Shown in pieces: positions 1 to 64,000 of a DNA stretch of 64,000 nucleotides. The translations under genes and the position numbers were made by a program. A model generated the notes under the pieces. The model ran no database searches and had not been told where the DNA came from. It saw only the letters and a list, made by a program, of their open reading frames with translations. Each line of letters opens with the position of its first letter. The first letter of the stretch is position 1. The DNA is from Firmicutes bacterium M10-2 (GTDB taxonomy: Bacteria; Bacillota_I; Bacilli_A; Erysipelotrichales; Erysipelotrichaceae), in assembly GCA_000403415.2 (NCBI GenBank), contig KE159700.1:1-64000 (forward strand), read 5' to 3'.

Positions 1-30
1 AAGAAAGAGGTAATATAAACGAGCGTTGAG
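1..30 (+). promoter_or_regulatory. rrn promoter P1 (partial, -35 outside window)
   Basis: A -10 hexamer TAATAT lies at 11-16 and is followed by TATAAACGAGC-like sequence and a short hairpin (GCGTT..AACAGCGC). The same arrangement recurs at P2 about 95 bp downstream, so this reads as the first of two tandem rRNA promoters. The -35 would fall before position 1 and cannot be checked. Confidence 0.5.
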
Positions 31-82
31 AACAGCGCAACCTTCCTTTTCGAAAAAAGAAGAAAAAAAGTAAAATTTCTTC

Positions 83-135
83 TTGACTGAAAAAGAAAAG
101 AGAAGTAGTATAAACGAGCTGTTGAAAAACAGCCA
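83..135 (+). promoter_or_regulatory. rrn promoter P2 with initiation-site hairpin
   Basis: TTGACT (83-88), a 17-bp spacer and TAGTAT (106-111) form a near-consensus sigma-A promoter ahead of 16S. The initially transcribed region begins ACGAGC and carries a perfect 6-bp hairpin, GCTGTT-GAAA-AACAGC, around 118-133. P1 has a related arrangement. Tandem promoters are usual for Bacillota rRNA operons. Confidence 0.7.
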
Positions 136-141
136 AGGGAT

Positions 142-165
142 GATCTTTGAAAACTTGATAGAAAT
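142..165 (+). other. 5' arm of 16S processing stem (partner 1850-1873)
   Basis: Bases 148-165 are the exact reverse complement of 1850-1867, and the pairing extends a few bases further with G-U wobbles to 143 and 1872. The two arms enclose the whole 16S gene, the classic RNase III precursor stem. The 5' arm contains the TCTTTGAAAAC box typical of Bacillota rrn leaders; this box recurs near 1891 ahead of 23S. Confidence 0.8.
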
Positions 166-270
166 AAGAAAAAAAGAATCGTACAAGAACGAGAGAAAAA
201 GAATCACGTCGATTTCTTGAGAGACACCTGAAAAGAAGAAACAGAAAAGAAAAAGAAAAAAGAGTCAAAT

Positions 271-1802
<1,532 letters not shown>

Positions 1803-2053
1803 AAGGAGAAAGCGAAGAAACGAGAAAAGGTGTAAAGAGACGTGAGAGAATTTCTATCAAGTTTTCAGGGATGGTCCCTGGAGCTCGATCTTTGAAAACC
1901 GACAGACACAAATTGAAGAAGAGACACAATAGATAAAGAGAAAAGGTCTTGAAAGCAAGTTGTGGAGAAAAAAAGATAAACTGAGAAAAAGAGAAAAACA
2001 GTGAACAGTTTAGAAAGATCTTGAAGAAAGCACAAGAAACAAGAGAACCAACT
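1803..2053 (+). other. 16S-23S spacer, no tRNA gene
   Basis: About 250 bp of purine-rich spacer. It contains the 3' arm of the 16S stem (1850-1872), a hairpin GGGATGG-TCCC at about 1868-1878, and the box GATCTTTGAAAACC near 1889. I looked for tRNA-Ile and tRNA-Ala arms (GGTTCGA, terminal CCA) and found none. Confidence 0.75.
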
Positions 2054-4971
<2,918 letters not shown>

Positions 4972-5052
4972 AGAGCCCGCGACTTGCGAAAGAGACGAAA
5001 GAAGTGTAAGAGAGAAGAGTGGATGTCGGTTTTGAGGGATCGAGCAAAAGAA

Positions 5053-5169
5053 GATCCGGTGACGAAGGCGGGATGGAGACACCTGAATACATTCCGAACT
5101 CAGCAGTTAAGCACCCCAGCGGCGACGATAGTTGGCCTTGCGCCTGCGAAAATAGCACGTTGCCGGGTC
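5053..5169 (+). rRNA. rrf: 5S ribosomal RNA
   Basis: About 117 nt. The ends GATCCGGTGACG and CGTTGCCGGGTC pair as helix I, and the internal ACACCTGAATACATTCCGAACTCAG is the conserved loop region of 5S. It lies about 80 bp after 23S and runs straight into a T-run, as expected for the last gene of an rrn operon. Confidence 0.93.
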
Positions 5170-5223
5170 TTTTTTTTTATGGAACAATGATAAAGGAGTG
5201 CTCTGTTAGGCACTCCTTTTATT
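5170..5223 (+). terminator. rrn operon terminator (bidirectional)
   Basis: A T8 run directly follows 5S. Then AAAGGAGTGC (5192-5201) pairs with GCACTCCTTT (5210-5219) and is followed by TTTATT. The hairpin overlaps the stop codon of the convergent membrane-protein gene and has A's on its other side, so it can also terminate that gene. Confidence 0.85.
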
Positions 5224-6075
5224 GTGGGTATTTCTTGAAAATAGAATCGCATTGAGTTCACTCCCCATAATAAAAATCAGAGAAGTAAAATAAAGCCAAA
5301 GCATCAAAACGATAAAGGCTCCTAATGTTCCGTAAATTACTGAATAATTCGCATAATTTTCAACATAGATAGAAAATCCGATACTCGTTACGATCCATAC
5401 TCCGATCGCAAAGCCAATTCCGGGAATAAGTTTTTTCAAATGCACCCAATGATCCAGCGAGCATTCATATAAAATTCCCAGGGATAATCCCATCAAAATC
5501 GCTGCTGCCAGAAAACGAACATATTGCCAAATTTCAATCATCAAAGAGGATAAATGAATGGCTCCGGGAAGTAAGAAATGTAAGATAGACTCGATTACGT
5601 TTTGTCCTAATACAATTAAAAGCAATGATACCAAAATTGTTGCAGGGAGTAAAAGCGTGCATAAAATCTCTTTGAAAAGAAAAATTTTTTGATTTGAATC
5701 TGCCAATCGGAAACTATTTCTCACATCATGCATTAGTCCTTTAATTGCCCGATATGGAAAATAGATTGAAAATACGATCGAAAAATTCATAATTGTTGTG
5801 TTGTACGATTGATGGATGTAATCCAAATACGAATTGATCATTCCCACGACTTCGTTAGGAAGAAACCGTGTCAAAAGATGACTGACAGTTTCCGGGTCCA
5901 AATCGATCCGACCAAGTATCGATGCCAGCAAAATGGCCAGTGGAAAGATTGAAAACAGTAAATAATACGCCAAAGAAGCCGCGCGCGCCCCTACGCGATC
6001 ATGTTTGTAACGTAAAGCCAGCAAGATCAAAAGATGATTGCTTGACGTCATCTTTGTTTTTAATTTTTTTATCAT
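5206..6075 (-). CDS. YihY/BrkB-family (UPF0761) integral membrane protein
   Basis: A 289-aa protein with a short basic N-terminus and about six hydrophobic segments. The N-terminal ASLAYYLLFSIFPLAILL motif and the distal YGTLGAFIVLMLWLYFTSLI segment are hallmarks of the YihY/BrkB family once mis-named RNase BN. The family sits in the cytoplasmic membrane; its function is not settled. No clear Shine-Dalgarno precedes the first Met, and Met9 (6051) is an equally good start. It lies immediately downstream of the thioesterase gene, separated from it by a hairpin at 6094-6121, and its stop codon is inside the rrn terminator. Confidence 0.9.
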   Translation of the reverse strand: MIKKLKTKMTSSNHLLILLALRYKHDRVGARAASLAYYLLFSIFPLAILLASILGRIDLDPETVSHLLTRFLPNEVVGMINSYLDYIHQSYNTTIMNFSIVFSIYFPYRAIKGLMHDVRNSFRLADSNQKIFLFKEILCTLLLPATILVSLLLIVLGQNVIESILHFLLPGAIHLSSLMIEIWQYVRFLAAAILMGLSLGILYECSLDHWVHLKKLIPGIGFAIGVWIVTSIGFSIYVENYANYSVIYGTLGAFIVLMLWLYFTSLIFIMGSELNAILFSRNTHNKRSA

Positions 6076-6093
6076 GCTTTTATTTTAAACGAA

Positions 6094-6121
6094 AAGCAAG
6101 CTATGGCGTTATAGCTTGCTT
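6094..6121 (-). terminator. Hairpin between thioesterase and YihY genes
   Basis: AAGCAAGCTAT (6094-6104) pairs perfectly with ATAGCTTGCTT (6111-6121). On the minus strand it is followed by TTTTCGTTT, a moderate T-run, and it directly abuts the thioesterase stop codon. It probably acts as a partial terminator, with YihY receiving read-through or having its own promoter. Confidence 0.6.
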
Positions 6122-6587
6122 AAAATATTTTTTCTTCCTTTTTTTGCTTATATCTTTCCTGATCGAGAAAGAACATTGTGAAAGTTGCCCGCGAAAGAAG
6201 GGTTTGCTCATCATTGTAAATGAATACTTCATATACACCTGTTGTTCGTCCGGCGCTGATTTCTGTCGCGACACCGATTAATTTTCCGCCTCTTCCCGGT
6301 TTGATGTAGTTGATACTTCCGTTTAGCGTTACACTATCGCGTCCGGTCGCAAAACTCGCCGCACCGGCTACTGTATCTGCAAGGGAGAACAAAGCGCCTC
6401 CATGAACGAATCCGTGAATATTTAAAATGTGTTCGTCAATAATCATTTCGACACGGGCAAAACCATGATCAAGATCAACAACTTTCATGTCGTTGCTTTG
6501 CAAATACCGACTCGATGAATTGAGTCGATTCATTAATTGTTTTTTCTCTTCTTCAGTCATTAATTGTTTTTCTAGCTTTTGTTTCAT
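6120..6587 (-). CDS. PaaI-like hotdog-fold thioesterase
   Basis: Contains the hotdog thioesterase signature GFVHGGALFSLADTVAGAA, with the His-Gly-Gly and LAD elements of the PaaI/ThYme subgroup, followed by the beta-rich INYIKPGRGGKLIGVAT strand. Members hydrolyse acyl-CoA thioesters in the cytoplasm; the substrate cannot be read from sequence. The open frame extends upstream to 6650, but family length (about 140-150 aa) favours Met at 6587 (155 aa) or 6560 (146 aa). On the minus strand a TATAAT (6595-6600) lies 7 nt before the 6587 start with no ribosome site, which would make a leaderless message. Confidence 0.82.
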   Translation of the reverse strand: MKQKLEKQLMTEEEKKQLMNRLNSSSRYLQSNDMKVVDLDHGFARVEMIIDEHILNIHGFVHGGALFSLADTVAGAASFATGRDSVTLNGSINYIKPGRGGKLIGVATEISAGRTTGVYEVFIYNDEQTLLSRATFTMFFLDQERYKQKKEEKIF

Positions 6588-6737
6588 GACATAAATTATA
6601 CGCCAATTCGCAAATTTCACATAATCTTTTAAAAAGATGTTATTGGTCATGTTAATTGACGCTAAATTTTCGAAATGATAAATTTATTTTGAAATGTAAG
6701 GGATTTCCTCATTTTACAGCGTTGTTATAAAAAACAA

Positions 6738-6766
6738 GATCTTGGAGATTTGCGCAAACCAAGATC
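6738..6766 (+). promoter_or_regulatory. Nested palindrome in mannose-PTS leader
   Basis: GATCTTGG (6738-6745) and CCAAGATC (6759-6766) are perfect inverted arms. The centre holds a second perfect palindrome, TTTGCGCAAA (6749-6758). It sits 8 bp before the ribosome site of the first PTS gene. It lacks a T-run, so it is not a simple terminator. It could be a repressor operator or an RNA element near the start site. I see no strong sigma-A promoter upstream, only TTATAA at 6725. Confidence 0.5.
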
Positions 6767-6789
6767 AATAAATAGGAGGAAGAAAAAAT

Positions 6790-7776
6790 ATGGTCGGAAT
6801 CATTATTGCGAGTCATGGAGAATTCGCAAGTGGGATCAAGCAATCTGGCTCAATGATTTTTGGAGATCAGCCAAATGTTGCAGCCTGCACTTTGATGCCT
6901 CACGAAGGCCCAGATGATATTCGTAAAAAAATGGAAGATGCGATCGCGACCTTTGATGATCCAGAACAAGTATTGTTTTTGATCGACCTTTGGGGAGGAA
7001 CACCGTTCAATCAAGCCAATGGTATTTTTGAAGGACATGAAAAAACGTGGGCGATCGTTACTGGATTAAACTTGCCAATGTTGATCGAAGCGTATGCAAC
7101 CCGCATGGGAACAGACAGTGCTCAAGAAGTCGCTGCTCATATCATGCAGTCTGCAAAAGATGCGATTATGATCAAACCGGAATCTTTGGCACCAAAAGAA
7201 GAAGAGAAAGAAGAAGCTGCGAAACCGAGTCATCCAACCGGAGCGATTCCGGAAGGAACTGTTTTAGGAGATGGACATATCAAGTTTGTGCTTGCGCGAA
7301 TTGATTCGCGTTTGCTTCACGGACAGGTGGCCACAGCTTGGACCAAATCAACACAGCCAAATCGAATAATTGTTGTTTCTGATGCCGTAGCTCATGACAA
7401 TTTACGGAAGAAAATGATTGAACAGGCAGCGCCTCCAGGAGTTGTGGCAAATGTCGTACCAATTAAAAAAATGTGTGAAGTTGTCGAGGATCCGCGCTTT
7501 GGAGAAACAAAGGCTTTGCTGTTGTTTGAAACTCCGGAAGATGCACTGAAAGCAATCGAAGGCGGCGTGGATATTAAGAGCCTTAACGTGGGTTCGATGG
7601 CCCATTCTCAAGGAAAAGTAGCAGTAAACAAAGTGCTTTCCTTAGATAAAAAAGATGTGGAAACATTTGAAAAGCTCAAAAAGCTTGGTGTGAAGTTCGA
7701 TGTGCGTAAAGTACCATCGGATTCGCCGGAAAATATGGACAACATCTTAAATAAAGCAAAAGAAGAATTGAAATAA
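6790..7776 (+). CDS. manX: PTS mannose-family EIIAB component
   Basis: A 328-aa cytoplasmic two-domain phosphotransferase. Residues 1-130 are EIIA-Man with the phospho-His in ASHGEFA (His9). A charged linker (about 136-155, EEEKEEAAKP) joins EIIB, with its phospho-His in DSRLLHGQV (His177). It passes phosphate from HPr to the incoming hexose. The start is fixed by TAGGAGGA ending 9 bp before ATG. It heads an operon with IIC, IID and DUF956, the arrangement of the ManLMN/MptABCD glucose-mannose transporters of Bacillota. That makes mannose, glucose or glucosamine the likely substrates. Confidence 0.95.
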   Translation: MVGIIIASHGEFASGIKQSGSMIFGDQPNVAACTLMPHEGPDDIRKKMEDAIATFDDPEQVLFLIDLWGGTPFNQANGIFEGHEKTWAIVTGLNLPMLIEAYATRMGTDSAQEVAAHIMQSAKDAIMIKPESLAPKEEEKEEAAKPSHPTGAIPEGTVLGDGHIKFVLARIDSRLLHGQVATAWTKSTQPNRIIVVSDAVAHDNLRKKMIEQAAPPGVVANVVPIKKMCEVVEDPRFGETKALLLFETPEDALKAIEGGVDIKSLNVGSMAHSQGKVAVNKVLSLDKKDVETFEKLKKLGVKFDVRKVPSDSPENMDNILNKAKEELK

Positions 7777-7791
7777 TAGGAGGACAATACA

Positions 7792-8598
7792 GTGAATATC
7801 CTAACAATGATATTGATCATCATCGTGGCCTTTTTAGCCGGAATGGGCGGAATCCTCGATGAATTCCAATTTCATCAACCATTAGTTGCATGTACGTTAA
7901 TCGGATTAGTAAGCGGACAGCTTGAAGCCGGTGTCATCTTAGGAGGAACTCTGCAGATGATTGCGTTAGGTTGGGCGAATATCGGAGCCGCTGTTGCGCC
8001 AGATGCCGCTCTAGCTTCTGTGGCCAGTGCCATTATCTTAGTCTTAGGCGGACAAGGAGTTGGCGGTGTCGATACAGCCATTGCCGTTGCCATTCCGTTG
8101 GCCGTAGCAGGTTTATTCTTGACAATGCTTGCACGTACTTTAGCCGTACCAATTGTCCATGTTATGGATAGTGCGGCAGAAACAGCAGATTTTAAGAAAA
8201 TCGAAGTTTGGCAAATTCTCGCTATTTGTATGCAAGGACTTCGTATTGCAATTCCGGCAGCTTTTCTTTTAGTCATTCCTGCTGAAGTTGTTCAAAACTT
8301 CTTGCAGTCTATGCCGGATTGGTTAACTGATGGAATGTCTATTGGCGGCGGAATGGTCGTAGCCGTAGGTTATGCAATGGTCATCAATATGATGGCAACA
8401 CGCGAAGTATGGCCGTTCTTTGCGATTGGATTCTGCTTGGCAGCAATTTCCGAACTGACATTAATGGCTCTTGGTGCTCTTGGTGTGGCATTCGCTTTGA
8501 TTTACTTGACACTATATGATCGTAGCTCGGCTGCAGCAAATAACGCAGGAAGTGGTTCAGGAGATCCTTTAGGTGATATCTTGAACGATTACGAATAG
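7792..8598 (+). CDS. manY: PTS mannose-family EIIC permease
   Basis: A 268-aa membrane permease with about seven or eight hydrophobic segments and the IIC-Man feature LGGTLQMIALGWANIGAAVAPD. It forms the sugar channel with IID in the cytoplasmic membrane. It starts with GTG at 7792, 8 bp after AGGAGGA; an in-frame ATG exists at 7807 but fits the ribosome site less well. The gap to manX is 15 bp and to manZ 12 bp, so the genes are co-transcribed. The tail (SAAANNAGSGSGDPLGDIL) is a polar extension. Confidence 0.95.
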   Translation: MNILTMILIIIVAFLAGMGGILDEFQFHQPLVACTLIGLVSGQLEAGVILGGTLQMIALGWANIGAAVAPDAALASVASAIILVLGGQGVGGVDTAIAVAIPLAVAGLFLTMLARTLAVPIVHVMDSAAETADFKKIEVWQILAICMQGLRIAIPAAFLLVIPAEVVQNFLQSMPDWLTDGMSIGGGMVVAVGYAMVINMMATREVWPFFAIGFCLAAISELTLMALGALGVAFALIYLTLYDRSSAAANNAGSGSGDPLGDILNDYE

Positions 8599-8610
8599 GA
8601 GGACGTGAAC

Positions 8611-9522
8611 ATGGCAGATAGAGTTGTATTAACAAAAAAAGATCGTCGAGCTGTGGCATGGCGTTCTACATTCTTGCAAGGATCATGGAACTATGAACGT
8701 ATGCAAAACGGTGGTTTCTGTTTTGCGATGATCCCTGCGATCCGTAAGCTTTACAAAAACAAAGAAGATCAAGCGGCTGCTTTAAAGCGTCACTTGGAAT
8801 TCTTTAATACCCATCCTTATGTAGCCAGTCCGATCTTAGGAGTAACACTTGCTTTGGAAGAAGATCGTGCCAATGGCAGCGATGTCGATAATCAAACGAT
8901 CAACGGTGTAAAAGTCGGAATGATGGGACCTTTGGCCGGTGTCGGCGATCCGGTATTCTGGTTTACTGTACGACCAATGTTAGGAGCCTTGGGCGCTTCT
9001 TTGGCAATGTCCGGAAACATTATCGGTCCGATCTTGTTCTTTGTTTTGTGGAATATCATCCGTTGGGCATTCATGTGGTATACTCAGGAATTCGGATATC
9101 AAGCCGGAATGAAAATTACCGATGATTTATCCGGTGGTTTACTTCAAAAAGTAACGAAAGGCGCTTCGATTCTGGGAATGTTCGTACTTGGATCTTTGGT
9201 TGAACGTTGGGTAACGATTAACTTCAAACCGGTTATTTCTACTGTTCAATTATCGGATGGTGCTTTCATTGACTGGGCAAGCTTAGATCCTGGAGTAAAC
9301 GGAATTCGTGAGGCATTGACACAACAAGGTCAAGGACTTGCGCTTGATCCATATAAAGTAACGACACTTCAAGACAACTTGAACTCTTTGATTCCAGGAT
9401 TGGTTCCGTTGCTTCTTACGTTGTTCTGCATGTGGCTGTTGAAGAAAAACGTATCACCAATCGTGATTATTATCGGATTGTTCATTGTAGGTATCTTAGG
9501 TCACTTGATTGGTTTACTGTAA
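8611..9522 (+). CDS. manZ: PTS mannose-family EIID component
   Basis: A 303-aa IID-Man subunit. It opens with a cytoplasmic region containing the family motif WRSTFLQGSWNYERMQNGGFCFAMIPA (split here: WRSTF..SWNYERMQ..GFCFAMIP), then MMGPLAGVGDPVFW and C-terminal membrane helices. IID partners IIC in translocation. The start is ATG 8611, 7 bp after AGGAGG; an upstream GTG at 8605 is too close to that site to be used. Its C-terminal helix ends LFIVGILGHLIGLL. Confidence 0.95.
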   Translation: MADRVVLTKKDRRAVAWRSTFLQGSWNYERMQNGGFCFAMIPAIRKLYKNKEDQAAALKRHLEFFNTHPYVASPILGVTLALEEDRANGSDVDNQTINGVKVGMMGPLAGVGDPVFWFTVRPMLGALGASLAMSGNIIGPILFFVLWNIIRWAFMWYTQEFGYQAGMKITDDLSGGLLQKVTKGASILGMFVLGSLVERWVTINFKPVISTVQLSDGAFIDWASLDPGVNGIREALTQQGQGLALDPYKVTTLQDNLNSLIPGLVPLLLTLFCMWLLKKNVSPIVIIIGLFIVGILGHLIGLL

Positions 9523-9555
9523 AAGAACGCATAGTAAATTCGGGAGGTTAGGTGT

Positions 9556-9933
9556 ATGAACGTACAATCGCAAAATACAAAGGTCGATCTTATTGAAAAC
9601 GCAACTTCGTTTCTCGGATTGAGTTCTTACGGAAAGATCATGGTAGGAGATAAAGCGTTTGAATATTATAATGATCGGAATCCGAAAGATTTTATTCAAA
9701 TCCCATGGGAAGAAGTGGATTATGTCAGCGCATCCGTATACTTTAAGGGAAAATGGATTCCTCGTTACGCGATCGCGACAAAAACGAACGGAATGTATAC
9801 GTTCGCCTCGAAAGAACCTTTAAAAGTATTAAAAGCGATGAAAAAATATGTTCCCGCCGACCGCTTGTTAAAATCACTGACATTTTTTCAAGTCATCAAA
9901 AGAGGCTTGGCAAAGAAAAAAGTCGATGCATAA
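9556..9933 (+). CDS. manO: DUF956 family protein (ManO-like)
   Basis: A 125-aa protein matching the DUF956 family, which in Bacillota almost always follows mannose-PTS genes and has been called ManO. The sequence has the family's ATSFLGLSSYGKIMVGDKAFEYY start and the PRYAIATKTNGMYTFASKE core. Its exact role is not established; regulation or maintenance of the transporter has been proposed. A ribosome site GGGAGG lies 8 bp before ATG, and the gap to manZ is 33 bp. A strong terminator follows, so it closes the operon. Confidence 0.88.
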   Translation: MNVQSQNTKVDLIENATSFLGLSSYGKIMVGDKAFEYYNDRNPKDFIQIPWEEVDYVSASVYFKGKWIPRYAIATKTNGMYTFASKEPLKVLKAMKKYVPADRLLKSLTFFQVIKRGLAKKKVDA

Positions 9934-9939
9934 CAATCA

Positions 9940-9973
9940 AGATGTCTTGTATAATTGCAGGGCATCTTTTTTT
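9940..9973 (+). terminator. Terminator of mannose-PTS operon
   Basis: AGATGTCTTG pairs over 10 bp (with G-U wobbles) with CAGGGCATCT and is followed by a T7 run. It directly follows the DUF956 gene. Confidence 0.8.
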
Positions 9974-9996
9974 GTGGTGGAAACATGAAACATATT

Positions 9997-10005
9997 TGGT
10001 ATAAT
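9997..10005 (+). promoter_or_regulatory. Extended -10 promoter for 10032 operon
   Basis: TTTGGTATAAT contains a consensus TATAAT (10000-10005) preceded by TGG, an extended -10. No good -35 sits 17 bp upstream. It is 27 bp ahead of the next start codon. Confidence 0.5.
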
Positions 10006-10031
10006 GATTTGAAAAGAAGGGATGTTTAATA

Positions 10032-10580
10032 ATGAACTCAGTATTGCAGTGGATCGTATCGATCGGACTGATCTTATATGTAGGATACAGTTTAGTGAAA
10101 AGCGGAAAGGAATATTCGCTTTATAAAAAAAATTCCAAAGCATTCTTACAGTCGCATAAAGACGCAGTAGAACTCAGACTTGGCAAATTGCAATGCATCT
10201 TACTTTCGGTGTTGACGATTGCCTGTGTCGGGATGGCTGTTGCAGCACAGTATTTTACACAAGATCAAACCGAACTTTTACTTTATCGTGTTGCATACTT
10301 ATGTATTGCGATTGTATTTGCCGGATTGGTACTTGAAATGTGGATGCATCGTACGATTATCTTTTGCGAAGATGGCTTTTTTATCGGAACACAGTTTTAT
10401 CGTTATCGAATGATCGTTACACTTGAGAAGCGAAAAGGAATTGTAAAAAATATCAAGGTCCTTTTTCAAAATGGTGAAGTGATCGAAGTTTCTCAACGGA
10501 TCGGAGAAGAGATTCGTGTGCGCTATAACGAATATAAGGCAAAAAAGAAAGAAAAGAAGGAAAGAAGAAGAAAAAGATGA
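10032..10580 (+). CDS. Uncharacterised membrane protein
   Basis: A 182-aa protein I cannot assign confidently. It has an N-terminal helix (about 5-25), two more membrane helices around 58-78 and 85-106, then a soluble C-terminal part with beta-strand pattern (FCEDGFFIGTQFYRYRMIVTLEKRKG) ending in a very basic tail (KAKKKEKKERRRKR). The layout resembles DUF5673-like small membrane proteins, in which the soluble part follows the helices. A start at ATG 10032 has AAGGGATG upstream. Its stop overlaps the next start by 4 bp (ATGA), so it is translationally coupled to the HAD phosphatase. Confidence 0.75.
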   Translation: MNSVLQWIVSIGLILYVGYSLVKSGKEYSLYKKNSKAFLQSHKDAVELRLGKLQCILLSVLTIACVGMAVAAQYFTQDQTELLLYRVAYLCIAIVFAGLVLEMWMHRTIIFCEDGFFIGTQFYRYRMIVTLEKRKGIVKNIKVLFQNGEVIEVSQRIGEEIRVRYNEYKAKKKEKKERRRKR

Positions 10581-11365
10581 CCTTATTTTTATCTGATGTG
10601 GATGGCACTTTGACAGACGGGAATGGAAGGATTGCCATGCAAGATATCGAACAGATCAAAAAATGGCAGGAAGAAGGAAATTTATTCGGCTTAGTGACAG
10701 GCAGGGATCAAACTTATTGTATGACGTTATTGCGCTTTTATGGTATAACACCGGATTGCTTGATTACCAGCAACGGAGCGAATACTTTTTTTCAAGGAAA
10801 AAATTTTTCGATTGATTCGATTTCGAAAATGCAGACGGACGATCTATTCCAAAAGATTGCACCTTTTCAAAAAGATGTGATCGGATTTGTCACTTTGGAA
10901 AACGGCATGCATTATTTTTACAGCGAGAAAGACAAAAGGATCATGAAGGAAGAACAAGCGCACCTAAAATATTTTGCGGTGGAATTGCTTGAACAAATTA
11001 ATCATTCGGTTCCGAAAATCAGCATCTTTGTACGGGATGCAGCAAAAATGGAGTTTTATCTCAAATGGTTCAAGAAAAATTTTAATGATCTTGATGTGGT
11101 TTCTCCTTCTTATGACTATATTGAGATTTCCCAAAAAGGTTGTCACAAAGCGAAAGCTTTGGATTTTTTGATCGGAAATTTCCATATAGATGAAAATAAG
11201 ATCGGATTTATCGGAGATGGAAGCAATGATGTTCCTTTATTCGAACGTTTAGATCAGACATATGTCATGGCGCATGCGCCAAGTCATATACGATCTTGCG
11301 CGAAAACAGAAGTAGCGAGTGTAAGTGAAGCACTCAAGAAGGAAAGGGAAAGAGAACATGTCTAG
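10577..11365 (+). CDS. Cof-type HAD hydrolase
   Basis: A 262-aa soluble phosphatase of the HAD superfamily, IIB (Cof) subgroup. Motif I is LSDVDGTL with nucleophile Asp7 and acid Asp9; motif II is near LITSNGA; motif IV is GFIGDGSNDVPLF. Cof members dephosphorylate sugar phosphates, nucleotides or cofactor phosphates; the substrate cannot be read from sequence. It overlaps the upstream membrane protein by 4 bp and overlaps the downstream small gene by 8 bp, forming a three-gene operon. Confidence 0.88.
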   Translation: MTLFLSDVDGTLTDGNGRIAMQDIEQIKKWQEEGNLFGLVTGRDQTYCMTLLRFYGITPDCLITSNGANTFFQGKNFSIDSISKMQTDDLFQKIAPFQKDVIGFVTLENGMHYFYSEKDKRIMKEEQAHLKYFAVELLEQINHSVPKISIFVRDAAKMEFYLKWFKKNFNDLDVVSPSYDYIEISQKGCHKAKALDFLIGNFHIDENKIGFIGDGSNDVPLFERLDQTYVMAHAPSHIRSCAKTEVASVSEALKKEREREHV

Positions 11366-11690
11366 AAAAAGAAAAGCCGGACCTCGAGCTACAGCGGCAT
11401 CGATGGTTCTTGAAACTTTGAAAAAGCGAAATGCAACGAATAATGAGAGTGCGATACCAGTTTCCGCATTCAAGGATCTGCCTTTGCAAACAAAGACACT
11501 GGCCTATACGATCGCAAATTTAGTCGATGAAGGAGTTGTCGGACAAACAGCAGATGAAAAATATTACTATGATGAGCTTGGTTTTAAAGCGTTGGAAGTC
11601 AAGTTTGTCAAAGGATATTCAATGTTTATCGTAATTCCTATCGTTTTGCTTGTGATCGTTCTCCTGATCCAACATTATTTTCATGTTTAA
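11358..11690 (+). CDS. Small winged-helix-like protein with C-terminal membrane anchor
   Basis: A 110-aa protein. The N-terminus is basic (SRKRKAGPRATAAS); residues about 14-75 resemble a compact winged helix (alternating helices, then DEGVVGQTADEKYYYDELGF as a wing); residues about 85-107 are a single hydrophobic helix (FIVIPIVLLVIVLLIQ). I chose ATG 11358 because a purine-rich GGAAAGGGAAAGAG precedes it; the open frame runs further up to 11325 without a site. A DNA-binding domain tethered to the membrane is possible but unproven. No family name is assigned. Confidence 0.6.
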   Translation: MSRKRKAGPRATAASMVLETLKKRNATNNESAIPVSAFKDLPLQTKTLAYTIANLVDEGVVGQTADEKYYYDELGFKALEVKFVKGYSMFIVIPIVLLVIVLLIQHYFHV

Positions 11691-11697
11691 GTTTAAA

Positions 11698-11720
11698 ATG
11701 CCTTGTAAACCACAAGGCAT
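11698..11720 (+). repeat. Left copy of duplicated terminator stem (target duplication)
   Basis: A 23-bp perfect palindrome (stem ATGCCTTGT / ACAAGGCAT, loop AAACC). The identical 23 bp recur at 11912-11934. This copy has no T-run; the right copy keeps the T8 run. It therefore looks like a target-site duplication produced by insertion of 11721-11911 into one terminator. Confidence 0.85.
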
Positions 11721-11911
11721 CAGGCTGTTGACAAAGTCGATTTTTCAAATCGGCTTTGTCACAGCTTTTTATTTTTCTCCCACAAATGAATAAAAAAAGA
11801 GCAATTTGAGGTATTTAAGTACCTAATATTACTCTTTTTTTAGACCTTTTTACCCACTTTTATTTTATTGAAATTTAATTTTTTCAAAATAGGTAGTTTG
11901 TCAACACTCTG
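11721..11911. mobile_element. 191-bp MITE-like non-autonomous element
   Basis: The ends form imperfect inverted repeats: CAGgcTGTTGACAAAgT on the left, and CAGagTGTTGACAAAcT as the reverse complement of the right end (14 of 17 match). The left end folds further into a 19-bp hairpin (11725-11765). Internally, AAAAAAAGAG pairs with CTCTTTTTTT around 11791-11841, a bidirectional terminator. It has no coding capacity and is flanked by 23-bp duplications of a palindrome. From memory, IS1182-family elements of Bacillota have TGTTGACAAA-like ends and insert in terminator palindromes; that assignment is inference. Confidence 0.75.
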
Positions 11912-11942
11912 ATGCCTTGTAAACCACAAGGCATTTTTTTTA
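11912..11942 (+). terminator. Right copy of terminator stem with T-run
   Basis: The 9-bp stem ATGCCTTGT/ACAAGGCAT is followed by eight T's. This was presumably the original terminator of the 10032-11690 operon before the insertion. Confidence 0.8.
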
Positions 11943-11987
11943 CGGGATGTTAAAATAAAAGAAACGAAGTGAAAGGAAGTGATCCCT

Positions 11988-13895
11988 TTGTCAGCAGAAG
12001 CCGCACAAGCCTATGAAAAGGCAAGAAAGCGCGCAAAACGGGAAACTACAAGCGAAAATACCCCCTTAGTGCTGGATGATCTTTTGGATTCGTCAAATGC
12101 TTATTCTCAGGAAAAGGTCGGTCAGCAGGAAATTGCTCTTGATCAAATTGTCGGAATGAAAAACGAAGGACGCGTCAGTGCGTTTGGAAAAGATTTTCTG
12201 CCTTTGCTCAAACCAGATAGCGAATTTGCCAATAAGTGGATGCGTCTTTATGATGCGCAGATCACTGAGGGATTGAGAGATCCGATCAAAGTGTATGAAT
12301 ATATGCATCAATATTATGTCGAAGAAGGCAATAAACGGGTTTCAGTCATGAAGTTTTTGGGAGGAACAACAATCTTAGCGGATATTTGGCGTATTTTGCC
12401 GCAAAAGGATGGAACCGATCAATCGAAACTGTATTACGAATATCTCGATTTCGCTCATACCCATAATATTGATTTCATTCATCTTTCGCAATTAGGCAGC
12501 TATGAAGCTTTGGAACAATGTCTTGGCTTACCTAAAGAATATCGTTTAAGTGCCGAACAGGAAAAAGAGCTCCACGCTGAATATCGTTTGTTTGTCCAAG
12601 CATTCGAAAAAGTCAGGACATCGAATATGAAACTGGATGCGGGAGATGCGTTCCTGCTGTATTTGGAAATTTACGATGTTCAAAATTTCCTTCAAAAAAG
12701 CAAGAATGATCTTGTTGATGAACTTAAGCAGATTGAAGATGATCTCGAAGCTTTTCCTCACCGATTGGAAACCAGATTGGAAAGTGCATCTTTAGATCAG
12801 GAACTGAAGAGAAGAATTTTCGGGCGCTTGCAGCCATTGAAAGTCGCTTTTATTTATTCCGGGACAACGGAAGATTCTTTTTGGACCAAGATGCATCATG
12901 ATGGTCAAATTTACGTACAGGATCTTATGCCTTATGATATTGAAACGAAAGAATATATGCAGGCAGATGATCTTGATTCCGAATTGGAGAAAATGGAGGA
13001 AGCCGTCGAATGGGGCGCGCAAGTTATCTTTACAACGAATCCTACCATGTTAAGAAGCAGCATCATGATCGCAGCCAAACATCCGAAAATTTCGATTTTG
13101 AATTGTTCGCTTAATACCCATACCGGTCATTTACGCACCTATTATGCACGTGTATATGAATTGCTGTTTTTAAATGGGATGATCGCAGGAATTTTATCGA
13201 ATACGCATGCGATTGGATATATTGCCGATTATCCGTTTTACGGAACACTTTCAAATATCAATGCATTTGCTTTAGGAGCACGGATGGTCGATCCGCAAGC
13301 GAAAGTGTATTTGGATTGGTCCACAACCAAGCAGGCAATGTTTGATTCGAAAAAAATGGAAGAAGCAGATCTGATGTATATTTCGGGTCAGGAGATCAAT
13401 CCGCTCATTCATTCTTCTAAGACATACGGACTGTATGATCTTAAGGCACAAGAGTATATGCATCTTGCCAAGCGTCAGTACTACTGGGGAGAATTTTATA
13501 AGCAGTTGATTACCAGTATTTTAAATGGCTCATTCAAACAAATAGAACGGCATGGCAACGAGTCGATTTGCTATTGGTGGGGATTGAGCAATTTCATGAT
13601 CGATCTTTTTTTATCGGATGCTTTGCCAAAACAGACAAAACGATTGATCACGGTCATGAAAGAACACATGGCCGAAGGAGAATTCAATTTGTTTTCAACC
13701 GAAATGATCGATCAAGAAGGCGTGGTGCGCAATAAAGACGGAGAAACGATGTCTTTAGATGATATTGCGGATATGGATTGGCTCTTGGACAATGTGGTCG
13801 GTTGTATTCCGGCATTAGATGATTTTTCGGACGATTCCCGTAAGCTGATTTCTCAATTTGGTATCTATTCGCTTCGGGAGAAAGACCATGACTAG
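11988..13895 (+). CDS. Cytosolic ParB-like domain fused to BMP/PnrA-type binding protein
   Basis: A 635-aa protein with no signal peptide or lipobox. Residues about 48-135 resemble a ParB/Srx fold: LDQIVG, then EGLRDPIKVYEYMHQYYV and EGNKRVSVMKFLG, in the position of ParB's 'xGxRRxxAxxxxG'. A helical region follows (about 150-280). From about 285 (LKVAFIYSGTTEDSFWTKMH) to about 530 it looks like a basic-membrane-protein/PnrA periplasmic-binding domain, which elsewhere binds nucleosides. I prefer the TTG start at 11988, 9 bp after AAGGA; a GTG at 11979 is too close to that site. It overlaps the phosphoesterase by 8 bp. The ligand is unknown; an intracellular sensor is inferred. Confidence 0.75.
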   Translation: MSAEAAQAYEKARKRAKRETTSENTPLVLDDLLDSSNAYSQEKVGQQEIALDQIVGMKNEGRVSAFGKDFLPLLKPDSEFANKWMRLYDAQITEGLRDPIKVYEYMHQYYVEEGNKRVSVMKFLGGTTILADIWRILPQKDGTDQSKLYYEYLDFAHTHNIDFIHLSQLGSYEALEQCLGLPKEYRLSAEQEKELHAEYRLFVQAFEKVRTSNMKLDAGDAFLLYLEIYDVQNFLQKSKNDLVDELKQIEDDLEAFPHRLETRLESASLDQELKRRIFGRLQPLKVAFIYSGTTEDSFWTKMHHDGQIYVQDLMPYDIETKEYMQADDLDSELEKMEEAVEWGAQVIFTTNPTMLRSSIMIAAKHPKISILNCSLNTHTGHLRTYYARVYELLFLNGMIAGILSNTHAIGYIADYPFYGTLSNINAFALGARMVDPQAKVYLDWSTTKQAMFDSKKMEEADLMYISGQEINPLIHSSKTYGLYDLKAQEYMHLAKRQYYWGEFYKQLITSILNGSFKQIERHGNESICYWWGLSNFMIDLFLSDALPKQTKRLITVMKEHMAEGEFNLFSTEMIDQEGVVRNKDGETMSLDDIADMDWLLDNVVGCIPALDDFSDDSRKLISQFGIYSLREKDHD

Positions 13896-14496
13896 ATTAA
13901 AGATCATGGTGCTTTCCGATGAACCATGTCGTATATTATATGAAAATTATCGCAAAGAAGTGTTGGAAGATATCGATCTGATCGTGTCGTGCGGAGATCT
14001 TCCTTATGACTATTTGAGTTTTATTGCCACAGTTTTTCGCGGACCGGTATTGTATGTGCACGGCAATCATGATGCGCGTTATGAGTACAATCCGCCTCTT
14101 GGATGTGTTTGTATCGAAGACCAGATTTATACGTATAAAGGAATTCGATTCTTGGGCCTTGGCGGAAGTCATAAATACAACGGAAACGCATGGCAATTTA
14201 CTCAAAAGGAAATGACACGCCGCGTAAAGAAACTATGGATGAAATTGAGAAAATCGAAAGGGTTTGATGTGCTGGTAACGCACTCTCCGGCCTATGAATT
14301 GTATGATGATAAAGATCCGGCCCATATCGGGTTCCGGATATTCAATGAGCTTCTTGAAAAATATCATCCCCAACTTTTCCTCTATGGGCATGTTCATTTA
14401 AACTATGGCGAGCGTCCGCGTGTGTTTTTTCACGGATCAACACTTTGCGTGAATGGCTTTGAACGTTATATTGTTGAAATTGAAGCACCACGATGA
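13888..14496 (+). CDS. Calcineurin-like metallophosphoesterase with altered first motif
   Basis: A 202-aa cytoplasmic phosphoesterase. It has GD (SCGDLPYDY), GNHD (VHGNHDARY), a His in VTHSPAYEL and GHVH (LYGHVHLNYG), the metal-binding blocks of the superfamily. The first block is LSDEP, so the usual second ligand of D-x-H is missing. Start ATG 13888 overlaps the upstream BMP-like gene by 8 bp; the open frame above it lies inside that gene. The tight coupling suggests that the two products act together. The substrate (nucleotide, cyclic nucleotide or phosphoprotein) cannot be told. Confidence 0.85.
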   Translation: MTRLKIMVLSDEPCRILYENYRKEVLEDIDLIVSCGDLPYDYLSFIATVFRGPVLYVHGNHDARYEYNPPLGCVCIEDQIYTYKGIRFLGLGGSHKYNGNAWQFTQKEMTRRVKKLWMKLRKSKGFDVLVTHSPAYELYDDKDPAHIGFRIFNELLEKYHPQLFLYGHVHLNYGERPRVFFHGSTLCVNGFERYIVEIEAPR

Positions 14497-14510
14497 GTGG
14501 CGCTTTTTTT
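14484..14510 (+). terminator. Terminator after metallophosphoesterase
   Basis: AGCACCAC (14484-14491) pairs with GTGGCGCT (14497-14504) with one A-C mismatch, followed by a T7 run. The stop codon lies in the loop. Confidence 0.8.
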
Positions 14511-14795
14511 GTTGAATTCAAAAGTAGTGACAATTATCACTAGCAAAACTTCTTTCTTTTGTGGAATACTTTATACAAAGAGAAAAAGTCAGAAAAAAAG
14601 GCAAGAAACGAACATTTTCCGGTAAAAAAAGATAACCGTTTTATGGTAAAAGAGAAGAAAACAATATGGTAAATTTGTTTGTAAAAGAAAAAGAAAGTGC
14701 GAAAACAAGAGAAAAGATTAAAATAAATAACCATGTTTTTGTTTTTAATATAGCCTAAATATGTAGAATTATGGGAAAAAATCCGAAAAAAATCT
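14511..14795. other. AT-rich intergenic stretch before second PTS
   Basis: About 285 bp with no gene that I can support; minus-strand frames here are low-complexity Phe/Lys-rich shadows. It has A- and T-tracts and TATGGTAAA/TATGGTAAAT repeats near 14642 and 14666. The regulatory part proper begins at 14796. Confidence 0.5.
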
Positions 14796-14809
14796 CGAAA
14801 ACGCTTGCA
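14796..14809 (+). promoter_or_regulatory. cre-like site (CcpA) overlapping -35
   Basis: CGAAAACGCTTGCA fits the catabolite-responsive consensus TGNAANCGNTNNCA at every fixed base except the first. Its right end overlaps the -35 hexamer TTGCAT at 14805-14810, a position expected for repression by CcpA-HPr(Ser-P). Confidence 0.65.
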
Positions 14810-14833
14810 TATTGATTGGTATACCTTTATACT
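14805..14833 (+). promoter_or_regulatory. Sigma-A promoter of second mannose-family PTS
   Basis: TTGCAT (14805-14810), exact 17-bp spacer, TATACT (14828-14833). Within the spacer is a perfect palindrome GGTATACC (14818-14825), a possible additional operator. The start codon is 43 bp downstream. Confidence 0.75.
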
Positions 14834-14875
14834 GACTTTAGTAAACTTTTTAAAGGATGGAGGAGGAGATAACGG

Positions 14876-15307
14876 ATGAAATATGTAGTTATGGTCAGTC
14901 ATGGCGAATTTGCGCCAGGGCTTCACTCAGCTGTAAAAATGATGACAGGCGATCGTGACGATGTATTGTCAACTAGCTTGAAGGCCGATATGAGTGCAGA
15001 TGAATTTGCTGCGAACTTCAAAGAACTTGTGAAAGATCTTAAAGCTGGAGAAGATCAAGTGATCTTGTTAGCGGATATCTTAAGCGGATCTCCGTTTACA
15101 AATGCACTGAGCGTATTGGATGAAAAAGGGATGCTTGAAGATTCGCTCGTGATTGCGGGAATGAATATGCCTTTGGCAATTACTGCTGTTTTAATGAAAG
15201 ACAACTTTGACGATCTGAGCGTATTAAAAGATACATTGCTCAGTGAAGGAAAAGCAGGCCTTACTGAATTTGTCGTTGCCAACAATGACGACGAAGACGA
15301 CCTTTAA
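14876..15307 (+). CDS. PTS mannose-family EIIA component
   Basis: A 143-aa EIIA-Man domain protein, with phospho-His9 in MVSHGEFAPG and the conserved ILLADILSGSPFTNAL segment. The tail is acidic (NNDDEDDL). It starts at ATG 14876, 11 bp after AGGAGGAG. It heads an operon with separate IIB, IIC and IID genes. Separate subunits and the sequences of IIB/IIC/IID are closer to the aga/sor/gam branch than to the ManX-type fusion at 6790, so an amino sugar or polyol is likely, but the substrate is not readable. Confidence 0.93.
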   Translation: MKYVVMVSHGEFAPGLHSAVKMMTGDRDDVLSTSLKADMSADEFAANFKELVKDLKAGEDQVILLADILSGSPFTNALSVLDEKGMLEDSLVIAGMNMPLAITAVLMKDNFDDLSVLKDTLLSEGKAGLTEFVVANNDDEDDL

Positions 15308-15343
15308 AAGAAACACACACAAATTATAATAGGAGGACAGAAA

Positions 15344-15835
15344 ATGATTACTTTTATGCGTGTCGATGACCGTATTATCCACGGTCAGATCATTACTCGT
15401 TGGTCCAAGGAATATCCTTGTGACGGAATTATTGCCGTAAATGATAAAGCGGCAACCACTCCTGTACTTGCTCAATCGTTCAAAGCGAGTACAGATAAAA
15501 AAGTGTTTGTATGGACAAAAGAGCACTTCAAAGAAGTTCAGGAAAAAGTATTGAATTCCCCGAAACGCTACTTCTTGATTACGAAGAATCCTGTGGATAT
15601 GAAAGAAATCTTAGTCGATATGGGATTTGTTCCTAGCGATGTGAAACGTTTGATTATCGGACCTTGCAACGATCGTCCGGGAGCGACAAAACTTGGTCAA
15701 AATCAAAGTATCACGCAAGAAGAAGCAGATGCTCTTGAAGCGATCACAAATGCTGGATACACAGTAGAATTCGCGTTGTTGAAGGAAACTTCAATTGGTG
15801 AATGGCCTAAATTTAGATCTAAATTCGGTTACTAA
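15344..15835 (+). CDS. PTS mannose-family EIIB component
   Basis: A 163-aa EIIB protein. The phospho-His is His13 in RVDDRIIHGQI. The core LAQSFKASTDKKVFVWTKE and the end VEFALLKETSIGEWPKF are typical of the AgaV/SorB-like IIB branch. Cytoplasmic; takes phosphate from the IIA encoded just upstream and gives it to the sugar. AGGAGGAC lies 7 bp before ATG. The 36-bp gap from IIA contains no terminator. Confidence 0.93.
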   Translation: MITFMRVDDRIIHGQIITRWSKEYPCDGIIAVNDKAATTPVLAQSFKASTDKKVFVWTKEHFKEVQEKVLNSPKRYFLITKNPVDMKEILVDMGFVPSDVKRLIIGPCNDRPGATKLGQNQSITQEEADALEAITNAGYTVEFALLKETSIGEWPKFRSKFGY

Positions 15836-15901
15836 AAAGAGATTTTAGCAACTGATTTATAGATAAAATAATAAAACAAGAGTTTAGAAGGAGAGAGTTT
15901 T

Positions 15902-16744
15902 ATGAGTTTATTTCAAGCTATTTTAATTGGTTTGGTTTCTTGTACGGCTGCTTCCACAATCGCTTGTTTGGGAACAACAGTAGGTAACTATACATTAAAT
16001 AGACCTCTTGTTGCTTCGTTAATCGTCGGAATCATTTTAGGAGATATTTCCGGATGTATTTCGATTGGTATCCCAATGCAGGTTATGTGGATTGCGCTCG
16101 TTACGCCGGGTGGTACGGTTGCATCAGATTTGCGTGCAGTTTCTTATATCGGTATCCCATTGGCTTATGTTGGTGTTAAAGCCGCCGGTATCAACCCTGC
16201 AAGTGATGAAGCTTTCCAATTGGCAAGTTCTATTTCCGCGATGACTGGTACGATCGGTATCACGTTATTCTACGGAACAGCTATGATGAACTTGATTTGG
16301 CAACACATTGGTTGGGCACGTTTGGATAAGGGAGATTTCGAGATCGTAGGTAAAGTTGATGCTTTATTCCCATTGATTTCTCACTTCTGCTTGTCTTTCC
16401 TGCCTGTTACTTTGCTTTGCTATTTTGGATCCGGTGCCGTAGAATCTGTATTCAAATCATTGGATGTCAGTGTATGGTACGTTAAAGCGTTGTTGTGCGT
16501 TGGTTCTGTACTTCCTGCAGTAGGTATCGCGATCTTGTTGAAATCTGTTGTTAACAAGACAAGTGATTTGATCTTCTTCCTTCTTGGATTCGTTCTTGCT
16601 GCTGCAATGGGATTGACATTGCTTGCAGCAACAGTTGTCGGTGGTGTATTCGCATTGATCAACTACCAGATGACAATGATCAAGATTGAAGCAAATAAAG
16701 GTGGTACTGCCGCTGTAATGATTGAAGAAGAGGAGGATATTTAA
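15902..16744 (+). CDS. PTS mannose-family EIIC permease
   Basis: A 280-aa polytopic membrane protein with about eight hydrophobic helices and the IIC-Man pattern GNYTLNRPLVASLIVGIILGD and GIPMQVMWIALVTPGG (shortened). It forms the translocation channel with IID. The ribosome site AAGGAGAG precedes ATG by 8 bp. It ends in an acidic stretch (MIEEEEDI) whose codons contain GAGGAGG, the ribosome site for the next gene. Confidence 0.93.
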   Translation: MSLFQAILIGLVSCTAASTIACLGTTVGNYTLNRPLVASLIVGIILGDISGCISIGIPMQVMWIALVTPGGTVASDLRAVSYIGIPLAYVGVKAAGINPASDEAFQLASSISAMTGTIGITLFYGTAMMNLIWQHIGWARLDKGDFEIVGKVDALFPLISHFCLSFLPVTLLCYFGSGAVESVFKSLDVSVWYVKALLCVGSVLPAVGIAILLKSVVNKTSDLIFFLLGFVLAAAMGLTLLAATVVGGVFALINYQMTMIKIEANKGGTAAVMIEEEEDI

Positions 16745-16746
16745 TT

Positions 16747-17562
16747 ATGAAAAAGATTTCTAAGAAAACGTTAAATTCATCCTTCTGGCGTTGGTGGTAC
16801 GGAAACCTGACTTGTTTCTCTCACGAACACATGCAGACATTTGGATACATGTGGGCTATGATTCCTATTTTGAAGGAATTGTATGACACTCATGACGAAC
16901 AAGCACAAAAATTGGAAACATACTATGCGTTCTTCAACACAGAACCACAAATCGGTTGTATTGTTGTCGGTGTAACAGCCGGACTTGAAGAAGCTCGTGC
17001 AAATGGTGCCGAAGGAATCGATGATGAAATGATCAACGGTATCCGTGCCGGTCTGATGGGACCTTTGGCAGGTATCGGTGACTCTTTGATTGTCGGTACA
17101 TATATTCCAATCTTGTTAGGTATTGCCGTTGCTTTAGCTGAAGGTGGATCTGTATTAGGACCAATTTTCTATATTGTTGTATGGAATATTACTTCTACTT
17201 TGTTCCAAAAATTTGTATTTGACAAAGGTTATGCACTTGGTGGATCCGCTGTTGAACTTCTTGTCGGTGAAAAAGCGACTGCGTTCCGTGAATCAGTAAT
17301 CGTTATGGGTCAAGTTATCGTTGGTGCGATGGCTGCATCTTGGGTAAATATTACGACTCCGCTTCAAATTGCCACAAACTCTGAAGGTGAACCGGTAATG
17401 TTGCAAGCGAACTTAGACGGCGCATTCCCTAAAATTCTGACAATGCTCTTTGTAGTATTCTGCTGGTGGCTACAAGCGAAAAAAGGTATGTCGCCTATTA
17501 AGGTGCTCCTTTTGATGGCTGTGATCGCATTCGCAGGATCTTGCATCGGTATTTTAGGATAA
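16747..17562 (+). CDS. PTS mannose-family EIID component
   Basis: A 271-aa IID-Man subunit with the N-terminal SFWRWWYGNLTCFSHEHMQTFGYMWAMIP block (here in parts: WRWWYGNL, HMQTFGYMW) and GLMGPLAGIGDSL, then C-terminal membrane helices. The start follows the IIC stop by 2 bp. A perfect hairpin terminator follows, with a small gene beyond it, so this is the last full-level product of the operon. Confidence 0.93.
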   Translation: MKKISKKTLNSSFWRWWYGNLTCFSHEHMQTFGYMWAMIPILKELYDTHDEQAQKLETYYAFFNTEPQIGCIVVGVTAGLEEARANGAEGIDDEMINGIRAGLMGPLAGIGDSLIVGTYIPILLGIAVALAEGGSVLGPIFYIVVWNITSTLFQKFVFDKGYALGGSAVELLVGEKATAFRESVIVMGQVIVGAMAASWVNITTPLQIATNSEGEPVMLQANLDGAFPKILTMLFVVFCWWLQAKKGMSPIKVLLLMAVIAFAGSCIGILG

Positions 17563-17579
17563 TTAATATTTGTCTGTTT

Positions 17580-17611
17580 GAAGTGAGGACAGCGTGCCTC
17601 ACTTCTTTTCT
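17580..17611 (+). terminator. Internal terminator/attenuator before small membrane gene
   Basis: GAAGTGAGG (17580-17588) pairs perfectly with CCTCACTTC (17597-17605), followed by TTTTCTT. It separates IID from the 106-aa gene, which would be expressed by read-through or its own promoter. Confidence 0.8.
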
Positions 17612-17631
17612 TATCAAAGGAGGGGATATGA

Positions 17632-17952
17632 ATGAAATTATCAAAACGTGAACGGGAAGCTTTAGCTCAATCAATTGCACAGGAAAATGCCATGCTCAAA
17701 CGAGTAGGACATGTAGTACGCAACAGTATTGTTGCTTTAGCTGTGTTCGTATTGTTGTGTGTATGGGGATTTTCCGGAATGCAAGATGCATTCCTGCCGA
17801 ATATTTCTTCCGGTGTACGGAATGTAATCAAATGGGTTGGTGTAATTGGGACAATCGGTTCTTTAATCATGGTTGTGTTTAGTATAACGGCCCGACATAA
17901 CGGAAAGAAAAATCTTTTAAAGAAGATCGACCGATATCAAGGGAAATCATAA
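17632..17952 (+). CDS. Small two-helix membrane protein after PTS
   Basis: A 106-aa protein. A charged N-terminus (KLSKREREALAQSI) precedes two hydrophobic segments at about 30-48 and 65-83, and the C-terminus is basic (KKNLLKKIDRYQGKS). AAAGGAGGGG lies 6 bp before ATG 17632. I do not recognise a family. The PTS context suggests an accessory or regulatory partner of the transporter, but that rests on position only. Confidence 0.7.
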   Translation: MKLSKREREALAQSIAQENAMLKRVGHVVRNSIVALAVFVLLCVWGFSGMQDAFLPNISSGVRNVIKWVGVIGTIGSLIMVVFSITARHNGKKNLLKKIDRYQGKS

Positions 17953-17973
17953 AAAATATCAGTATAACACAAT

Positions 17974-18018
17974 TTCACATTTCTATACCGCAATGCAATA
18001 TAGAGAAAGGCGTATACT
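17974..18018 (+). promoter_or_regulatory. Promoter and upstream box of sRNA candidate 1
   Basis: TATACT (18013-18018) lies 9 bp (start to start) before the conserved GATGAG of the RNA. The -35 position (17990-17995, GCAATG) is far from consensus. A TTCACAT box at 17974-17980 lies exactly 39 bp upstream of the -10; the second copy has the same box at the same distance. This suggests an activator-dependent promoter. Confidence 0.5.
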
Positions 18019-18021
18019 TTC

Positions 18022-18109
18022 GATGAGCCGAATAGAGGCTCACTTCATAATCAAATTCCCTTTCTTAAAACTTTCTTGGAAAAATGACCTCATTTAGGAG
18101 GTCTTTTTC
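18022..18109 (+). ncRNA. Candidate small RNA, copy 1
   Basis: About 88 nt. It opens with a perfect 5-bp hairpin GAGCC..GGCTC with a 7-nt loop (18026-18042). An apparently unpaired 37-nt stretch follows, containing the pyrimidine-rich CCCTTTCTT (18058-18066), which is complementary to Shine-Dalgarno-type sequence. It ends in a terminator: GACCTC (18086-18091), GAGGTC (18098-18103), then T's. The first 63 nt match copy 2 (18268) with two differences, while the terminators differ in sequence but not in design. The architecture resembles multicopy regulatory RNAs such as streptococcal csRNAs; homology is not claimed. Confidence 0.7.
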
Positions 18110-18137
18110 TTTTTTTTTTGAATATAAATTGAATTTT

Positions 18138-18203
18138 TTGACTTTGATTTGAATAATATAAATATTACTTGGGTAAAATCAATTAAAAATATTACTTGAG
18201 TAA
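18138..18203 (+). repeat. Two operator-like dyads before sRNA candidate 2
   Basis: AATATTACTTGGGTAA (18161-18176) and AATATTACTTGAGTAA (18188-18203) are 16-bp direct repeats 27 bp apart. The second contains TTACT..AGTAA inverted arms. A TTGACT at 18138-18143 precedes the first, but without a well-spaced -10. They look like paired regulator sites. They lie 83-98 bp before the RNA start and are absent before copy 1. Confidence 0.45.
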
Positions 18204-18219
18204 GAGAAAAGCACATAAA

Positions 18220-18264
18220 TTCACATAATTAAAACATAATGTGTTGTATACAATTCTCTATATT
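18220..18264 (+). promoter_or_regulatory. Promoter and upstream box of sRNA candidate 2
   Basis: TATATT (18259-18264) is 9 bp (start to start) before the conserved GATGAG. TTCACAT (18220-18226) is 39 bp upstream of the -10, as in copy 1. A second CACAT at 18212 lies one helical turn away. The -35 position (ATAATG) is not consensus. Confidence 0.5.
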
Positions 18265-18267
18265 ATA

Positions 18268-18352
18268 GATGAGCCAAATAGAGGCTCACTTCATAATCAA
18301 ATTCCCTTTCTTAAAACTTTCTTGAAAAAAGGCCTCAACGGGCCTTTTTTCT
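18268..18352 (+). ncRNA. Candidate small RNA, copy 2
   Basis: About 85 nt. The 5' hairpin GAGCC..GGCTC (18271-18288), the unpaired CCCTTTCTT-containing stretch and the sequence up to 18330 match copy 1 with two base differences over 63 nt. It ends in a different terminator: AAAAAAGGCC / GGCCTTTTTT with a 6-nt loop (18325-18350). Conservation of the body with divergence of the terminator stem sequence argues for selection on an RNA rather than a recent duplication alone. No start codon with ribosome site or meaningful frame exists in it. Confidence 0.7.
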
Positions 18353-18397
18353 TTTGTCTATCTAAGAATCATGTAAGTTTTTTTACTTATGGAATCT

Positions 18398-18405
18398 GAT
18401 ATAAT
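18398..18405 (+). promoter_or_regulatory. Extended -10 promoter of glycosyltransferase operon
   Basis: TGATATAAT gives TG-n-TATAAT with TATAAT at 18400-18405. There is no clear -35. The start codon is 26 bp downstream, with GAGGT as ribosome site. Confidence 0.5.
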
Positions 18406-18431
18406 AAGCATATAGAAATTGAGGTAATGCC

Positions 18432-19490
18432 ATGGAAGAAAAGAAACTTCGAATCACAATGTATTCAAGTGCAGATAAGGTTGGCGGCCAAGGTGTAGGG
18501 TCCGCTTATTTAGAGCAAGTGGAATTGCTCAAAGAGGAAGCAAATGATCTTTTTGAAATCGCAATTAATGACTGGTTCAAAAAGGCAGATATCAAGCACT
18601 TTCATACGATTGATCCGGCTTTCATGATTCCGATGCTTGATAAAAAAACGGTGAAAATCGCTTATTGCCATTTTTTACCGGATACGGTTATTGATGGAAG
18701 CCTTAATATTCCTTCAGGCCTGCAGCCGATCACCTCACACTATATTATCAATTTTTATAAATTGGCGGATCGACTGGTGGTTGTTAACCCGAGCTTTATT
18801 CCTGATCTTGCCCGTTATGGCATTCCAAAAGAAAAGATCTATTATATTCCGAATTACGTGTCGAAAGATGTTTTTCATCCTTTAGGAATGAAAGACAGAG
18901 AGTCGGAACGTATGAAATATCAAATTCCTCAAGATGCATTTGTGGTTGTCGGTGCCGGACAAGTGCAAACTCGAAAGGGTGTTCTTGATTTTTGCAAGAC
19001 AGCTGAACTTTGTCCTGATATGGAATTTGTATGGGCGGGAGGATTTTCTTTCGGAATCATTACGGACGGATATGAAGAATTGAAGAAACTGATGGAACAT
19101 CCACCGAAAAATGTTCATTTTATCGGCATGGTGGAACGTAGCGAAATGGTAAAAGTATACAATATGGCAGATGTTTTGTTCATGCCAAGTTATAATGAAC
19201 TCTTTCCGATGACGATCCTTGAAGCTGTCAATTTGCATATTCCGCTTGTATTACGTGATTTGGACTTGTATAAAGATATTTTGTTTGGACATTATTTAGC
19301 GGGCCATTCCAATGAGCAGTTTGCCCATATCCTGCAAAGTTTGCACTCGGATGCGACATTATATAAAAAATACGAACAGGAAAGCGCGGATATCAGCAAT
19401 TATTATTCGAAAGAGCACGTTGCGAAGATGTGGAAAGAATTTTATGTGGACGCATACAATGAAAAACAAAAAGAGCTAAAAGAGAAATAA
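18432..19490 (+). CDS. GT4-family glycosyltransferase
   Basis: A 352-aa GT-B enzyme. The N-terminal half starts with an acceptor domain (MYSSADKVGGQGVGSAYLEQV); the C-terminal half carries the nucleotide-sugar site, with VVGAGQVQTRKGVLDF and the EX7E-like MPSYNELFPMTILEAVN. It lacks a signal peptide and probably acts at the inner face of the membrane. In Bacillota, a GT4 next to an LPG-synthase-like membrane protein and another GT4 commonly builds diglucosyl-diacylglycerol, so this is the likely second (disaccharide-forming) enzyme. It is 12 bp ahead of the membrane gene. Confidence 0.85.
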   Translation: MEEKKLRITMYSSADKVGGQGVGSAYLEQVELLKEEANDLFEIAINDWFKKADIKHFHTIDPAFMIPMLDKKTVKIAYCHFLPDTVIDGSLNIPSGLQPITSHYIINFYKLADRLVVVNPSFIPDLARYGIPKEKIYYIPNYVSKDVFHPLGMKDRESERMKYQIPQDAFVVVGAGQVQTRKGVLDFCKTAELCPDMEFVWAGGFSFGIITDGYEELKKLMEHPPKNVHFIGMVERSEMVKVYNMADVLFMPSYNELFPMTILEAVNLHIPLVLRDLDLYKDILFGHYLAGHSNEQFAHILQSLHSDATLYKKYEQESADISNYYSKEHVAKMWKEFYVDAYNEKQKELKEK

Positions 19491-19502
19491 GGGAAGAACG
19501 AT

Positions 19503-20540
19503 ATGAAAAAATCAAGTTATTTATGGAATTTCGTTCTGATTGCTGTTATAACAGCTGCGGCTTTATGGTTCGCTCTTAAAGATAACTATCAAGAAATCAT
19601 TCAGGCTATACAAAAGCTGAATGGAGCCGCTTTAACAATTATTTTGATCTGGGGAATTTTATATACTTGTGTCTGGGGATTGGTTTATGTCGTTCTTGGT
19701 CGAAAATTTAAGAAAAATTATTCTTTATGGAGCGGAATTCTTGTTGCGTTTACTGGCACTTTTTTTTCCGGAATCACACCATCTGCGACAGGAGGACAAT
19801 TCGGACAGGCATATATATTAAAAAAACAAGGAATCTCTTATAGTGATGGCGCTTCGATCTTATGGGCTGATTTCATCATTTATCAAACAACCATGATGAT
19901 CTATGTGACCATCTTGTTTTGTATGAAATTTTTTACATATTCTCGTCAATCCATGTGGTTTAATTTAGTGCTTGCAGGCTATGTTGTCAATTTTGTGGTG
20001 ATTTTCGGATTGTATACTATGGCTCTTTTTCCGAAAGCGTACATTCACTTGTCGCAGTGGGGAGTAAAAGTATTATCCAAATTGCATATTTTGAAGCATC
20101 CGGAGAAAACTTTGGAATCTTGGACGCTTCAAATGACTTCTTTTACGACTGAAATAAAAAAACTTTCAAAAGATAAATTGGCAATCGTTGAATGTATAGG
20201 AATCAACTTTGTACGATTGACTATGTTGTATGCCCTTCCTTTTGTGGTTGCCCGTCTGTTGAATATTCCGCTTGCTTTCGATCAATTAATTGATGTAATC
20301 GCTTTAAGCTCATTTGTGACCATGGCAAATAGCTTTATTCCGATTCCGGGTGCGAGTGGAGGAACAGAAATGATGTTTGCGATTTTGTTCACTCCTTTAA
20401 TGAAAAAGCTGACCAATGCGGTATTGATCTTATGGCGTGTATCTACGTATCATATTATATTGATTGTCGGAGGTATTTTATTCATGATCGCAAAAGCGTA
20501 TTATGATAGAAGAGATGCGAACATACAGAAAGGAACGTGA
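19503..20540 (+). CDS. LPG-synthase-TM (UPF0104/MprF flippase-like) membrane protein
   Basis: A 345-aa protein with about eight transmembrane segments. The motifs FFSGITPSATGGQFGQAYILKKQG and IPIPGASGGTEMMF (in parts) are those of the N-terminal flippase domain of MprF, here without a catalytic domain. It probably moves or handles glycolipids made by the flanking glycosyltransferases. The start at ATG 19503 has GGGAAGAACG upstream. Its end is 7 bp before the next gene, so the three form one operon. Confidence 0.87.
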   Translation: MKKSSYLWNFVLIAVITAAALWFALKDNYQEIIQAIQKLNGAALTIILIWGILYTCVWGLVYVVLGRKFKKNYSLWSGILVAFTGTFFSGITPSATGGQFGQAYILKKQGISYSDGASILWADFIIYQTTMMIYVTILFCMKFFTYSRQSMWFNLVLAGYVVNFVVIFGLYTMALFPKAYIHLSQWGVKVLSKLHILKHPEKTLESWTLQMTSFTTEIKKLSKDKLAIVECIGINFVRLTMLYALPFVVARLLNIPLAFDQLIDVIALSSFVTMANSFIPIPGASGGTEMMFAILFTPLMKKLTNAVLILWRVSTYHIILIVGGILFMIAKAYYDRRDANIQKGT

Positions 20541-20547
20541 ATGAAAC

Positions 20548-22521
20548 ATGAGAATAGGAATTTTCACCGATTCATATCTTCCGGATATCAACGGTGTGGT
20601 AACGAGTGTCGTCACTTTGAAAAAGGCACTTGAGCAACTTGGCCACACCGTCTTTATTATTTCGAATCATCAAGGATCGAAAGTCATCATGAATGATAAA
20701 GAAAAAATTTTGCGTTTGCCGGGGGTTGAACTTAAACGGTTGTATGGGTATACGATGAGTAGTCCAATCAACTTTGCGATGGATTATATCGAAGATATGA
20801 ACCTCGATGTCATCCATACGCAACAAGAGTTCGGCGTGTCGCTTTATGGCCGGCAAATGGCTAAGGAACTCGGAATCCCACAAGTATATACGTATCATAC
20901 AATGTATGCGGATTATACCCATTATATTAATCCGTTTGATTTTGAGCGAATTGATAAGGCCGGCAAATGGGTCGTTAAAAATTTTTCAAAAATCATGGGC
21001 AATAGTGTACAGGCAGTAATCGCTCCAAGCCAAAAAACAAAAACGGTATTAGAGGGCTATGGCGTGAAAGCACCAATTTATGTTGTGCCGACAGGTCTTG
21101 ATCTTGATGCGTTCAAAGAAGATCAGATCGATTGGACATTTGCTAAATCACTTCGAGAAGGATTGAACTTGAAAGAAAATGATCATGTACTGGTATTTGT
21201 CGGCCGTTTGGCAAAGGAAAAGTCGCTCGAAATGCCGATCAAAGCAATTGCCCGATCAAATGATGAGAAACTGCATCTTGTCGTGGTCGGCTCCGGAACC
21301 GATGAAGATTACTTTAAACAAATTGCCCAAGACAATCATGTTCAAGATCGCGTACACTTTGTCGGAAAGGTTCCAAGAGAACATATTCCGTATTATTACG
21401 TGGCTTTTGACGGATTTGTTTCGGCCTCTCTTTCGGAAACCCAAGGTTTGACATATATTGAAGCACTTGCCAGCGGGTTGCCGGTATTCGGACGTCGGGA
21501 TGAAGTCCTTTATGATCTTGTCGAGGAGGGACGCTCCGGATATTATTTTGATTCAGCTGAAGAACTCGTAGAAAAGATTGACCGATTCTTTTCAAAAGAT
21601 AAACAGGAACGGGAACAGGAAAGTTTATATTGCCGTCAAAAGGTTGCGCCATATTCAAAGGAAATTTTCGGACAGAAGATCCTTGCGGTCTATCAGCAGG
21701 CAATCGATGATTACAGTCATACGTTTGAAGTTATCCGCATTAAGATGAAAGATGATTTTGTAGAGCTGACCTTGGAAAGAGAAAGCGATGATGAACCAAT
21801 CAAGCTTCTTGTTCCACTTGATGATTTTTTCGAACTGAAGATCGCACTGCATACGAAATTAGATGCATATCTGATTTCAAGCTATTTGGATCTTCAGGAA
21901 TTTTATTATGCGTATTCTTTAATTAAGAAAAAAGTTCTCAGCAAAGATATGACATGTTTCGAAGTTCGGACGTACTTACGTCATCATTTCGATCTTGATC
22001 ATGCCAAGATCGAACAATTAGTTAGTGAACTGTGCAAAAGACATTGGCTGGACGATCAAAAATACGCATATGAAAAAAGTGCATATTGGCACCAGATGGG
22101 ACATTCGAAAAAATCAATCACGAATAAATTGATGAAGGTTGGGATCCATTCGGAATTGATTGAAAATGCTTTAAATGAACTGGATGATTCGATTGAACTG
22201 GCAAATGCCAAAGCTTTGGCAGAACGGGTAAAAAATACATTTAAGATGCAGTCGTCACGTTTGAAAAGAAAAAATGTGATCCACAAACTGGTCACAAAAG
22301 GCTATTCGGTCGATATTGCAAATTCAGCACTGGATGAGATTGATCTTGAAAACGATGACGAGCAGGCGTGTCGCAACGCGCTTAAGAAGGCATTACGTTT
22401 ATATTCGTCGCTTGACGAAGAAAAAAGAAAAACCAAGATCAAAGAATATTGTTTGCGAAAAGGTTTTTCGAATGGCGAAATTGAACAACAATTAGAAATG
22501 AGTGAAGAGTTTGAAGATTAA
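20548..22521 (+). CDS. GT4 glycosyltransferase fused to a full-length RecX domain
   Basis: A 657-aa single reading frame. Residues 1-390 are a GT-B glycosyltransferase like diacylglycerol alpha-glucosyltransferases: GIFTDSYLPDINGVVTSV at the start, FVGRLAKEKSLEMPI and the EX7E segment SETQGLTYIEALASG. Residues about 393-657 match RecX throughout: the N-terminal beta region (IRIKMKDDFVELTLERE), the helical repeats EFYYAYSLIKKKVLSKDMTCFEVRTYL, WLDDQKYAYEKSAYWHQMGHSKKSI (in parts) and further degenerate three-helix repeats. RecX binds RecA filaments. No stop, ribosome site or frameshift separates the two. It overlaps the following YhaM gene by 20 bp. Confidence 0.85.
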   Translation: MRIGIFTDSYLPDINGVVTSVVTLKKALEQLGHTVFIISNHQGSKVIMNDKEKILRLPGVELKRLYGYTMSSPINFAMDYIEDMNLDVIHTQQEFGVSLYGRQMAKELGIPQVYTYHTMYADYTHYINPFDFERIDKAGKWVVKNFSKIMGNSVQAVIAPSQKTKTVLEGYGVKAPIYVVPTGLDLDAFKEDQIDWTFAKSLREGLNLKENDHVLVFVGRLAKEKSLEMPIKAIARSNDEKLHLVVVGSGTDEDYFKQIAQDNHVQDRVHFVGKVPREHIPYYYVAFDGFVSASLSETQGLTYIEALASGLPVFGRRDEVLYDLVEEGRSGYYFDSAEELVEKIDRFFSKDKQEREQESLYCRQKVAPYSKEIFGQKILAVYQQAIDDYSHTFEVIRIKMKDDFVELTLERESDDEPIKLLVPLDDFFELKIALHTKLDAYLISSYLDLQEFYYAYSLIKKKVLSKDMTCFEVRTYLRHHFDLDHAKIEQLVSELCKRHWLDDQKYAYEKSAYWHQMGHSKKSITNKLMKVGIHSELIENALNELDDSIELANAKALAERVKNTFKMQSSRLKRKNVIHKLVTKGYSVDIANSALDEIDLENDDEQACRNALKKALRLYSSLDEEKRKTKIKEYCLRKGFSNGEIEQQLEMSEEFED

Positions 22522-23446
22522 AGATATCCATGAAGAAGGAAAAATTTGCGTTAAGGCACTGATTACGAAGTGCGATAAGGGACGTACGAATAAAAATACT
22601 CCGTATTTATCCTTGATTTTGGAAGATCAGACGGGAACATTGGATGCGAAGTTCTGGAATATGACCGAAGAAACGGTCAAGTTATATAAAGTCGGAATGG
22701 TCGTTGACGCTTGGGGCGAAATTATCTTTCATAAAAACGCAATCCAGCTGCGTTTACGCAAAATGGAAGTAGACGAGGAAGCGGATTTGCTTGATTTTGT
22801 TCGTGAAGCACCAATGGGCAAGGAACAAATGAAAAAGGAAATTGCCTCTTATATTGGAAAAATCAAAGATCCGGTAATCAAAGAAATTACCGAAGAAGTG
22901 ATCGAAATGAACAAGGAAGATTTTTTCACTTATCCGGCTGCGACACGCAATCACCACAATTTTGTCGGCGGGTTGGCGTATCATTCGTTAAGTATGGTTA
23001 AGCTTGGTCTTGATATTGTCAAACAATACGAATGGCTCGATCAGGATTTGATTATTGCGGGGATTTTGCTACACGATATCGGTAAGGTGGCAGAATTGTC
23101 GTCGCCAATGCTTCCTGAATACACGAGTATAGGAAATTTGCTCGGACATATCAGTATTGCATGCAATATGATTGATCGAGTCGCCATAGCATTAGAGAAA
23201 GAAAACGATGAAAGAGTTATATTGTTAAAGCATATGGTATTAAGTCACCATGGAAAGATGGAGTATGGATCACCGGTTTTGCCGATGATTCCGGAAGCGG
23301 AAGTGGTGACGTTACTGGATAATTTGGATTCAAGACTGTTTATGATGAAACAGAGCTTGGATTCTACATTGCCGGGATCGTTTGGTCCTCGAATGTTTGC
23401 ACTCGATAATCGAATGATCTATCATCGACAGGAGGATGAAGAATGA
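22502..23446 (+). CDS. yhaM: YhaM-type 3'-5' exoribonuclease
   Basis: A 314-aa protein. Residues about 1-85 are an OB fold (ALITKCDKGRTNKNTPYLSLILEDQTG); residues about 140-300 are an HD phosphohydrolase domain with NHHNFVGGLAYHSLSM, ILLHDIGK and HMVLSHHG as metal ligands. YhaM trims single-stranded RNA (and DNA) in Bacillota. The GTG at 22502 starts inside the upstream gene; a TTG at 22511 is an alternative and neither has a strong ribosome site, so coupling is likely. Its stop overlaps rimO by 4 bp. Confidence 0.88.
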   Translation: MKSLKIKDIHEEGKICVKALITKCDKGRTNKNTPYLSLILEDQTGTLDAKFWNMTEETVKLYKVGMVVDAWGEIIFHKNAIQLRLRKMEVDEEADLLDFVREAPMGKEQMKKEIASYIGKIKDPVIKEITEEVIEMNKEDFFTYPAATRNHHNFVGGLAYHSLSMVKLGLDIVKQYEWLDQDLIIAGILLHDIGKVAELSSPMLPEYTSIGNLLGHISIACNMIDRVAIALEKENDERVILLKHMVLSHHGKMEYGSPVLPMIPEAEVVTLLDNLDSRLFMMKQSLDSTLPGSFGPRMFALDNRMIYHRQEDEE

Positions 23447-24735
23447 AAGTAGGTTTTGTATCTTTAGGTTGTTGTAAAAATTTGGTCGATTCCGAACAGA
23501 TTATGGGAGTGCTTAGAGAAAACGGGCATGAAATCGTGGCCGATCCGAAGCAAGCCGACGCAATCGTGGTCAATACATGCGGATTTATTGAGTCGGCAAA
23601 AGAAGAGTCGATCAATACAATTTTTGAAATGTCCAAATATACGGATAAATTGATTGTGTGCGGATGTTTAGCTCAACGCTATGAAGAACAATTGAAAGAA
23701 GAAATTCCGGAAATCGATGCGATCGTTCCGATTCGCGAGTACGGACATATTGCCGAAGTGCTCAAGAATGTGCTGGGCGATGATGGCTTGGGCAGCTTTG
23801 CCAAGAGCGAACGTCCGCTTTCGGGAAATCCTTGGAGCGCGTATGTCAAGATTAGCGATGGTTGTTCAAATCATTGTGCGTATTGCGCAATACCTTTGAT
23901 TCGCGGGGATCAAAAGAGTAAAGTGATAGAAGAAGTAGTCGAAGAAGTTAAGCATCTTGCAAGTATCGGGGTCAAAGAAGTGACATTGATCGCGCAGGAC
24001 ACCACAAAATACGGATTGGATAATTACGGAAAGCTTATGCTTGCGCCTTTGCTGAAAGAAGTCGATCAGATCGAAGGAATTCGCTGGATTCGAATCTTAT
24101 ATATGTATCCGGACGAAATCGAGGATGATGTACTTGAAGTGATGGCTGGCTCGAAGAAAATCCTGCCGTATTTCGATATTCCTATGCAGCATGCCAATGA
24201 TCGCTTGCTGAAGAAGATGAATCGCCGGGGAACAAAACAAGACGTGATCGATCTTGTCAAAAAGATTCGGAAAATGTTTCCGGATGCAACGTTGCGAACG
24301 ACAGCCATTGTAGGTTTCCCAAGCGAAACAGAAGAAGAATTCGAAGAACTGGTTGATTTTATCAAGGAAATCGAATGGGATCGGATGGGAGCGTTCACAT
24401 ATTCGAAAGAAGAAGATACGCCGGCTTACTTCATGGATGAAGAGGTGGATGAAACAATTGCGCAAAAACGATTGGATCATCTGATGGAAGTTCAAAAAGA
24501 AATTTCCGCAAAGAAGAATGCGCAAAAGATTGGGAAGGTTGTTGAAGTGCTGATCGAAGAAAAAGAAGGTCTTAAACCGCAGTATCGGGGACGCAGCATG
24601 GCTGATGCGCCCGATGAAGTGGATGGTCAGGTGATCATAAAGACAGAAGAACCTTTAGAGATCGGCAGCTTTGTGAACGTTTTGATTACGGACGCAACAG
24701 CATATGATGTAAAGGGTGTTCTTGTAAAAGAATAA
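23443..24735 (+). CDS. rimO: Ribosomal protein S12 methylthiotransferase RimO
   Basis: A 430-aa radical-SAM enzyme that methylthiolates an aspartate of ribosomal protein S12. The UPF0004 N-terminal domain has Cys10, Cys46 and Cys75 (SLGCCKNLVDSE, NTCGF, CGCLAQRY) for the auxiliary cluster. The radical-SAM domain has C141-x3-C145-x2-C148 (CSNHCAYCAIPLIRG). A TRAM domain ends the protein. The SLGCxKNLVDSE start separates RimO from MiaB. ATG overlaps the yhaM stop (ATGA). Confidence 0.95.
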   Translation: MKVGFVSLGCCKNLVDSEQIMGVLRENGHEIVADPKQADAIVVNTCGFIESAKEESINTIFEMSKYTDKLIVCGCLAQRYEEQLKEEIPEIDAIVPIREYGHIAEVLKNVLGDDGLGSFAKSERPLSGNPWSAYVKISDGCSNHCAYCAIPLIRGDQKSKVIEEVVEEVKHLASIGVKEVTLIAQDTTKYGLDNYGKLMLAPLLKEVDQIEGIRWIRILYMYPDEIEDDVLEVMAGSKKILPYFDIPMQHANDRLLKKMNRRGTKQDVIDLVKKIRKMFPDATLRTTAIVGFPSETEEEFEELVDFIKEIEWDRMGAFTYSKEEDTPAYFMDEEVDETIAQKRLDHLMEVQKEISAKKNAQKIGKVVEVLIEEKEGLKPQYRGRSMADAPDEVDGQVIIKTEEPLEIGSFVNVLITDATAYDVKGVLVKE

Positions 24736-24762
24736 TCCTTTGCGCCCAAAGGAGGATCTGCC

Positions 24763-25002
24763 ATGACAGAAGATGAATTGATGGCAAAATTAACAGCAGC
24801 CGTTGGTGCAAGTACAGCGGGTGACGAAGTATTAAAGGAAGTGTTTGCCGACGGACAAACGATTTCGAAAGAGGATCTTGAAGGAAAATTGAAAGCTTTG
24901 AACGCGTTAAGTGTTCAATATGAAAAAGATGGCGATGAAGCAATGCTTGATTTGACCAATAAAAAAATCGCAGTACTTCAAAAAGCAGTCGATTTATTGT
25001 AG
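24763..25002 (+). CDS. Small acidic helical protein, unknown
   Basis: A 79-aa protein, mostly helical and acidic (EDLEGKLKALNALSVQYEKDGDEAMLDLTNKKIAVLQKAVDLL), with no membrane segment. AAAGGAGGATC lies 7 bp before ATG, so translation is well supported. It lies 27 bp after rimO and 12 bp before the glycosylase gene. I do not recognise a family. Confidence 0.7.
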   Translation: MTEDELMAKLTAAVGASTAGDEVLKEVFADGQTISKEDLEGKLKALNALSVQYEKDGDEAMLDLTNKKIAVLQKAVDLL

Positions 25003-25014
25003 GAGGAAAGAAAG

Positions 25015-25515
25015 ATGTACGATACAACTTCTTTGCAGCAATATACTGCACTTGATCCGATCGTGTTTGAAAACAGCACAAATTTGTTTTTGGTTTCTAT
25101 GCCAAGTGTAAAGAGCGAAGAATCCGGAATGTATTTTGGGGATCCTGCCAATCATTTTTGGAGCGTTTTGGGTGCTATTTACGAAATGCCTTACGAAACC
25201 GATGAAGAAAAGATCGCGATTTGCCAACAAAACAGAATCGCAATCTGGTCTGTTGTTCAATCTTGCTTAAGACATTTATCTCGTGAAGATACGATGCAGG
25301 ACATTGTTCTTAATGATATGAACGGCTTCCTGCAAGCACATCCAAACATTCAGAATATCATTTGTGTATCAAGAGAAACTGAAAGATTATTGGAAGAATC
25401 CAACTTTGAAGGAAATGTTAATGTAACGTATGTTCCATCTCCTTCAGGAGCAGATCTTGACTATGAAAGCGTAGATCGTCTTGTTCCGCGTTATGAACAA
25501 GCACTCGAAAATTAG
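25015..25515 (+). CDS. Uracil-DNA-glycosylase-superfamily protein (deoxyinosine/TDG type)
   Basis: A 166-aa protein of the UDG fold. VSMPSVKSEESGMYFGDPANHFWSVLGAIY (in parts: MPSVKSEESGMYFGDP, NHFWSVL) matches the FPS..S..G.YYG.P.N.FW motif of the TDG/hypoxanthine-glycosylase group; VPSPSGA is the C-terminal substrate loop. It would remove deaminated bases from DNA. Ribosome site AGGAGGAAAG precedes ATG. It lies 25 bp before dut, so a deaminated-base repair enzyme is paired with dUTP removal. Confidence 0.8.
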   Translation: MYDTTSLQQYTALDPIVFENSTNLFLVSMPSVKSEESGMYFGDPANHFWSVLGAIYEMPYETDEEKIAICQQNRIAIWSVVQSCLRHLSREDTMQDIVLNDMNGFLQAHPNIQNIICVSRETERLLEESNFEGNVNVTYVPSPSGADLDYESVDRLVPRYEQALEN

Positions 25516-25540
25516 AGAAGAACAGGAAGGGAAATCAACA

Positions 25541-26026
25541 ATGAAGCTGTATTGGGCAAAAGTAAAAGATGAAGCAATCATACCGACAAAACGAGAAGAA
25601 GATGCAGGATACGATTTATATCCGTGTTTTGAAGAAGATATGTTGGAAATTGCTCCTTGGGAAACAAAGCTGGTTCCTTTAGGTGTCGCATCGGCATTCG
25701 ATGCGCAATATGTCATGATTTTAAAAGAACGTGGCTCCTCCGGAACAAAAGGAATCGCACAACGATGCGGGGTGATCGATTCGGGATATCGTGGCGAATA
25801 TATGGCACCGGTAACAAATTTGAATGCGAAGCCGCTACGGATCGTAAAACAAAAGGCGATCGAAAAGCAACCTGAAAATGTAATCGTGTATCCCTATGAA
25901 AAAGCAATTGCTCAAGGTGTCCTTCTTGTGATGCCGCAAATTCCAAGCGAAGAAATTTCGCTTGATCAATTAAATAAAATCGAATCCCAACGAAAAGACG
26001 GACGTCTTGGAAGTTCGGGGAAATAA
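25541..26026 (+). CDS. dut: dUTP diphosphatase
   Basis: A 161-aa trimeric-type dUTPase that converts dUTP to dUMP. Motif 1 is EDAGYDLY, motif 2 RGSSGTKGIA, motif 3 GVIDSGYRGEY, and the C-terminal arm is GRLGSSGK, a slight variant of the glycine-rich motif 5. Start ATG 25541 follows AGGAAGGG by 7 bp; the open frame upstream overlaps the glycosylase and is not used. A strong terminator follows. Confidence 0.93.
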   Translation: MKLYWAKVKDEAIIPTKREEDAGYDLYPCFEEDMLEIAPWETKLVPLGVASAFDAQYVMILKERGSSGTKGIAQRCGVIDSGYRGEYMAPVTNLNAKPLRIVKQKAIEKQPENVIVYPYEKAIAQGVLLVMPQIPSEEISLDQLNKIESQRKDGRLGSSGK

Positions 26027-26048
26027 AAGAGAAATCGAGGAACTCTTT

Positions 26049-26082
26049 AGACTGCTGAAAAAGGAGATCGGCAGTCTTTTTT
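26049..26082 (+). terminator. Terminator after dut
   Basis: AGACTGC (26049-26055) pairs with GCAGTCT (26071-26077), followed by T6. Confidence 0.8.
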
Positions 26083-26263
26083 GTTGCAGAGGATGACAAA
26101 GCGGATATAAAAATGGTGGATGAACAGCAAAAAAAGAACATCCGGAAACGGAAGAAATCTCTCTTTAGACATTGAATATCGAAAGAAGATGGATATAAAA
26201 TTTCTGTTTTCGCAGAGTTCCCTACTCAAGGAAACAAAAGAGCAAAAAAGCAAATGTTCGGAA
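26083..26263. other. Unassigned intergenic stretch
   Basis: About 180 bp of A-rich sequence between dut and the terminators of the PRD regulator. Short frames on either strand lack ribosome sites and recognisable content. I see no gene or obvious remnant. Confidence 0.4.
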
Positions 26264-26304
26264 TAAAAAAACCGCCAAAATAAATTTGACGGAAATTTTG
26301 ACGG
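26264..26304 (-). terminator. Second (distal) terminator of PRD regulator
   Basis: CCGCCAAAAT (26272-26281) and ATTTTGACGG (26295-26304) pair with one mismatch. On the minus strand it is followed by T7. It lies beyond the first terminator at 26317-26366. Confidence 0.7.
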
Positions 26305-26316
26305 CTTATAATTGAT

Positions 26317-26366
26317 AAAAAATCCTCAAGTTTGCAGTGTCATACTCTTTGCAAACTTGAGGATTT
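26317..26366 (-). terminator. First terminator of PRD regulator
   Basis: A perfect 15-bp inverted repeat: ATCCTCAAGTTTGCA (26322-26336) with its complement at 26350-26364, followed on the minus strand by T6. Confidence 0.85.
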
Positions 26367-26395
26367 ATACCTAGGATTTGTTATGTTTCTTCTCT

Positions 26396-28309
26396 TTAGG
26401 AAATAAATTTTGAAATTATTTGAATAAAATGAGAAAAATCATTTGATTTTAAGATTTCCTGCTGCAGTTTTGAATTGTTGACAATTTCTATAAACAAATC
26501 ATATAAATATTCGATATCTCTTTGTTGTCCCGATCGAATATTGAGCATAAAAATAATTTGCACGGTTTCCCCTTCATCGTTCCATACAACAGGTTCATCA
26601 AGAATCGCAACAGCCACTTTTGTTTTTTCCGAACATGGAGTCATAGGATGTGGTATCGCAAAAAAAGAATTCATATTTGTTTTTGCCAAAGATTCTCTCT
26701 GAAGAACGGACGAGTAGTATTCCGGTCCGACTATATTCTGTTCTTCCAGGGCAGAACATAAGATTTTGATTATTTCTTCTTTTGAAGCTTTATTCTTTCT
26801 TATGAACAGTTTTTTGTCAAAAAACTGACGTAAAACTGAGTCAAAACATTGATCGGTCGCACTTAATCTTCTGGAAATTTTTTCGATATCTTCATTTTTT
26901 AATGCAAAACTAACGACTTCAACCGGAACTAAATCCGATTGGATCGGAATGGTCGAAATCACAAAATCGATATTTTCAAATTCAGATTGTTTTTTAAATT
27001 GTTCATAAGACAGTCTTTCCTTGATATTGATCTTATTGTTGAAAAATGCGTTTAAACGTGCTTCGACCATTCTTGTGGTGGCAATTCCCGAACCGCACAC
27101 AAGAATGACATCTTTTTTATTGTATTGCCCTGAAAAGCATCGTTCGATTGCAGCTCCGATATGCAGACTGACAAATCCTATTTCATCTTCATTCAGTTTT
27201 TCGCTGAATACTTTTGCGGTTGTTGTCAGTGTAATTTCAAAAGGCAGCGGAAAATTGGATTTAATAGAATTCAGCAAAGGATTCTTTTTATGCAGTGAGG
27301 CCATTCTGCTCGCAAATATACTTGAAAAATGATTAAAAAGATCTTTCTTTAATACTTCATCATTTCTGAGATCAAAATTATATTCCTGATAGATCAGATT
27401 CAGAAGATCGGTAATCTGTTTATCTAAAAGGATCGGATTTACACTTTGATCATGGATCGATGCGTTTGTGGCAATATGCAAATAAATATATTGACGTTCT
27501 CCTTTTGTGATTTCTATATTGTATGTTGTTTCAAAATCAGTACAGATCGCATTTAACAGTTCCTGGATATCTTTTGGAATTAAAAAATTTCCGTCATAAG
27601 GAATATAATGGTCGGATTTTATCCTAGACAACATCAAGGCAAAATGAATAATTAGATTTTTTCGGTCGTAATCATTTGCTTTAATTTTATAATTGTTTAA
27701 ATGTTTGTTTACTATATCTCTCATTTCATAAAGATCAATATCTTTAAAAAGGGCTTTTTCCCGGTCTGAAAAATCAATAATATAATTCGGTGATTCTTTG
27801 CTCAAAATATTATCCACCAAACATTGACGAATATCTCTTTCATTCCCAATAACCTTTATTCCTGCATTTGGCTTTGATACATACATTAAATTATATTTTT
27901 CAAAAATCTCTTTTATGCTTTTCATATAATTCTGCATCGTATTTCGCGAAACAAAGATCGTATCGGCCAGCAAATCCAGAGAAAGATATTCTTCTGCATT
28001 CAATAAGCTTTTCAAAATATAGTTGATCCGATCATTTAAAGAGTTAAATTGAACCGTTTTATGAGAAGAGAGGTTCTGATTGATTAACTTTTGGTAGGCA
28101 GAGTCATCATAAATAACGAGATAATATCCGGACTTCCTTTTCAAAAGAATTTCACATGAATACTTTTTCAATTCATAATTCAAAGCGGCAATATCATTCC
28201 GTATTGTTCTGTCTGTTATCTGAAATCTTTTTGTCAGCTCATTTACGGGTGTATATGACTGATGGGATATAATATCAAATATTTCGTCCAAACGAATTGA
28301 TGAAAACAT
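26396..28309 (-). CDS. PRD-domain transcriptional regulator with EIIB- and EIIA-like domains
   Basis: A 637-aa BglG/MtlR/LicR-type activator. HTH domain(s) at the N-terminus (DRTIRNDIAALNYELKKY; a second at about 85-165), two PRD domains (about 170-390), an EIIB-like domain with VILVCGSGIATTRMVEARL (about 400-480) and an EIIA fructose-type domain with IPHPMTP (about 490-637). Such proteins are turned on or off by phosphorylation from HPr and their cognate PTS. It is divergent from the PTS-mannosidase operon, so it almost surely controls it. Two inverted repeats occupy the shared 200-bp region. Confidence 0.92.
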   Translation of the reverse strand: MFSSIRLDEIFDIISHQSYTPVNELTKRFQITDRTIRNDIAALNYELKKYSCEILLKRKSGYYLVIYDDSAYQKLINQNLSSHKTVQFNSLNDRINYILKSLLNAEEYLSLDLLADTIFVSRNTMQNYMKSIKEIFEKYNLMYVSKPNAGIKVIGNERDIRQCLVDNILSKESPNYIIDFSDREKALFKDIDLYEMRDIVNKHLNNYKIKANDYDRKNLIIHFALMLSRIKSDHYIPYDGNFLIPKDIQELLNAICTDFETTYNIEITKGERQYIYLHIATNASIHDQSVNPILLDKQITDLLNLIYQEYNFDLRNDEVLKKDLFNHFSSIFASRMASLHKKNPLLNSIKSNFPLPFEITLTTTAKVFSEKLNEDEIGFVSLHIGAAIERCFSGQYNKKDVILVCGSGIATTRMVEARLNAFFNNKINIKERLSYEQFKKQSEFENIDFVISTIPIQSDLVPVEVVSFALKNEDIEKISRRLSATDQCFDSVLRQFFDKKLFIRKNKASKEEIIKILCSALEEQNIVGPEYYSSVLQRESLAKTNMNSFFAIPHPMTPCSEKTKVAVAILDEPVVWNDEGETVQIIFMLNIRSGQQRDIEYLYDLFIEIVNNSKLQQEILKSNDFSHFIQIISKFIS

Positions 28310-28371
28310 AGTTTGCGGTACTCCTTTATTATTTGTTATACCATTAAACTTTCTGATTTGTAATCTAACTG

Positions 28372-28393
28372 TTTTCCAATTAAAAATGGAAAA
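28372..28393 (+). promoter_or_regulatory. Inverted repeat site 1 in mng-like control region
   Basis: TTTTCCA (28372-28378), 8-bp gap, TGGAAAA (28387-28393). It resembles site 2 (28416-28435) and lies 43 bp centre-to-centre from it, about four helical turns. Confidence 0.55.
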
Positions 28394-28415
28394 TTAAAAA
28401 AAAACAAGGGAATTA

Positions 28416-28435
28416 TTTCCGGTTTTTTCCGGAAA
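28416..28435 (+). promoter_or_regulatory. Inverted repeat site 2, just upstream of -35
   Basis: TTTCCGG (28416-28422), T6, CCGGAAA (28429-28435). It ends 9 bp before the -35 of the PTS promoter, a normal activator position for PRD regulators of the MtlR/LicR type. Confidence 0.6.
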
Positions 28436-28444
28436 ACGGTTAGG

Positions 28445-28473
28445 TTGCCGATTGAAATGTTGCTTTATAAAAT
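28445..28473 (+). promoter_or_regulatory. Promoter of fructose-family PTS/mannosidase operon
   Basis: TTGCCG (28445-28450), 17-bp spacer, TAAAAT (28468-28473). The -35 is imperfect, in keeping with dependence on an activator bound at the adjacent inverted repeat. Confidence 0.55.
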
Positions 28474-28511
28474 AGGGACTGTAATCAGACAACGAAAGGA
28501 ACAATTTGAAA

Positions 28512-28967
28512 ATGGTAGAACTTATTCAAGAAAAAAATATATTTCTGAACAAAAAATTCCAATCAAAAAATGACGTATTAAATTTTATTTCAAATAAAGC
28601 GGCAGAATATGAAATATGTGATTCTGCAACAGGACTTTATAAAGATCTGCAGAAAAGAGAACAAGAGTTTTCTACAGGATTGCAGGATGGGTTTGCGATT
28701 CCGCATGCAAGAAGTGCTCACATTAAAGATGTTTCGGTGTTTTTCATTAAAAGCTCAAATGAGCTTGAATGGGAAACATTAGATAACAGCAAAGTACGAT
28801 ACTTCTTTGCTTTGCTTGTACCGGAAAAAAATGAAGGAAATGTTCATTTACAGATGATTTCACAGCTTGCAACTTGCCTGCTGGAAGATGATTTTAAAAA
28901 CAAAATTAAAACATCAAATAGTCAGAGCGAGTTAAAAGAATATATTCTCAGCAAGATGGCTGCATGA
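28512..28967 (+). CDS. PTS fructose-family EIIA component
   Basis: A 151-aa EIIA of the fructose/mannitol (PTS_EIIA_2) family. Phospho-His65 lies in DGFAIPHARS; the C-terminal HLQMISQLATCLLEDDF segment is conserved. Start: ATG 28512 (11 bp after AAAGGA) is preferred, but an in-frame TTG at 28506 is closer to the ribosome site. It is the first gene of the IIA-IIB-IIC-mannosidase operon and phosphorylates the separate IIB encoded next. Confidence 0.9.
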   Translation: MVELIQEKNIFLNKKFQSKNDVLNFISNKAAEYEICDSATGLYKDLQKREQEFSTGLQDGFAIPHARSAHIKDVSVFFIKSSNELEWETLDNSKVRYFFALLVPEKNEGNVHLQMISQLATCLLEDDFKNKIKTSNSQSELKEYILSKMAA

Positions 28968-28982
28968 AAGGAGGAAAAAGTT

Positions 28983-29300
28983 ATGAAAATTGTAGGAATT
29001 TCAGCATGCCCTGCAGGTCTCGCACACACTCCGATGGCTGCAAAAGCAATGGAGAAAGCAGGAAAAGAATTAGGTTATGAGGTAAAGATGGAACAGCAGG
29101 GAAGCATGGGACAGGTAAACACGATCACTCCGGCCGAAGCAAAAGAGGCAGATTTGGTCATCATTGCCAGTGATCAGAAAATCATTGGTATGGAAAGATT
29201 TGAAGGAAAGCCTGTTATTCGCGTGAACATCACGACATGCATTAAATCTCCTCAAGCTGTGATCAAGAAATGTATTGCCGCAGTTCAGGCAAAAAAATAA
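28983..29300 (+). CDS. PTS fructose-family EIIB component
   Basis: A 105-aa EIIB-Fru domain with phospho-Cys9 in ISACPAGLAHTPMAA. Complete as a free-standing subunit; in E. coli MngA the same domain is part of a fusion. AAAGGAGGAAAAAG precedes ATG. It carries phosphate from IIA to the sugar at IIC. Confidence 0.92.
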   Translation: MKIVGISACPAGLAHTPMAAKAMEKAGKELGYEVKMEQQGSMGQVNTITPAEAKEADLVIIASDQKIIGMERFEGKPVIRVNITTCIKSPQAVIKKCIAAVQAKK

Positions 29301-29408
29301 GCAATCGAACTGGGTAGAGTCAGATTGCCGGAATCAGCTGTATTGGGCTGAATCATTTCCATTATAGCATTAAGTCGAAAAAGTTTCATAAAGTAAAGGA
29401 GAATTAAA
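29301..29408 (+). other. IIB-IIC intercistronic region with imperfect hairpin
   Basis: 108 bp. GAATCAGC and GCTGAATC near 29331-29355 form a near-perfect stem (7 of 8) without a T-run, possibly affecting message stability or differential expression. AAAGGAG lies 8 bp before the IIC start. Confidence 0.35.
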
Positions 29409-30515
29409 ATGAAAAAATTTTTTAAAGAAGCTACCGGACATATTATGACCGGTATCGGATATATGTTGCCATTGATTGTCGGCGCTTCATTAGTCGTTGC
29501 GATTCCGAAAATAACAGCATTGTGCATGGGCATTACCAGTCTTGATCCATATGCAGAAGCCCAAGGATTCCTGCATATCCTTTATCAGATCGAGCAAGTC
29601 GGATGGACCGGTATCGGTTTGACAAATACAGTATTGGCCGGATTTGTTGCCTATTCGATTGCCGATAAGCCAGCCATTGGTGCCGGATTGATTGGTGGTG
29701 CCCTTGCATCAAACACAAATGCAGGTTTTCTGGGCGCAATTTTAGCATCCTTTATTGCCGGTTATGCTGTGAAATGGGCGAAAGAACATATTCATTTGCC
29801 GGAAAGCATGCAGCAAATTATGCCTCTTGTGATTTGTCCGTTCCTTGCGACCGGTGCCGTAGCATTGATCATGGGCGTTATTCTTTCCGGACCGCTTTCT
29901 GCAATCAACACTGCTTTAGTTGACTGGCTGAGAGTGTTGTGCAGCGGATCAACTTCTCAAATCGTACTGGCCATGATTCTTGGAGCCATGATCTGCACAG
30001 ACATGGGAGGACCTATTAATAAATCCGCGTGGATGGCCGGAAATGTATTGATGACCGAAGGAATTTATCAGCCGAATGTATTCATCAATTGCGCAATCTG
30101 TATTCCGCCACTTGCCTATGCCATTGCCACAGTCATTCGTAAAGCTCGTTTTTCGGAAGAACTGCGCGAAGGCGGAAAAGGATGCTGGGTCATGGGATTC
30201 ATCGGAATTACCGAAGGAGCCATTCCATTCACTTTGGTTAAGCCGACACGCTTAATTCCGATTAACATGATTGGCGGAGCTCTTGGGGCAGCCATTTGCA
30301 GCCTTCTTGGCGCAACAGCAGAAATTCCGCCAGTAGGAGGTATGTACGGCTTTATTTCCATCTCGAATGGATGGGCGTATTTGGTCGGACTAATCGTAGG
30401 AGCCGTATTTATTGCGGTTGTTTCAACCATGTTTGTTAACTTCAATGTTGATACAGAAGAATCGGAAGCCGATGTAAATATCGAGGATATCGAAATTTCT
30501 TTTGAACAAGTTTAA
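29409..30515 (+). CDS. PTS fructose-family EIIC permease
   Basis: A 368-aa permease with about nine membrane segments. GYMLPLIVGASLVVAIP, GFLGAILASFIAGY, GAMICTDMGGPINKSAW and GFIGITEGAIPF are IIC-Fru landmarks (substrate loop). It imports and phosphorylates a sugar together with the IIA and IIB encoded upstream. The neighbouring GH38 mannosidase implies that the transported compound is an alpha-mannoside, such as 2-O-alpha-mannosyl-D-glycerate. Confidence 0.92.
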   Translation: MKKFFKEATGHIMTGIGYMLPLIVGASLVVAIPKITALCMGITSLDPYAEAQGFLHILYQIEQVGWTGIGLTNTVLAGFVAYSIADKPAIGAGLIGGALASNTNAGFLGAILASFIAGYAVKWAKEHIHLPESMQQIMPLVICPFLATGAVALIMGVILSGPLSAINTALVDWLRVLCSGSTSQIVLAMILGAMICTDMGGPINKSAWMAGNVLMTEGIYQPNVFINCAICIPPLAYAIATVIRKARFSEELREGGKGCWVMGFIGITEGAIPFTLVKPTRLIPINMIGGALGAAICSLLGATAEIPPVGGMYGFISISNGWAYLVGLIVGAVFIAVVSTMFVNFNVDTEESEADVNIEDIEISFEQV

Positions 30516-30520
30516 TGCGA

Positions 30521-30550
30521 AAGGAAGATAGCTTTATCTTCCTTCTTTTA
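30521..30550 (+). terminator. Intra-operon hairpin between IIC and mannosidase
   Basis: AAGGAAGATA (30521-30530) pairs with TATCTTCCTT (30535-30544), followed by CTTTTAG. It is an interrupted T-run, so probably a partial terminator that sets lower mannosidase expression. Confidence 0.55.
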
Positions 30551-30564
30551 GAAGGAGTCGTTTT

Positions 30565-33285
30565 ATGAAAAAAGTTCATGTGGTTCCCCATACACATTGG
30601 GACCGAGAATGGTATTTTACTACCTCACGTTCGAAAGTCTATTTAATGAAAGATTTTGCGGATGTTTTAAATACACTGGAAAAGGATAGGCAGTTTAAAT
30701 TCATGCTGGATGCACAAGCCTCTCTATTGGATGATTATCTGAAATGGAAGCCTGAAGATGAAGAACGGATCAGAAAGCTGGTAAAAGAAAAAAGATTGAT
30801 CATCGGTCCATGGTATACACAGACCGATCAGATGGTCATTAGTGCGGAAAGTATTGTTCGTAATATGTATTACGGCATGAAGCGCTGCGAAGAATTGGGT
30901 GGATATATGAATGTGGGATATGTGCCTGACTCTTTCGGACAAGCAGGAAATATGCCGCAAATTTATCAGGCGTTCGGTATCAAAGACACCTTATTCTGGC
31001 GAGGTGTCAGTGATGATCAAGTAAAGCATACAGACTATATGTGGGAAGGGGATGACGGAAGCGAAGTATTTGTTACGCAAATCCCGTTCGGATACTATAT
31101 TGGCGGCAATATTCCCCAAGCTCAACCGGAAAGCGATGCGTTTTGGAAAAAGGAATGTTTTGAAAAGGCAGGAGCCAGAAGCGCGACCGATTCCATTTAT
31201 TTTCCAAATGGTTTTGATCAAGCGCCAATCCGCAAAAATTTAAGTCGGATTTTGGAAAAAAGAAACCAGGAAGATCCGAAAAATGCATATTTTATCAGTA
31301 CAGTTGAAGAATACATTAAAGACGTGAAGTCGCAAAATCCGCAACTGGAAAAAGTGAAAGGCGAACTTCTGATCGCAAAACATATGCGTATTCATAAATC
31401 GATCTTTTCTTCTCGCTCCGATCTAAAAGTATTGAATACTCAAATTCAAAATTATGTAACCAATACTTTGGAACCAATATTAGTGATTTCCAGCCAGCTT
31501 GGAAATGAATATCCTAAAGAAGCAGTAAAAGAAATATGGAAATTATTATTTGAAAATGCAGCCCATGATTCCATTGGATCTTGTATTTCGGATGATGCGA
31601 ATGAAGATGTATATATGCGTTATAAACAGGCACGCGACATCGCAATGAATTTGGTGGAACTGCATTGTCGTTTGATTTCCACTTCGTTGAAAGACAAGGA
31701 AGGAAAAATCACATGGACATTGTTCAATACTCTTCCTTATGAGCGAAACGAAACGATTGAATTTAAAACGTATATTCCGGACGGGGAATTTGCGATCAAG
31801 GACAGCAAAGGAAATTCCATTCCATATACAATTATAAACAAACGGGATCTGACAGAGTATGTTTTATCTCAGACAATTAGGCTGAATCCAAGTAAATCGA
31901 TCTATATTCCGAATAAGGTGTATGAAGCGACAATCGTACTTTCTAAAAAAGACATTGCGCCATTCGGATATGAGCAATGCATTTTAGAATTCTCTCCGTC
32001 TTCAAAAAAGCCGTTGGAAAAAATCAAAAAGCTGGAAAATGAGTTTTATGAGATCACAATAAACGAAGACGGGTCATTTAATGTATTGGAAAAGCAATCG
32101 AATCGAATGTATGAGCATCAGGGAATCCTTGTAGAAAACGGAGATGACGGAGATAGTTTTAATTACTCTCCTCCTCGCAATGATCTTCAAGTTTATTCTA
32201 CTGAATACAGCCCATCTATTGAATTGTCTGGCTCTTCTTTGATTCAAACCGCAAACATCAAAACCACGATGAGAATTCCGGGAGATTTGGAAAAAAGAGC
32301 AAAACATATTCTTGATACGGAACTGAATGTGAAACTTTCGATTCGTTTAAGAAAATTCAGCCGGATCATTGATATCAACATTTACGTAGATAATCGTGGT
32401 TTATCGCACAGACTATGTATTTTATTCGATACGAATATCGCTTCGAAATTTAATATTTCCGATCAACAATTCGGTGTGGTGGTTCGCCCGAATGGATATG
32501 AAAAAGAGATGGAATTGTACATCAAAAGCGCTTCAAATGAAACAGATGCTGTTGCAAATCCACTGGAACCTGCAAACTGGCAACAGAGTGCAACGAGTTG
32601 GCAGGAACCGCCAATCGCAATTGAACCATGTCAAAGCTATGTCGCTTTATCCGACAAAGAACAAACTGTAGGTCTATTACCAAAAGGAGTTCGTGAGTAT
32701 GAAATCATTGGCGAAAACAAGGATACGATATGTTTGACTTTATTCAGGACATACGGCTTCATGGGAAAAGAAAACCTGCTTTATCGCCCGGGACGTGCGT
32801 CCGGCGAAAAAATCATTGAAACACCAGATGCACAGCTGCTTAAACCAATGAACTTTTCTTTAGGTGCTGTATATTCAAATCAGCCATTCAATGATTCCGA
32901 TATCGATCGGCTGGCAAAAGAATACAATTCTCCGATCGAAGTGTATGAATATGCTGAGTTTTTGAATGGACGCTTGATCTTCAGCGAAATGGAAGAAACC
33001 GGAATGAACCCGAAATCTGATTCATTTATTTCAGCAAGCGGAAATCTTGTTTTATCGGTGATCAAAAATGCAGAAGAAAGACCGGGAATTATCCTTCGAT
33101 TATTTAACGGAAAAAACAAGAAAAATATCAAGGAAACGATCCAATTCGCAAAGACACTCAAAAAAGCCGAATTGGTGAACTTAAAAGAAGAAACATTGGA
33201 AAGCCTCGATATTAAAGACGGGAATAAGATTGAATTGCCTTCAATCGGACACTGTAAATTTATTACTCTTTATGTCGAATTTTGA
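30565..33285 (+). CDS. mngB: GH38 alpha-mannosidase (MngB-like)
   Basis: A 906-aa cytoplasmic glycoside hydrolase family 38 enzyme. The zinc site starts with HTHWDREW (His9/His11/Asp13), and the nucleophile is Asp122 in YVPDSFGQAGN. Full length for bacterial GH38, with no signal peptide. Together with the upstream PTS it matches the mng logic: import of mannosyl-glycerate as the 6-phosphate and hydrolysis to mannose-6-phosphate and glycerate. Substrates could also be other alpha-mannosides from host or yeast glycans. GAAGGAGTC precedes ATG. Confidence 0.92.
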   Translation: MKKVHVVPHTHWDREWYFTTSRSKVYLMKDFADVLNTLEKDRQFKFMLDAQASLLDDYLKWKPEDEERIRKLVKEKRLIIGPWYTQTDQMVISAESIVRNMYYGMKRCEELGGYMNVGYVPDSFGQAGNMPQIYQAFGIKDTLFWRGVSDDQVKHTDYMWEGDDGSEVFVTQIPFGYYIGGNIPQAQPESDAFWKKECFEKAGARSATDSIYFPNGFDQAPIRKNLSRILEKRNQEDPKNAYFISTVEEYIKDVKSQNPQLEKVKGELLIAKHMRIHKSIFSSRSDLKVLNTQIQNYVTNTLEPILVISSQLGNEYPKEAVKEIWKLLFENAAHDSIGSCISDDANEDVYMRYKQARDIAMNLVELHCRLISTSLKDKEGKITWTLFNTLPYERNETIEFKTYIPDGEFAIKDSKGNSIPYTIINKRDLTEYVLSQTIRLNPSKSIYIPNKVYEATIVLSKKDIAPFGYEQCILEFSPSSKKPLEKIKKLENEFYEITINEDGSFNVLEKQSNRMYEHQGILVENGDDGDSFNYSPPRNDLQVYSTEYSPSIELSGSSLIQTANIKTTMRIPGDLEKRAKHILDTELNVKLSIRLRKFSRIIDINIYVDNRGLSHRLCILFDTNIASKFNISDQQFGVVVRPNGYEKEMELYIKSASNETDAVANPLEPANWQQSATSWQEPPIAIEPCQSYVALSDKEQTVGLLPKGVREYEIIGENKDTICLTLFRTYGFMGKENLLYRPGRASGEKIIETPDAQLLKPMNFSLGAVYSNQPFNDSDIDRLAKEYNSPIEVYEYAEFLNGRLIFSEMEETGMNPKSDSFISASGNLVLSVIKNAEERPGIILRLFNGKNKKNIKETIQFAKTLKKAELVNLKEETLESLDIKDGNKIELPSIGHCKFITLYVEF

Positions 33286-33308
33286 AAAATAAGACCATGG
33301 ACATTCAA

Positions 33309-33343
33309 CCTCCGGTTCGATATTATGAGCCGGAGTTTTTTTG
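33309..33343 (+). terminator. Terminator of mng-like operon
   Basis: CTCCGG (33310-33315) pairs with CCGGAG (33330-33335), extended by TTC/GAG with a wobble, followed by T7. Confidence 0.85.
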
Positions 33344-33444
33344 ATTAACGATTGCGCACACTCGTGACTTTAGTCATGAGTGGTTCAGTTATTCCTTTTC
33401 TTCAAAAGATAAAAATATATTCATAAAACGATTGAATAGCTTGA
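33344..33444. other. Spacer with imperfect hairpin
   Basis: CACTCGTGACT / AGTCATGAGTG near 33359-33383 forms a stem with one mismatch. Nothing else is recognised before the 67-bp repeat. Confidence 0.4.
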
Positions 33445-33511
33445 TTTTCTGACTTGCAGATCAGAAAAGTGCAATTTTTATAAAGTTTTTGACTTGTAAG
33501 TCAGAAACTTT
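33445..33511 (+). repeat. 67-bp direct repeat, left copy
   Basis: Identical base for base to 34806-34872. It contains two dyads: TTTTCTGA / TCAGAAAA with an 8-bp gap, and a 14-bp arm AAAGTTTTTGACTT against AAGTCAGAAACTTT with one mismatch and a 2-bp loop. Together with the right copy it brackets the ATPase gene. Confidence 0.95.
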
Positions 33512-33562
33512 CTTTTTTTGAAAAAACTTATATAATAAAAACATAAAGCAAGGAGGGAGAAG

Positions 33563-34801
33563 ATGTCAAAATTAATCAATCGTCCGGAGTATTTGAACCA
33601 GCTCATCCAACATCAAGATATTGATCTGGTGAAAATCGTTACAGGAATCCGTCGCTGTGGAAAATCATCGCTTCTGGATTTGTTTCATCAATATTTAAAT
33701 AGTCAGGGAGTAGAAGAAAGTCATATCATTCATATGAATCTTGAATCTTTGCGCTACCGGAATATATTGAACTATTTGGATTTTTATGATTATGTGAGCG
33801 AAAAAATTTCAAAAGAAGGAAAGACATATTTGATTTTCGATGAATTGCAGACAGTTACTCATTGGGAAAAAGCAATTGAGTCTTTTCGACTTGATTTCAA
33901 TGTAGATATTTATATTACCGGTTCAAATGCCTACCTGCTATCTGATGAATTTTCGACATTGCTTTCCGGAAGATATGTCGAAATACCGGTCCTTCCTTTA
34001 TCGTTTAAAGAATTTTTGACATTTTATACATTCGATGAGTCGATGAGCATAGAAGAAAAATTTCAGAAATATCTGCAGTTTGGCGGTATGCCGATCTTGA
34101 GAGAATATCAATTCAATACACCTCGAAGCAATCAAGCGCTAGAAGGAATCTATTCTACTGTGGTATTGCGTGATGTTCTTCAACGAAATGAACAATCCGA
34201 TCAAATGACACTTCACAAGATCATGATGTTTCTTTGTTCCAATATAGGAAGCATCACTTCTCCGAACAATATTGGCAATATTTTATCCAAAGAAGGAAAC
34301 ATTCAAAATGCCAAAAATAAAAATATTGCCGGAAGAACTGTTGAAAAATATATTTCCATGTTGCGGAATGCTTTTGTTTTTTATACTATCAGACGTTACG
34401 ATATTAAAGGAAAAGAGCTTCTGAAAACATTGAACAAACATTATGTCGTGGATCTGGGAATACGGAATATGCTCCTTGGATATCGGGACGCTGATCGAGG
34501 ACATATTTTGGAAAATATCGTTTTCCTTGAATTGATTAGAAGAGAATATCAAGTATACATCGGAAAAATAGGAGATAAGGAAATTGACTTTATTGCTGAA
34601 AAGCCGGAGGAAAAGTTATATATTCAAGTTACGGAAAGTATGCAGTCTGAAGAAACCAGAGAAAGGGAACTGGCTCCCTTGCGAATGCTCCATGACAATT
34701 ATGAAAAAATCATTTTGTCGATGGATAGAAATTATATTAATTCTTATGCCGGGATCCGTGCAGTTAACGTGATTGATTGGCTTCTTATGGAAAAGGAATA
34801 A
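33563..34801 (+). CDS. AAA ATPase with DUF4143 domain (AAA_14 family)
   Basis: A 412-aa protein. Walker A is GIRRCGKS (28-35), Walker B YLIFDELQTV, and a sensor-like region is VDIYITGSNAYLL. The C-terminal DUF4143 ends in a nuclease-like segment, GDKEIDFIAEKPEEKLYIQV, in the position of a PD-(D/E)xK core but with Gln at the usual Lys. The role of this widespread family is unknown. TATAAT at 33531-33536 and AAGGAGGGAG before ATG support expression. The gene is bracketed by perfect 67-bp repeats, which suggests that it is a mobile or recently duplicated cassette. Confidence 0.9.
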   Translation: MSKLINRPEYLNQLIQHQDIDLVKIVTGIRRCGKSSLLDLFHQYLNSQGVEESHIIHMNLESLRYRNILNYLDFYDYVSEKISKEGKTYLIFDELQTVTHWEKAIESFRLDFNVDIYITGSNAYLLSDEFSTLLSGRYVEIPVLPLSFKEFLTFYTFDESMSIEEKFQKYLQFGGMPILREYQFNTPRSNQALEGIYSTVVLRDVLQRNEQSDQMTLHKIMMFLCSNIGSITSPNNIGNILSKEGNIQNAKNKNIAGRTVEKYISMLRNAFVFYTIRRYDIKGKELLKTLNKHYVVDLGIRNMLLGYRDADRGHILENIVFLELIRREYQVYIGKIGDKEIDFIAEKPEEKLYIQVTESMQSEETRERELAPLRMLHDNYEKIILSMDRNYINSYAGIRAVNVIDWLLMEKE

Positions 34802-34805
34802 AATT

Positions 34806-34874
34806 TTTTCTGACTTGCAGATCAGAAAAGTGCAATTTTTATAAAGTTTTTGACTTGTAAGTCAGAAACTTTTT
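34806..34874 (+). repeat. 67-bp direct repeat, right copy, also terminator-like
   Basis: Identical to 33445-33511. Here the 14-bp dyad is followed by T5, so the repeat can act as the terminator of the ATPase gene. The left copy is likewise followed by CTTTTTTT. Confidence 0.95.
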
Positions 34875-34882
34875 CCATATTT

Positions 34883-34922
34883 AAAAAGCCGTGAATTTCT
34901 TTGCATCACGGCTTTGTTTTTA
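34883..34922. terminator. Bidirectional terminator between ATPase and tyrA
   Basis: AAAGCCGTGA (34885-34894) pairs perfectly with TCACGGCTTT (34906-34915). T-rich tails on both sides serve the plus-strand ATPase and the minus-strand aro operon. Confidence 0.8.
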
Positions 34923-35756
34923 TTTGTCGAATTTTTTTCTTCTCTCTGTGGATTGAACGAATAAGTGCTTCATCTCATCTGTGTCCTCGTTGATCAAGAC
35001 GGACTTGAAATTTTCAATTGATGCGATAAACTGATCAATTTCATCCAGCAAAATATCTTTATTTAACAAAAACAACTCGCTCCACATATCTTCGTTGATC
35101 TTTGCGATCCTAGTCAGATCTCTGAAACTGTCACCCGTATATTCCACCAAGTGGCTGTTTTCATGCGTATTCATTAAACAAACAGCCAATACGTGCGTTA
35201 GTTGGGAGAGAAAACCGATCATTCGATCATGTTCTTCCACTTGCAGCACGCTCACGTTTTTGCATCCAAGTTCTTTTGCGAACACACTCGTGAATACCAC
35301 CGAATCAATCGAATTTCCTTCTACCGGAATAATGATGAAATTGGCCTGATCGAAGATCTTCGCATCTCCGAATTCGATGCCTCTTGATTCACGGCCGCAC
35401 ATTGGATGGATGGAAAGCAATTCAATGTCATCCCGTAAAATTTCATGGATCGGACCGGTCAGTTTTGATTTCACACCGCTGATTTCCAGCAATAACGTTC
35501 CCGGACGAATATAGGACTGAAACTGTTCCAACCATCCTTTGATTTTTGTAGGATACAGCGCCAAGATCACAAAATCACAATCTTCCAATAAGAGTCGTGC
35601 ATCCGTGCTCGCTCCGTCAACCATACCATGATTTAAGGCGTAATCAATCGTTTTCGGGTCAATATCCATTCCAAGCACTCGATATCCAAGCTCTTTGGCC
35701 CGCATCGCAAAACTGGCCCCCATCACTCCAAGACCTACGATCCCAACAGTTTTCAT
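34920..35756 (-). CDS. tyrA: Prephenate dehydrogenase
   Basis: A 278-aa NAD(P)-dependent enzyme converting prephenate to 4-hydroxyphenylpyruvate for tyrosine. The Rossmann start GIVGLGVMGASFA and the active-site motif SIHPMCGRES are diagnostic. It lacks the C-terminal ACT domain seen in longer relatives, so direct feedback by tyrosine through ACT is not expected. It is the last gene of aroB-aroC-aroA-tyrA and overlaps aroA by 4 bp (ATGA). Confidence 0.93.
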   Translation of the reverse strand: MKTVGIVGLGVMGASFAMRAKELGYRVLGMDIDPKTIDYALNHGMVDGASTDARLLLEDCDFVILALYPTKIKGWLEQFQSYIRPGTLLLEISGVKSKLTGPIHEILRDDIELLSIHPMCGRESRGIEFGDAKIFDQANFIIIPVEGNSIDSVVFTSVFAKELGCKNVSVLQVEEHDRMIGFLSQLTHVLAVCLMNTHENSHLVEYTGDSFRDLTRIAKINEDMWSELFLLNKDILLDEIDQFIASIENFKSVLINEDTDEMKHLFVQSTERRKKFDK

Positions 35757-37024
35757 ACAATTTCCACCTTTCCGCCAATCTCCTTAATGTCTTTGAAAAA
35801 ATCCGGATATGATTTTTCGATGGCTTCGGCACCCAATATACGACAATTCGAATCTGCACACAATCCGAAAACCGTACAAGCCATCACAATCCGATGATCG
35901 TTATGCCCTTCCATTACAACTTCATGATCACATTGATAACGTTCTTTTCCGTAAATTGTGATCGAATCTTCATCACTTGAAATGTTTACGCCCCATTTGC
36001 GCAGTTCTTCTTCCATGGCCGCAATACGATCCGATTCTTTCATACGAAGTCTTGCCGCATGAATGATTTTCGTTTCGCCCGGAACAAAAGCAGCCATCAC
36101 GCAAAGGATCGGTCCAAGATCCGGGCAGTTTGCCAGATCGATCGTTTGCCCATGTCTTTTGTTTGGATTGATCGAAATTTCGTCCTCTTTTTCGATTACT
36201 TCGGCACCTAAACATTGAATATGTTCCAAGATTGCTTTATCTCCTTGACGACTCGATAAATCCATTCCGATAAGAGAGAGAGGATTATTCAATGCGGCAA
36301 GTACCGCGAAAAAAGCAGCTTGGGAATAATCTTTTTCCACTCTGTAATGCTTTGCGTTATAGGCTTGATTGCCAAATACAAAATATGTATTCTCTTCTTC
36401 CTTGATTCGAATTCCGGCCTCATTTAAAGCTTTTAATGTAAGATCCACATAACTTTTCGATTGATAAGGAGGGGAAATCTTAATTACGCTGTTTTCTTTC
36501 AGCAAAGGAAGTGCCATCAGCAAGCCCGAAATAAACTGGCTTGATACATTGCCCGACACTTGAAACGTATTTGCCGTCAAAGGACCTTGCACCAAGATCT
36601 TCCCGTCTTTTTGTTCAAAAAGAAGTCCTTCTTGATCGAAAACATCTTGATACACTTTCATTGGTCTTTCCATCAAACGCCCTTGACCGCTGAAGGTATT
36701 CATTTGATGGCCTAATGCCGCAATCGGAATGATAAAACGCAGCGTTGAACCCGATTCATTGGCGTGTAATGAAACATTATGATCCAATGTACGGGGATCA
36801 CAACCTTTCACGCTCCATACCCCTTCTTCTTTTTGGTTGATCGCAGCACCTAAAGCTTGCATACAAGCAATTGTCGCTTCGATATCTTTAGATCGGGACA
36901 AACCGGAAATCAAACTTTCGTCTTTAGCAAGAGAGGCACAAATCAAAGCACGATGTGCCATTGATTTCGATGCAGGAACCCTTACTTTTCCGCCAACCTT
37001 TGAAGGAGAAATTTTCACTTGCAT
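35753..37024 (-). CDS. aroA: 3-phosphoshikimate 1-carboxyvinyltransferase (EPSP synthase)
   Basis: A 423-aa enzyme making EPSP from shikimate-3-phosphate and PEP. PASKSMAHRALICASLA carries the substrate-binding Lys-Ser; GNVSSQFISGLLMALPLL and RMKESDRIAAMEEEL are conserved EPSP-synthase blocks. I chose the Met at 37024, since GAGGAGGATC lies just upstream inside the aroC end; the longer frame to 37093 overlaps aroC and lacks such a site. It overlaps aroC by 10 bp and tyrA by 4 bp. Confidence 0.95.
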   Translation of the reverse strand: MQVKISPSKVGGKVRVPASKSMAHRALICASLAKDESLISGLSRSKDIEATIACMQALGAAINQKEEGVWSVKGCDPRTLDHNVSLHANESGSTLRFIIPIAALGHQMNTFSGQGRLMERPMKVYQDVFDQEGLLFEQKDGKILVQGPLTANTFQVSGNVSSQFISGLLMALPLLKENSVIKISPPYQSKSYVDLTLKALNEAGIRIKEEENTYFVFGNQAYNAKHYRVEKDYSQAAFFAVLAALNNPLSLIGMDLSSRQGDKAILEHIQCLGAEVIEKEDEISINPNKRHGQTIDLANCPDLGPILCVMAAFVPGETKIIHAARLRMKESDRIAAMEEELRKWGVNISSDEDSITIYGKERYQCDHEVVMEGHNDHRIVMACTVFGLCADSNCRILGAEAIEKSYPDFFKDIKEIGGKVEIV

Positions 37025-38133
37025 ACAAGATCCTCCTCGAATGTGCTTCTTGCCTCTTTGCTCATCCAGCAGTCCAGAAGAGCGAAAGCGCATAAATTAT
37101 CGATCACAATACGGGCGCGGTGCGCAATACACGGATCATGACGACCTTTGATTTCCAGCTTCACGTTTTCTTTCGTATCGTATTGCACCGAATCCTGTTC
37201 CCGAAATATAGAAGGGGTCGGTTTGATAACACATTGAAAAACGATCGGCATCGAATTTGAAATGCCTCCATTGATCCCGCCGTTTCGATTTGACCTTGAG
37301 TGAATGAAGCTTCCATCGCTTTCCAGGGAATCGTTTGCCTGGCTGCCGTATAATGAAGCAAAACCGAATCCTTCGCCAAACGATACACCTTTGACAGCAG
37401 GAATCGAAAACAGAGCGTGAGCCAGCACACTTTCGATCGAATCGAATATCGGCTCTCCCACTCCGGAAGGAAAATGGGTAATGGCACATTCGACGATCCC
37501 GCCAACCGAGTCTTTATTTAAAGCAGCCTGTTCGATTCTTTCTTTCATTTGAATAGCGGCGTTTTCATCCAATGTCGGGAATGCAAGTTCGTTCATTTGG
37601 TCGATTTGAGTGTCGAGGACACTTAGATCTTGAGAAAACGAACGATCTTCGATCGTATGGATTTGCTTGAGATGAGAACCGATTTTTACATTTTTTTTCG
37701 CAAGAATCTGTTTGCAGATCGAACCGCACGCCACAATAACCGCTGTTAATCGTCCTGAAAAATGGCCCCCTCCACGATAATCTTGGAATCCGTGATATTT
37801 TTCAAACGCACTCCAATCCGCGTGTGAAGGACGCAGTCGATATTTCAATAGTGCGTAATCTTTGGAATGCTGAGAATTATTGGCAATTAGGATCGTTAAC
37901 GGAGTACCGGTCGTAAAACCTTCGAAATATCCGGAAATGATTTCGATCTCATCCGCTTCGTGGCGCTGCGTAGAAATTTTTCCTTTCGCTTTGCGCAGTT
38001 CCATGTCTTTTTTTATTTGTTCGAGATCAATCGGAAATCCGGCAGGAAGTCCATCAAGGACGCCGCCAATCATCGGTCCGTGGCTTTCGCCGAAAACGGT
38101 CAAGGTTACGTTTGTCCCAAAACTATTTTTCAT
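37015..38133 (-). CDS. aroC: Chorismate synthase
   Basis: A 372-aa FMN-dependent enzyme making chorismate from EPSP. GESHGPMIGGVLDGLPAG, KYRLRPSHADW and DYRGGGHFSGRLTA mark the family; the GGHFSGRLTA variant of the usual GRSSARET block is common in Clostridia-like Bacillota. Cytoplasmic. It overlaps aroB by 11 bp and aroA by 10 bp, giving tight translational coupling of the whole operon. Confidence 0.95.
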   Translation of the reverse strand: MKNSFGTNVTLTVFGESHGPMIGGVLDGLPAGFPIDLEQIKKDMELRKAKGKISTQRHEADEIEIISGYFEGFTTGTPLTILIANNSQHSKDYALLKYRLRPSHADWSAFEKYHGFQDYRGGGHFSGRLTAVIVACGSICKQILAKKNVKIGSHLKQIHTIEDRSFSQDLSVLDTQIDQMNELAFPTLDENAAIQMKERIEQAALNKDSVGGIVECAITHFPSGVGEPIFDSIESVLAHALFSIPAVKGVSFGEGFGFASLYGSQANDSLESDGSFIHSRSNRNGGINGGISNSMPIVFQCVIKPTPSIFREQDSVQYDTKENVKLEIKGRHDPCIAHRARIVIDNLCAFALLDCWMSKEARSTFEEDLVCK

Positions 38134-39136
38134 AGGGGCCCCTTTCCAAGATGTTCTCGATGTCTTCGTAAGTCATTGTCCGGATCGTGCAAGAGCCGAC
38201 TTGGTCGACCTGAATCGTTTTGATCGTATCGCTTTGCCCTTTTTTATCATGCTTGATAAACGAAATCAGCTCTTTGGGATCGTATAAAGGAACTGCGGGA
38301 ATATCGAGCTGTTCCAAAATATGTCTTATTCGCGCTTTTAAATCCGGATCATTGATGAAGAACAGCATACCCATTCCGACACATTCTCCATGATAGTAAG
38401 GAATATGATGGTACACACTTTCGATTGCATGCCCGATCGTATGTCCGAAATTTAAAATCGCACGTTGTCCGAGCTCTTTTTCGTCTTGCTCGACAATCAT
38501 ACGCTTTAGATCAATTGAACGGGCAATGATCGCATCAAGATCCAAAGGCTGCTGTTCGTATAAATCGACAAGCTTGTCATCGAGGATCAGACCCATCTTC
38601 AATGCTTCGACAGCTCCGCTTGAAATTTGTCTTTTTGGTAAGGTGCTCAAAGTTTCGGGATCGATGATAACAGCCCTAGGCTGATAGAAGGCTCCGACGA
38701 TATTTTTATAAGAACCCATATCGATTGCGACTTTTCCGCCTACGCTTGAATCGACTTGTGACAATAAAGTCGTCGGGATATTGATGAAATCAATGCCTCG
38801 CATATATGTGGCAGCCACAAATCCGGCCAGATCGCCTACGACACCACCCCCTAAAGCGATGATTGCGTCCTTTCGGCTGAAATGGCCGGAAATAATTTGT
38901 TCCATCACTTCTTCGTAAGTTGCCAGAGATTTGTTTTTTTCTCCATGTTCGAATGTGATCACGCTCGCATTCCGAAGCTGATTTTTCAAAAGATCGACCC
39001 ATTGTTTGGGGACATTGTCATCGGTTACGATCGCGTATTTGCGATCCGGATCGATATAATCTTTGATATGTTTTAAGGCATTGCGTTCGATATAAATCGG
39101 ATAGCAACAGTCTTTTAGTTTCACTTCCAGTTTCAT
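38123..39136 (-). CDS. aroB: 3-dehydroquinate synthase
   Basis: A 337-aa NAD- and metal-dependent enzyme for the second step of the shikimate pathway. Landmarks are EHGEKNKSLATYEEVMEQ, ALGGGVVGDLAGFVAATYMRG, TTLLSQVDSSVGGKVAID and FGHTIGHAIES (metal His). It is the first gene of the minus-strand aro operon. Genes for aroD, aroE and aroK are not in this window. GAGGTG lies upstream of the start on the minus strand. Confidence 0.95.
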   Translation of the reverse strand: MKLEVKLKDCCYPIYIERNALKHIKDYIDPDRKYAIVTDDNVPKQWVDLLKNQLRNASVITFEHGEKNKSLATYEEVMEQIISGHFSRKDAIIALGGGVVGDLAGFVAATYMRGIDFINIPTTLLSQVDSSVGGKVAIDMGSYKNIVGAFYQPRAVIIDPETLSTLPKRQISSGAVEALKMGLILDDKLVDLYEQQPLDLDAIIARSIDLKRMIVEQDEKELGQRAILNFGHTIGHAIESVYHHIPYYHGECVGMGMLFFINDPDLKARIRHILEQLDIPAVPLYDPKELISFIKHDKKGQSDTIKTIQVDQVGSCTIRTMTYEDIENILERGPYEK

Positions 39137-39248
39137 TTACTTTCACCTCTTTCATTGATGATACCACGGAATGGAAGGAAATGAGGGGGTGTTTTCTATT
39201 TTTTATAAATTTTTGCAGAAAAAAAACATGACAAAAACCTGAAAAGCG

Positions 39249-39277
39249 TTCAGAAAGCAATTAGAAAGTGTTATGAT
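39249..39277 (+). promoter_or_regulatory. Promoter of pheA operon
   Basis: TTCAGA (39249-39254), 17-bp spacer, TATGAT (39272-39277). It lies 18 bp before the pheA start in a 158-bp divergent region shared with aroB. I see no T-box or tyrosine/phenylalanine leader peptide there. Confidence 0.5.
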
Positions 39278-39294
39278 AAAAAAGAGGTGAGAAG

Positions 39295-40353
39295 GTGAAT
39301 CAATTAGAAAAGGCACGAATCGAGATCGATTCGATTGATCGGCAGATTGCCAAATTGTACGAACAGCGGATGGATACATTGAAAGATGTGGCTGAATACA
39401 AGATGAAAACAGGCAAGCCTATCGTTGATCATTCAAGAGAAGAAGCGATCATCGAGCGCAACGCAAAGTTTATTCAAAACGAGTCTTACAGAGATTCTTA
39501 TGTGCGTCTGCTTAAATTTGTGATCAAAGAATCGTGCGATCATCAAAGAGCGCTTGCAGCCAAAGAAATCATCGCCTATGCAGGTGTTGAAGGGGCATTT
39601 GCTCATATGGCTGCCGAACATGTATTTCCCGGAAATAAAAAGCTTGCCAAAGCGAGCTTTGACGAAGTGTTCGAAGCTGTGGTGAACAAAGAAGCGCAAT
39701 ATGGGATCATTCCTTTTGAAAATACCAATTCCGGACTTGTCGGGGAAGTGCTTGACGGGTTGCTTAAATATCCGGTCAAGATCGAACAGGTCCGCGATGA
39801 AACAATCGAGCAATGTTTGCTGGGGGTGCAAGGCGCAACATTGAAAGATATCGAATTGGTGTATTCCAAAGACCAAGCATTGATGCAGGCAAAACGATTT
39901 ATCGCAGAGCTTGGTGCGCGTCCTGTCGCTTATGCCAATACGGCTTTGGCTGCCCGATTTGTAGCCGAACAAAATGATATTCATATCGGAGCGATCGCAG
40001 CCAAAGAAAACGCGATGTTGTACGGACTTCATGTGTTGGCAAGCAATATCGAAGAAAATCCCCAAAATACGACCCGCTTTTTAGTTGTATCTTTAAAAGG
40101 ATCGACTAAAGGCATTCGTTCGAGCTTGATTGTTACGTTTAAAAATGATGTCGGCGCTTTGGCCAAGGTCATTCAGATTATTTCCGATCATGGATTGGAT
40201 ATGTGCTCGATCCAATCACGCCCACGGAAAGGGCATCCGTTTGAATATTTTTTCTTTATCGAAATTATCGGAAATATTAAAGACGATGTGCTGAACGATT
40301 TAAAAGAAGTATGCGAGCAAATTAAGTATTTAGGAACATATCCTTTAGGATAG
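39295..40353 (+). CDS. pheA: Bifunctional chorismate mutase / prephenate dehydratase
   Basis: A 352-aa P-protein. Residues 1-85 are an AroQ-type chorismate mutase (EKARIEIDSIDRQIAKLYEQR, then KTGKPIVDHSREE). Residues about 92-265 are prephenate dehydratase (AYAGVEGAFAHMAAEHVFP, GIIPFENTNSGLVGEV, TTRFLVV). Residues about 275-350 are an ACT domain (VTFKNDVGALAKVIQIISDHGLDM and the ESRP-like SRP motif), so feedback by phenylalanine is likely. It starts at GTG 39295 after GAGGTGAG. It leads to phenylpyruvate for the neighbouring aminotransferase. Confidence 0.93.
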   Translation: MNQLEKARIEIDSIDRQIAKLYEQRMDTLKDVAEYKMKTGKPIVDHSREEAIIERNAKFIQNESYRDSYVRLLKFVIKESCDHQRALAAKEIIAYAGVEGAFAHMAAEHVFPGNKKLAKASFDEVFEAVVNKEAQYGIIPFENTNSGLVGEVLDGLLKYPVKIEQVRDETIEQCLLGVQGATLKDIELVYSKDQALMQAKRFIAELGARPVAYANTALAARFVAEQNDIHIGAIAAKENAMLYGLHVLASNIEENPQNTTRFLVVSLKGSTKGIRSSLIVTFKNDVGALAKVIQIISDHGLDMCSIQSRPRKGHPFEYFFFIEIIGNIKDDVLNDLKEVCEQIKYLGTYPLG

Positions 40354-40364
40354 GAGAGAACATT

Positions 40365-41594
40365 ATGAATTTTGTAAAAGACAATGTAAATCAGGAACCG
40401 ATCGTGGATACTGTGTTCGTGATCGTCGATAAGGCGAAACAAGCCAAACAGGAATTCGGAGAAGATGCGATCGTAGATGCGACGATTGGAAGTTTATATG
40501 ACGAAGAAGGGCATCTCGTCGCTTTAGATAGTGTATTTGATAGTTTAAAAGCGCTTGATAACCGAACTCTTGCAAAATATGCGACCAGTTTTACCGGAAA
40601 TCCCGATTATCAAAAGGCAGTAGAAGACTGGGTTTTGAACGGAAACAGTTCTTTGTATAAAGAAGTGATTGCTACGCCGGGAGGAACCGGAGCTGTCGGT
40701 ATGACCGTGGAAGAGTGCTTGGCACCGGGACAAACTTTGATCATTCCCGAAATCGCATGGGGATCCTATCGTTTGATGGCTCAAATGCAAGGAGTCGATG
40801 TTGCAAGCTATTCCTTGTTTAAAGAAGATCGCTTTAATATGGATTCTTTCAAGCAGACATGTCTGGATACGATGAAAAAGCAGGACCGACTTGTGATTAT
40901 CATTAATGATCCTTGCCACAATCCGACCGGTTATTCTTTAAGCAAAGAAGAATGGGAAGAAATTGTCGCCTTTTTGAACGAATGCTCGAAAACGCATGCG
41001 GTCGTGCTGCTTAACGATATTGCCTATATTGATTATTCTTACCGCGGCAACGATGCAAAAAGTTATTTCCAAGTATTTGATCAAATCTCCGATCAGATTG
41101 TTGTGATTGTCGCCTTCTCTTTATCGAAATCCATGACTTCATATGGTTTGCGTTGCGGAGCCGCCATCATTATGGCGAAAGATCAAAAAGCCGTCAATCA
41201 GGTGAAAATCGTTTTTGAAAAAGCGGCAAGAGCCACATGGTCCAATATCAACAACGGAGCCATGGCGATGTTTGTGGATGTGTTGACCAATCATTTGGAT
41301 AAGTATACAAAAGAAAAAGAAAAATACGTTAAACTTCTCAAGGAGCGCAGCGAGCTGTTCATGAAAGAAGCGGATGAAGCAAAACTTGCATATTACCCTT
41401 ATAAAGAAGGATTTTTCGTGACATTGAAAATGGATAATGATGTTCGTGACCGTTTCCATGAAGCGTTGATGGATGAGCATATTTATACAGTCAAAGTCAA
41501 TCGGGGAATCCGTGTGGCAGTATGTTCTCTTTCGAAAGAAAAGACCAAAGGTCTTGCAAAACGAATGAAGGAAATATTAAACCGTATTGGATGA
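40365..41594 (+). CDS. Class I/II aminotransferase, probably aromatic
   Basis: A 409-aa PLP enzyme. YKEVIATPGGTGAVG, IINDPCHNPTGYSLSKEEW and the Schiff-base lysine in AFSLSKSMTSYGLRCG are AspC/TyrB-type features. It lies 11 bp after pheA, with AGGAGAG upstream, in the aromatic block, so conversion of phenylpyruvate and hydroxyphenylpyruvate to phenylalanine and tyrosine is the natural inference; aspartate specificity cannot be excluded. Confidence 0.88.
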   Translation: MNFVKDNVNQEPIVDTVFVIVDKAKQAKQEFGEDAIVDATIGSLYDEEGHLVALDSVFDSLKALDNRTLAKYATSFTGNPDYQKAVEDWVLNGNSSLYKEVIATPGGTGAVGMTVEECLAPGQTLIIPEIAWGSYRLMAQMQGVDVASYSLFKEDRFNMDSFKQTCLDTMKKQDRLVIIINDPCHNPTGYSLSKEEWEEIVAFLNECSKTHAVVLLNDIAYIDYSYRGNDAKSYFQVFDQISDQIVVIVAFSLSKSMTSYGLRCGAAIIMAKDQKAVNQVKIVFEKAARATWSNINNGAMAMFVDVLTNHLDKYTKEKEKYVKLLKERSELFMKEADEAKLAYYPYKEGFFVTLKMDNDVRDRFHEALMDEHIYTVKVNRGIRVAVCSLSKEKTKGLAKRMKEILNRIG

Positions 41595-41600
41595 GGTTAT

Positions 41601-42899
41601 ATGAAAAAATATAAAACTGTATACGATTATTATCGCAACGCGATCCTAGATGGCTATTTGAAAAAGAATGACGCATTGCCGAGTATCCGCAAGGCATGCG
41701 AACAATTTCAGTGTTCTCAGACAACGATCGAGCACGCTTACGAGCAGCTGGTCCTCGACGGGTATATCGAAGCCATTGAAAAGGTCGGATATCGTGTACG
41801 TTTGGAAGAAGCACAGATCAAACTGCATCGAAAGATGGAAGAAATTCCAAGTCTTGCGCAGGAAGATCATTACGAACTTGATTTCCGACCACGTTCGGTC
41901 GCAATCCAAGCAAACGATGTCCAAATGTGGAAGCGGTATATTCGTCAGGCGTTCGAACTGGATATCATGAATACATACGGGGATCCGCAAGGAGAGTTCG
42001 CCCTTCGTCAGGCGCTTTCTTTGTATGCCTATAAAAATCGTGGAGTCATGTGTCGAACGAGCCAAGTGCTTGTCGGACCGAATTATCAAACATTGCTGTT
42101 TGTATTGTGCGGGATGTTTGATGTGCCCGGAATTGTCGGAATGGAAAAGCCGTTTCATCCTCAAGCTCAAAGAGTATTCGAATCGTACGGATGGGAAATT
42201 CGGGAAGTAGATCTGAGCCATGAAAATGAATTGGAAGAAATCGATGTACTCTATATCAACAGTGCTTCGACCGGAGAGCATAAAGAACCGCTGAAACCGA
42301 GCATGCGGGATCACATTCTCGCTCAAGCCCAAATTCATGATTTTTTGATTATTGAAGATGACTATAACGGAGAATTAACATATCGTTCCCGCTCGCGTAG
42401 GGCAATGTTCAGCTACGACACAAATGATCGAGTACTGTATTGCGGTTCGTTTTCCCGTTTGCTGCTTCCAAGCGTACGTATCAGTTATGTGGTCCTTAAT
42501 GAGATGTGGACTCAGTACTATTTGTCGCATAAAACAGAATACGGTCCGATGGCTTCCAAACTGGAACAGATTGCGTTTGCGAATTACATTGCGGACGGTC
42601 ATTTGGATCGACATGTCAGAAAACTGAAACGCGACTATAAAGAAAAGTCTTTATGTATGGAAGCGGCTCTTGAAAAAAAAGGGTACACATATTATTTGAA
42701 CGAAGCCTATTTATCCTATATGGTCAAACTGGATGTAGATCCATATACATTTCACGAAAAAGCAAAAGAAGCCAAGGTGGGAATGAGCGAAATCGAAAAG
42801 GGTTGGGTCGAATTGTCTTTCGCTTCGATCGAGCAAGATCAAATCGAAAGTGCGATCACTCTATTCGATCAAATTGTGAAATCATGTAAGGAAAACTGA
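41601..42899 (+). CDS. MocR/GntR-type regulator with lysine-less aminotransferase domain
   Basis: A 432-aa protein. Residues 1-68 are a GntR winged helix (DALPSIRKACEQFQCSQTTIEHAYEQL). Residues about 95-430 are a class-I aminotransferase fold with the PLP-ring motif IIEDDYNGELTY. The Schiff-base position is Arg286 in GSFSRLLLPSVRISY, where MocR proteins have SFSK; the codon is CGT. The PTG motif is also degenerate (SASTGEHK). It probably cannot form the internal aldimine, so it may sense PLP or another ligand non-covalently, or have lost sensing. It lies 6 bp after the aminotransferase gene and probably regulates this locus. Confidence 0.88.
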   Translation: MKKYKTVYDYYRNAILDGYLKKNDALPSIRKACEQFQCSQTTIEHAYEQLVLDGYIEAIEKVGYRVRLEEAQIKLHRKMEEIPSLAQEDHYELDFRPRSVAIQANDVQMWKRYIRQAFELDIMNTYGDPQGEFALRQALSLYAYKNRGVMCRTSQVLVGPNYQTLLFVLCGMFDVPGIVGMEKPFHPQAQRVFESYGWEIREVDLSHENELEEIDVLYINSASTGEHKEPLKPSMRDHILAQAQIHDFLIIEDDYNGELTYRSRSRRAMFSYDTNDRVLYCGSFSRLLLPSVRISYVVLNEMWTQYYLSHKTEYGPMASKLEQIAFANYIADGHLDRHVRKLKRDYKEKSLCMEAALEKKGYTYYLNEAYLSYMVKLDVDPYTFHEKAKEAKVGMSEIEKGWVELSFASIEQDQIESAITLFDQIVKSCKEN

Positions 42900-42929
42900 A
42901 GGATACCTGAAAAAAGGTATCCTTTTTCT
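42899..42929 (+). terminator. Terminator after MocR gene
   Basis: AAGGATACC pairs with GGTATCCTT (42901-42907 with 42916-42922 as the core), followed by T5. Confidence 0.85.
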
Positions 42930-43000
42930 TTAAAAAAAATGCCAATCCAAAGGAAGTGTGATAAAATAAATGAAAATGAAAGGGTTTTCAAGGTGAGAAT

Positions 43001-44494
43001 ATGACAACTAGAAGGGCAGGGTTGCTGCTTCCTATGTTTTCTGTTCCCGCGAATCAAGGAATTGGCGATCTTGGCCAAAAAACGATCCGCATGATTGATT
43101 ACATCGCAGAAGCGGGTTATAAGATTTGGCAGATTCTCCCATTGCAGAGAATGGGAATTTCCCATTCTCCTTATCAAACATTGTCCTGTTTCGCGGGAGA
43201 TCCGATCTATATCAATATCGATCGGCTGAGCGAGATCGGACTTTTAACACAAAGTTCGATCGTAAACTGTAATAAATTCAAGGACTACGTCAATTACGAT
43301 GAAGTCCGTCAGTTTAAAGAAGTGTACTTTAAAAAAGCATTTCGGGCGTTCAAGAAAAACTTCGAGCAGTTTAAAGAGGAATTTGATCAATTCACTGAAG
43401 AAGCATTCTGGCTGAAAGACTGGTGCATTTATGCAGAGTTCAAATCACTCTACAACAATGTGGCATGGACCGATTGGGAAGAAGAATATCGGAATTATCC
43501 AATCGATCGGAGCAATATCGATCTTAAAGATCATGAAGACGGATTGTTTTATCATGCGTTCTTGCAGTTTATGTTTTACAGGCAATTGGACGAAGTGAGC
43601 GCTTACGCCGCTTCCAAAGGAATCTTGTTGATGAACGACATGCCTTTTTATGTGGATTTCGACAGTGCGGATGTGTGGATGGATCGCGCGCAGTTTTTAC
43701 TCAAAGATGACGGCTATCCGGAATATGTAGCCGGTTCGGCACCGGATCGAAAAGATCCGAGCGGACAAAAGTGGGATCGTCCGATCTATAACTTTAAGGC
43801 ACAGGCAATGGATGGATATCAATTTTGGAAAAACCGGGTATTGTGGCTGTCGAGAAATTATCAAATTTTGCGTATCGATCATTTTCGAGCTTTCGAAAAG
43901 TATTGGCGTATTGCACCCAACGCCAAAGAAGCAAAACAAGGCAAATGGATTCAAGGCCCGGGAAAGGCATTGCTCGAAGTGCTTAAAGAAACGTGTCCGA
44001 CCATGGAATGGGTAGCTGAAGATCTTGGAAATACGAGCGAAGAAATTGTATTGTTCGAAGAGCAATTCGAGATTCCGGGCATGAAGGTCTTATTGGATCG
44101 ATTGGATGCCAAGAGCCTGAAACAACCGATACCGCGCAAGATCGTATTGTATACAAGCACTTATGATTTACCGACAGCCGAAGAAGCTTACAGTGGCTGT
44201 GACGGAAATAAGAGAATCAGTTTACGCCGATTCTTCAAGAATCGCGGATACAATGTGCGCAGTTTTCATGATATGCTTTGTCAATTCGCGCTCGATTCTC
44301 AAGCGGATACGGTCATCCTTCCGATACAGGATGTGTGCGGTTATAAAGGGCAGGCACGCATCAATGTGGCATTGACAGTGGATGCAGACAATTGGACGTG
44401 GAAATTAAAAGATTTCAAGACGTTCCCGAAAGAAATAGAGAAGTCGAAAGAGTGGATCATTCGCTCGAAGCGAAAGGAGCAAAAAGCATCCTAA
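43001..44494 (+). CDS. malQ: 4-alpha-glucanotransferase
   Basis: A 497-aa GH77 enzyme that transfers maltodextrin segments. RRAGLLLPMFSVP and GYKIWQILPLQRMG, HSPYQTLSCFAGDP open the barrel; RIDHFRAFEKYW holds the nucleophile Asp; EWVAEDLGNTSEE the acid/base; and TYDLPTAEEAYSG the region of the third carboxylate, where the usual TH-D is less clear (YTSTYDLPT). Full length. AAGGTGAGA precedes ATG. No maltodextrin transporter is adjacent. Confidence 0.92.
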   Translation: MTTRRAGLLLPMFSVPANQGIGDLGQKTIRMIDYIAEAGYKIWQILPLQRMGISHSPYQTLSCFAGDPIYINIDRLSEIGLLTQSSIVNCNKFKDYVNYDEVRQFKEVYFKKAFRAFKKNFEQFKEEFDQFTEEAFWLKDWCIYAEFKSLYNNVAWTDWEEEYRNYPIDRSNIDLKDHEDGLFYHAFLQFMFYRQLDEVSAYAASKGILLMNDMPFYVDFDSADVWMDRAQFLLKDDGYPEYVAGSAPDRKDPSGQKWDRPIYNFKAQAMDGYQFWKNRVLWLSRNYQILRIDHFRAFEKYWRIAPNAKEAKQGKWIQGPGKALLEVLKETCPTMEWVAEDLGNTSEEIVLFEEQFEIPGMKVLLDRLDAKSLKQPIPRKIVLYTSTYDLPTAEEAYSGCDGNKRISLRRFFKNRGYNVRSFHDMLCQFALDSQADTVILPIQDVCGYKGQARINVALTVDADNWTWKLKDFKTFPKEIEKSKEWIIRSKRKEQKAS

Positions 44495-44504
44495 CAGCTT
44501 TTTT

Positions 44505-44571
44505 ACCCTCCGAAATTTATAATAATCGTAGATCTTAGAAGAGAGATCAAGAGATTATTATCAAGGAGGGT
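44505..44571 (+). promoter_or_regulatory. Leader able to sequester the hdeD-like ribosome site
   Basis: ACCCTCC (44505-44511) is complementary to GGAGGGT (44565-44571), the ribosome site of the next gene, and ATAATAATC (44519-44527) to GATTATTAT (44553-44561). Together they fold the whole leader into one long hairpin. Competing reading: TATAAT at 44518-44523 may be a -10; then transcripts would start near 44530 and lack the left arm. Confidence 0.5.
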
Positions 44572-44577
44572 TTTATC

Positions 44578-45105
44578 ATGTCTGGACTTAGTACCGGAAC
44601 AAAGATCGCATATATCGTGATCGGACTTATTTCCTGTATTGCGGGAATCTGGTTGTTTATGTATCCCGGAGTTGAAGAACAAGTACTCGGAATGGTCATG
44701 GGTTGGTTGATGATCTTTTACGGAGTTATGTCGATTTGCAGCTATTTTGCGGCAGATGCGTTGAAACCAATCTTTCGTTTTAATATTTGGATTGGAATCT
44801 TGCTTGTCGTATTCGGAATCGTTTTATTGACCAACATTCACGGAACCATGAATTTCCTGGGAATTTTGGTCGGTATTTTCCTTTTATGCGATGCGGCATT
44901 GAGCTGCTGGCTTGCGTTTGAATTAAAGAAAACAAGCGGAGCAAGCTGGGGTTGGATCTTATTCTGCGCCATCTTGAACGCAATCGTTGCCTTCTTCTTC
45001 CTGCTCAATCCGGGATCAAGCGGATATTTGCTGACAATCTTGATCGGAGCGATGTTCATGAGTCAGGGAATTGTCGACATCAGTGTGGGAATTTTTGCGA
45101 TGTAG
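44578..45105 (+). CDS. HdeD/DUF308-family membrane protein
   Basis: A 175-aa protein with six hydrophobic helices and glycine-rich turns (GLISCIAGIWLFMYPG, GIVLLTNI, IGAMFMSQGIVDISVG). This matches the HdeD/DUF308 repeat fold, each repeat being a helix pair. E. coli HdeD is linked to acid resistance; in Bacillota the role is unknown. It is monocistronic, with a strong GGAGGG site that may be masked by its leader and a terminator behind. Confidence 0.87.
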   Translation: MSGLSTGTKIAYIVIGLISCIAGIWLFMYPGVEEQVLGMVMGWLMIFYGVMSICSYFAADALKPIFRFNIWIGILLVVFGIVLLTNIHGTMNFLGILVGIFLLCDAALSCWLAFELKKTSGASWGWILFCAILNAIVAFFFLLNPGSSGYLLTILIGAMFMSQGIVDISVGIFAM

Positions 45106-45108
45106 TCC

Positions 45109-45140
45109 AAAGATCCGGTATTTCCCGGGTCTTTTATTTT
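45109..45140 (+). terminator. Terminator after hdeD-like gene
   Basis: AAAGATCCGG (45109-45118) pairs with CCGGGTCTTT (45125-45134) through one U-G wobble, followed by TATTTTG. Confidence 0.75.
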
Positions 45141-45180
45141 GTGAACAGAATTGAAGAAAAAAGGGAATTCGTGCTTTCTG

Positions 45181-45208
45181 TTGCGGTCAATAAGAAACGT
45201 GCTATAAT
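45181..45208 (+). promoter_or_regulatory. Promoter of murB
   Basis: TTGCGG (45181-45186), 16-bp spacer, TATAAT (45203-45208). It is 27 bp ahead of the TTG start, which supports that start. Confidence 0.65.
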
Positions 45209-45234
45209 GGGACTTTGAAAGTGAGGACAAGCTT

Positions 45235-46098
45235 TTGAAGATTGAATACAATGCACAATTAAAAGAGTTTTCGACCTTGCATATTGGCGGACCGGCTAAA
45301 ATGATGGCCCATCCGGAAACGGTCGAGGAAGTGCAGGAACTCGTAAAAAATCATGATATTCACGATATATATATTATAGGAAACGGATCAAACATTTTGT
45401 TTGACGATGAAGGATACGATGGCTTGATCATCCATATCGGAGCCCCTTTTAATCATATGGAATTGATGGAAGGCGGAAAGGTGCGTGTAGAGAGCGGAGC
45501 AACGAATGAACAATTGGCTTGGTTTTGTGCAGAACACGGACTTGGAGGATATGAATTTGCCAGCGGAATTCCGGGAACGGTTGGCGGAGCAATCGTGATG
45601 AATGCCGGAGCGTACAACGGAGAAACAAAAGAGGTGCTTGTTGGTGTCGAATACGTGGACGAAAACGGACAAATTGTTTATAAAGACAAAGAAGATCTTT
45701 CGCTTTCTTATCGCCATTCCTTTTTTTCGGAAAATTTCGGGATCGTGGTTTGCGCCTATTATCAATTCGAAGAAAAAGATCCTAAGCTGGTCGAGGAGAA
45801 GATCTTAGATCTTAAACAAAAAAGATGGAGCAAACAGCCAATGGAACAATATAGTGCCGGCAGTACATTCAAAAGGCCTGAAGGATACTTTGCTTCGGCT
45901 TTGATCGATCAAAGCGGATTGAGAGGATACAGTCATCATGATGCGGCAGTTTCCGATAAACACACAGGATTTTTGATCAATAAAGGCAATGCGAGCGCTA
46001 AAGAATTTCGGGAACTGATCGAACAGGTTCGTGAAAAAGTTCATGCCGATCATGGGGTATGGCTGGAATGTGAAATCAAACAAGTTCATTCCAATTAA
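45235..46098 (+). CDS. murB: UDP-N-acetylenolpyruvoylglucosamine reductase
   Basis: A 287-aa FAD/NADPH enzyme that makes UDP-MurNAc for peptidoglycan. FAD-binding blocks are YIIGNGSNILFDDEGYDG and GIPGTVGGAIVMNAGAYNGE; YSAGSTFKRPEGYFA contains the catalytic Ser region, and the C-terminal Glu segment VWLECEIK is present. It is the short type IIb form. Start is TTG 45235, 10 bp after GTGAGGAC, with a good promoter just upstream. Confidence 0.95.
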   Translation: MKIEYNAQLKEFSTLHIGGPAKMMAHPETVEEVQELVKNHDIHDIYIIGNGSNILFDDEGYDGLIIHIGAPFNHMELMEGGKVRVESGATNEQLAWFCAEHGLGGYEFASGIPGTVGGAIVMNAGAYNGETKEVLVGVEYVDENGQIVYKDKEDLSLSYRHSFFSENFGIVVCAYYQFEEKDPKLVEEKILDLKQKRWSKQPMEQYSAGSTFKRPEGYFASALIDQSGLRGYSHHDAAVSDKHTGFLINKGNASAKEFRELIEQVREKVHADHGVWLECEIKQVHSN

Positions 46099-46162
46099 AA
46101 AAAGAGCAGATCTGCAGTGAACCTCCTTATTTGGGATTCACTTCAATCAATGCTCTTTTTTT
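46097..46162. terminator. Bidirectional terminator between murB and GNAT
   Basis: AAAAAAAGAGCA (46097-46108) pairs with TGCTCTTTTTTT (46151-46162), and AGTGAA with TTCACT inside. T-runs on both strands serve both convergent genes. Confidence 0.8.
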
Positions 46163-46164
46163 GT

Positions 46165-46410
46165 TTATTTAATAATTTTTACCGCATAAGAACAAATAGG
46201 AACAACTTGAATGTTTTCTTTTTTCGCTTCGCTGACAACAAGTTCGACAAGCTTTCGCGCGATTCCCTGTCCTTGGTATTGGGATTCTACATAAGTATGC
46301 ATGATATACCACTTTCCGCTTTCAATTGTGTATTCGCACACACCAATCAATCGATCTTGATCATAAGCGGCACTTTGACATTCCTTTTTTTCAAATTCGT
46401 ATTTGATCAT
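46165..46410 (-). CDS. Small GNAT-family N-acetyltransferase
   Basis: An 81-aa protein with the acetyl-CoA loop QYQGQGIARKLVELVV (Q/RxxGxG/A form) and the upstream beta strands of a minimal GNAT fold like YjdJ. Members of this short group act on unknown small amines or proteins. On the minus strand it has AAGGACC-like sequence before ATG. It is convergent with murB. Confidence 0.85.
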   Translation of the reverse strand: MIKYEFEKKECQSAAYDQDRLIGVCEYTIESGKWYIMHTYVESQYQGQGIARKLVELVVSEAKKENIQVVPICSYAVKIIK

Positions 46411-46472
46411 AATAAGGTCCTCGTTTCTTTTTTAAGTATATCGTAATCCGTCAATGTTGGCTAAGGACTTGA

Positions 46473-47321
46473 TTATTTTTCTCCGAGTTTGCTTGCGGCA
46501 TACCATCCCAGTGCAAAAGTTAAAATTCCGACTAAAAGCTGGATGATCGAGAAACTTGCCCAGTTTGTGTTGATCAAGATAGCAATCGGACTGGCTACGA
46601 TCAAACCGATGATGGCCCAGTACGTTTGTACTTCGAATCGCGCGAAAAGCCATTCGACCAATTTTGCGATCGCAAAGACTCCGACAACGATTCCAAGACC
46701 GAACGGAATAAATACACCCAAACAGTAAAACAATGCGTTTAAATCAAAATGGACCAAGGAATCGATTGCCAAGTTGATCGTTTGCAGGATCGGTTCATAA
46801 TATCCAAGACACATCAGCATCATGCTTCCGCTGACTCCCGGAATGACCATTGTCGCTGCTGCGATGATTCCTACGATAAAAAGAAGCAATACATTGACTA
46901 CATTAATGGAAAGATCGGCTTTCATTCCTGTGGTTTCGGATACGACAGCCATCGCAATAACCAAAATAAAAAAGATCAGACATGGAATGGCCATGCTCAT
47001 ATTGAAACCTTTATTTTTGACTTTATTGGTAATGAACGGTAGGCTTCCCAAGATCAATCCGCAAAACGCTAAGTTTGTCGGGATCGGATATACTTCCAAC
47101 AAAAATTCAAATAGACGCGATAAAGCAACGATCGCAATCGCGATTCCGATAAAGATCGGAATCAAGAAACGCATACTCTTTTTGAAGTTGCTTACAAGAT
47201 GGGTAATCGATTCGATTAGTTTGTCGTAAATGCCCATGGCAACCATCATGGTTCCGCCGCTCACACCCGGAATGATATTGGCGATCCCGATAATGATCCC
47301 TTCGATGATTTCTTTGATCAT
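46473..47321 (-). CDS. DUF368 family membrane protein (polyprenyl-phosphate translocase)
   Basis: A 282-aa protein with about eight transmembrane segments and two copies of the reentrant-like motif NIIPGVSGGTM (near 14-24) and MVIPGVSGSMM. DUF368 (PopT) proteins have been shown in other bacteria to recycle undecaprenyl phosphate across the membrane for wall synthesis. Start Met at 47321 follows AAAGGAG by 8 bp; the open frame further up has no site. The murB gene lies nearby. Confidence 0.9.
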   Translation of the reverse strand: MIKEIIEGIIIGIANIIPGVSGGTMMVAMGIYDKLIESITHLVSNFKKSMRFLIPIFIGIAIAIVALSRLFEFLLEVYPIPTNLAFCGLILGSLPFITNKVKNKGFNMSMAIPCLIFFILVIAMAVVSETTGMKADLSINVVNVLLLFIVGIIAAATMVIPGVSGSMMLMCLGYYEPILQTINLAIDSLVHFDLNALFYCLGVFIPFGLGIVVGVFAIAKLVEWLFARFEVQTYWAIIGLIVASPIAILINTNWASFSIIQLLVGILTFALGWYAASKLGEK

Positions 47322-47349
47322 TTGTTTCTCCTTTAATAATTTCTTTGAA

Positions 47350-47377
47350 AGTATATCATAAAATCTTTTTTTGTCGC
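47350..47377 (-). promoter_or_regulatory. Promoter of DUF368 gene
   Basis: On the minus strand, GCGACA, a 16-bp spacer and TATACT (47350-47355), with TG-A before the -10. It lies about 29 bp ahead of the start codon. Confidence 0.5.
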
Positions 47378-47573
47378 GTGAAATGTATGTTATGGATGAC
47401 AAGGTTTTTCTTTAAAAGGATTAAAAAGAGAATACAATATGAAATTTCGGACAAAAAGGAATCGTGCTGTTTCGAGAGTTTTCTCATAGATGAGCGAATG
47501 AAATGAAATTAAAATGAAGTTTCGTTATAATGCATCCGTAAAATCGGTATTAAGAAAAGTAAAGGAGCAGAAT

Positions 47574-47792
47574 ATGATCATTGAATCACATAAAAAAGAT
47601 CGTTATCGCGAAGCAGGAATGCAGGATGTACGCAAAAATAATGTGATCCACGACCATTCCGGTACTGCGTATCGCATTCTTGAAGTTGTTTTCGGGCTTG
47701 GATCTTGGAACATGTTGATCCAACATATGGATCGTCGATACACACAGCCTATTCCTTGCGATCGGATCAATCAATATTTGGTCCGCGAATGA
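47574..47792 (+). CDS. Small unknown protein, 72 aa
   Basis: A 72-aa soluble protein rich in His, Arg and Ile (KDRYREAGMQDVRKNNVIHDHSGTAYRILEVV, in part). AAAGGAGCAG lies 5 bp before ATG 47574. TATAAT at 47526-47531 with ATGAAA 17 bp upstream gives a plausible promoter, and a terminator follows directly. It therefore looks like a real monocistronic gene. I do not recognise a family. Confidence 0.65.
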   Translation: MIIESHKKDRYREAGMQDVRKNNVIHDHSGTAYRILEVVFGLGSWNMLIQHMDRRYTQPIPCDRINQYLVRE

Positions 47793-47816
47793 AAAGACAA
47801 AAAGGTCTTTTTTTTT
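47792..47816 (+). terminator. Terminator after small unknown gene
   Basis: AAAGAC (47793-47798) pairs with GTCTTT (47805-47810), followed by T8 in total. Confidence 0.75.
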
Positions 47817-47827
47817 GCCTTGATGTA

Positions 47828-47867
47828 TTGTATTTGTAAACATTTCGTTTATAATATGTTTGTTTAC
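47828..47867 (+). promoter_or_regulatory. Promoter and putative operator of XRE-cupin/polyamine operon
   Basis: TTGTAT (47828-47833), 16-bp spacer, TATAAT (47850-47855). GTAAACA (47836-47842) and TGTTTAC (47861-47867) are inverted arms that flank the -10, and GTTTACGAA follows at 47882. This is a likely autoregulatory operator. Confidence 0.6.
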
Positions 47868-47913
47868 TTATATAAATAAAAAGTTTACGAATATGAAACG
47901 AAAGGAGAAAGTT

Positions 47914-48447
47914 ATGGATATCGGAACGAAGATCAAACAGCTGCGGCATGTCAACGATCTTACTCTTGAAGAACTTGCGTCAAGATCAGAATTGACCAAA
48001 GGGTTTTTGTCGCAAGTGGAACGAAATTTGACAAGCCCGAGTATTTCCACGCTTGAAGATATTTTGGAAGCGTTGGGAACCAATTTGTCCGAATTTTTTA
48101 AGGAAGAACCGGATGAGAAGGTTGTTTTTACGAAAAACGATTTTTTCATTGATCAAAGAAACGAGCACACGATCGAGTGGATCGTGCCCAACGCTCAAAA
48201 AAACGATATGGAGCCGATCCTTTTGGCGCTATCCCCTCATGGTAGTTCTCAAACGATGAACCCCTTTGACGGTCAGGAATTCGGGTATGTCCTAAAAGGA
48301 AATGTCGATCTTGTGATCGAAACGAAACGATACCATATCAAGACAGGAGAAACATTTTATCTTGATGGGAATTGTTCCCATTTTCTTACTAATCCCGGAA
48401 GTCGGGAAGCTAAGGTGCTGTGGATCACCACACCCCCTATGTTTTAG
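47914..48447 (+). CDS. XRE-family regulator with cupin domain (PuuR-like)
   Basis: A 177-aa protein. Residues 1-62 are an XRE helix-turn-helix ([33 protein letters not shown], in part); residues about 105-177 are a cupin ([34 protein letters not shown], in part). Such regulators commonly sit at the head of polyamine or amino acid operons and sense the substrate in the cupin. ATG 47914 follows AAAGGAG. The gap to potA is 14 bp, so it is co-transcribed. Confidence 0.9.
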
Positions 48448-48461
48448 AAAGGATATGCAAA

Positions 48462-50045
48462 ATGGATCAAGAAAAGAAAAAGATCATTCAATTTAAAAAC
48501 ATTGTCAAGAAATTTGACGACCAGATCATTTTGAAAGGGATCAATCTCGATATTTACGAAAATGAATTCGTGACCTTGCTCGGACCTTCCGGATGCGGAA
48601 AAACGACTCTTCTTCGTATTTTAGGCGGTTTTCTCGAACCCGACAAAGGCGAAGTGATCTTTGACGGAAAAGATATCGCAAAACTTCCCCCTTATAAAAG
48701 AGAATTGAACACTGTATTTCAAAAATATGCCCTCTTTCCGAATATGAATGTTTTCGATAACATTGCCTTCGGATTGAAGATAAAAAAGATGAGCAAAGAC
48801 GTCATTGAGCAAAAAGTTATGAAAATGCTGAAACTGATCGGACTTGAAGGATACGAAAATAAAGACGTTACTTTAATGTCGGGAGGTCAGCAGCAGCGTG
48901 TGGCGATCGCAAGAGCGCTCGTCAATGAACCAAGCGTTCTTTTGCTTGATGAGCCTCTTGGCGCATTGGACTTGAAACTGCGCAAGGAAATGCAGTACGA
49001 ATTGAAACGGATCCAGCAAGAAGTCGGGATCACCTTTATTTTCGTTACCCACGACCAAGAAGAAGCGCTTACTATGTCCGACAAGATTGTCGTGATGAAA
49101 GAAGGCGAAATTCAGCAAGTTGGTTCTCCTCAAGACATTTACAATGAACCGGTCAATAAATATGTTGCGGAATTTGTCGGAGAATCCAATATTATTCCGG
49201 GACGCATGATCCAAGACAAGTTGGTACGCTTCGACGATCATAATTTCGAATGCGTAGACGTAGGATACAAAGAAAACGAACTTGTCGATGTGATCATCCG
49301 TCCGGAAGACATTGATATCGTTCCTGAAGGCCAAGGAAAACTTTCGGGAACTGTGGAAAGCGTCCTGTTCAAAGGCGTTCACTATGAAGTTATGGTCGAA
49401 ACGGTTCCCGGAACGCACGTCACCGTGAATATGCACGTAAATCGCGATAACGCCAATGTGAAAGAAGAAGGGGATGTTCGCATTTCCGCCAACGACTTTT
49501 ATCTTGACATCGAAGATATGAAAAACTGGGATGAATCGGATTTGATTGCCAGAGCCGATGCCCAAGCATGGTCCAAAGAAACCGACGAATATTTTCCGAT
49601 CCAGCGTGTGGATACCGATCTGAAAGACGAAATCGGAGAATACGAAGTCACATTCCATACGGTCAACGGGCTTTCCATCTCGCGGCGTATTTGGGTCGTC
49701 GATCAAAAAGTTGTCGAAAACAAAAAAGCAAACGAAGCCGTTTCCGCTTTTAACTTTTTTAAGACTGTCGACGAAATCAAGGAATCGCCCGCTCTTGATA
49801 CAGAATTGAAAACATGGGCCAACGCACAAGGCTGGAAACTGGATGACGAAAGCGAAACGGTCGATCTTTCAGTCGACTACAACTTCGATCCGGAACATAT
49901 CAAAGAAGGAATTTATAAAGTCACGTTCTGGACAACGGGTCGGGAATTCAAGATTCATACGACCGATTATGTGGAGGAAGGAAAAGAAGTCGGACTTACG
50001 TTCTTCCCGGAAGATATTCATGTGATGGAGAAGATGGGATTCTGA
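48462..50045 (+). CDS. potA: Spermidine/putrescine ABC transporter ATPase with enlarged TOBE region
   Basis: A 527-aa ATPase, about 160 aa longer than usual PotA. Walker A GPSGCGKT (41-48), signature LMSGGQQQR (138-146), Walker B LLLDEP (160-165), switch His197. The TOBE region starts near 275, but between about 332 and 505 it holds an insertion with two similar repeats: 361-415 ([20 protein letters not shown]) and 448-503 ([21 protein letters not shown]). After it, the canonical TOBE end resumes ([12 protein letters not shown]). The insert looks like two Ig-like beta modules. GAAAGGATATG precedes ATG; the stop shares one base with potB. Confidence 0.9.
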
Positions 50046-50878
50046 TGCGTAAATTTCGACAATTAACGATTCCGTATTTGATCTGGGCGCTTGTGATGCT
50101 GCTCATTCCGATGGCTTTGATCTTGATGTATTCATTTTTGGAGCCGGGCAATTCGATCGTCCATTTCCGGATTTCGCTTGACAACTATTTTCGTTTTTTT
50201 ACCGACAAGGATTTTCTCGTCATTTTGTGGAGATCTTTGCTGATTGCTTTGAAAACAACGATTATTTGTCTTTTGCTTGGATATCCGATTGCGTATTTTA
50301 TTTCAAGATGCAATGAAAAACTTCAAGGGATCCTGATTATGGCGATTACTGTGCCAATGTGGATCAATATGCTTGTTCGTACATACGCATGGATCGGGAT
50401 CCTTTCGAAAGGAGGACTTGCTTCTTGGGTACTTTCCTTATTCGGTATCAAGGATGCCGAACTGCTGTATACGGAAACTGCCGTTCTGATCGGAATGGTG
50501 TACAACTTCTTGCCGTTTATGATCTTGCAGATCAATACAGTTCTTTCGAAAATGGACAAGTCTTTGCTGGAAGCAAGCGCAGATCTTGGAGCAGATAAGT
50601 TTCAGACCTTTTGGCGTGTCGTGTTTCCGCTCTCGCTTCCGGGCGTTGTGTCCGGAATCACTTTGGTGTTCCTGCCGGCCGTTTCCGCATTCTTTATTCC
50701 GAAATTATTAGGTGGCGGGCAGTATTTCCTGATCGGAAACGTAATCGAAAATCAATTCATCACCGTTGGTGAATGGAACTTCGGTTCGTCAATATCGATG
50801 ATCATGGCTATTGTCATGATGCTGCTTATGATGCTCGTGCGCAAGCTTGATAAAAAGAGTGGCCGGGAGGATATGTAA
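50045..50878 (+). CDS. potB: Spermidine/putrescine ABC transporter permease
   Basis: A 277-aa MetI-like permease with six membrane helices. The EAA loop, LLEASADLGADKFQTFWRVVFPLSLPGVVSG (in part ASADLGADKFQTFWRVVFPLS), contacts PotA. YTIPYLIWALVMLLIPMALI opens the protein (here LTIPYLIWALVML). It overlaps potA and potCD by 1 bp each. Confidence 0.93.
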   Translation: MRKFRQLTIPYLIWALVMLLIPMALILMYSFLEPGNSIVHFRISLDNYFRFFTDKDFLVILWRSLLIALKTTIICLLLGYPIAYFISRCNEKLQGILIMAITVPMWINMLVRTYAWIGILSKGGLASWVLSLFGIKDAELLYTETAVLIGMVYNFLPFMILQINTVLSKMDKSLLEASADLGADKFQTFWRVVFPLSLPGVVSGITLVFLPAVSAFFIPKLLGGGQYFLIGNVIENQFITVGEWNFGSSISMIMAIVMMLLMMLVRKLDKKSGREDM

Positions 50879-52794
50879 TGCAAACAAAAGAGAAACGAAT
50901 TTTCGGCAAGATATTCATGGCCCTTGCGATTATCTTTTTCTATTTACCAATCGTGTTCATGGTTGTCTTTTCGTTCAATGACAGTAAGTCGCTGACCGTA
51001 TTCACCGGATTTTCTTTGCGCTGGTATGAAACAATGCTCAAGAACCACAGCATGATGGAATCGTTGTACGTCACCTTGATTATTGCGGTGGTGGCAACAG
51101 TTGTCAGCACAATCATAGGAACCATTACCGCCATTGGTATGGTGTATTCGAAAAAATGGGTGAAACGCTTTATTCAGCAAGTCAACGATCTGCCGATGAT
51201 GAATCCGGAAATCGTGACTGCGATCGGCTTGATGCTGTTGTTCATCACATTTCGTATCGAAAGAGGATTTACGACACTGCTTTTGGCCCATATCGCATTT
51301 TGTATTCCGTACGTTATGCTTTCGGTTATGCCCAAGCTCAGAAGTCTGGATCCGAATCTTGCGGATGCGGCGATGGATCTTGGTGCAACACCTTGGCAGG
51401 CTTTGACCAAAGTGATCGTTCCCCAAATCATGCCGGGCATCGTTTCCGGAGCTTTGATTGCCTTTACCATGTCGTTTGATGACTTTATCATTTCTTATTT
51501 TACGACCGGTCAAGGCGTGAAAAACTTATCAATCATGGTGTATACGATGAGCAAACGTGTCAATCCGAGTATCAACGCCATCAGTACGCTCGTTGTCGTG
51601 TTTATTACGATCGGCTTGCTGTTGGCCAATATTGTTCCGATCATTCGCGAAAAAACAAAGAAAAAATCGCAACAGCAAGACGGAACATTCCAAAAACGGA
51701 TGGGCAAAGGGCCGAAAATGGTTATCGGACTTCTTGTGATTGTTCTTGCAATCAGCTTGTTTTCTTACAAGAAAGCGGCCGAGGACAACAAACCGTTTGT
51801 CGGGCAAACGCTTCATGTATACAACTGGGGCGAATATGTCGGTGAAAACTTTGTGTCCGGTTTTGAAGAGCAGACAGGCGCCAAGCTTGTTATGGATAAT
51901 TTCGAGTCGAATGAGCAAATGTATATCAAGGTTGCCAACAACGAATCTTACGATATTCTTGTTCCGAGCGATTACATGATTCAGCGCCTGATCCAGGAAG
52001 ATCTTTTGCAGCCGCTGGATAAAAACAGGATTCAAGCTTCTTTAGATCTTTTGGATCCGAACGTTTTGGATAAACCGTTTGATCCGGGGAACGAGTATTC
52101 GGTTCCGTATTTCTGGGGAAGTGTCGGAATCGTATATGATAAGCGAAAAGTAGATATCGAGGATCTCGAAAAGGAAGGATTCAACATTTTCCTTGATCCG
52201 AAATACAAAGGAGATATTTACTTGTATGATTCGGAACGGGATTCGTTCATGATGGCTTTGAAAGCTTTGGGATACTCCATGAATACAGAGAATCCGGAAG
52301 AAATTAATGATGCCTATAATTGGCTGCTGCAATGCGTACAAACCATGAAGCCGGAAATCGTAACGGATGAAATTATCGATAATATGGCGCAGGGAAGAAA
52401 AGCGCTCGGCCTCGTTTATTCCGGTGATGCAACATATATCATGACCGAAAATGAAAATATGGGCTATTTTATGCCGACCCAAGGCTCCAATTTGTGGAGT
52501 GATGGAATGGTAATTCCTAAAAATGCTCAAAATGTCGATTTGGCGTACGAATTCATTAACTACACATGCCAATATGAAGCGGCCTATGACAATTCGAGTT
52601 ATGTCGGATATACCGCTTCAAATATGGAAGCGCAAGATGAATTGGCCGAAGGTGAATTTGCCGGAATCGATTCGTATGTTCCGCGTTCCGGAAATCCGAA
52701 GGATGAAGTGTTCACATACAATGAAAATACGCGCAAGACATTCGCTGATCTTTGGTCGAGAATCAAAGTAGCGGCAAGCAACGCCGCAGATTAA
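50878..52794 (+). CDS. potC: PotC permease fused to PotD polyamine-binding protein
   Basis: A 638-aa fusion. Residues 1-265 are a PotC-type permease (EAA loop DAAMDLGATPWQALTKVIVPQIMPG). A linker rich in Lys and Gln (KTKKKSQQQDG) leads to an additional helix (about 281-298, MVIGLLVIVLAISLFSY), which exports and anchors the C-terminal domain. Residues about 310-638 are a PotD-like binding protein (LHVYNWGEYVGENFVSGFEEQTG, SYDILVPSDYMIQRL; in parts). The receptor is thus tethered to the channel instead of being a lipoprotein. No separate potD is needed. A terminator follows. Confidence 0.93.
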   Translation: MQTKEKRIFGKIFMALAIIFFYLPIVFMVVFSFNDSKSLTVFTGFSLRWYETMLKNHSMMESLYVTLIIAVVATVVSTIIGTITAIGMVYSKKWVKRFIQQVNDLPMMNPEIVTAIGLMLLFITFRIERGFTTLLLAHIAFCIPYVMLSVMPKLRSLDPNLADAAMDLGATPWQALTKVIVPQIMPGIVSGALIAFTMSFDDFIISYFTTGQGVKNLSIMVYTMSKRVNPSINAISTLVVVFITIGLLLANIVPIIREKTKKKSQQQDGTFQKRMGKGPKMVIGLLVIVLAISLFSYKKAAEDNKPFVGQTLHVYNWGEYVGENFVSGFEEQTGAKLVMDNFESNEQMYIKVANNESYDILVPSDYMIQRLIQEDLLQPLDKNRIQASLDLLDPNVLDKPFDPGNEYSVPYFWGSVGIVYDKRKVDIEDLEKEGFNIFLDPKYKGDIYLYDSERDSFMMALKALGYSMNTENPEEINDAYNWLLQCVQTMKPEIVTDEIIDNMAQGRKALGLVYSGDATYIMTENENMGYFMPTQGSNLWSDGMVIPKNAQNVDLAYEFINYTCQYEAAYDNSSYVGYTASNMEAQDELAEGEFAGIDSYVPRSGNPKDEVFTYNENTRKTFADLWSRIKVAASNAAD

Positions 52795-52808
52795 AAAATA
52801 AGTTTTTT

Positions 52809-52845
52809 AAAGTGAACCCCAACCAAATAAGGAGGTTCACTTTTT
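52809..52845 (+). terminator. Terminator of polyamine operon
   Basis: AAAGTGAACC (52809-52818) pairs perfectly with GGTTCACTTT (52834-52843), followed by TTC. Confidence 0.85.
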
Positions 52846-52963
52846 CTATGTCCAAAATAAAAGAAAGCATGATGCGAACACAAAAAAGAATTTTTGATTT
52901 TCGTAATTTTTTTATCCTTACTGTATTGTATAATGATAATATAAGAAAGCTTTCTGTTGGTAA

Positions 52964-52972
52964 TGTTATAAT
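52964..52972 (+). promoter_or_regulatory. Extended -10 promoter for small membrane gene
   Basis: TGTTATAAT holds TATAAT at 52967-52972 with an upstream TG. Another TATAAT lies at 52929-52934. An AGAAAGCTTTCT palindrome (52944-52955) sits between them. Confidence 0.45.
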
Positions 52973-52996
52973 ATTTCAGAGAGAGAGGTAAACACT

Positions 52997-53185
52997 ATGT
53001 TGATATTTTCAAGCTGTTTTTTATTGGTTAGTGCAATTGTGATTCAAATATACATTAAGTATTTAGAAACCTGCCATTTAGCTTGGTTTAACAATGATTA
53101 TTATATTTATTTTTATATATTGTTGTGCTTTAGCGCATATTGTTTTATTTTAGATTTTAGACAAAGATTTAAAAACAAAAAATAA
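52997..53185 (+). CDS. Small two-helix membrane protein, AT-rich
   Basis: A 62-aa protein with two hydrophobic segments (about 2-19 and 33-51), Tyr- and Cys-rich, and a basic C-terminus (DFRQRFKNKK). GAGAGAGG lies 8 bp before ATG. Base composition and codon use are more AT-rich than neighbouring genes. No family is recognised. It could be a spurious frame, but the promoter, ribosome site and 20-bp gap to the next gene favour a real small gene. Confidence 0.5.
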   Translation: MLIFSSCFLLVSAIVIQIYIKYLETCHLAWFNNDYYIYFYILLCFSAYCFILDFRQRFKNKK

Positions 53186-53205
53186 ATATTTTATAGGAGA
53201 AAAGT

Positions 53206-53841
53206 ATGAAAGATAAAAAGAAAGCGGTCTTATTTGATTTGGACGGAACATTATGGGATTCGACAGCTTCAGTCATTTTGGCATGGAACGAAGTGCTTGA
53301 TCGATTCGAAGATACGCATCCTATATCACAGGAAGAAATGAAATCGGTCATGGGGTTTTCTATGGATCAAATTTGCGATACCCTTTTTCCTTATTTGAAA
53401 AAGGAATATCGTGAAATGCTCATGAAACGATGCGAAGATCATGAAAACGAATATGTCAGAGAGCACGGAGGAATTTTGTTCGATAACGTGAAAGATGTTC
53501 TTTCCGCGCTGCATAAAAAGTACTTTGTCGGAATCGTATCGAATTGTCAGAGCGGTTATATTGAAGCGTTTTTGGAACATTACAATCTCGGGCAATTTGT
53601 GGATGCAGCAAGATCGTTCGGGGATTTTCATAAAGAAAAGGCACAAAACATCAAAGATGTGATCGAAGAAAACGAAATCGAAAAGGCAATTTATGTGGGC
53701 GATATTTACAATGACTGCTTATCGGCTCAAGCTGCAGGCGTTCCTTTTGTGCTTGCCCGATATGGTTTTGCTCCTTTTGAATACGAAACAGGAATCGATT
53801 CTTTGGAGGAAATCATCCAAATTGCGTCGCAAATGCTTTGA
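53206..53841 (+). CDS. HAD-IA phosphatase (Gph/PgmB-like)
   Basis: A 211-aa HAD-superfamily hydrolase. Motif I is VLFDLDGTLWDS (Asp11, Asp13), motif II VGIVSNCQSG, motif III Lys in FHKEKAQNI, motif IV IYVGDIYNDCLSA. The alpha-helical cap between motifs I and II makes it subfamily I, with phosphoglycolate-type phosphatases. The substrate is not certain. ATAGGAGAAAAG precedes ATG. Confidence 0.88.
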   Translation: MKDKKKAVLFDLDGTLWDSTASVILAWNEVLDRFEDTHPISQEEMKSVMGFSMDQICDTLFPYLKKEYREMLMKRCEDHENEYVREHGGILFDNVKDVLSALHKKYFVGIVSNCQSGYIEAFLEHYNLGQFVDAARSFGDFHKEKAQNIKDVIEENEIEKAIYVGDIYNDCLSAQAAGVPFVLARYGFAPFEYETGIDSLEEIIQIASQML

Positions 53842-53872
53842 TCTTATAATGTGAAAAAAGGAGATAGATCAT

Positions 53873-54166
53873 ATGGCAAACTTTTTTCATAAAATCGGCG
53901 ATGACATAAAAAAATACATGAATGAAATGGATGAAGAAATGAGTCCGGAAGAAGCGAAAAAGAAGGATGAGGACGCATTGGCGCAAACGATTGATCAAAT
54001 CATGGCAGACGCTTCACTTGATGCTTTGAATGATCAGGAAAAGGAAAATTTGAAAAGATTGCTTGGCAATCAATTATCGAAAATTGTCGATCAAAGCTTT
54101 CAGGACGGATTTTCCTGTGGCTATATGAATGGCAGCATGGTACAAAACGAAGAAGGATTCGAATAA
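53873..54166 (+). CDS. Acidic unknown protein, 97 aa
   Basis: A 97-aa soluble helical protein, acidic (EMDEEMSPEEAKKKDEDALAQ), ending QDGFSCGYMNGSMVQNEEGFE. AAAGGAGATAG lies 8 bp before ATG. It is 31 bp after the HAD gene and is followed directly by a terminator. No family is recognised. Confidence 0.7.
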   Translation: MANFFHKIGDDIKKYMNEMDEEMSPEEAKKKDEDALAQTIDQIMADASLDALNDQEKENLKRLLGNQLSKIVDQSFQDGFSCGYMNGSMVQNEEGFE

Positions 54167-54192
54167 GACAAGCGGGAAGGCTTGTCTTTTTC
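54165..54192 (+). terminator. Terminator after 97-aa gene
   Basis: AAGACAAGC (54165-54173) pairs perfectly with GCTTGTCTT (54180-54188), followed by TTTC. Confidence 0.85.
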
Positions 54193-54206
54193 TTACTTTC
54201 CAAGCA

Positions 54207-54235
54207 TTGAAAAAATAGTACGGAATGGGTATACT
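54207..54235 (+). promoter_or_regulatory. Promoter of SH3-domain gene
   Basis: TTGAAA (54207-54212), exact 17-bp spacer, TATACT (54230-54235). It is 38 bp ahead of the start codon. Confidence 0.75.
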
Positions 54236-54272
54236 AAGCACTGTAAAAAAACAAAGAAAAGGGGACAGCATT

Positions 54273-55226
54273 ATGTCAGAAAAAAATAAAAAGGGAACAC
54301 CTCCGCCAATTGATCCGAAAAGGATGAAGGAGATCCAAAACACTCCGGTACCATGGTATCGCCGCAAAGAAACGATTATTGGTCTTGTGATTGCGTTTGT
54401 CGTACTCATTGGTGTGATCGGAATCGGTTCGATTGCAGCCACTGCGATTGCGAAAGGTGTGATTACTCATCAAATTGAAAACATACAAAAAGATGAGTAT
54501 GAATATCGCTTGCTGAATCAGGCAAGCGAATACATTGTCAACGGGGAACAGGATATTTATCTTGAACCGATGAGCGATCAAAAGATCGGAAAGGTGAAAG
54601 CCGGCGATATCGTATGGTGCGAAAACACAGCCTATGTGGATGAAACCGAAGCGCTTTGGGGACAGCTTGCAAATGGTTGGATCCTGCTTCGTGATGCCGC
54701 TCAAACGTATGCAAGCGAAAATGTTTTGACCGAAATAGATCCTAATGACGGAACTTTGGAGATTATCGAAAGTACAATCTCTTATAAAGATCCTTCTTTA
54801 TCGGCGGATGAAGCTGCCGAATTGGTTGCGGATAAAAAAATCGAATACGATGCGATCTATGAAGATCTTGCGAACAACGAATGGTATTTGCTTGCGAACG
54901 GAGCATGGGTCGCAAAAAGCGATAAAGTAAAAGCGGTCGAAACCGATACCCCAGAAAAGGATCAGGAAAAGGTTCAGACAGAGCAAAAAGACGGAGAAGA
55001 AATTTCGACAGAGTTCAAAGCGCTGTATACGATGAAAACACGAAAAGATCCAAATCTTGACGCTGAACGTATCGGGACGATTGAAGAAAACGAAACAGTC
55101 ATGATTTCCGAATTGTTTGACGGAGAAGATGAAAGTGTTTGGGGAAAATTAGAAAACGGAAACTGGGTATGTATGCAGGATAAAGACTATACATACTTTG
55201 AGAAAACGGATCAGGAGGACAAATGA
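54273..55226 (+). CDS. Membrane-anchored protein with two SH3-like modules
   Basis: A 317-aa protein. A cytoplasmic N-terminus (1-31) precedes one helix at about 32-55 (IIGLVIAFVVLIGVIGIGSIAA). The extracytoplasmic part has two bacterial SH3-like modules, about 88-135 (IYLEPMSDQKIGKVKAGDIVWCENTA) and about 245-315 (LYTMKTRKDPNLDAERIGTIEENETV), with an acidic linker between. Such modules often bind peptidoglycan peptides. AAGGGGACAG precedes ATG 54273. It overlaps the next gene by 4 bp. Confidence 0.78.
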   Translation: MSEKNKKGTPPPIDPKRMKEIQNTPVPWYRRKETIIGLVIAFVVLIGVIGIGSIAATAIAKGVITHQIENIQKDEYEYRLLNQASEYIVNGEQDIYLEPMSDQKIGKVKAGDIVWCENTAYVDETEALWGQLANGWILLRDAAQTYASENVLTEIDPNDGTLEIIESTISYKDPSLSADEAAELVADKKIEYDAIYEDLANNEWYLLANGAWVAKSDKVKAVETDTPEKDQEKVQTEQKDGEEISTEFKALYTMKTRKDPNLDAERIGTIEENETVMISELFDGEDESVWGKLENGNWVCMQDKDYTYFEKTDQEDK

Positions 55227-55477
55227 CCGAACAGGAATTAAAAAAATTATCTCGTCTTGATCTTCTCGAATTGTTCGTTGAACAAAGTCGGGAAGTCGAG
55301 CGATTAAAAGCAGAATTGGAACAGGCCAATAAAAAACTGGAAGATCGGCGGATGATTTGCGAAGAAACAGGAAATATTGCCGAAGCGACTTTAAAAATCA
55401 ATCAGATTTTCGAACAATGCCAAAAAGCGGCCGATGAATATCTTGCGAGTGTGCGTTCTGCCGTTAAGCCGAAATAA
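55223..55477 (+). CDS. Small coiled-coil protein, 84 aa
   Basis: An 84-aa protein; residues about 8-45 form a coiled coil (LLELFVEQSREVERLKAELEQANKKLEDR, in part), followed by another helix. Soluble. It starts in the ATGA overlap with the SH3 gene and ends just before a terminator. Similar small proteins are seen beside O-acylation clusters in Bacillota, but no function is known to me. Confidence 0.72.
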   Translation: MTEQELKKLSRLDLLELFVEQSREVERLKAELEQANKKLEDRRMICEETGNIAEATLKINQIFEQCQKAADEYLASVRSAVKPK

Positions 55478-55478
55478 G

Positions 55479-55498
55479 CTCCTTCGGGAGTTTTTTTT
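55479..55498 (+). terminator. Short tetraloop terminator
   Basis: CTCC-TTCG-GGAG (55479-55490) followed by T8. UUCG is an especially stable tetraloop. It separates the SH3 operon from the SGNH gene. Confidence 0.8.
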
Positions 55499-55522
55499 GT
55501 GTTCTTTTTTTATCGAAAAGCG

Positions 55523-55528
55523 TACAAT
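55523..55528 (+). promoter_or_regulatory. -10 element of apparently leaderless SGNH gene
   Basis: TACAAT ends 7 bp before ATG 55536, so transcription would begin at or next to the start codon. There is no ribosome site in the gap, and the -35 position is not consensus. Confidence 0.4.
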
Positions 55529-55535
55529 AAAAGAC

Positions 55536-56267
55536 ATGGAACTACAAAAAATAAGGGGAAAAAAGACAATAGGATTTATTGTTCTTATTGTCGTGATCAT
55601 TGTGGTGATCCTATGTATTTTTTGGCCGCATCCGATTTCGAAAGGGGAAAAATATATTCGGGAACAAGCAGGTAAATCGGTGGATGACATGACGCAGGTG
55701 CTCGCTGAAAAGCGCGCACAGGAAATTCAAATTGCCAATGCGAACGGCCAAATGAATATTTACGATCTATTGGATTCTTATGCGATTTTAGGCGATTCAA
55801 GAGCCGTAATGTTTCAAACGGAATTGGATCCCAATCGGGTAATGGCAGAAATCGGAGTGAAGATCAATAATATCGATCATTATCTTTCCGCACTTCAAAC
55901 GATGCAGCCACGCTTTATTTATGTTATGTACGGGCTGAACGATATTGCTTCGAATTTAAACGGGACCGAAGGCGGATACGGACAGATTGTCACGGAAGAA
56001 GGAAAAAAGATCATGGATGTATGTCCGAATTCAAAATTGTTTTTGATAAGCATCCTTCCCGTGCAGTCCGATCAGGCAATGAATGATCAGGTGAATATTT
56101 ACAATGAGGCACTCAGACAAGCAGCCCAAGCCAATGGCTGGACGTATATCGATTGTACCGATCTTGTGGCAGATGATTATTATGAAGGCGATGGAGAACA
56201 TTTTAAGGCCTCGTTTTATCCTTTGTTGGCAGAAAGAATGTACGAAGCACAGGAGAGTACAGTATGA
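55536..56267 (+). CDS. SGNH/GDSL-type hydrolase, membrane-anchored
   Basis: A 243-aa protein with an N-terminal signal-anchor (about 10-31, TIGFIVLIVVIIVVILCIFW). The SGNH blocks are ILGDSRAVM (block I, Ser; GDSR rather than GDSL), YGLNDI (block III, Asn) and DGEHFK (block V, Asp/His). It would act outside the membrane as an esterase or acyltransferase partner. It heads the SGNH-DUF4358-MBOAT-DHHW cluster, an O-acylation layout. ATG 55536 has no ribosome site but a -10 lies 7 bp upstream. The next gene overlaps by 4 bp. Confidence 0.85.
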   Translation: MELQKIRGKKTIGFIVLIVVIIVVILCIFWPHPISKGEKYIREQAGKSVDDMTQVLAEKRAQEIQIANANGQMNIYDLLDSYAILGDSRAVMFQTELDPNRVMAEIGVKINNIDHYLSALQTMQPRFIYVMYGLNDIASNLNGTEGGYGQIVTEEGKKIMDVCPNSKLFLISILPVQSDQAMNDQVNIYNEALRQAAQANGWTYIDCTDLVADDYYEGDGEHFKASFYPLLAERMYEAQESTV

Positions 56268-56740
56268 AAAATAATCTGTATGTGATCATTAAGATCGTAT
56301 TGATTTGTGCGCTTCTTTTCCTGATCGTTCCGCATTTTTTAAGGCCGAAAGATTCTTCAGTACCTTTTGAGCAAGTTGTGCGGCAAACTGTACAGGATAT
56401 GAATATGGATCTTTATCCGCAGCGAAACAATCAGGAAATCAAACGATATTTGAATCTTGACCCGACACAATATGAAAATATTGCTTTTTACAGAACAACG
56501 GATGCCCTGAATGCTTCGGAGCTTTTGATTGTTCGGTTTAAAGAAGATGATCAAGCACAAGCTTTTGAAGAAACGATTAAAAAACGAATGGCTTCTCAGG
56601 AAAAAATTTACAGCGGATACGCTCCTGAACAGGAAAAACTTGTCAAAGAAGGGGTTGTTCGGGTGGAGGCGAATTATGCCATTTATGCAGTAGGCAGCGA
56701 ACACGCGCAACTGTTAAGTCAGTTTGAAGAAAGTTTGTGA
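56264..56740 (+). CDS. DUF4358 domain protein
   Basis: A 158-aa protein: signal-anchor helix at about 6-25, then an extracytoplasmic domain with LNLDPTQYENIAFYRTTDALNASELLIVRF (in part), matching DUF4358, a family typically next to MBOAT acyltransferases in Bacillota. Function unknown. It overlaps the SGNH gene by 4 bp and ends 10 bp before the MBOAT start. Confidence 0.82.
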   Translation: MKNNLYVIIKIVLICALLFLIVPHFLRPKDSSVPFEQVVRQTVQDMNMDLYPQRNNQEIKRYLNLDPTQYENIAFYRTTDALNASELLIVRFKEDDQAQAFEETIKKRMASQEKIYSGYAPEQEKLVKEGVVRVEANYAIYAVGSEHAQLLSQFEESL

Positions 56741-56750
56741 GGGGATCGAT

Positions 56751-58100
56751 ATGGTATTTAATAATTTGCTGTTTTTATTCGGCTTTTTGCCGATTACGTG
56801 GATCGCTTACCGCACAATCAAAAAGCCGGAAGCGAAAAATATCTTTTTGTTCGCCGCATCTTTGCTTTTTTACGCCTTTGGATCTTGGCAAGATTTGGTG
56901 GTGCTGGTTATTTTCGGGATATGGACTTTCGTGTCCGGATTGGAAATGGAAGCACGTCCGGAGTATAAAAAACAAATATGCATCGGATCAATTGCCTTTT
57001 TGATTGCTGTGCTTTGTTTTTATAAATACATTCCGTACTGGTTTGACGAATTGAAAATCGCTTTTCCGATCGGAATTTCTTTTTATACGTTTTCGGCTGT
57101 TTCGTATTTGGCGGATGTGTATACGAAGAAAACACCGGTGCAAAAAGATCCTGTTGCGTTTGGATTGTATCTTGCTTTTTTTGGCAAAGTAAATATGGGA
57201 CCGATCAGCGAGTACCATCAGTTAGAATCACAGCTTGTCCGAAGAAATCAAACTTTGAAGCAATGCGGTCAAGGGATGCTGATGTTTATCCGCGGACTCG
57301 TCAAAAAAGTAGTCCTAGCCGATCAGATTGCCGTGGCTTATACGCTGCTTGGAACCGATACGTCTTTTCTAGGGGCATGGCTTTTGGGTCTTGCTTATAC
57401 ATTCCAGCTTTATTTTGACTTTTCGGGCTATTCGGATATGGCCATCGGTCTTGGAAAAATGTTCGGTTTCGAGATTCCGATCAACTTCGATCATCCTTAT
57501 ATCGCAACAAGTGTACAGGATTTTTGGCGACGGTGGCATATTGCTTTATCGCAATGGTTTCGGGACTATGTGTATATTCCTCTTGGCGGCAATCGTGTCG
57601 GAGAACAAAAATATATTCGCAATATTTTGATTGTATGGATTTTGACGGGTATATGGCATGGACCGAATTTAACATTTATCGTTTGGGGCTTGTATTACGG
57701 ACTTCTTTTGCTGGCAGAGCATTACTGGTTCAAAAAACGGTTAGATCGTTTTCCTCGCTGGATGCGAATTGTCCTGGTCTTTTTGATCGCAAATATTGGA
57801 TGGGTGTTCTTTTCCAATCCGACAATTGGCCAAGCCTTTACCCAGTTGAAAAATATGATTGGTGTCGGTGTATCTTCATTTGCATCTGACCGGGCGATTT
57901 ATGTATTGACAAGTTACGGTTTGATTTTTGCGACGTGTGTTTTGTTCAGCTCGACACTTTTCAGTCAATTGTTCGAAAAGACGATCCAAAAGAAATTCGG
58001 GAAACAAGTTTGGCTTGGTGTGTATTTGGCAGCGTTTGCGGTTTGTGTGATTATGATCGTTGCATCAACTTCGCACACATTTTTGTATTTTGCGTTTTAA
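56751..58100 (+). CDS. MBOAT-family O-acyltransferase (AlgI/DltB/PatA-like)
   Basis: A 449-aa membrane protein with about eleven hydrophobic segments. QDFWRRWHIALSQWFRDYVYIPLGGN (in part) and the catalytic His in LTGIWHGPNLTFIVWG are the MBOAT signature. It moves an acyl group across the membrane to a surface polymer or glycolipid. The start is ATG 56751 after GAGGGG; the open frame above it overlaps DUF4358. It lies 12 bp ahead of the DHHW gene, which probably completes transfer. Confidence 0.92.
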   Translation: MVFNNLLFLFGFLPITWIAYRTIKKPEAKNIFLFAASLLFYAFGSWQDLVVLVIFGIWTFVSGLEMEARPEYKKQICIGSIAFLIAVLCFYKYIPYWFDELKIAFPIGISFYTFSAVSYLADVYTKKTPVQKDPVAFGLYLAFFGKVNMGPISEYHQLESQLVRRNQTLKQCGQGMLMFIRGLVKKVVLADQIAVAYTLLGTDTSFLGAWLLGLAYTFQLYFDFSGYSDMAIGLGKMFGFEIPINFDHPYIATSVQDFWRRWHIALSQWFRDYVYIPLGGNRVGEQKYIRNILIVWILTGIWHGPNLTFIVWGLYYGLLLLAEHYWFKKRLDRFPRWMRIVLVFLIANIGWVFFSNPTIGQAFTQLKNMIGVGVSSFASDRAIYVLTSYGLIFATCVLFSSTLFSQLFEKTIQKKFGKQVWLGVYLAAFAVCVIMIVASTSHTFLYFAF

Positions 58101-58112
58101 GGGGGCCTTTTC

Positions 58113-59213
58113 ATGAAACAAATGAAGAAATCGGATTGGGTGGCACGACAGTGCTTCAAGATAATCTTAGTTTTATGCAGCGTGATTTTTCTGCTCAATG
58201 TTTTTTGGCCTGACCAAGGGAAAAGCGATGTGGAAAACAGGCCGCTTGCTCAGTTTCCGACGCTTTCGCAACACTTTTTAAACGATTTGGACTCGTATTT
58301 TTCGGATCAGTTTATCGGACGAAATTTTTTGTTGAATGCGAATTATGTTTTGAAGAAAACGGAAGGCATCAAAGAAATTGACGGTGTCTATTTGGGAAAA
58401 GGGCGGTTGATCCAACAGAGCGAACCATATGACGAGCAGATTGTATCGAAAAATATGGATGCCCTGAATGCGTTTTATCAAAAGTACCCTCTCAATACGA
58501 CGCTTATGATCGTTCCGACTGCGCAAAGCATCGAAAAGGATCGGCTTCCTGCTTTTGTTGTGACGCAAGAAGAACAATTGGATTCGATTTACGCAAAGAT
58601 CGGAGAAGGGATTGCGAATGTGGATTTGCGGCCAATCTTGAATGAGCATAAAAACGAAGATATTTATTATAAGACGGACCATCATTGGACAAGTCTTGGC
58701 GCAAAATACGGATATGAAGGGATGTTTCAAAGCGAACCGCAATGCACGGTTTATCCGCTGACTTCCGATTTTCAAGGGACGCTTGCATCAAAGACAGGCA
58801 GTCCGTTTTTAAAGGATTCGATCGATCTTTACGTTCCGAACAATATGCCTGACTATGTTGTCACTTATGGCAGCGATCAACATAAAAGTCGAACGATGTA
58901 TGATCAGGATGCAATCCATACGAAAGATAAATATCAAGTGTTTTTAGGGCCGAATCAAGGAATGGTCAAGATTGAAAGCAATAACGAAAGCGATAAACGC
59001 CTAGTGATCTTCAAGGATTCTTACGCGAATAGTCTAATCCAGTTTTTGATTCCGCAATATCGGACGATTACGATTATCGATCCTCGATATTACTATGACG
59101 ATATTGACAAGGTCATGAAATCAGATCTGATCACGGATGTGCTTGTATGCTATAATTACAGCAATTTCGTATCCGATTCGACATTAAGCGATGTCCTTCA
59201 AAGTGCGGGTTGA
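58113..59213 (+). CDS. DHHW family (AlgX/AlgJ-like) protein
   Basis: A 366-aa protein with one signal-anchor (about 16-33), then the motif YYKTDHHWTSLGAKYGY (DHHW), and RLVIFKDSYANSLIQFL with the Ser of a second SGNH-like block. AlgX/AlgJ-type proteins acylate polysaccharides outside the membrane using groups supplied by MBOAT. GGGGGCC is weakly placed before ATG. It is the last gene of the cluster; a terminator follows. Confidence 0.9.
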   Translation: MKQMKKSDWVARQCFKIILVLCSVIFLLNVFWPDQGKSDVENRPLAQFPTLSQHFLNDLDSYFSDQFIGRNFLLNANYVLKKTEGIKEIDGVYLGKGRLIQQSEPYDEQIVSKNMDALNAFYQKYPLNTTLMIVPTAQSIEKDRLPAFVVTQEEQLDSIYAKIGEGIANVDLRPILNEHKNEDIYYKTDHHWTSLGAKYGYEGMFQSEPQCTVYPLTSDFQGTLASKTGSPFLKDSIDLYVPNNMPDYVVTYGSDQHKSRTMYDQDAIHTKDKYQVFLGPNQGMVKIESNNESDKRLVIFKDSYANSLIQFLIPQYRTITIIDPRYYYDDIDKVMKSDLITDVLVCYNYSNFVSDSTLSDVLQSAG

Positions 59214-59227
59214 TCCGCTGTAAAAAC

Positions 59228-59258
59228 AAAAGATGTGGAGATTTCCGCATCTTTTTTG
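59228..59258 (+). terminator. Terminator of O-acylation cluster
   Basis: AAAGATGTGGA (from 59228) pairs with TTCCGCATCTTT through one wobble, followed by T6. Confidence 0.75.
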
Positions 59259-59308
59259 AACTTTATTATGTTATGAATCGGAATACGATCCGACTGGAAA
59301 GAAAAGTA

Positions 59309-59337
59309 CAGAGGGCCAAATCAGCCCTCTGTTTTTG
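59309..59337. terminator. Terminator between convergent genes
   Basis: CAGAGGGC (59309-59316) pairs perfectly with GCCCTCTG (59324-59331), followed by T5 on the plus strand and TACTTTTC on the minus strand. Confidence 0.75.
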
Positions 59338-60366
59338 CTAAACTTCCACCTCTTTGGCAAGCACTGCCTGATAATCTTTGAGATTTTCCTGAAGCAGGGT
59401 TGGCGTATCCAGCTCATATGGACATTTAGATGCACATTGGTTGCAGTGCAGACATTGATTGATTTTGTCCATTTCTTTTTGCCAGTGTTCGCTTAACCAA
59501 TTCTGACTTGGGGCTCGACGCAGCATCAATGACATTCTTGCACATTGATTGATGGTAATCCCCACAGGACACGGCATACAATATCCGCATCCGCGACAGA
59601 AACTTCCCGCAATCTCTTCTTTTTCTTTTTTGATAAATTCAGCGATTTTTTCATTCATTTGCGGAGTTTCATCCATGAAGGCCAGCCATTCATTCAGTTC
59701 GCTTTCTTTTTGAATGCCCCAGATTGGAATTACATTGTCAAATTGGGACATGAAGGCCATGGCCGGAGTCGATTTGTTGATCAAACCGCCTGCCAGACCT
59801 TTCATGGCGATGTATCCCATATCATGTTCTTTGCACATTACAATGAGTTCTTGTTCTTTTTCGCTCGATAAATAACTCATCGGAAACTGGAGCGTTTCGT
59901 ACAATCCGCTTTCGATTGCTTCCTGAGCCACACCGAGCTTATGAGCCGTGATCCCGATATGTTTGATCAACCCTTTTTCCTTCGCTTCGAGCATTGCTTC
60001 GTACATTCCTGTTCCGTCATTTGGCCGATACACTTGCCCGGCACAATGAAATTGATAAATATCGATATAATTCGTTTGCAGATTTTTCAAAGAGGTTTCC
60101 AGCTGTTCCCAAAACTGATGCGGGTCTGTGGCCATCGTCTTTGTTGCCAGATAGTAAGTAGATCGGTCGAATGGTTTGAGTGCTTCGCCAACTTTTTCTT
60201 CGCTATCAGAATATGCGCGGGCCGTATCGAAAAAACGCATGCCTCCTTGATATGCTTTGCGTACCAACCGGATAGCATCTTCTTTGCTGATGCGCTGGAT
60301 GGGCAGTGCGCCAAACCCATTTTGCACAACACAAATTTTTGTTTTTCCTAATTTCACTTCTTTCAT
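59338..60366 (-). CDS. Aldo/keto reductase with C-terminal 4Fe-4S ferredoxin domain
   Basis: A 342-aa protein. The N-terminal TIM-barrel AKR has FDTARAYSDSEEKVGEAL (catalytic Asp/Tyr region) and HIGITAHKLG. The C-terminus carries two cysteine groups, CRGCGYCMPCPVGI and CLHCNQCASKCPYELDTP, as in the Fe-S-containing AKR family. It is a cytoplasmic redox enzyme of unknown substrate. ATG at 60366 follows AAAGGAGAGAG on the minus strand; the frame above it is unused. It is divergent from the FMN oxidase gene, with 63 bp between start codons. Confidence 0.9.
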   Translation of the reverse strand: MKEVKLGKTKICVVQNGFGALPIQRISKEDAIRLVRKAYQGGMRFFDTARAYSDSEEKVGEALKPFDRSTYYLATKTMATDPHQFWEQLETSLKNLQTNYIDIYQFHCAGQVYRPNDGTGMYEAMLEAKEKGLIKHIGITAHKLGVAQEAIESGLYETLQFPMSYLSSEKEQELIVMCKEHDMGYIAMKGLAGGLINKSTPAMAFMSQFDNVIPIWGIQKESELNEWLAFMDETPQMNEKIAEFIKKEKEEIAGSFCRGCGYCMPCPVGITINQCARMSLMLRRAPSQNWLSEHWQKEMDKINQCLHCNQCASKCPYELDTPTLLQENLKDYQAVLAKEVEV

Positions 60367-60390
60367 AAAATCTCTCTCCTTTATTAAAAA

Positions 60391-60402
60391 CATGGTACCA
60401 TG
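60391..60402. promoter_or_regulatory. 12-bp palindrome in divergent redox promoter region
   Basis: CATGGTACCATG is a perfect palindrome in the 63-bp gap between the two divergent redox genes. No convincing -35/-10 pair is visible on either strand. It is a candidate operator shared by both. Confidence 0.45.
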
Positions 60403-60429
60403 GAATTGGTAGACGATGCGAGGTAGAAT

Positions 60430-61455
60430 ATGAATTTTCAAGATGTATTACAAAAAAGCAAAGGTCATATGGGACCATGGTGCAAGTCTTGTCCGATCTG
60501 CAATGGAAAAGCGTGTGCGAATCATATTCCCGGACCGGGAGCAAAAGGGACAGGAACTGTTGCGATACGGAATTATGACGCATGGCAAAATGTATTTGTC
60601 AAAATGGATACGATCAGCGAAACAAACGAAGTCGATACGACGTTTCAATTGTTCGGCAAAACATTCAAGTATCCGATTTTTGCCGGACCGGTTGGTGCGG
60701 TTGATATGCACTACAGCAATGAACTCAATGATACGACATACAATGATTTGCTTGTGCGTCATGCCAAAGAGGCAGGAATTGCCGCTTTTACCGGGGACGG
60801 AATGGATGATCAGATCATGATTTCGGCAACCCGCTCGATCAAAGAAAACGAAGGAATCGGCATTGCGACCATCAAACCATGGCCATTGGAAATCGTGAAA
60901 GAAAAGCTTGATCTTGTAAAAGAGAGCGGAGGGTTTGCGTTTGCGATGGATATCGATGCAGCCGGACTTCCGTTTTTAAGAAGTTTTGTTCCGCCTGCCG
61001 GACGAAAGAGTGTGGAAGAACTACGGAAAATTAAAGAGGAAAGCAACCTTCCTTTCATAATTAAAGGGGTAATGAGCGTGGAAGGAGCGAAAAAGGCGAT
61101 GCTTGCCGGAGCAGATGCGATCGTGGTGAGCAATCATGGTGGAAGAGTACAAGATGGCACGCCCTCGACTGCTTCGGTACTTCCTGAAATTGTCGATGCA
61201 ATTCAGGGAAAAATGAAGATTTTCGTAGATGGAGGCATTCGTTCGGGAACCGATGTATTTAAAGCTCTCGCCTTAGGGGCCGACGGCGTATTGATTGCCC
61301 GCCCGTTTGTGAATGCTGTATACGGCGATCACGAAGAAGGAGTCGGCATTCTTGTACGGGAGTTGGGAAATGAACTGGCAGAAACGATGCGGATGTGTGG
61401 TGCAAGCGATCTTGCTTCAATCAACCGTTCTATGGTAGAAACACCGAAACGATAA
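60430..61455 (+). CDS. FMN-dependent alpha-hydroxy-acid oxidising protein
   Basis: A 341-aa TIM-barrel flavoenzyme. FIIKGVMSVEGAKKAMLAGADAIVVSNHGGR (in part) carries the FMN-binding Lys and catalytic His (SNHGGR), and KIFVDGGIRSGTDVFKALALGA is the phosphate-binding region. The N-terminus has a Cys cluster, WCKSCPICNGKAC, unlike classical lactate oxidases. It probably oxidises L-lactate or another 2-hydroxy acid. GAGG lies 6 bp before ATG. It is divergent from the Fe-S aldo/keto reductase. Confidence 0.88.
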   Translation: MNFQDVLQKSKGHMGPWCKSCPICNGKACANHIPGPGAKGTGTVAIRNYDAWQNVFVKMDTISETNEVDTTFQLFGKTFKYPIFAGPVGAVDMHYSNELNDTTYNDLLVRHAKEAGIAAFTGDGMDDQIMISATRSIKENEGIGIATIKPWPLEIVKEKLDLVKESGGFAFAMDIDAAGLPFLRSFVPPAGRKSVEELRKIKEESNLPFIIKGVMSVEGAKKAMLAGADAIVVSNHGGRVQDGTPSTASVLPEIVDAIQGKMKIFVDGGIRSGTDVFKALALGADGVLIARPFVNAVYGDHEEGVGILVRELGNELAETMRMCGASDLASINRSMVETPKR

Positions 61456-61471
61456 TTGCTTTGAAAATGAC

Positions 61472-61522
61472 AAAAGAGATGAAACACTGTTCCAAAATAA
61501 AGCGCTTTCATCTCTTTTTTTT
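61472..61522 (+). terminator. Terminator after FMN oxidase
   Basis: AAAAGAGATGAAA (61472-61484) pairs with TTTCATCTCTTTT (61506-61518), with continuing T's. Confidence 0.85.
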
Positions 61523-61562
61523 GCACAATTGATATAATGAAATCAACAAGGAGGATTTGAAA

Positions 61563-62957
61563 ATGTGTGAAGGAATGAAGATTGTTACAATTGGCGGGGG
61601 AAGCAGCTATACCCCGGAATTAATGGAAGGATTCATCAAACGCTATGATGAATTGCCGATTCGTGAAATTTGGCTTGTGGATATTGAAGAAGGAAAAGAG
61701 AAATTGGAAATTGTCGGAACCATGGCTCAAAGAATGTGGGACGCCAGCCCATACGATGTCAAGGTGCATTTGACGTTGGATCGCCGCGAAGCGTTAAAGG
61801 ACGCAGACTTTGTGACGACGCAGTTCCGAGTGGGATTATTGAATGCCCGTATTAAAGATGAACGGATCCCTTTTTCTTACGGAATGCTGGGACAGGAAAC
61901 AAACGGAGCGGGAGGAATTTTTAAAGCGTTCCGCACGATTCCGGTCATTTTGGATATCGTGGAAGACATGAAGGAATTGTGCCCGAATGCCTGGCTGATA
62001 AACTTCACCAACCCAAGTGGCATGGTAACAGAAGCGGTTATGAAATACGGAAAGTGGGACAAAGTTATCGGACTTTGCAATGTACCGGTTGGCGCAATGA
62101 TGAAAGAACCGGAAACGATTGGGAAGTCATTGGATGACTTGACATATAAATTTGCCGGATTGAATCATTTCCATTGGCATAAGGTATGGGATGAAAAAGG
62201 AAATGAAGTGACCAAGGATATTATTGAAGCGATGTACAAAGAAGGAACGGATTCCGGTATTCCTGCCAATATCCATGATATGCCGTTTTTTAAGGAACAG
62301 TTGCTGGAAATGGGAATGATTCCTTGTGGATATCACCGCTATTACTATCGTCAAGAAGAAATGTTGGCTCATGGACTTGAAGAGTACAATACGATCGGAA
62401 CGCGTGGACAGCAAGTCAAAAAGACCGAAGAAGAATTGTTTGAATTGTATAAAGATCCGACATTGAACTACAAGCCGGAACAGCTGACCAAAAGAGGAGG
62501 CACACACTATTCAGATGCGGCTTGCGAAACAATAGCAAGCATTTATGCCAACAAAAACTCGCACATTGTCGTAACGACAAGAAACAACGGAGCCATTCCT
62601 GATCTGCCTGCAGATTGTGCTGTGGAAGTGTCGGCAATGATCGGAACGACCGGAGCAAAAGCAATCGCATTCGGTTCATTGAATCCTGCTGAAAGAGGAT
62701 GGCTGCAAGTTATGAAGAACATGGAACATTGTGTTGAAGAAGCAGCCGTAACCGGAGATTACGGAAAAGCACTGCAAGCCTTTATTTTAAATCCGCAAAT
62801 TGTCAGCGGACAAAAGGCAAAAAATGTGTTGGATGAATTGTTGATTGCCCATAAAAAACATCTTCCTCAATTTGCCGAAAAGATTGCACAACTTGAAGCA
62901 GAAGGTGTAACAGTAAAAGATCCGATCGTTCGGGAACTGATTGCTCAAGGCCTTTAA
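61563..62957 (+). CDS. GH4 6-phospho-beta-glucosidase-type enzyme
   Basis: A 464-aa NAD- and metal-dependent hydrolase of family GH4. The dinucleotide motif is VTIGGGSSYTPEL; FTTQFRVGLL-like VTTQFRVG follows; the metal ligands are in INFTNPSGMV, IGLCNVPVG (Cys) and LNHFHWH (His). It would cleave phospho-beta-glucosides imported by a PTS; phospho-alpha substrates cannot be fully excluded. ATG 61563 lies 7 bp after AAGGAGG; a TTG at 61557 is too close to that site. TATAAT at 61533-61538 is the likely -10. No cognate PTS is adjacent. Confidence 0.92.
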   Translation: MCEGMKIVTIGGGSSYTPELMEGFIKRYDELPIREIWLVDIEEGKEKLEIVGTMAQRMWDASPYDVKVHLTLDRREALKDADFVTTQFRVGLLNARIKDERIPFSYGMLGQETNGAGGIFKAFRTIPVILDIVEDMKELCPNAWLINFTNPSGMVTEAVMKYGKWDKVIGLCNVPVGAMMKEPETIGKSLDDLTYKFAGLNHFHWHKVWDEKGNEVTKDIIEAMYKEGTDSGIPANIHDMPFFKEQLLEMGMIPCGYHRYYYRQEEMLAHGLEEYNTIGTRGQQVKKTEEELFELYKDPTLNYKPEQLTKRGGTHYSDAACETIASIYANKNSHIVVTTRNNGAIPDLPADCAVEVSAMIGTTGAKAIAFGSLNPAERGWLQVMKNMEHCVEEAAVTGDYGKALQAFILNPQIVSGQKAKNVLDELLIAHKKHLPQFAEKIAQLEAEGVTVKDPIVRELIAQGL

Positions 62958-62973
62958 TCAATGAATAAAAAAT

Positions 62974-62998
62974 AAAAGCTCGTTTATGCGAGCTTTTA
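62974..62998. terminator. Bidirectional terminator between GH4 gene and gpmA
   Basis: AAAAGCTCG pairs with CGAGCTTTT (62989-62997), loop TTTATG. It overlaps the gpmA stop codon. Confidence 0.8.
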
Positions 62999-63742
62999 CT
63001 TTGCTTTTCCTTGGTTGGCAACGGCTTCCATTTTCTTTTTCAATTCTTCTTCATTTGCCAAGTAATAATGACAAATTAAATTCATCTGATTATCGAATTC
63101 GAAAACGAGAGGAATACCGGTCGGGATATTGATTCCCATAATTTCCTCATCGCTTGTCTTTGTAAGAAATTTGTACAAAGCACGTAGGGAATTTCCGTGA
63201 GCGACGATCAATACATTTTCCTCGCCTTCGATATGGGGTTTGATTTCGTGTTCATAAAACGGAACAACTCGCTCGATTGTTGTTTTCAGGCTTTCTCCCA
63301 ACGGAAGCTCCTCTTTCGGAACATTGCGATACATGGTTTCGTTCATTGGCGCATGCGGATCGTTTGGATCCATAAGCGGAGGAAGCACATCAAACGATCG
63401 CCTCCATAGCAGCACTTGTTCTTCGCCGTATTGGGCAGCTGTATCGGCTTTGTTTAGCCCTTGCAGAGCGCCGTAATGACGTTCGTTGAGCTGCCAGCAT
63501 TTGATGACAGGAAGATACACTTCATCAAGTCCGTCCAATACATGATCAAGTGTGTGGATGGCACGTTTTAATACAGAAGTGTAGGCAATATCAAACGTAT
63601 ACCCTTCCTTCTTTAATGTTTTTCCGGCTTTTTCGGCTTCTGCATGTCCCTTTTCGGAAAGGTCGACATCGCTCCAGCCGGTAAACCGATTTTCTTTATT
63701 CCAGGCGCTTTCGCCATGGCGAATGCATACGAGTTTTTTCAC
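62996..63742 (-). CDS. gpmA: 2,3-bisphosphoglycerate-dependent phosphoglycerate mutase
   Basis: A 248-aa glycolytic enzyme interconverting 3- and 2-phosphoglycerate. The phospho-His is in [18 protein letters not shown] (His9); [21 protein letters not shown] and [13 protein letters not shown] (second His) are diagnostic. Full length. It overlaps the upstream small membrane gene by 4 bp (ATGA). Confidence 0.96.
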
Positions 63743-63924
63743 AGTTTCTTCCCCTCTTTTAATTTAATTTTGTCATACATTCCTTTTAATTGAACAAAAT
63801 TCAGGCCAACGACCGCTAAGATCGCAAATGTTAACCATGAAGGAGATGTGATCATTTGATAAGCGAATACGATAAATAAAACGGCATCGATCACTGCAAT
63901 GAGATAGATTTGGTTTTTTTGCAT
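63739..63924 (-). CDS. Small two-helix membrane protein before gpmA
   Basis: A 61-aa protein with two hydrophobic segments (about 6-24 and 28-44) and a basic tail ([13 protein letters not shown]). AAAGGAGGACC lies 6 bp before ATG on the minus strand, and its stop overlaps gpmA by 4 bp, so it is translated. TACAAT on the minus strand near 63957-63962 may be its -10. Function unknown. Confidence 0.72.
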
Positions 63925-64000
63925 GAGAGGTCCTCCTTTGCTTCTTTTTCTGCTTTTATTGTAAGCAAAATCGTAAGATTCGCCTACTTTAATGACTTGT

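Follow-up and report, generated by a model that had tools for sequence, protein, structure and literature searches.

Two almost identical stretches of DNA lie between a sugar phosphotransferase (PTS) operon and a glycolipid-type operon of Firmicutes bacterium M10-2, and raise the question of what they encode and which signal calls on them. In the window, i.e. the whole analysed stretch of 64,000 nucleotides, positions 18022–18084 and 18268–18330 agree in 61 of 63 bases (mismatches at 18030 and 18079), beyond which the twins part into terminators of unlike sequence, detected at 18086–18103 and 18324–18351, both with a U-run; shuffles give a mean of 0.2 such sites. A preliminary description had read from the bases the 61/63 identity with individual terminators, a 5-bp 5′ hairpin (GAGCC/GGCTC), TATAyT at equal offset, TTCACAT exactly 39 bp before both −10 elements, a poor −35 and the place between the two operons. 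Base comparison, terminator scan and the Pfam domains of both neighbours reproduce this picture (Table 1); the hairpin gains one more pair (TGAGCC/GGCTCA), and the promoter scan finds no −35/−10 pair at either twin promoter. The twin genes are presumably transcribed as small RNAs (sRNAs).

Table 1. Features of the twin genes and their neighbours (positions of the window).
Feature	Position	Strand	Remarks
Activator box, copy A, TAACACAATTTCACAT	17965..17980	+	direct repeat (period 10 bp) with degenerate first unit; consensus of 57 sites, family-wide pattern
TTCACAT, copy A	17974-17980		start 39 bp before -10
-10, copy A, TATACT	18013..18018	+	
sRNA, copy A (type A)	18022..18119	+	5′ limit approximate; extends through the U-run
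5′ hairpin, copy A, TGAGCC-GAATAGA-GGCTCA	18024..18042	+	fold; covariation, 48 copies
Unpaired conserved core, copy A	18041..18078	+	18043-18066 complementary to SD and AUG-AAG
Intrinsic terminator, copy A	18078..18119	+	
Activator box, copy B, GCACATAAATTCACAT	18211..18226	+	
TTCACAT, copy B	18220-18226		start 39 bp before -10
-10, copy B, TATATT	18259..18264	+	
sRNA, copy B (type A)	18268..18355	+	
5′ hairpin, copy B, TGAGCC-AAATAGA-GGCTCA	18270..18288	+	fold; covariation
Unpaired conserved core, copy B	18287..18324	+	
Intrinsic terminator, copy B	18324..18355	+	unlike that of copy A in sequence
Extended -10, TGATATAAT	18397..18405	+	predicted from sequence for the downstream glycosyltransferase gene
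Upstream neighbour: mannose-family PTS EIIA, EIIB, EIIC, EIID and conserved 106-aa protein	14876..17952	+	Pfam; synteny with sRNA in several genera
Downstream neighbour: glycosyltransferase, LPG_synthase_TM protein, glycosyltransferase-RecX fusion (glycolipid-type operon)	18432..22521	+	Pfam; synteny

The surroundings show some peculiarities of their own. The 106-aa protein encoded after EIID (17632–17952) has no Pfam match and keeps the same place in the PTS operon of many genera. At 20548–22521 a single ORF of 657 aa joins a glycosyltransferase (GT4/GT1 domains) to RecX helical domains; the glycosyltransferase gene adjoins the sRNA in other genera too. The window further carries a complete rRNA operon (16S, 23S, 5S; 271–5168) and, over its whole 64 kb, zero tRNA genes.

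For a scan of the order (316 genomes), hairpin and core were made into a covariance model with the terminator left out. With E values of 0.01 or better, 37 genomes match, and the 24 genomes from 13 genera with matches at E better than 1e-6 all belong to one Erysipelotrichaceae family; a search of this kind had been suggested in the preliminary description. A single weak, borderline match in a sister-family genome (G055), where TTCACAT upstream and the terminator are kept, may be a distant homologue. The weak matches outside the family are mostly coding or chance and were discarded. This genome holds eight copies of the RNA, termed type A, i.e. six beyond the twins, and the congener Erysipelotrichaceae bacterium OPF54 (G001) nine covariance-model matches, two of them within the second copy of a duplicated region. 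In the latter genome the sRNA region is present twice (L042 and L043); the two lie ca. 114 kb from each other and do not differ in promoter or RNA sequence, reflecting a duplication or an assembly artefact. In G002, of the same genus by its label, the sRNA, the box and the glmM-linked regulator candidate (see below) were all not found; the genome is possibly mislabelled or very divergent.

In nearly all homologues a 5′ hairpin with a covarying stem is followed by an unpaired core that hardly varies, CACUUCAUAAUCAAAUUCCCUUUCUUAAAACUUUCUUG, and by a terminator. Stems without compensatory changes, which had been named beforehand as speaking against the idea, were not what we found. In 48 aligned copies, fitted to the covariance model, which somewhat favours covariation, four of the six stem pairs are changed on both sides (25 such cells vs 7.4 in shuffles) with a covariation score of 0.230 compared to 0.081 for shuffled alignments, and slid versions of the stem fail. 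The compensated pairs are legible in the sequences themselves (GAGCC/GGCTC, GAGCT/AGCTC, GAGTT/AACTC, TGACC/GGTCA). Loops and terminators vary freely in sequence, while CUUCAUAAUCAAAUUCCCUUUCUU is nearly unchanged across genera. Since conservation thus resides mostly in unpaired sequence, next to a stem kept by compensation, base pairing in trans is suggested. The reverse complement of the core, AAGAAAGGGAAUUUGAUUAUGAAG, corresponds to a Shine-Dalgarno (SD) sequence followed, at a natural spacing, by an AUG-AAG start. The preliminary description had recognized a long unpaired stretch able to pair with ribosome sites, and had missed that it covers the start codon as well (anti-AUG). Such a core fits the blocking of translation starts, and repression would be the expected outcome. 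Rfam contains no family matching the twin RNAs, in agreement with the earlier statement that their sequence was not recognized. By sequence comparison they are members of an uncatalogued sRNA family with a conserved core.

Most genera have one type A gene with the mannose-family PTS operon, or a remnant of EIIA, on one side and the glycolipid-type operon on the other; the latter is the commonest neighbour of the sRNA across genera. This genome and that of the congener carry further copies at unrelated genes, several of which occupy corresponding places in both species, namely by a NUDIX-like/MFS-like pair, an RsmD-like gene and a gene for a 475–477-aa protein (named by eye from sequence). Multiple copies in two species, two of them close to a repeated ORF that the data show masked, might be taken as signs of a mobile or repetitive DNA element devoid of RNA function. 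We regard this as extremely improbable in view of terminators that differ between copies with an identical core, covarying stems, positions kept between species and genera, and conserved promoters.

The RNAs might also act mainly by binding a protein as a sponge, or as cis leaders of the next gene, rather than by pairing with mRNAs. The length of the conserved unpaired stretch and the frequent presence of the same glycosyltransferase downstream would be in favour. However, the copies precede many unrelated genes or genes on the opposite strand and each RNA ends in its own terminator. The glycosyltransferase gene has its own predicted extended −10 and, therefore, copy B should not be its leader. 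Neither sponge nor leader would explain a core exactly complementary to a ribosome-binding site together with its start codon, or other RNAs behind the same promoter box that differ in their anti-SD core (see below). This explanation is accordingly considered improbable, and we keep to sRNAs pairing with mRNAs in trans.

The promoter box, which the preliminary description had reduced to TTCACAT, is a direct repeat with 10/11-bp period, TCACAta..TTTCACAta.....ACATA, whose TTCACA lies 39 bp upstream of the −10. The copies at the PTS/glycolipid locus read TCACAta-N3-TTCACAta with a third ACATA 11 bp further, and the consensus of 57 sites is TTTCACA. A repeat period of 10–11 bp is as bound by OmpR-family regulators. 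When motif and spacing were searched together, as had been advised, TCACANNNNTTCACA-N31-35-TANNNT was detected in 135 of the 273 genomes of the family, compared to ca. 20 matches in all for a reversed-pattern control. Most box sites are followed by 110–220 nt without a gene, which instead contain an RNA-like unit of type A, B or C. The type B core CUCUCUCC and the type C core UUCUAUCCCC are both anti-SD and stand behind the same promoter; neither type has an Rfam match in the loci searched. An anti-SD motif followed by a terminator is present at 39 of 55 distinct box sites among the fetched loci, a sample enriched for type A, vs 6.3% at random positions. Within this genome, two type A genes carry the box, as do a type B gene (C4:33668) and a type C gene (C1:479552). 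As judged from the sequences, the shared box serves at least two sRNA types besides type A, and the predicted regulon is far larger than the twin pair.

Six of the eight type A copies in this genome are found under a second, unrelated promoter, another point absent from the preliminary description. It approximates AGCAT..ATTGG-N17-TGgTTTAATA, is conserved over two species (L039, L040 and L041 in this genome, G000; L044–L047 in G001), and similar motifs occur in the genera g4 and g65. The same RNA is thus apparently wired to at least two promoter types.

Which regulator reads the box? PhoP-type boxes resemble TTCACA. In Bacillus, the CssR box TTTTCACA is positioned upstream of the −35 of htrA and htrB (PMC6749698), and the promoter box described here, with its consensus TTTCACA from 57 sites, matches it. 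Of 13 genomes, 4 have [AT]TCACA in the htrA promoter 38–40 bp upstream of the −10, mostly as a half-site only; elsewhere in these promoters it occurs at 3 of 818 positions, and it occurs in 0 of 20000 shuffles; among the 13 htrA promoters examined, htrA of this genus has no box at the right place. The same box promoter also precedes a gene reading as ftsH in some genomes of the genus g32. In L153 and L167 of that genus the TTCACA box shares bases with a CIRCE-like element (TTAGCACTC...GTGCTAAA) before the ftsH-like gene.

G079, a genome that uses the box, encodes three OmpR-type regulators: a PhoB-like one whose gene adjoins a PhoU-like gene, another encoded next to glmM, and a third one. The glmM-linked one is nearest to the CssR sequence taken as reference, with 46% identity vs 36% and 28% for the others, which is a lead rather than proof of membership; NCBIfam yielded no CssR model among the matches of the regulators. 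Its DNA-binding domain is nearly invariant across genera. It is found in 248 of the 273 family genomes, including genomes without box matches, and because it is near-universal its distribution does not single it out as the box reader; no box was seen at its own operon. A response regulator and a kinase directly follow glmM in L263, L257, L259, L266, L267, L269 and L270, and the last 60 residues of the regulator are identical in seven genomes.

The same trans-acting anti-SD sRNAs could be placed under another OmpR-family regulator, since 10–11 bp direct repeats suit any member of that family. Phosphate starvation, sensed via PhoP/PhoB, would suit the neighbouring glycolipid operon, and the PhoB-like regulator with PhoU of G079 and the likeness of PhoP-type boxes to TTCACA point in the same direction, yet no box lies near the PhoU-PhoB operon of that genome. 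For WalR speaks the type B sRNA gene back to back with ftsX-pcsB, but the box points away from ftsX. In this arrangement, seen in L128, L121 and L138 from three species, the type B RNA has a CUCUCUCCU core next to ftsX-pcsB-like genes. PhoP and then WalR, the latter considered owing to ftsX beside type B, were demoted on account of this orientation and of the box at ftsH and, largely as a half-site, at some htrA genes, which argues against other OmpR-family readers in general, as does the published CssR box TTTTCACA (PMC6749698). We rate such a reader as possible, though rather unlikely, and tentatively assign the box to the glmM-linked CssR-like regulator, which probably reads it.

Target predictions for type A gave a less distinct picture. 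Within three mismatches, AAGAAAGGGAATTTGATTATGAA matches only the sRNA loci themselves, so far as exact antisense targets are concerned, and a 19-mer search in eight genomes revealed no consistent target. Over 655 gene starts (ca. 0.9 Mb, about a third of this genome) the type A core reaches a mean of −12.5 kcal/mol vs −11.1 kcal/mol for shuffled cores. The best site among them, at −25.2 kcal/mol, belongs to a MatE transporter gene at C1:255296 (AAAAGAAAGGGAATAGTTATGAAAG), whose ribosome-binding site matches AAGAAAGGGAAT and AUGAA. The site is partly kept in the congener (GAAAGGGAAGATCAAAATGAAA, GAAAGGGAA...AUGAAA; lowest 1% of shuffled cores) and mostly not kept in other genera, being conserved within the genus only; the MatE transporter is a candidate target in the sense of a lead. 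The target proposed earlier, before the gene at 11358, did not stand out, its duplex of −17.9 kcal/mol ranking about 13th of 107 gene starts. A preference for membrane proteins among the predicted targets is weak (p = 0.014, one of six tests). Hfq (PF17209) was not found in any of the nine sRNA-carrying genomes searched, and control genomes behaved as expected.

In construction the twins resemble the streptococcal csRNAs of the CiaRH system (RF02379), which are likewise multicopy, ca. 90 nt long, transcribed from promoters with direct repeats of an OmpR-family regulator and found in organisms without Hfq, and in which an unpaired region between 5′ stem-loop and terminator is complementary to SD and AUG (PMC3091779). 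htrA, too, is regulated by CiaR (PMC10197876). In contrast to the CiaR box TTTAAG-N5-TTTAAG, located 10 bp before the −10 (PMC3091779), the TTCACA repeats lie ca. 39 bp before it; core and lineage are different as well, and the twins score 18.4 and 18.8 bits against a gathering threshold of 57. Listeria LhrC1-5 (LisRK; RF00616) are also multicopy, place a UCCC-type motif over the SD, have an activating sequence upstream of −53 and are induced by an envelope-stress two-component system (PMC4132741). LhrC, however, contains three CU-rich UCCC sites (PMC4132741) and binds Hfq, whereas the core described here has one UUCCCUUU site plus the anti-AUG part in genomes with no Hfq found; the score is 18 bits against a threshold of 110. 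The twin RNAs would work like csRNAs and LhrC and are by membership neither, differing in Rfam score, box and motif. With the Bacillus subtilis CssRS regulon the system shares the TTTTCACA-type box, and it may share a regulator of similar sequence and htrA as target (half-site in most of 4 of 13 promoters), but the candidate regulator gene is placed beside glmM. In the open-access literature we found neither an sRNA under CssRS nor a paper on sRNAs of this bacterial family. The sRNA family is new, and the regulon looks new and of a known kind; homologous riboregulators controlled by an activator box, as postulated in the preliminary description, are supported by the comparative evidence.

On this basis we propose the following scenario, which we hold to be rather probable. 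The twin genes would encode trans-acting sRNAs of ca. 90 nt and belong to a regulon of the csRNA kind, commanded by a secretion-stress system of CssRS type. Its response regulator would be an OmpR-family protein, most likely the CssR-like one beside glmM; in answer to secretion or envelope stress it would bind TCACAta-N3-TTCACAta-N5-ACATA and activate a promoter without a good −35. Subsequently, the unpaired core would pair with AAGAAAGGGAA-type SD sequences and AUG-AAR start codons and thereby shield a set of mRNAs from ribosomes, with no need of Hfq. As the box would also drive sRNA types with other anti-SD cores, one stress signal might repress several mRNA sets, and the extra copies with the second promoter type might allow another signal to use the same RNA. 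We see about an even chance that, throughout the bacterial family, a CssRS-type system has in its regulon at least three sRNA families of the anti-SD/anti-AUG kind which are unrelated to each other, with no detectable Hfq.

If true, CiaRH/csRNA and LisRK/LhrC would be joined by another lineage whose envelope-stress two-component system drives redundant sRNAs that block translation, and this would speak for a general design or for convergent evolution. Two questions become accessible to experiment: by what means sRNAs antisense to ribosome-binding sites reach their targets in the absence of Hfq, and whether anti-SD sRNAs are repeatedly recruited by envelope-stress systems. The core, as complement of a whole ribosome-binding site and start codon, would offer a clean model for generic targeting of translation starts, and these poorly studied gut bacteria would gain a post-transcriptional stress network that is absent from Rfam and was read from sequence alone.
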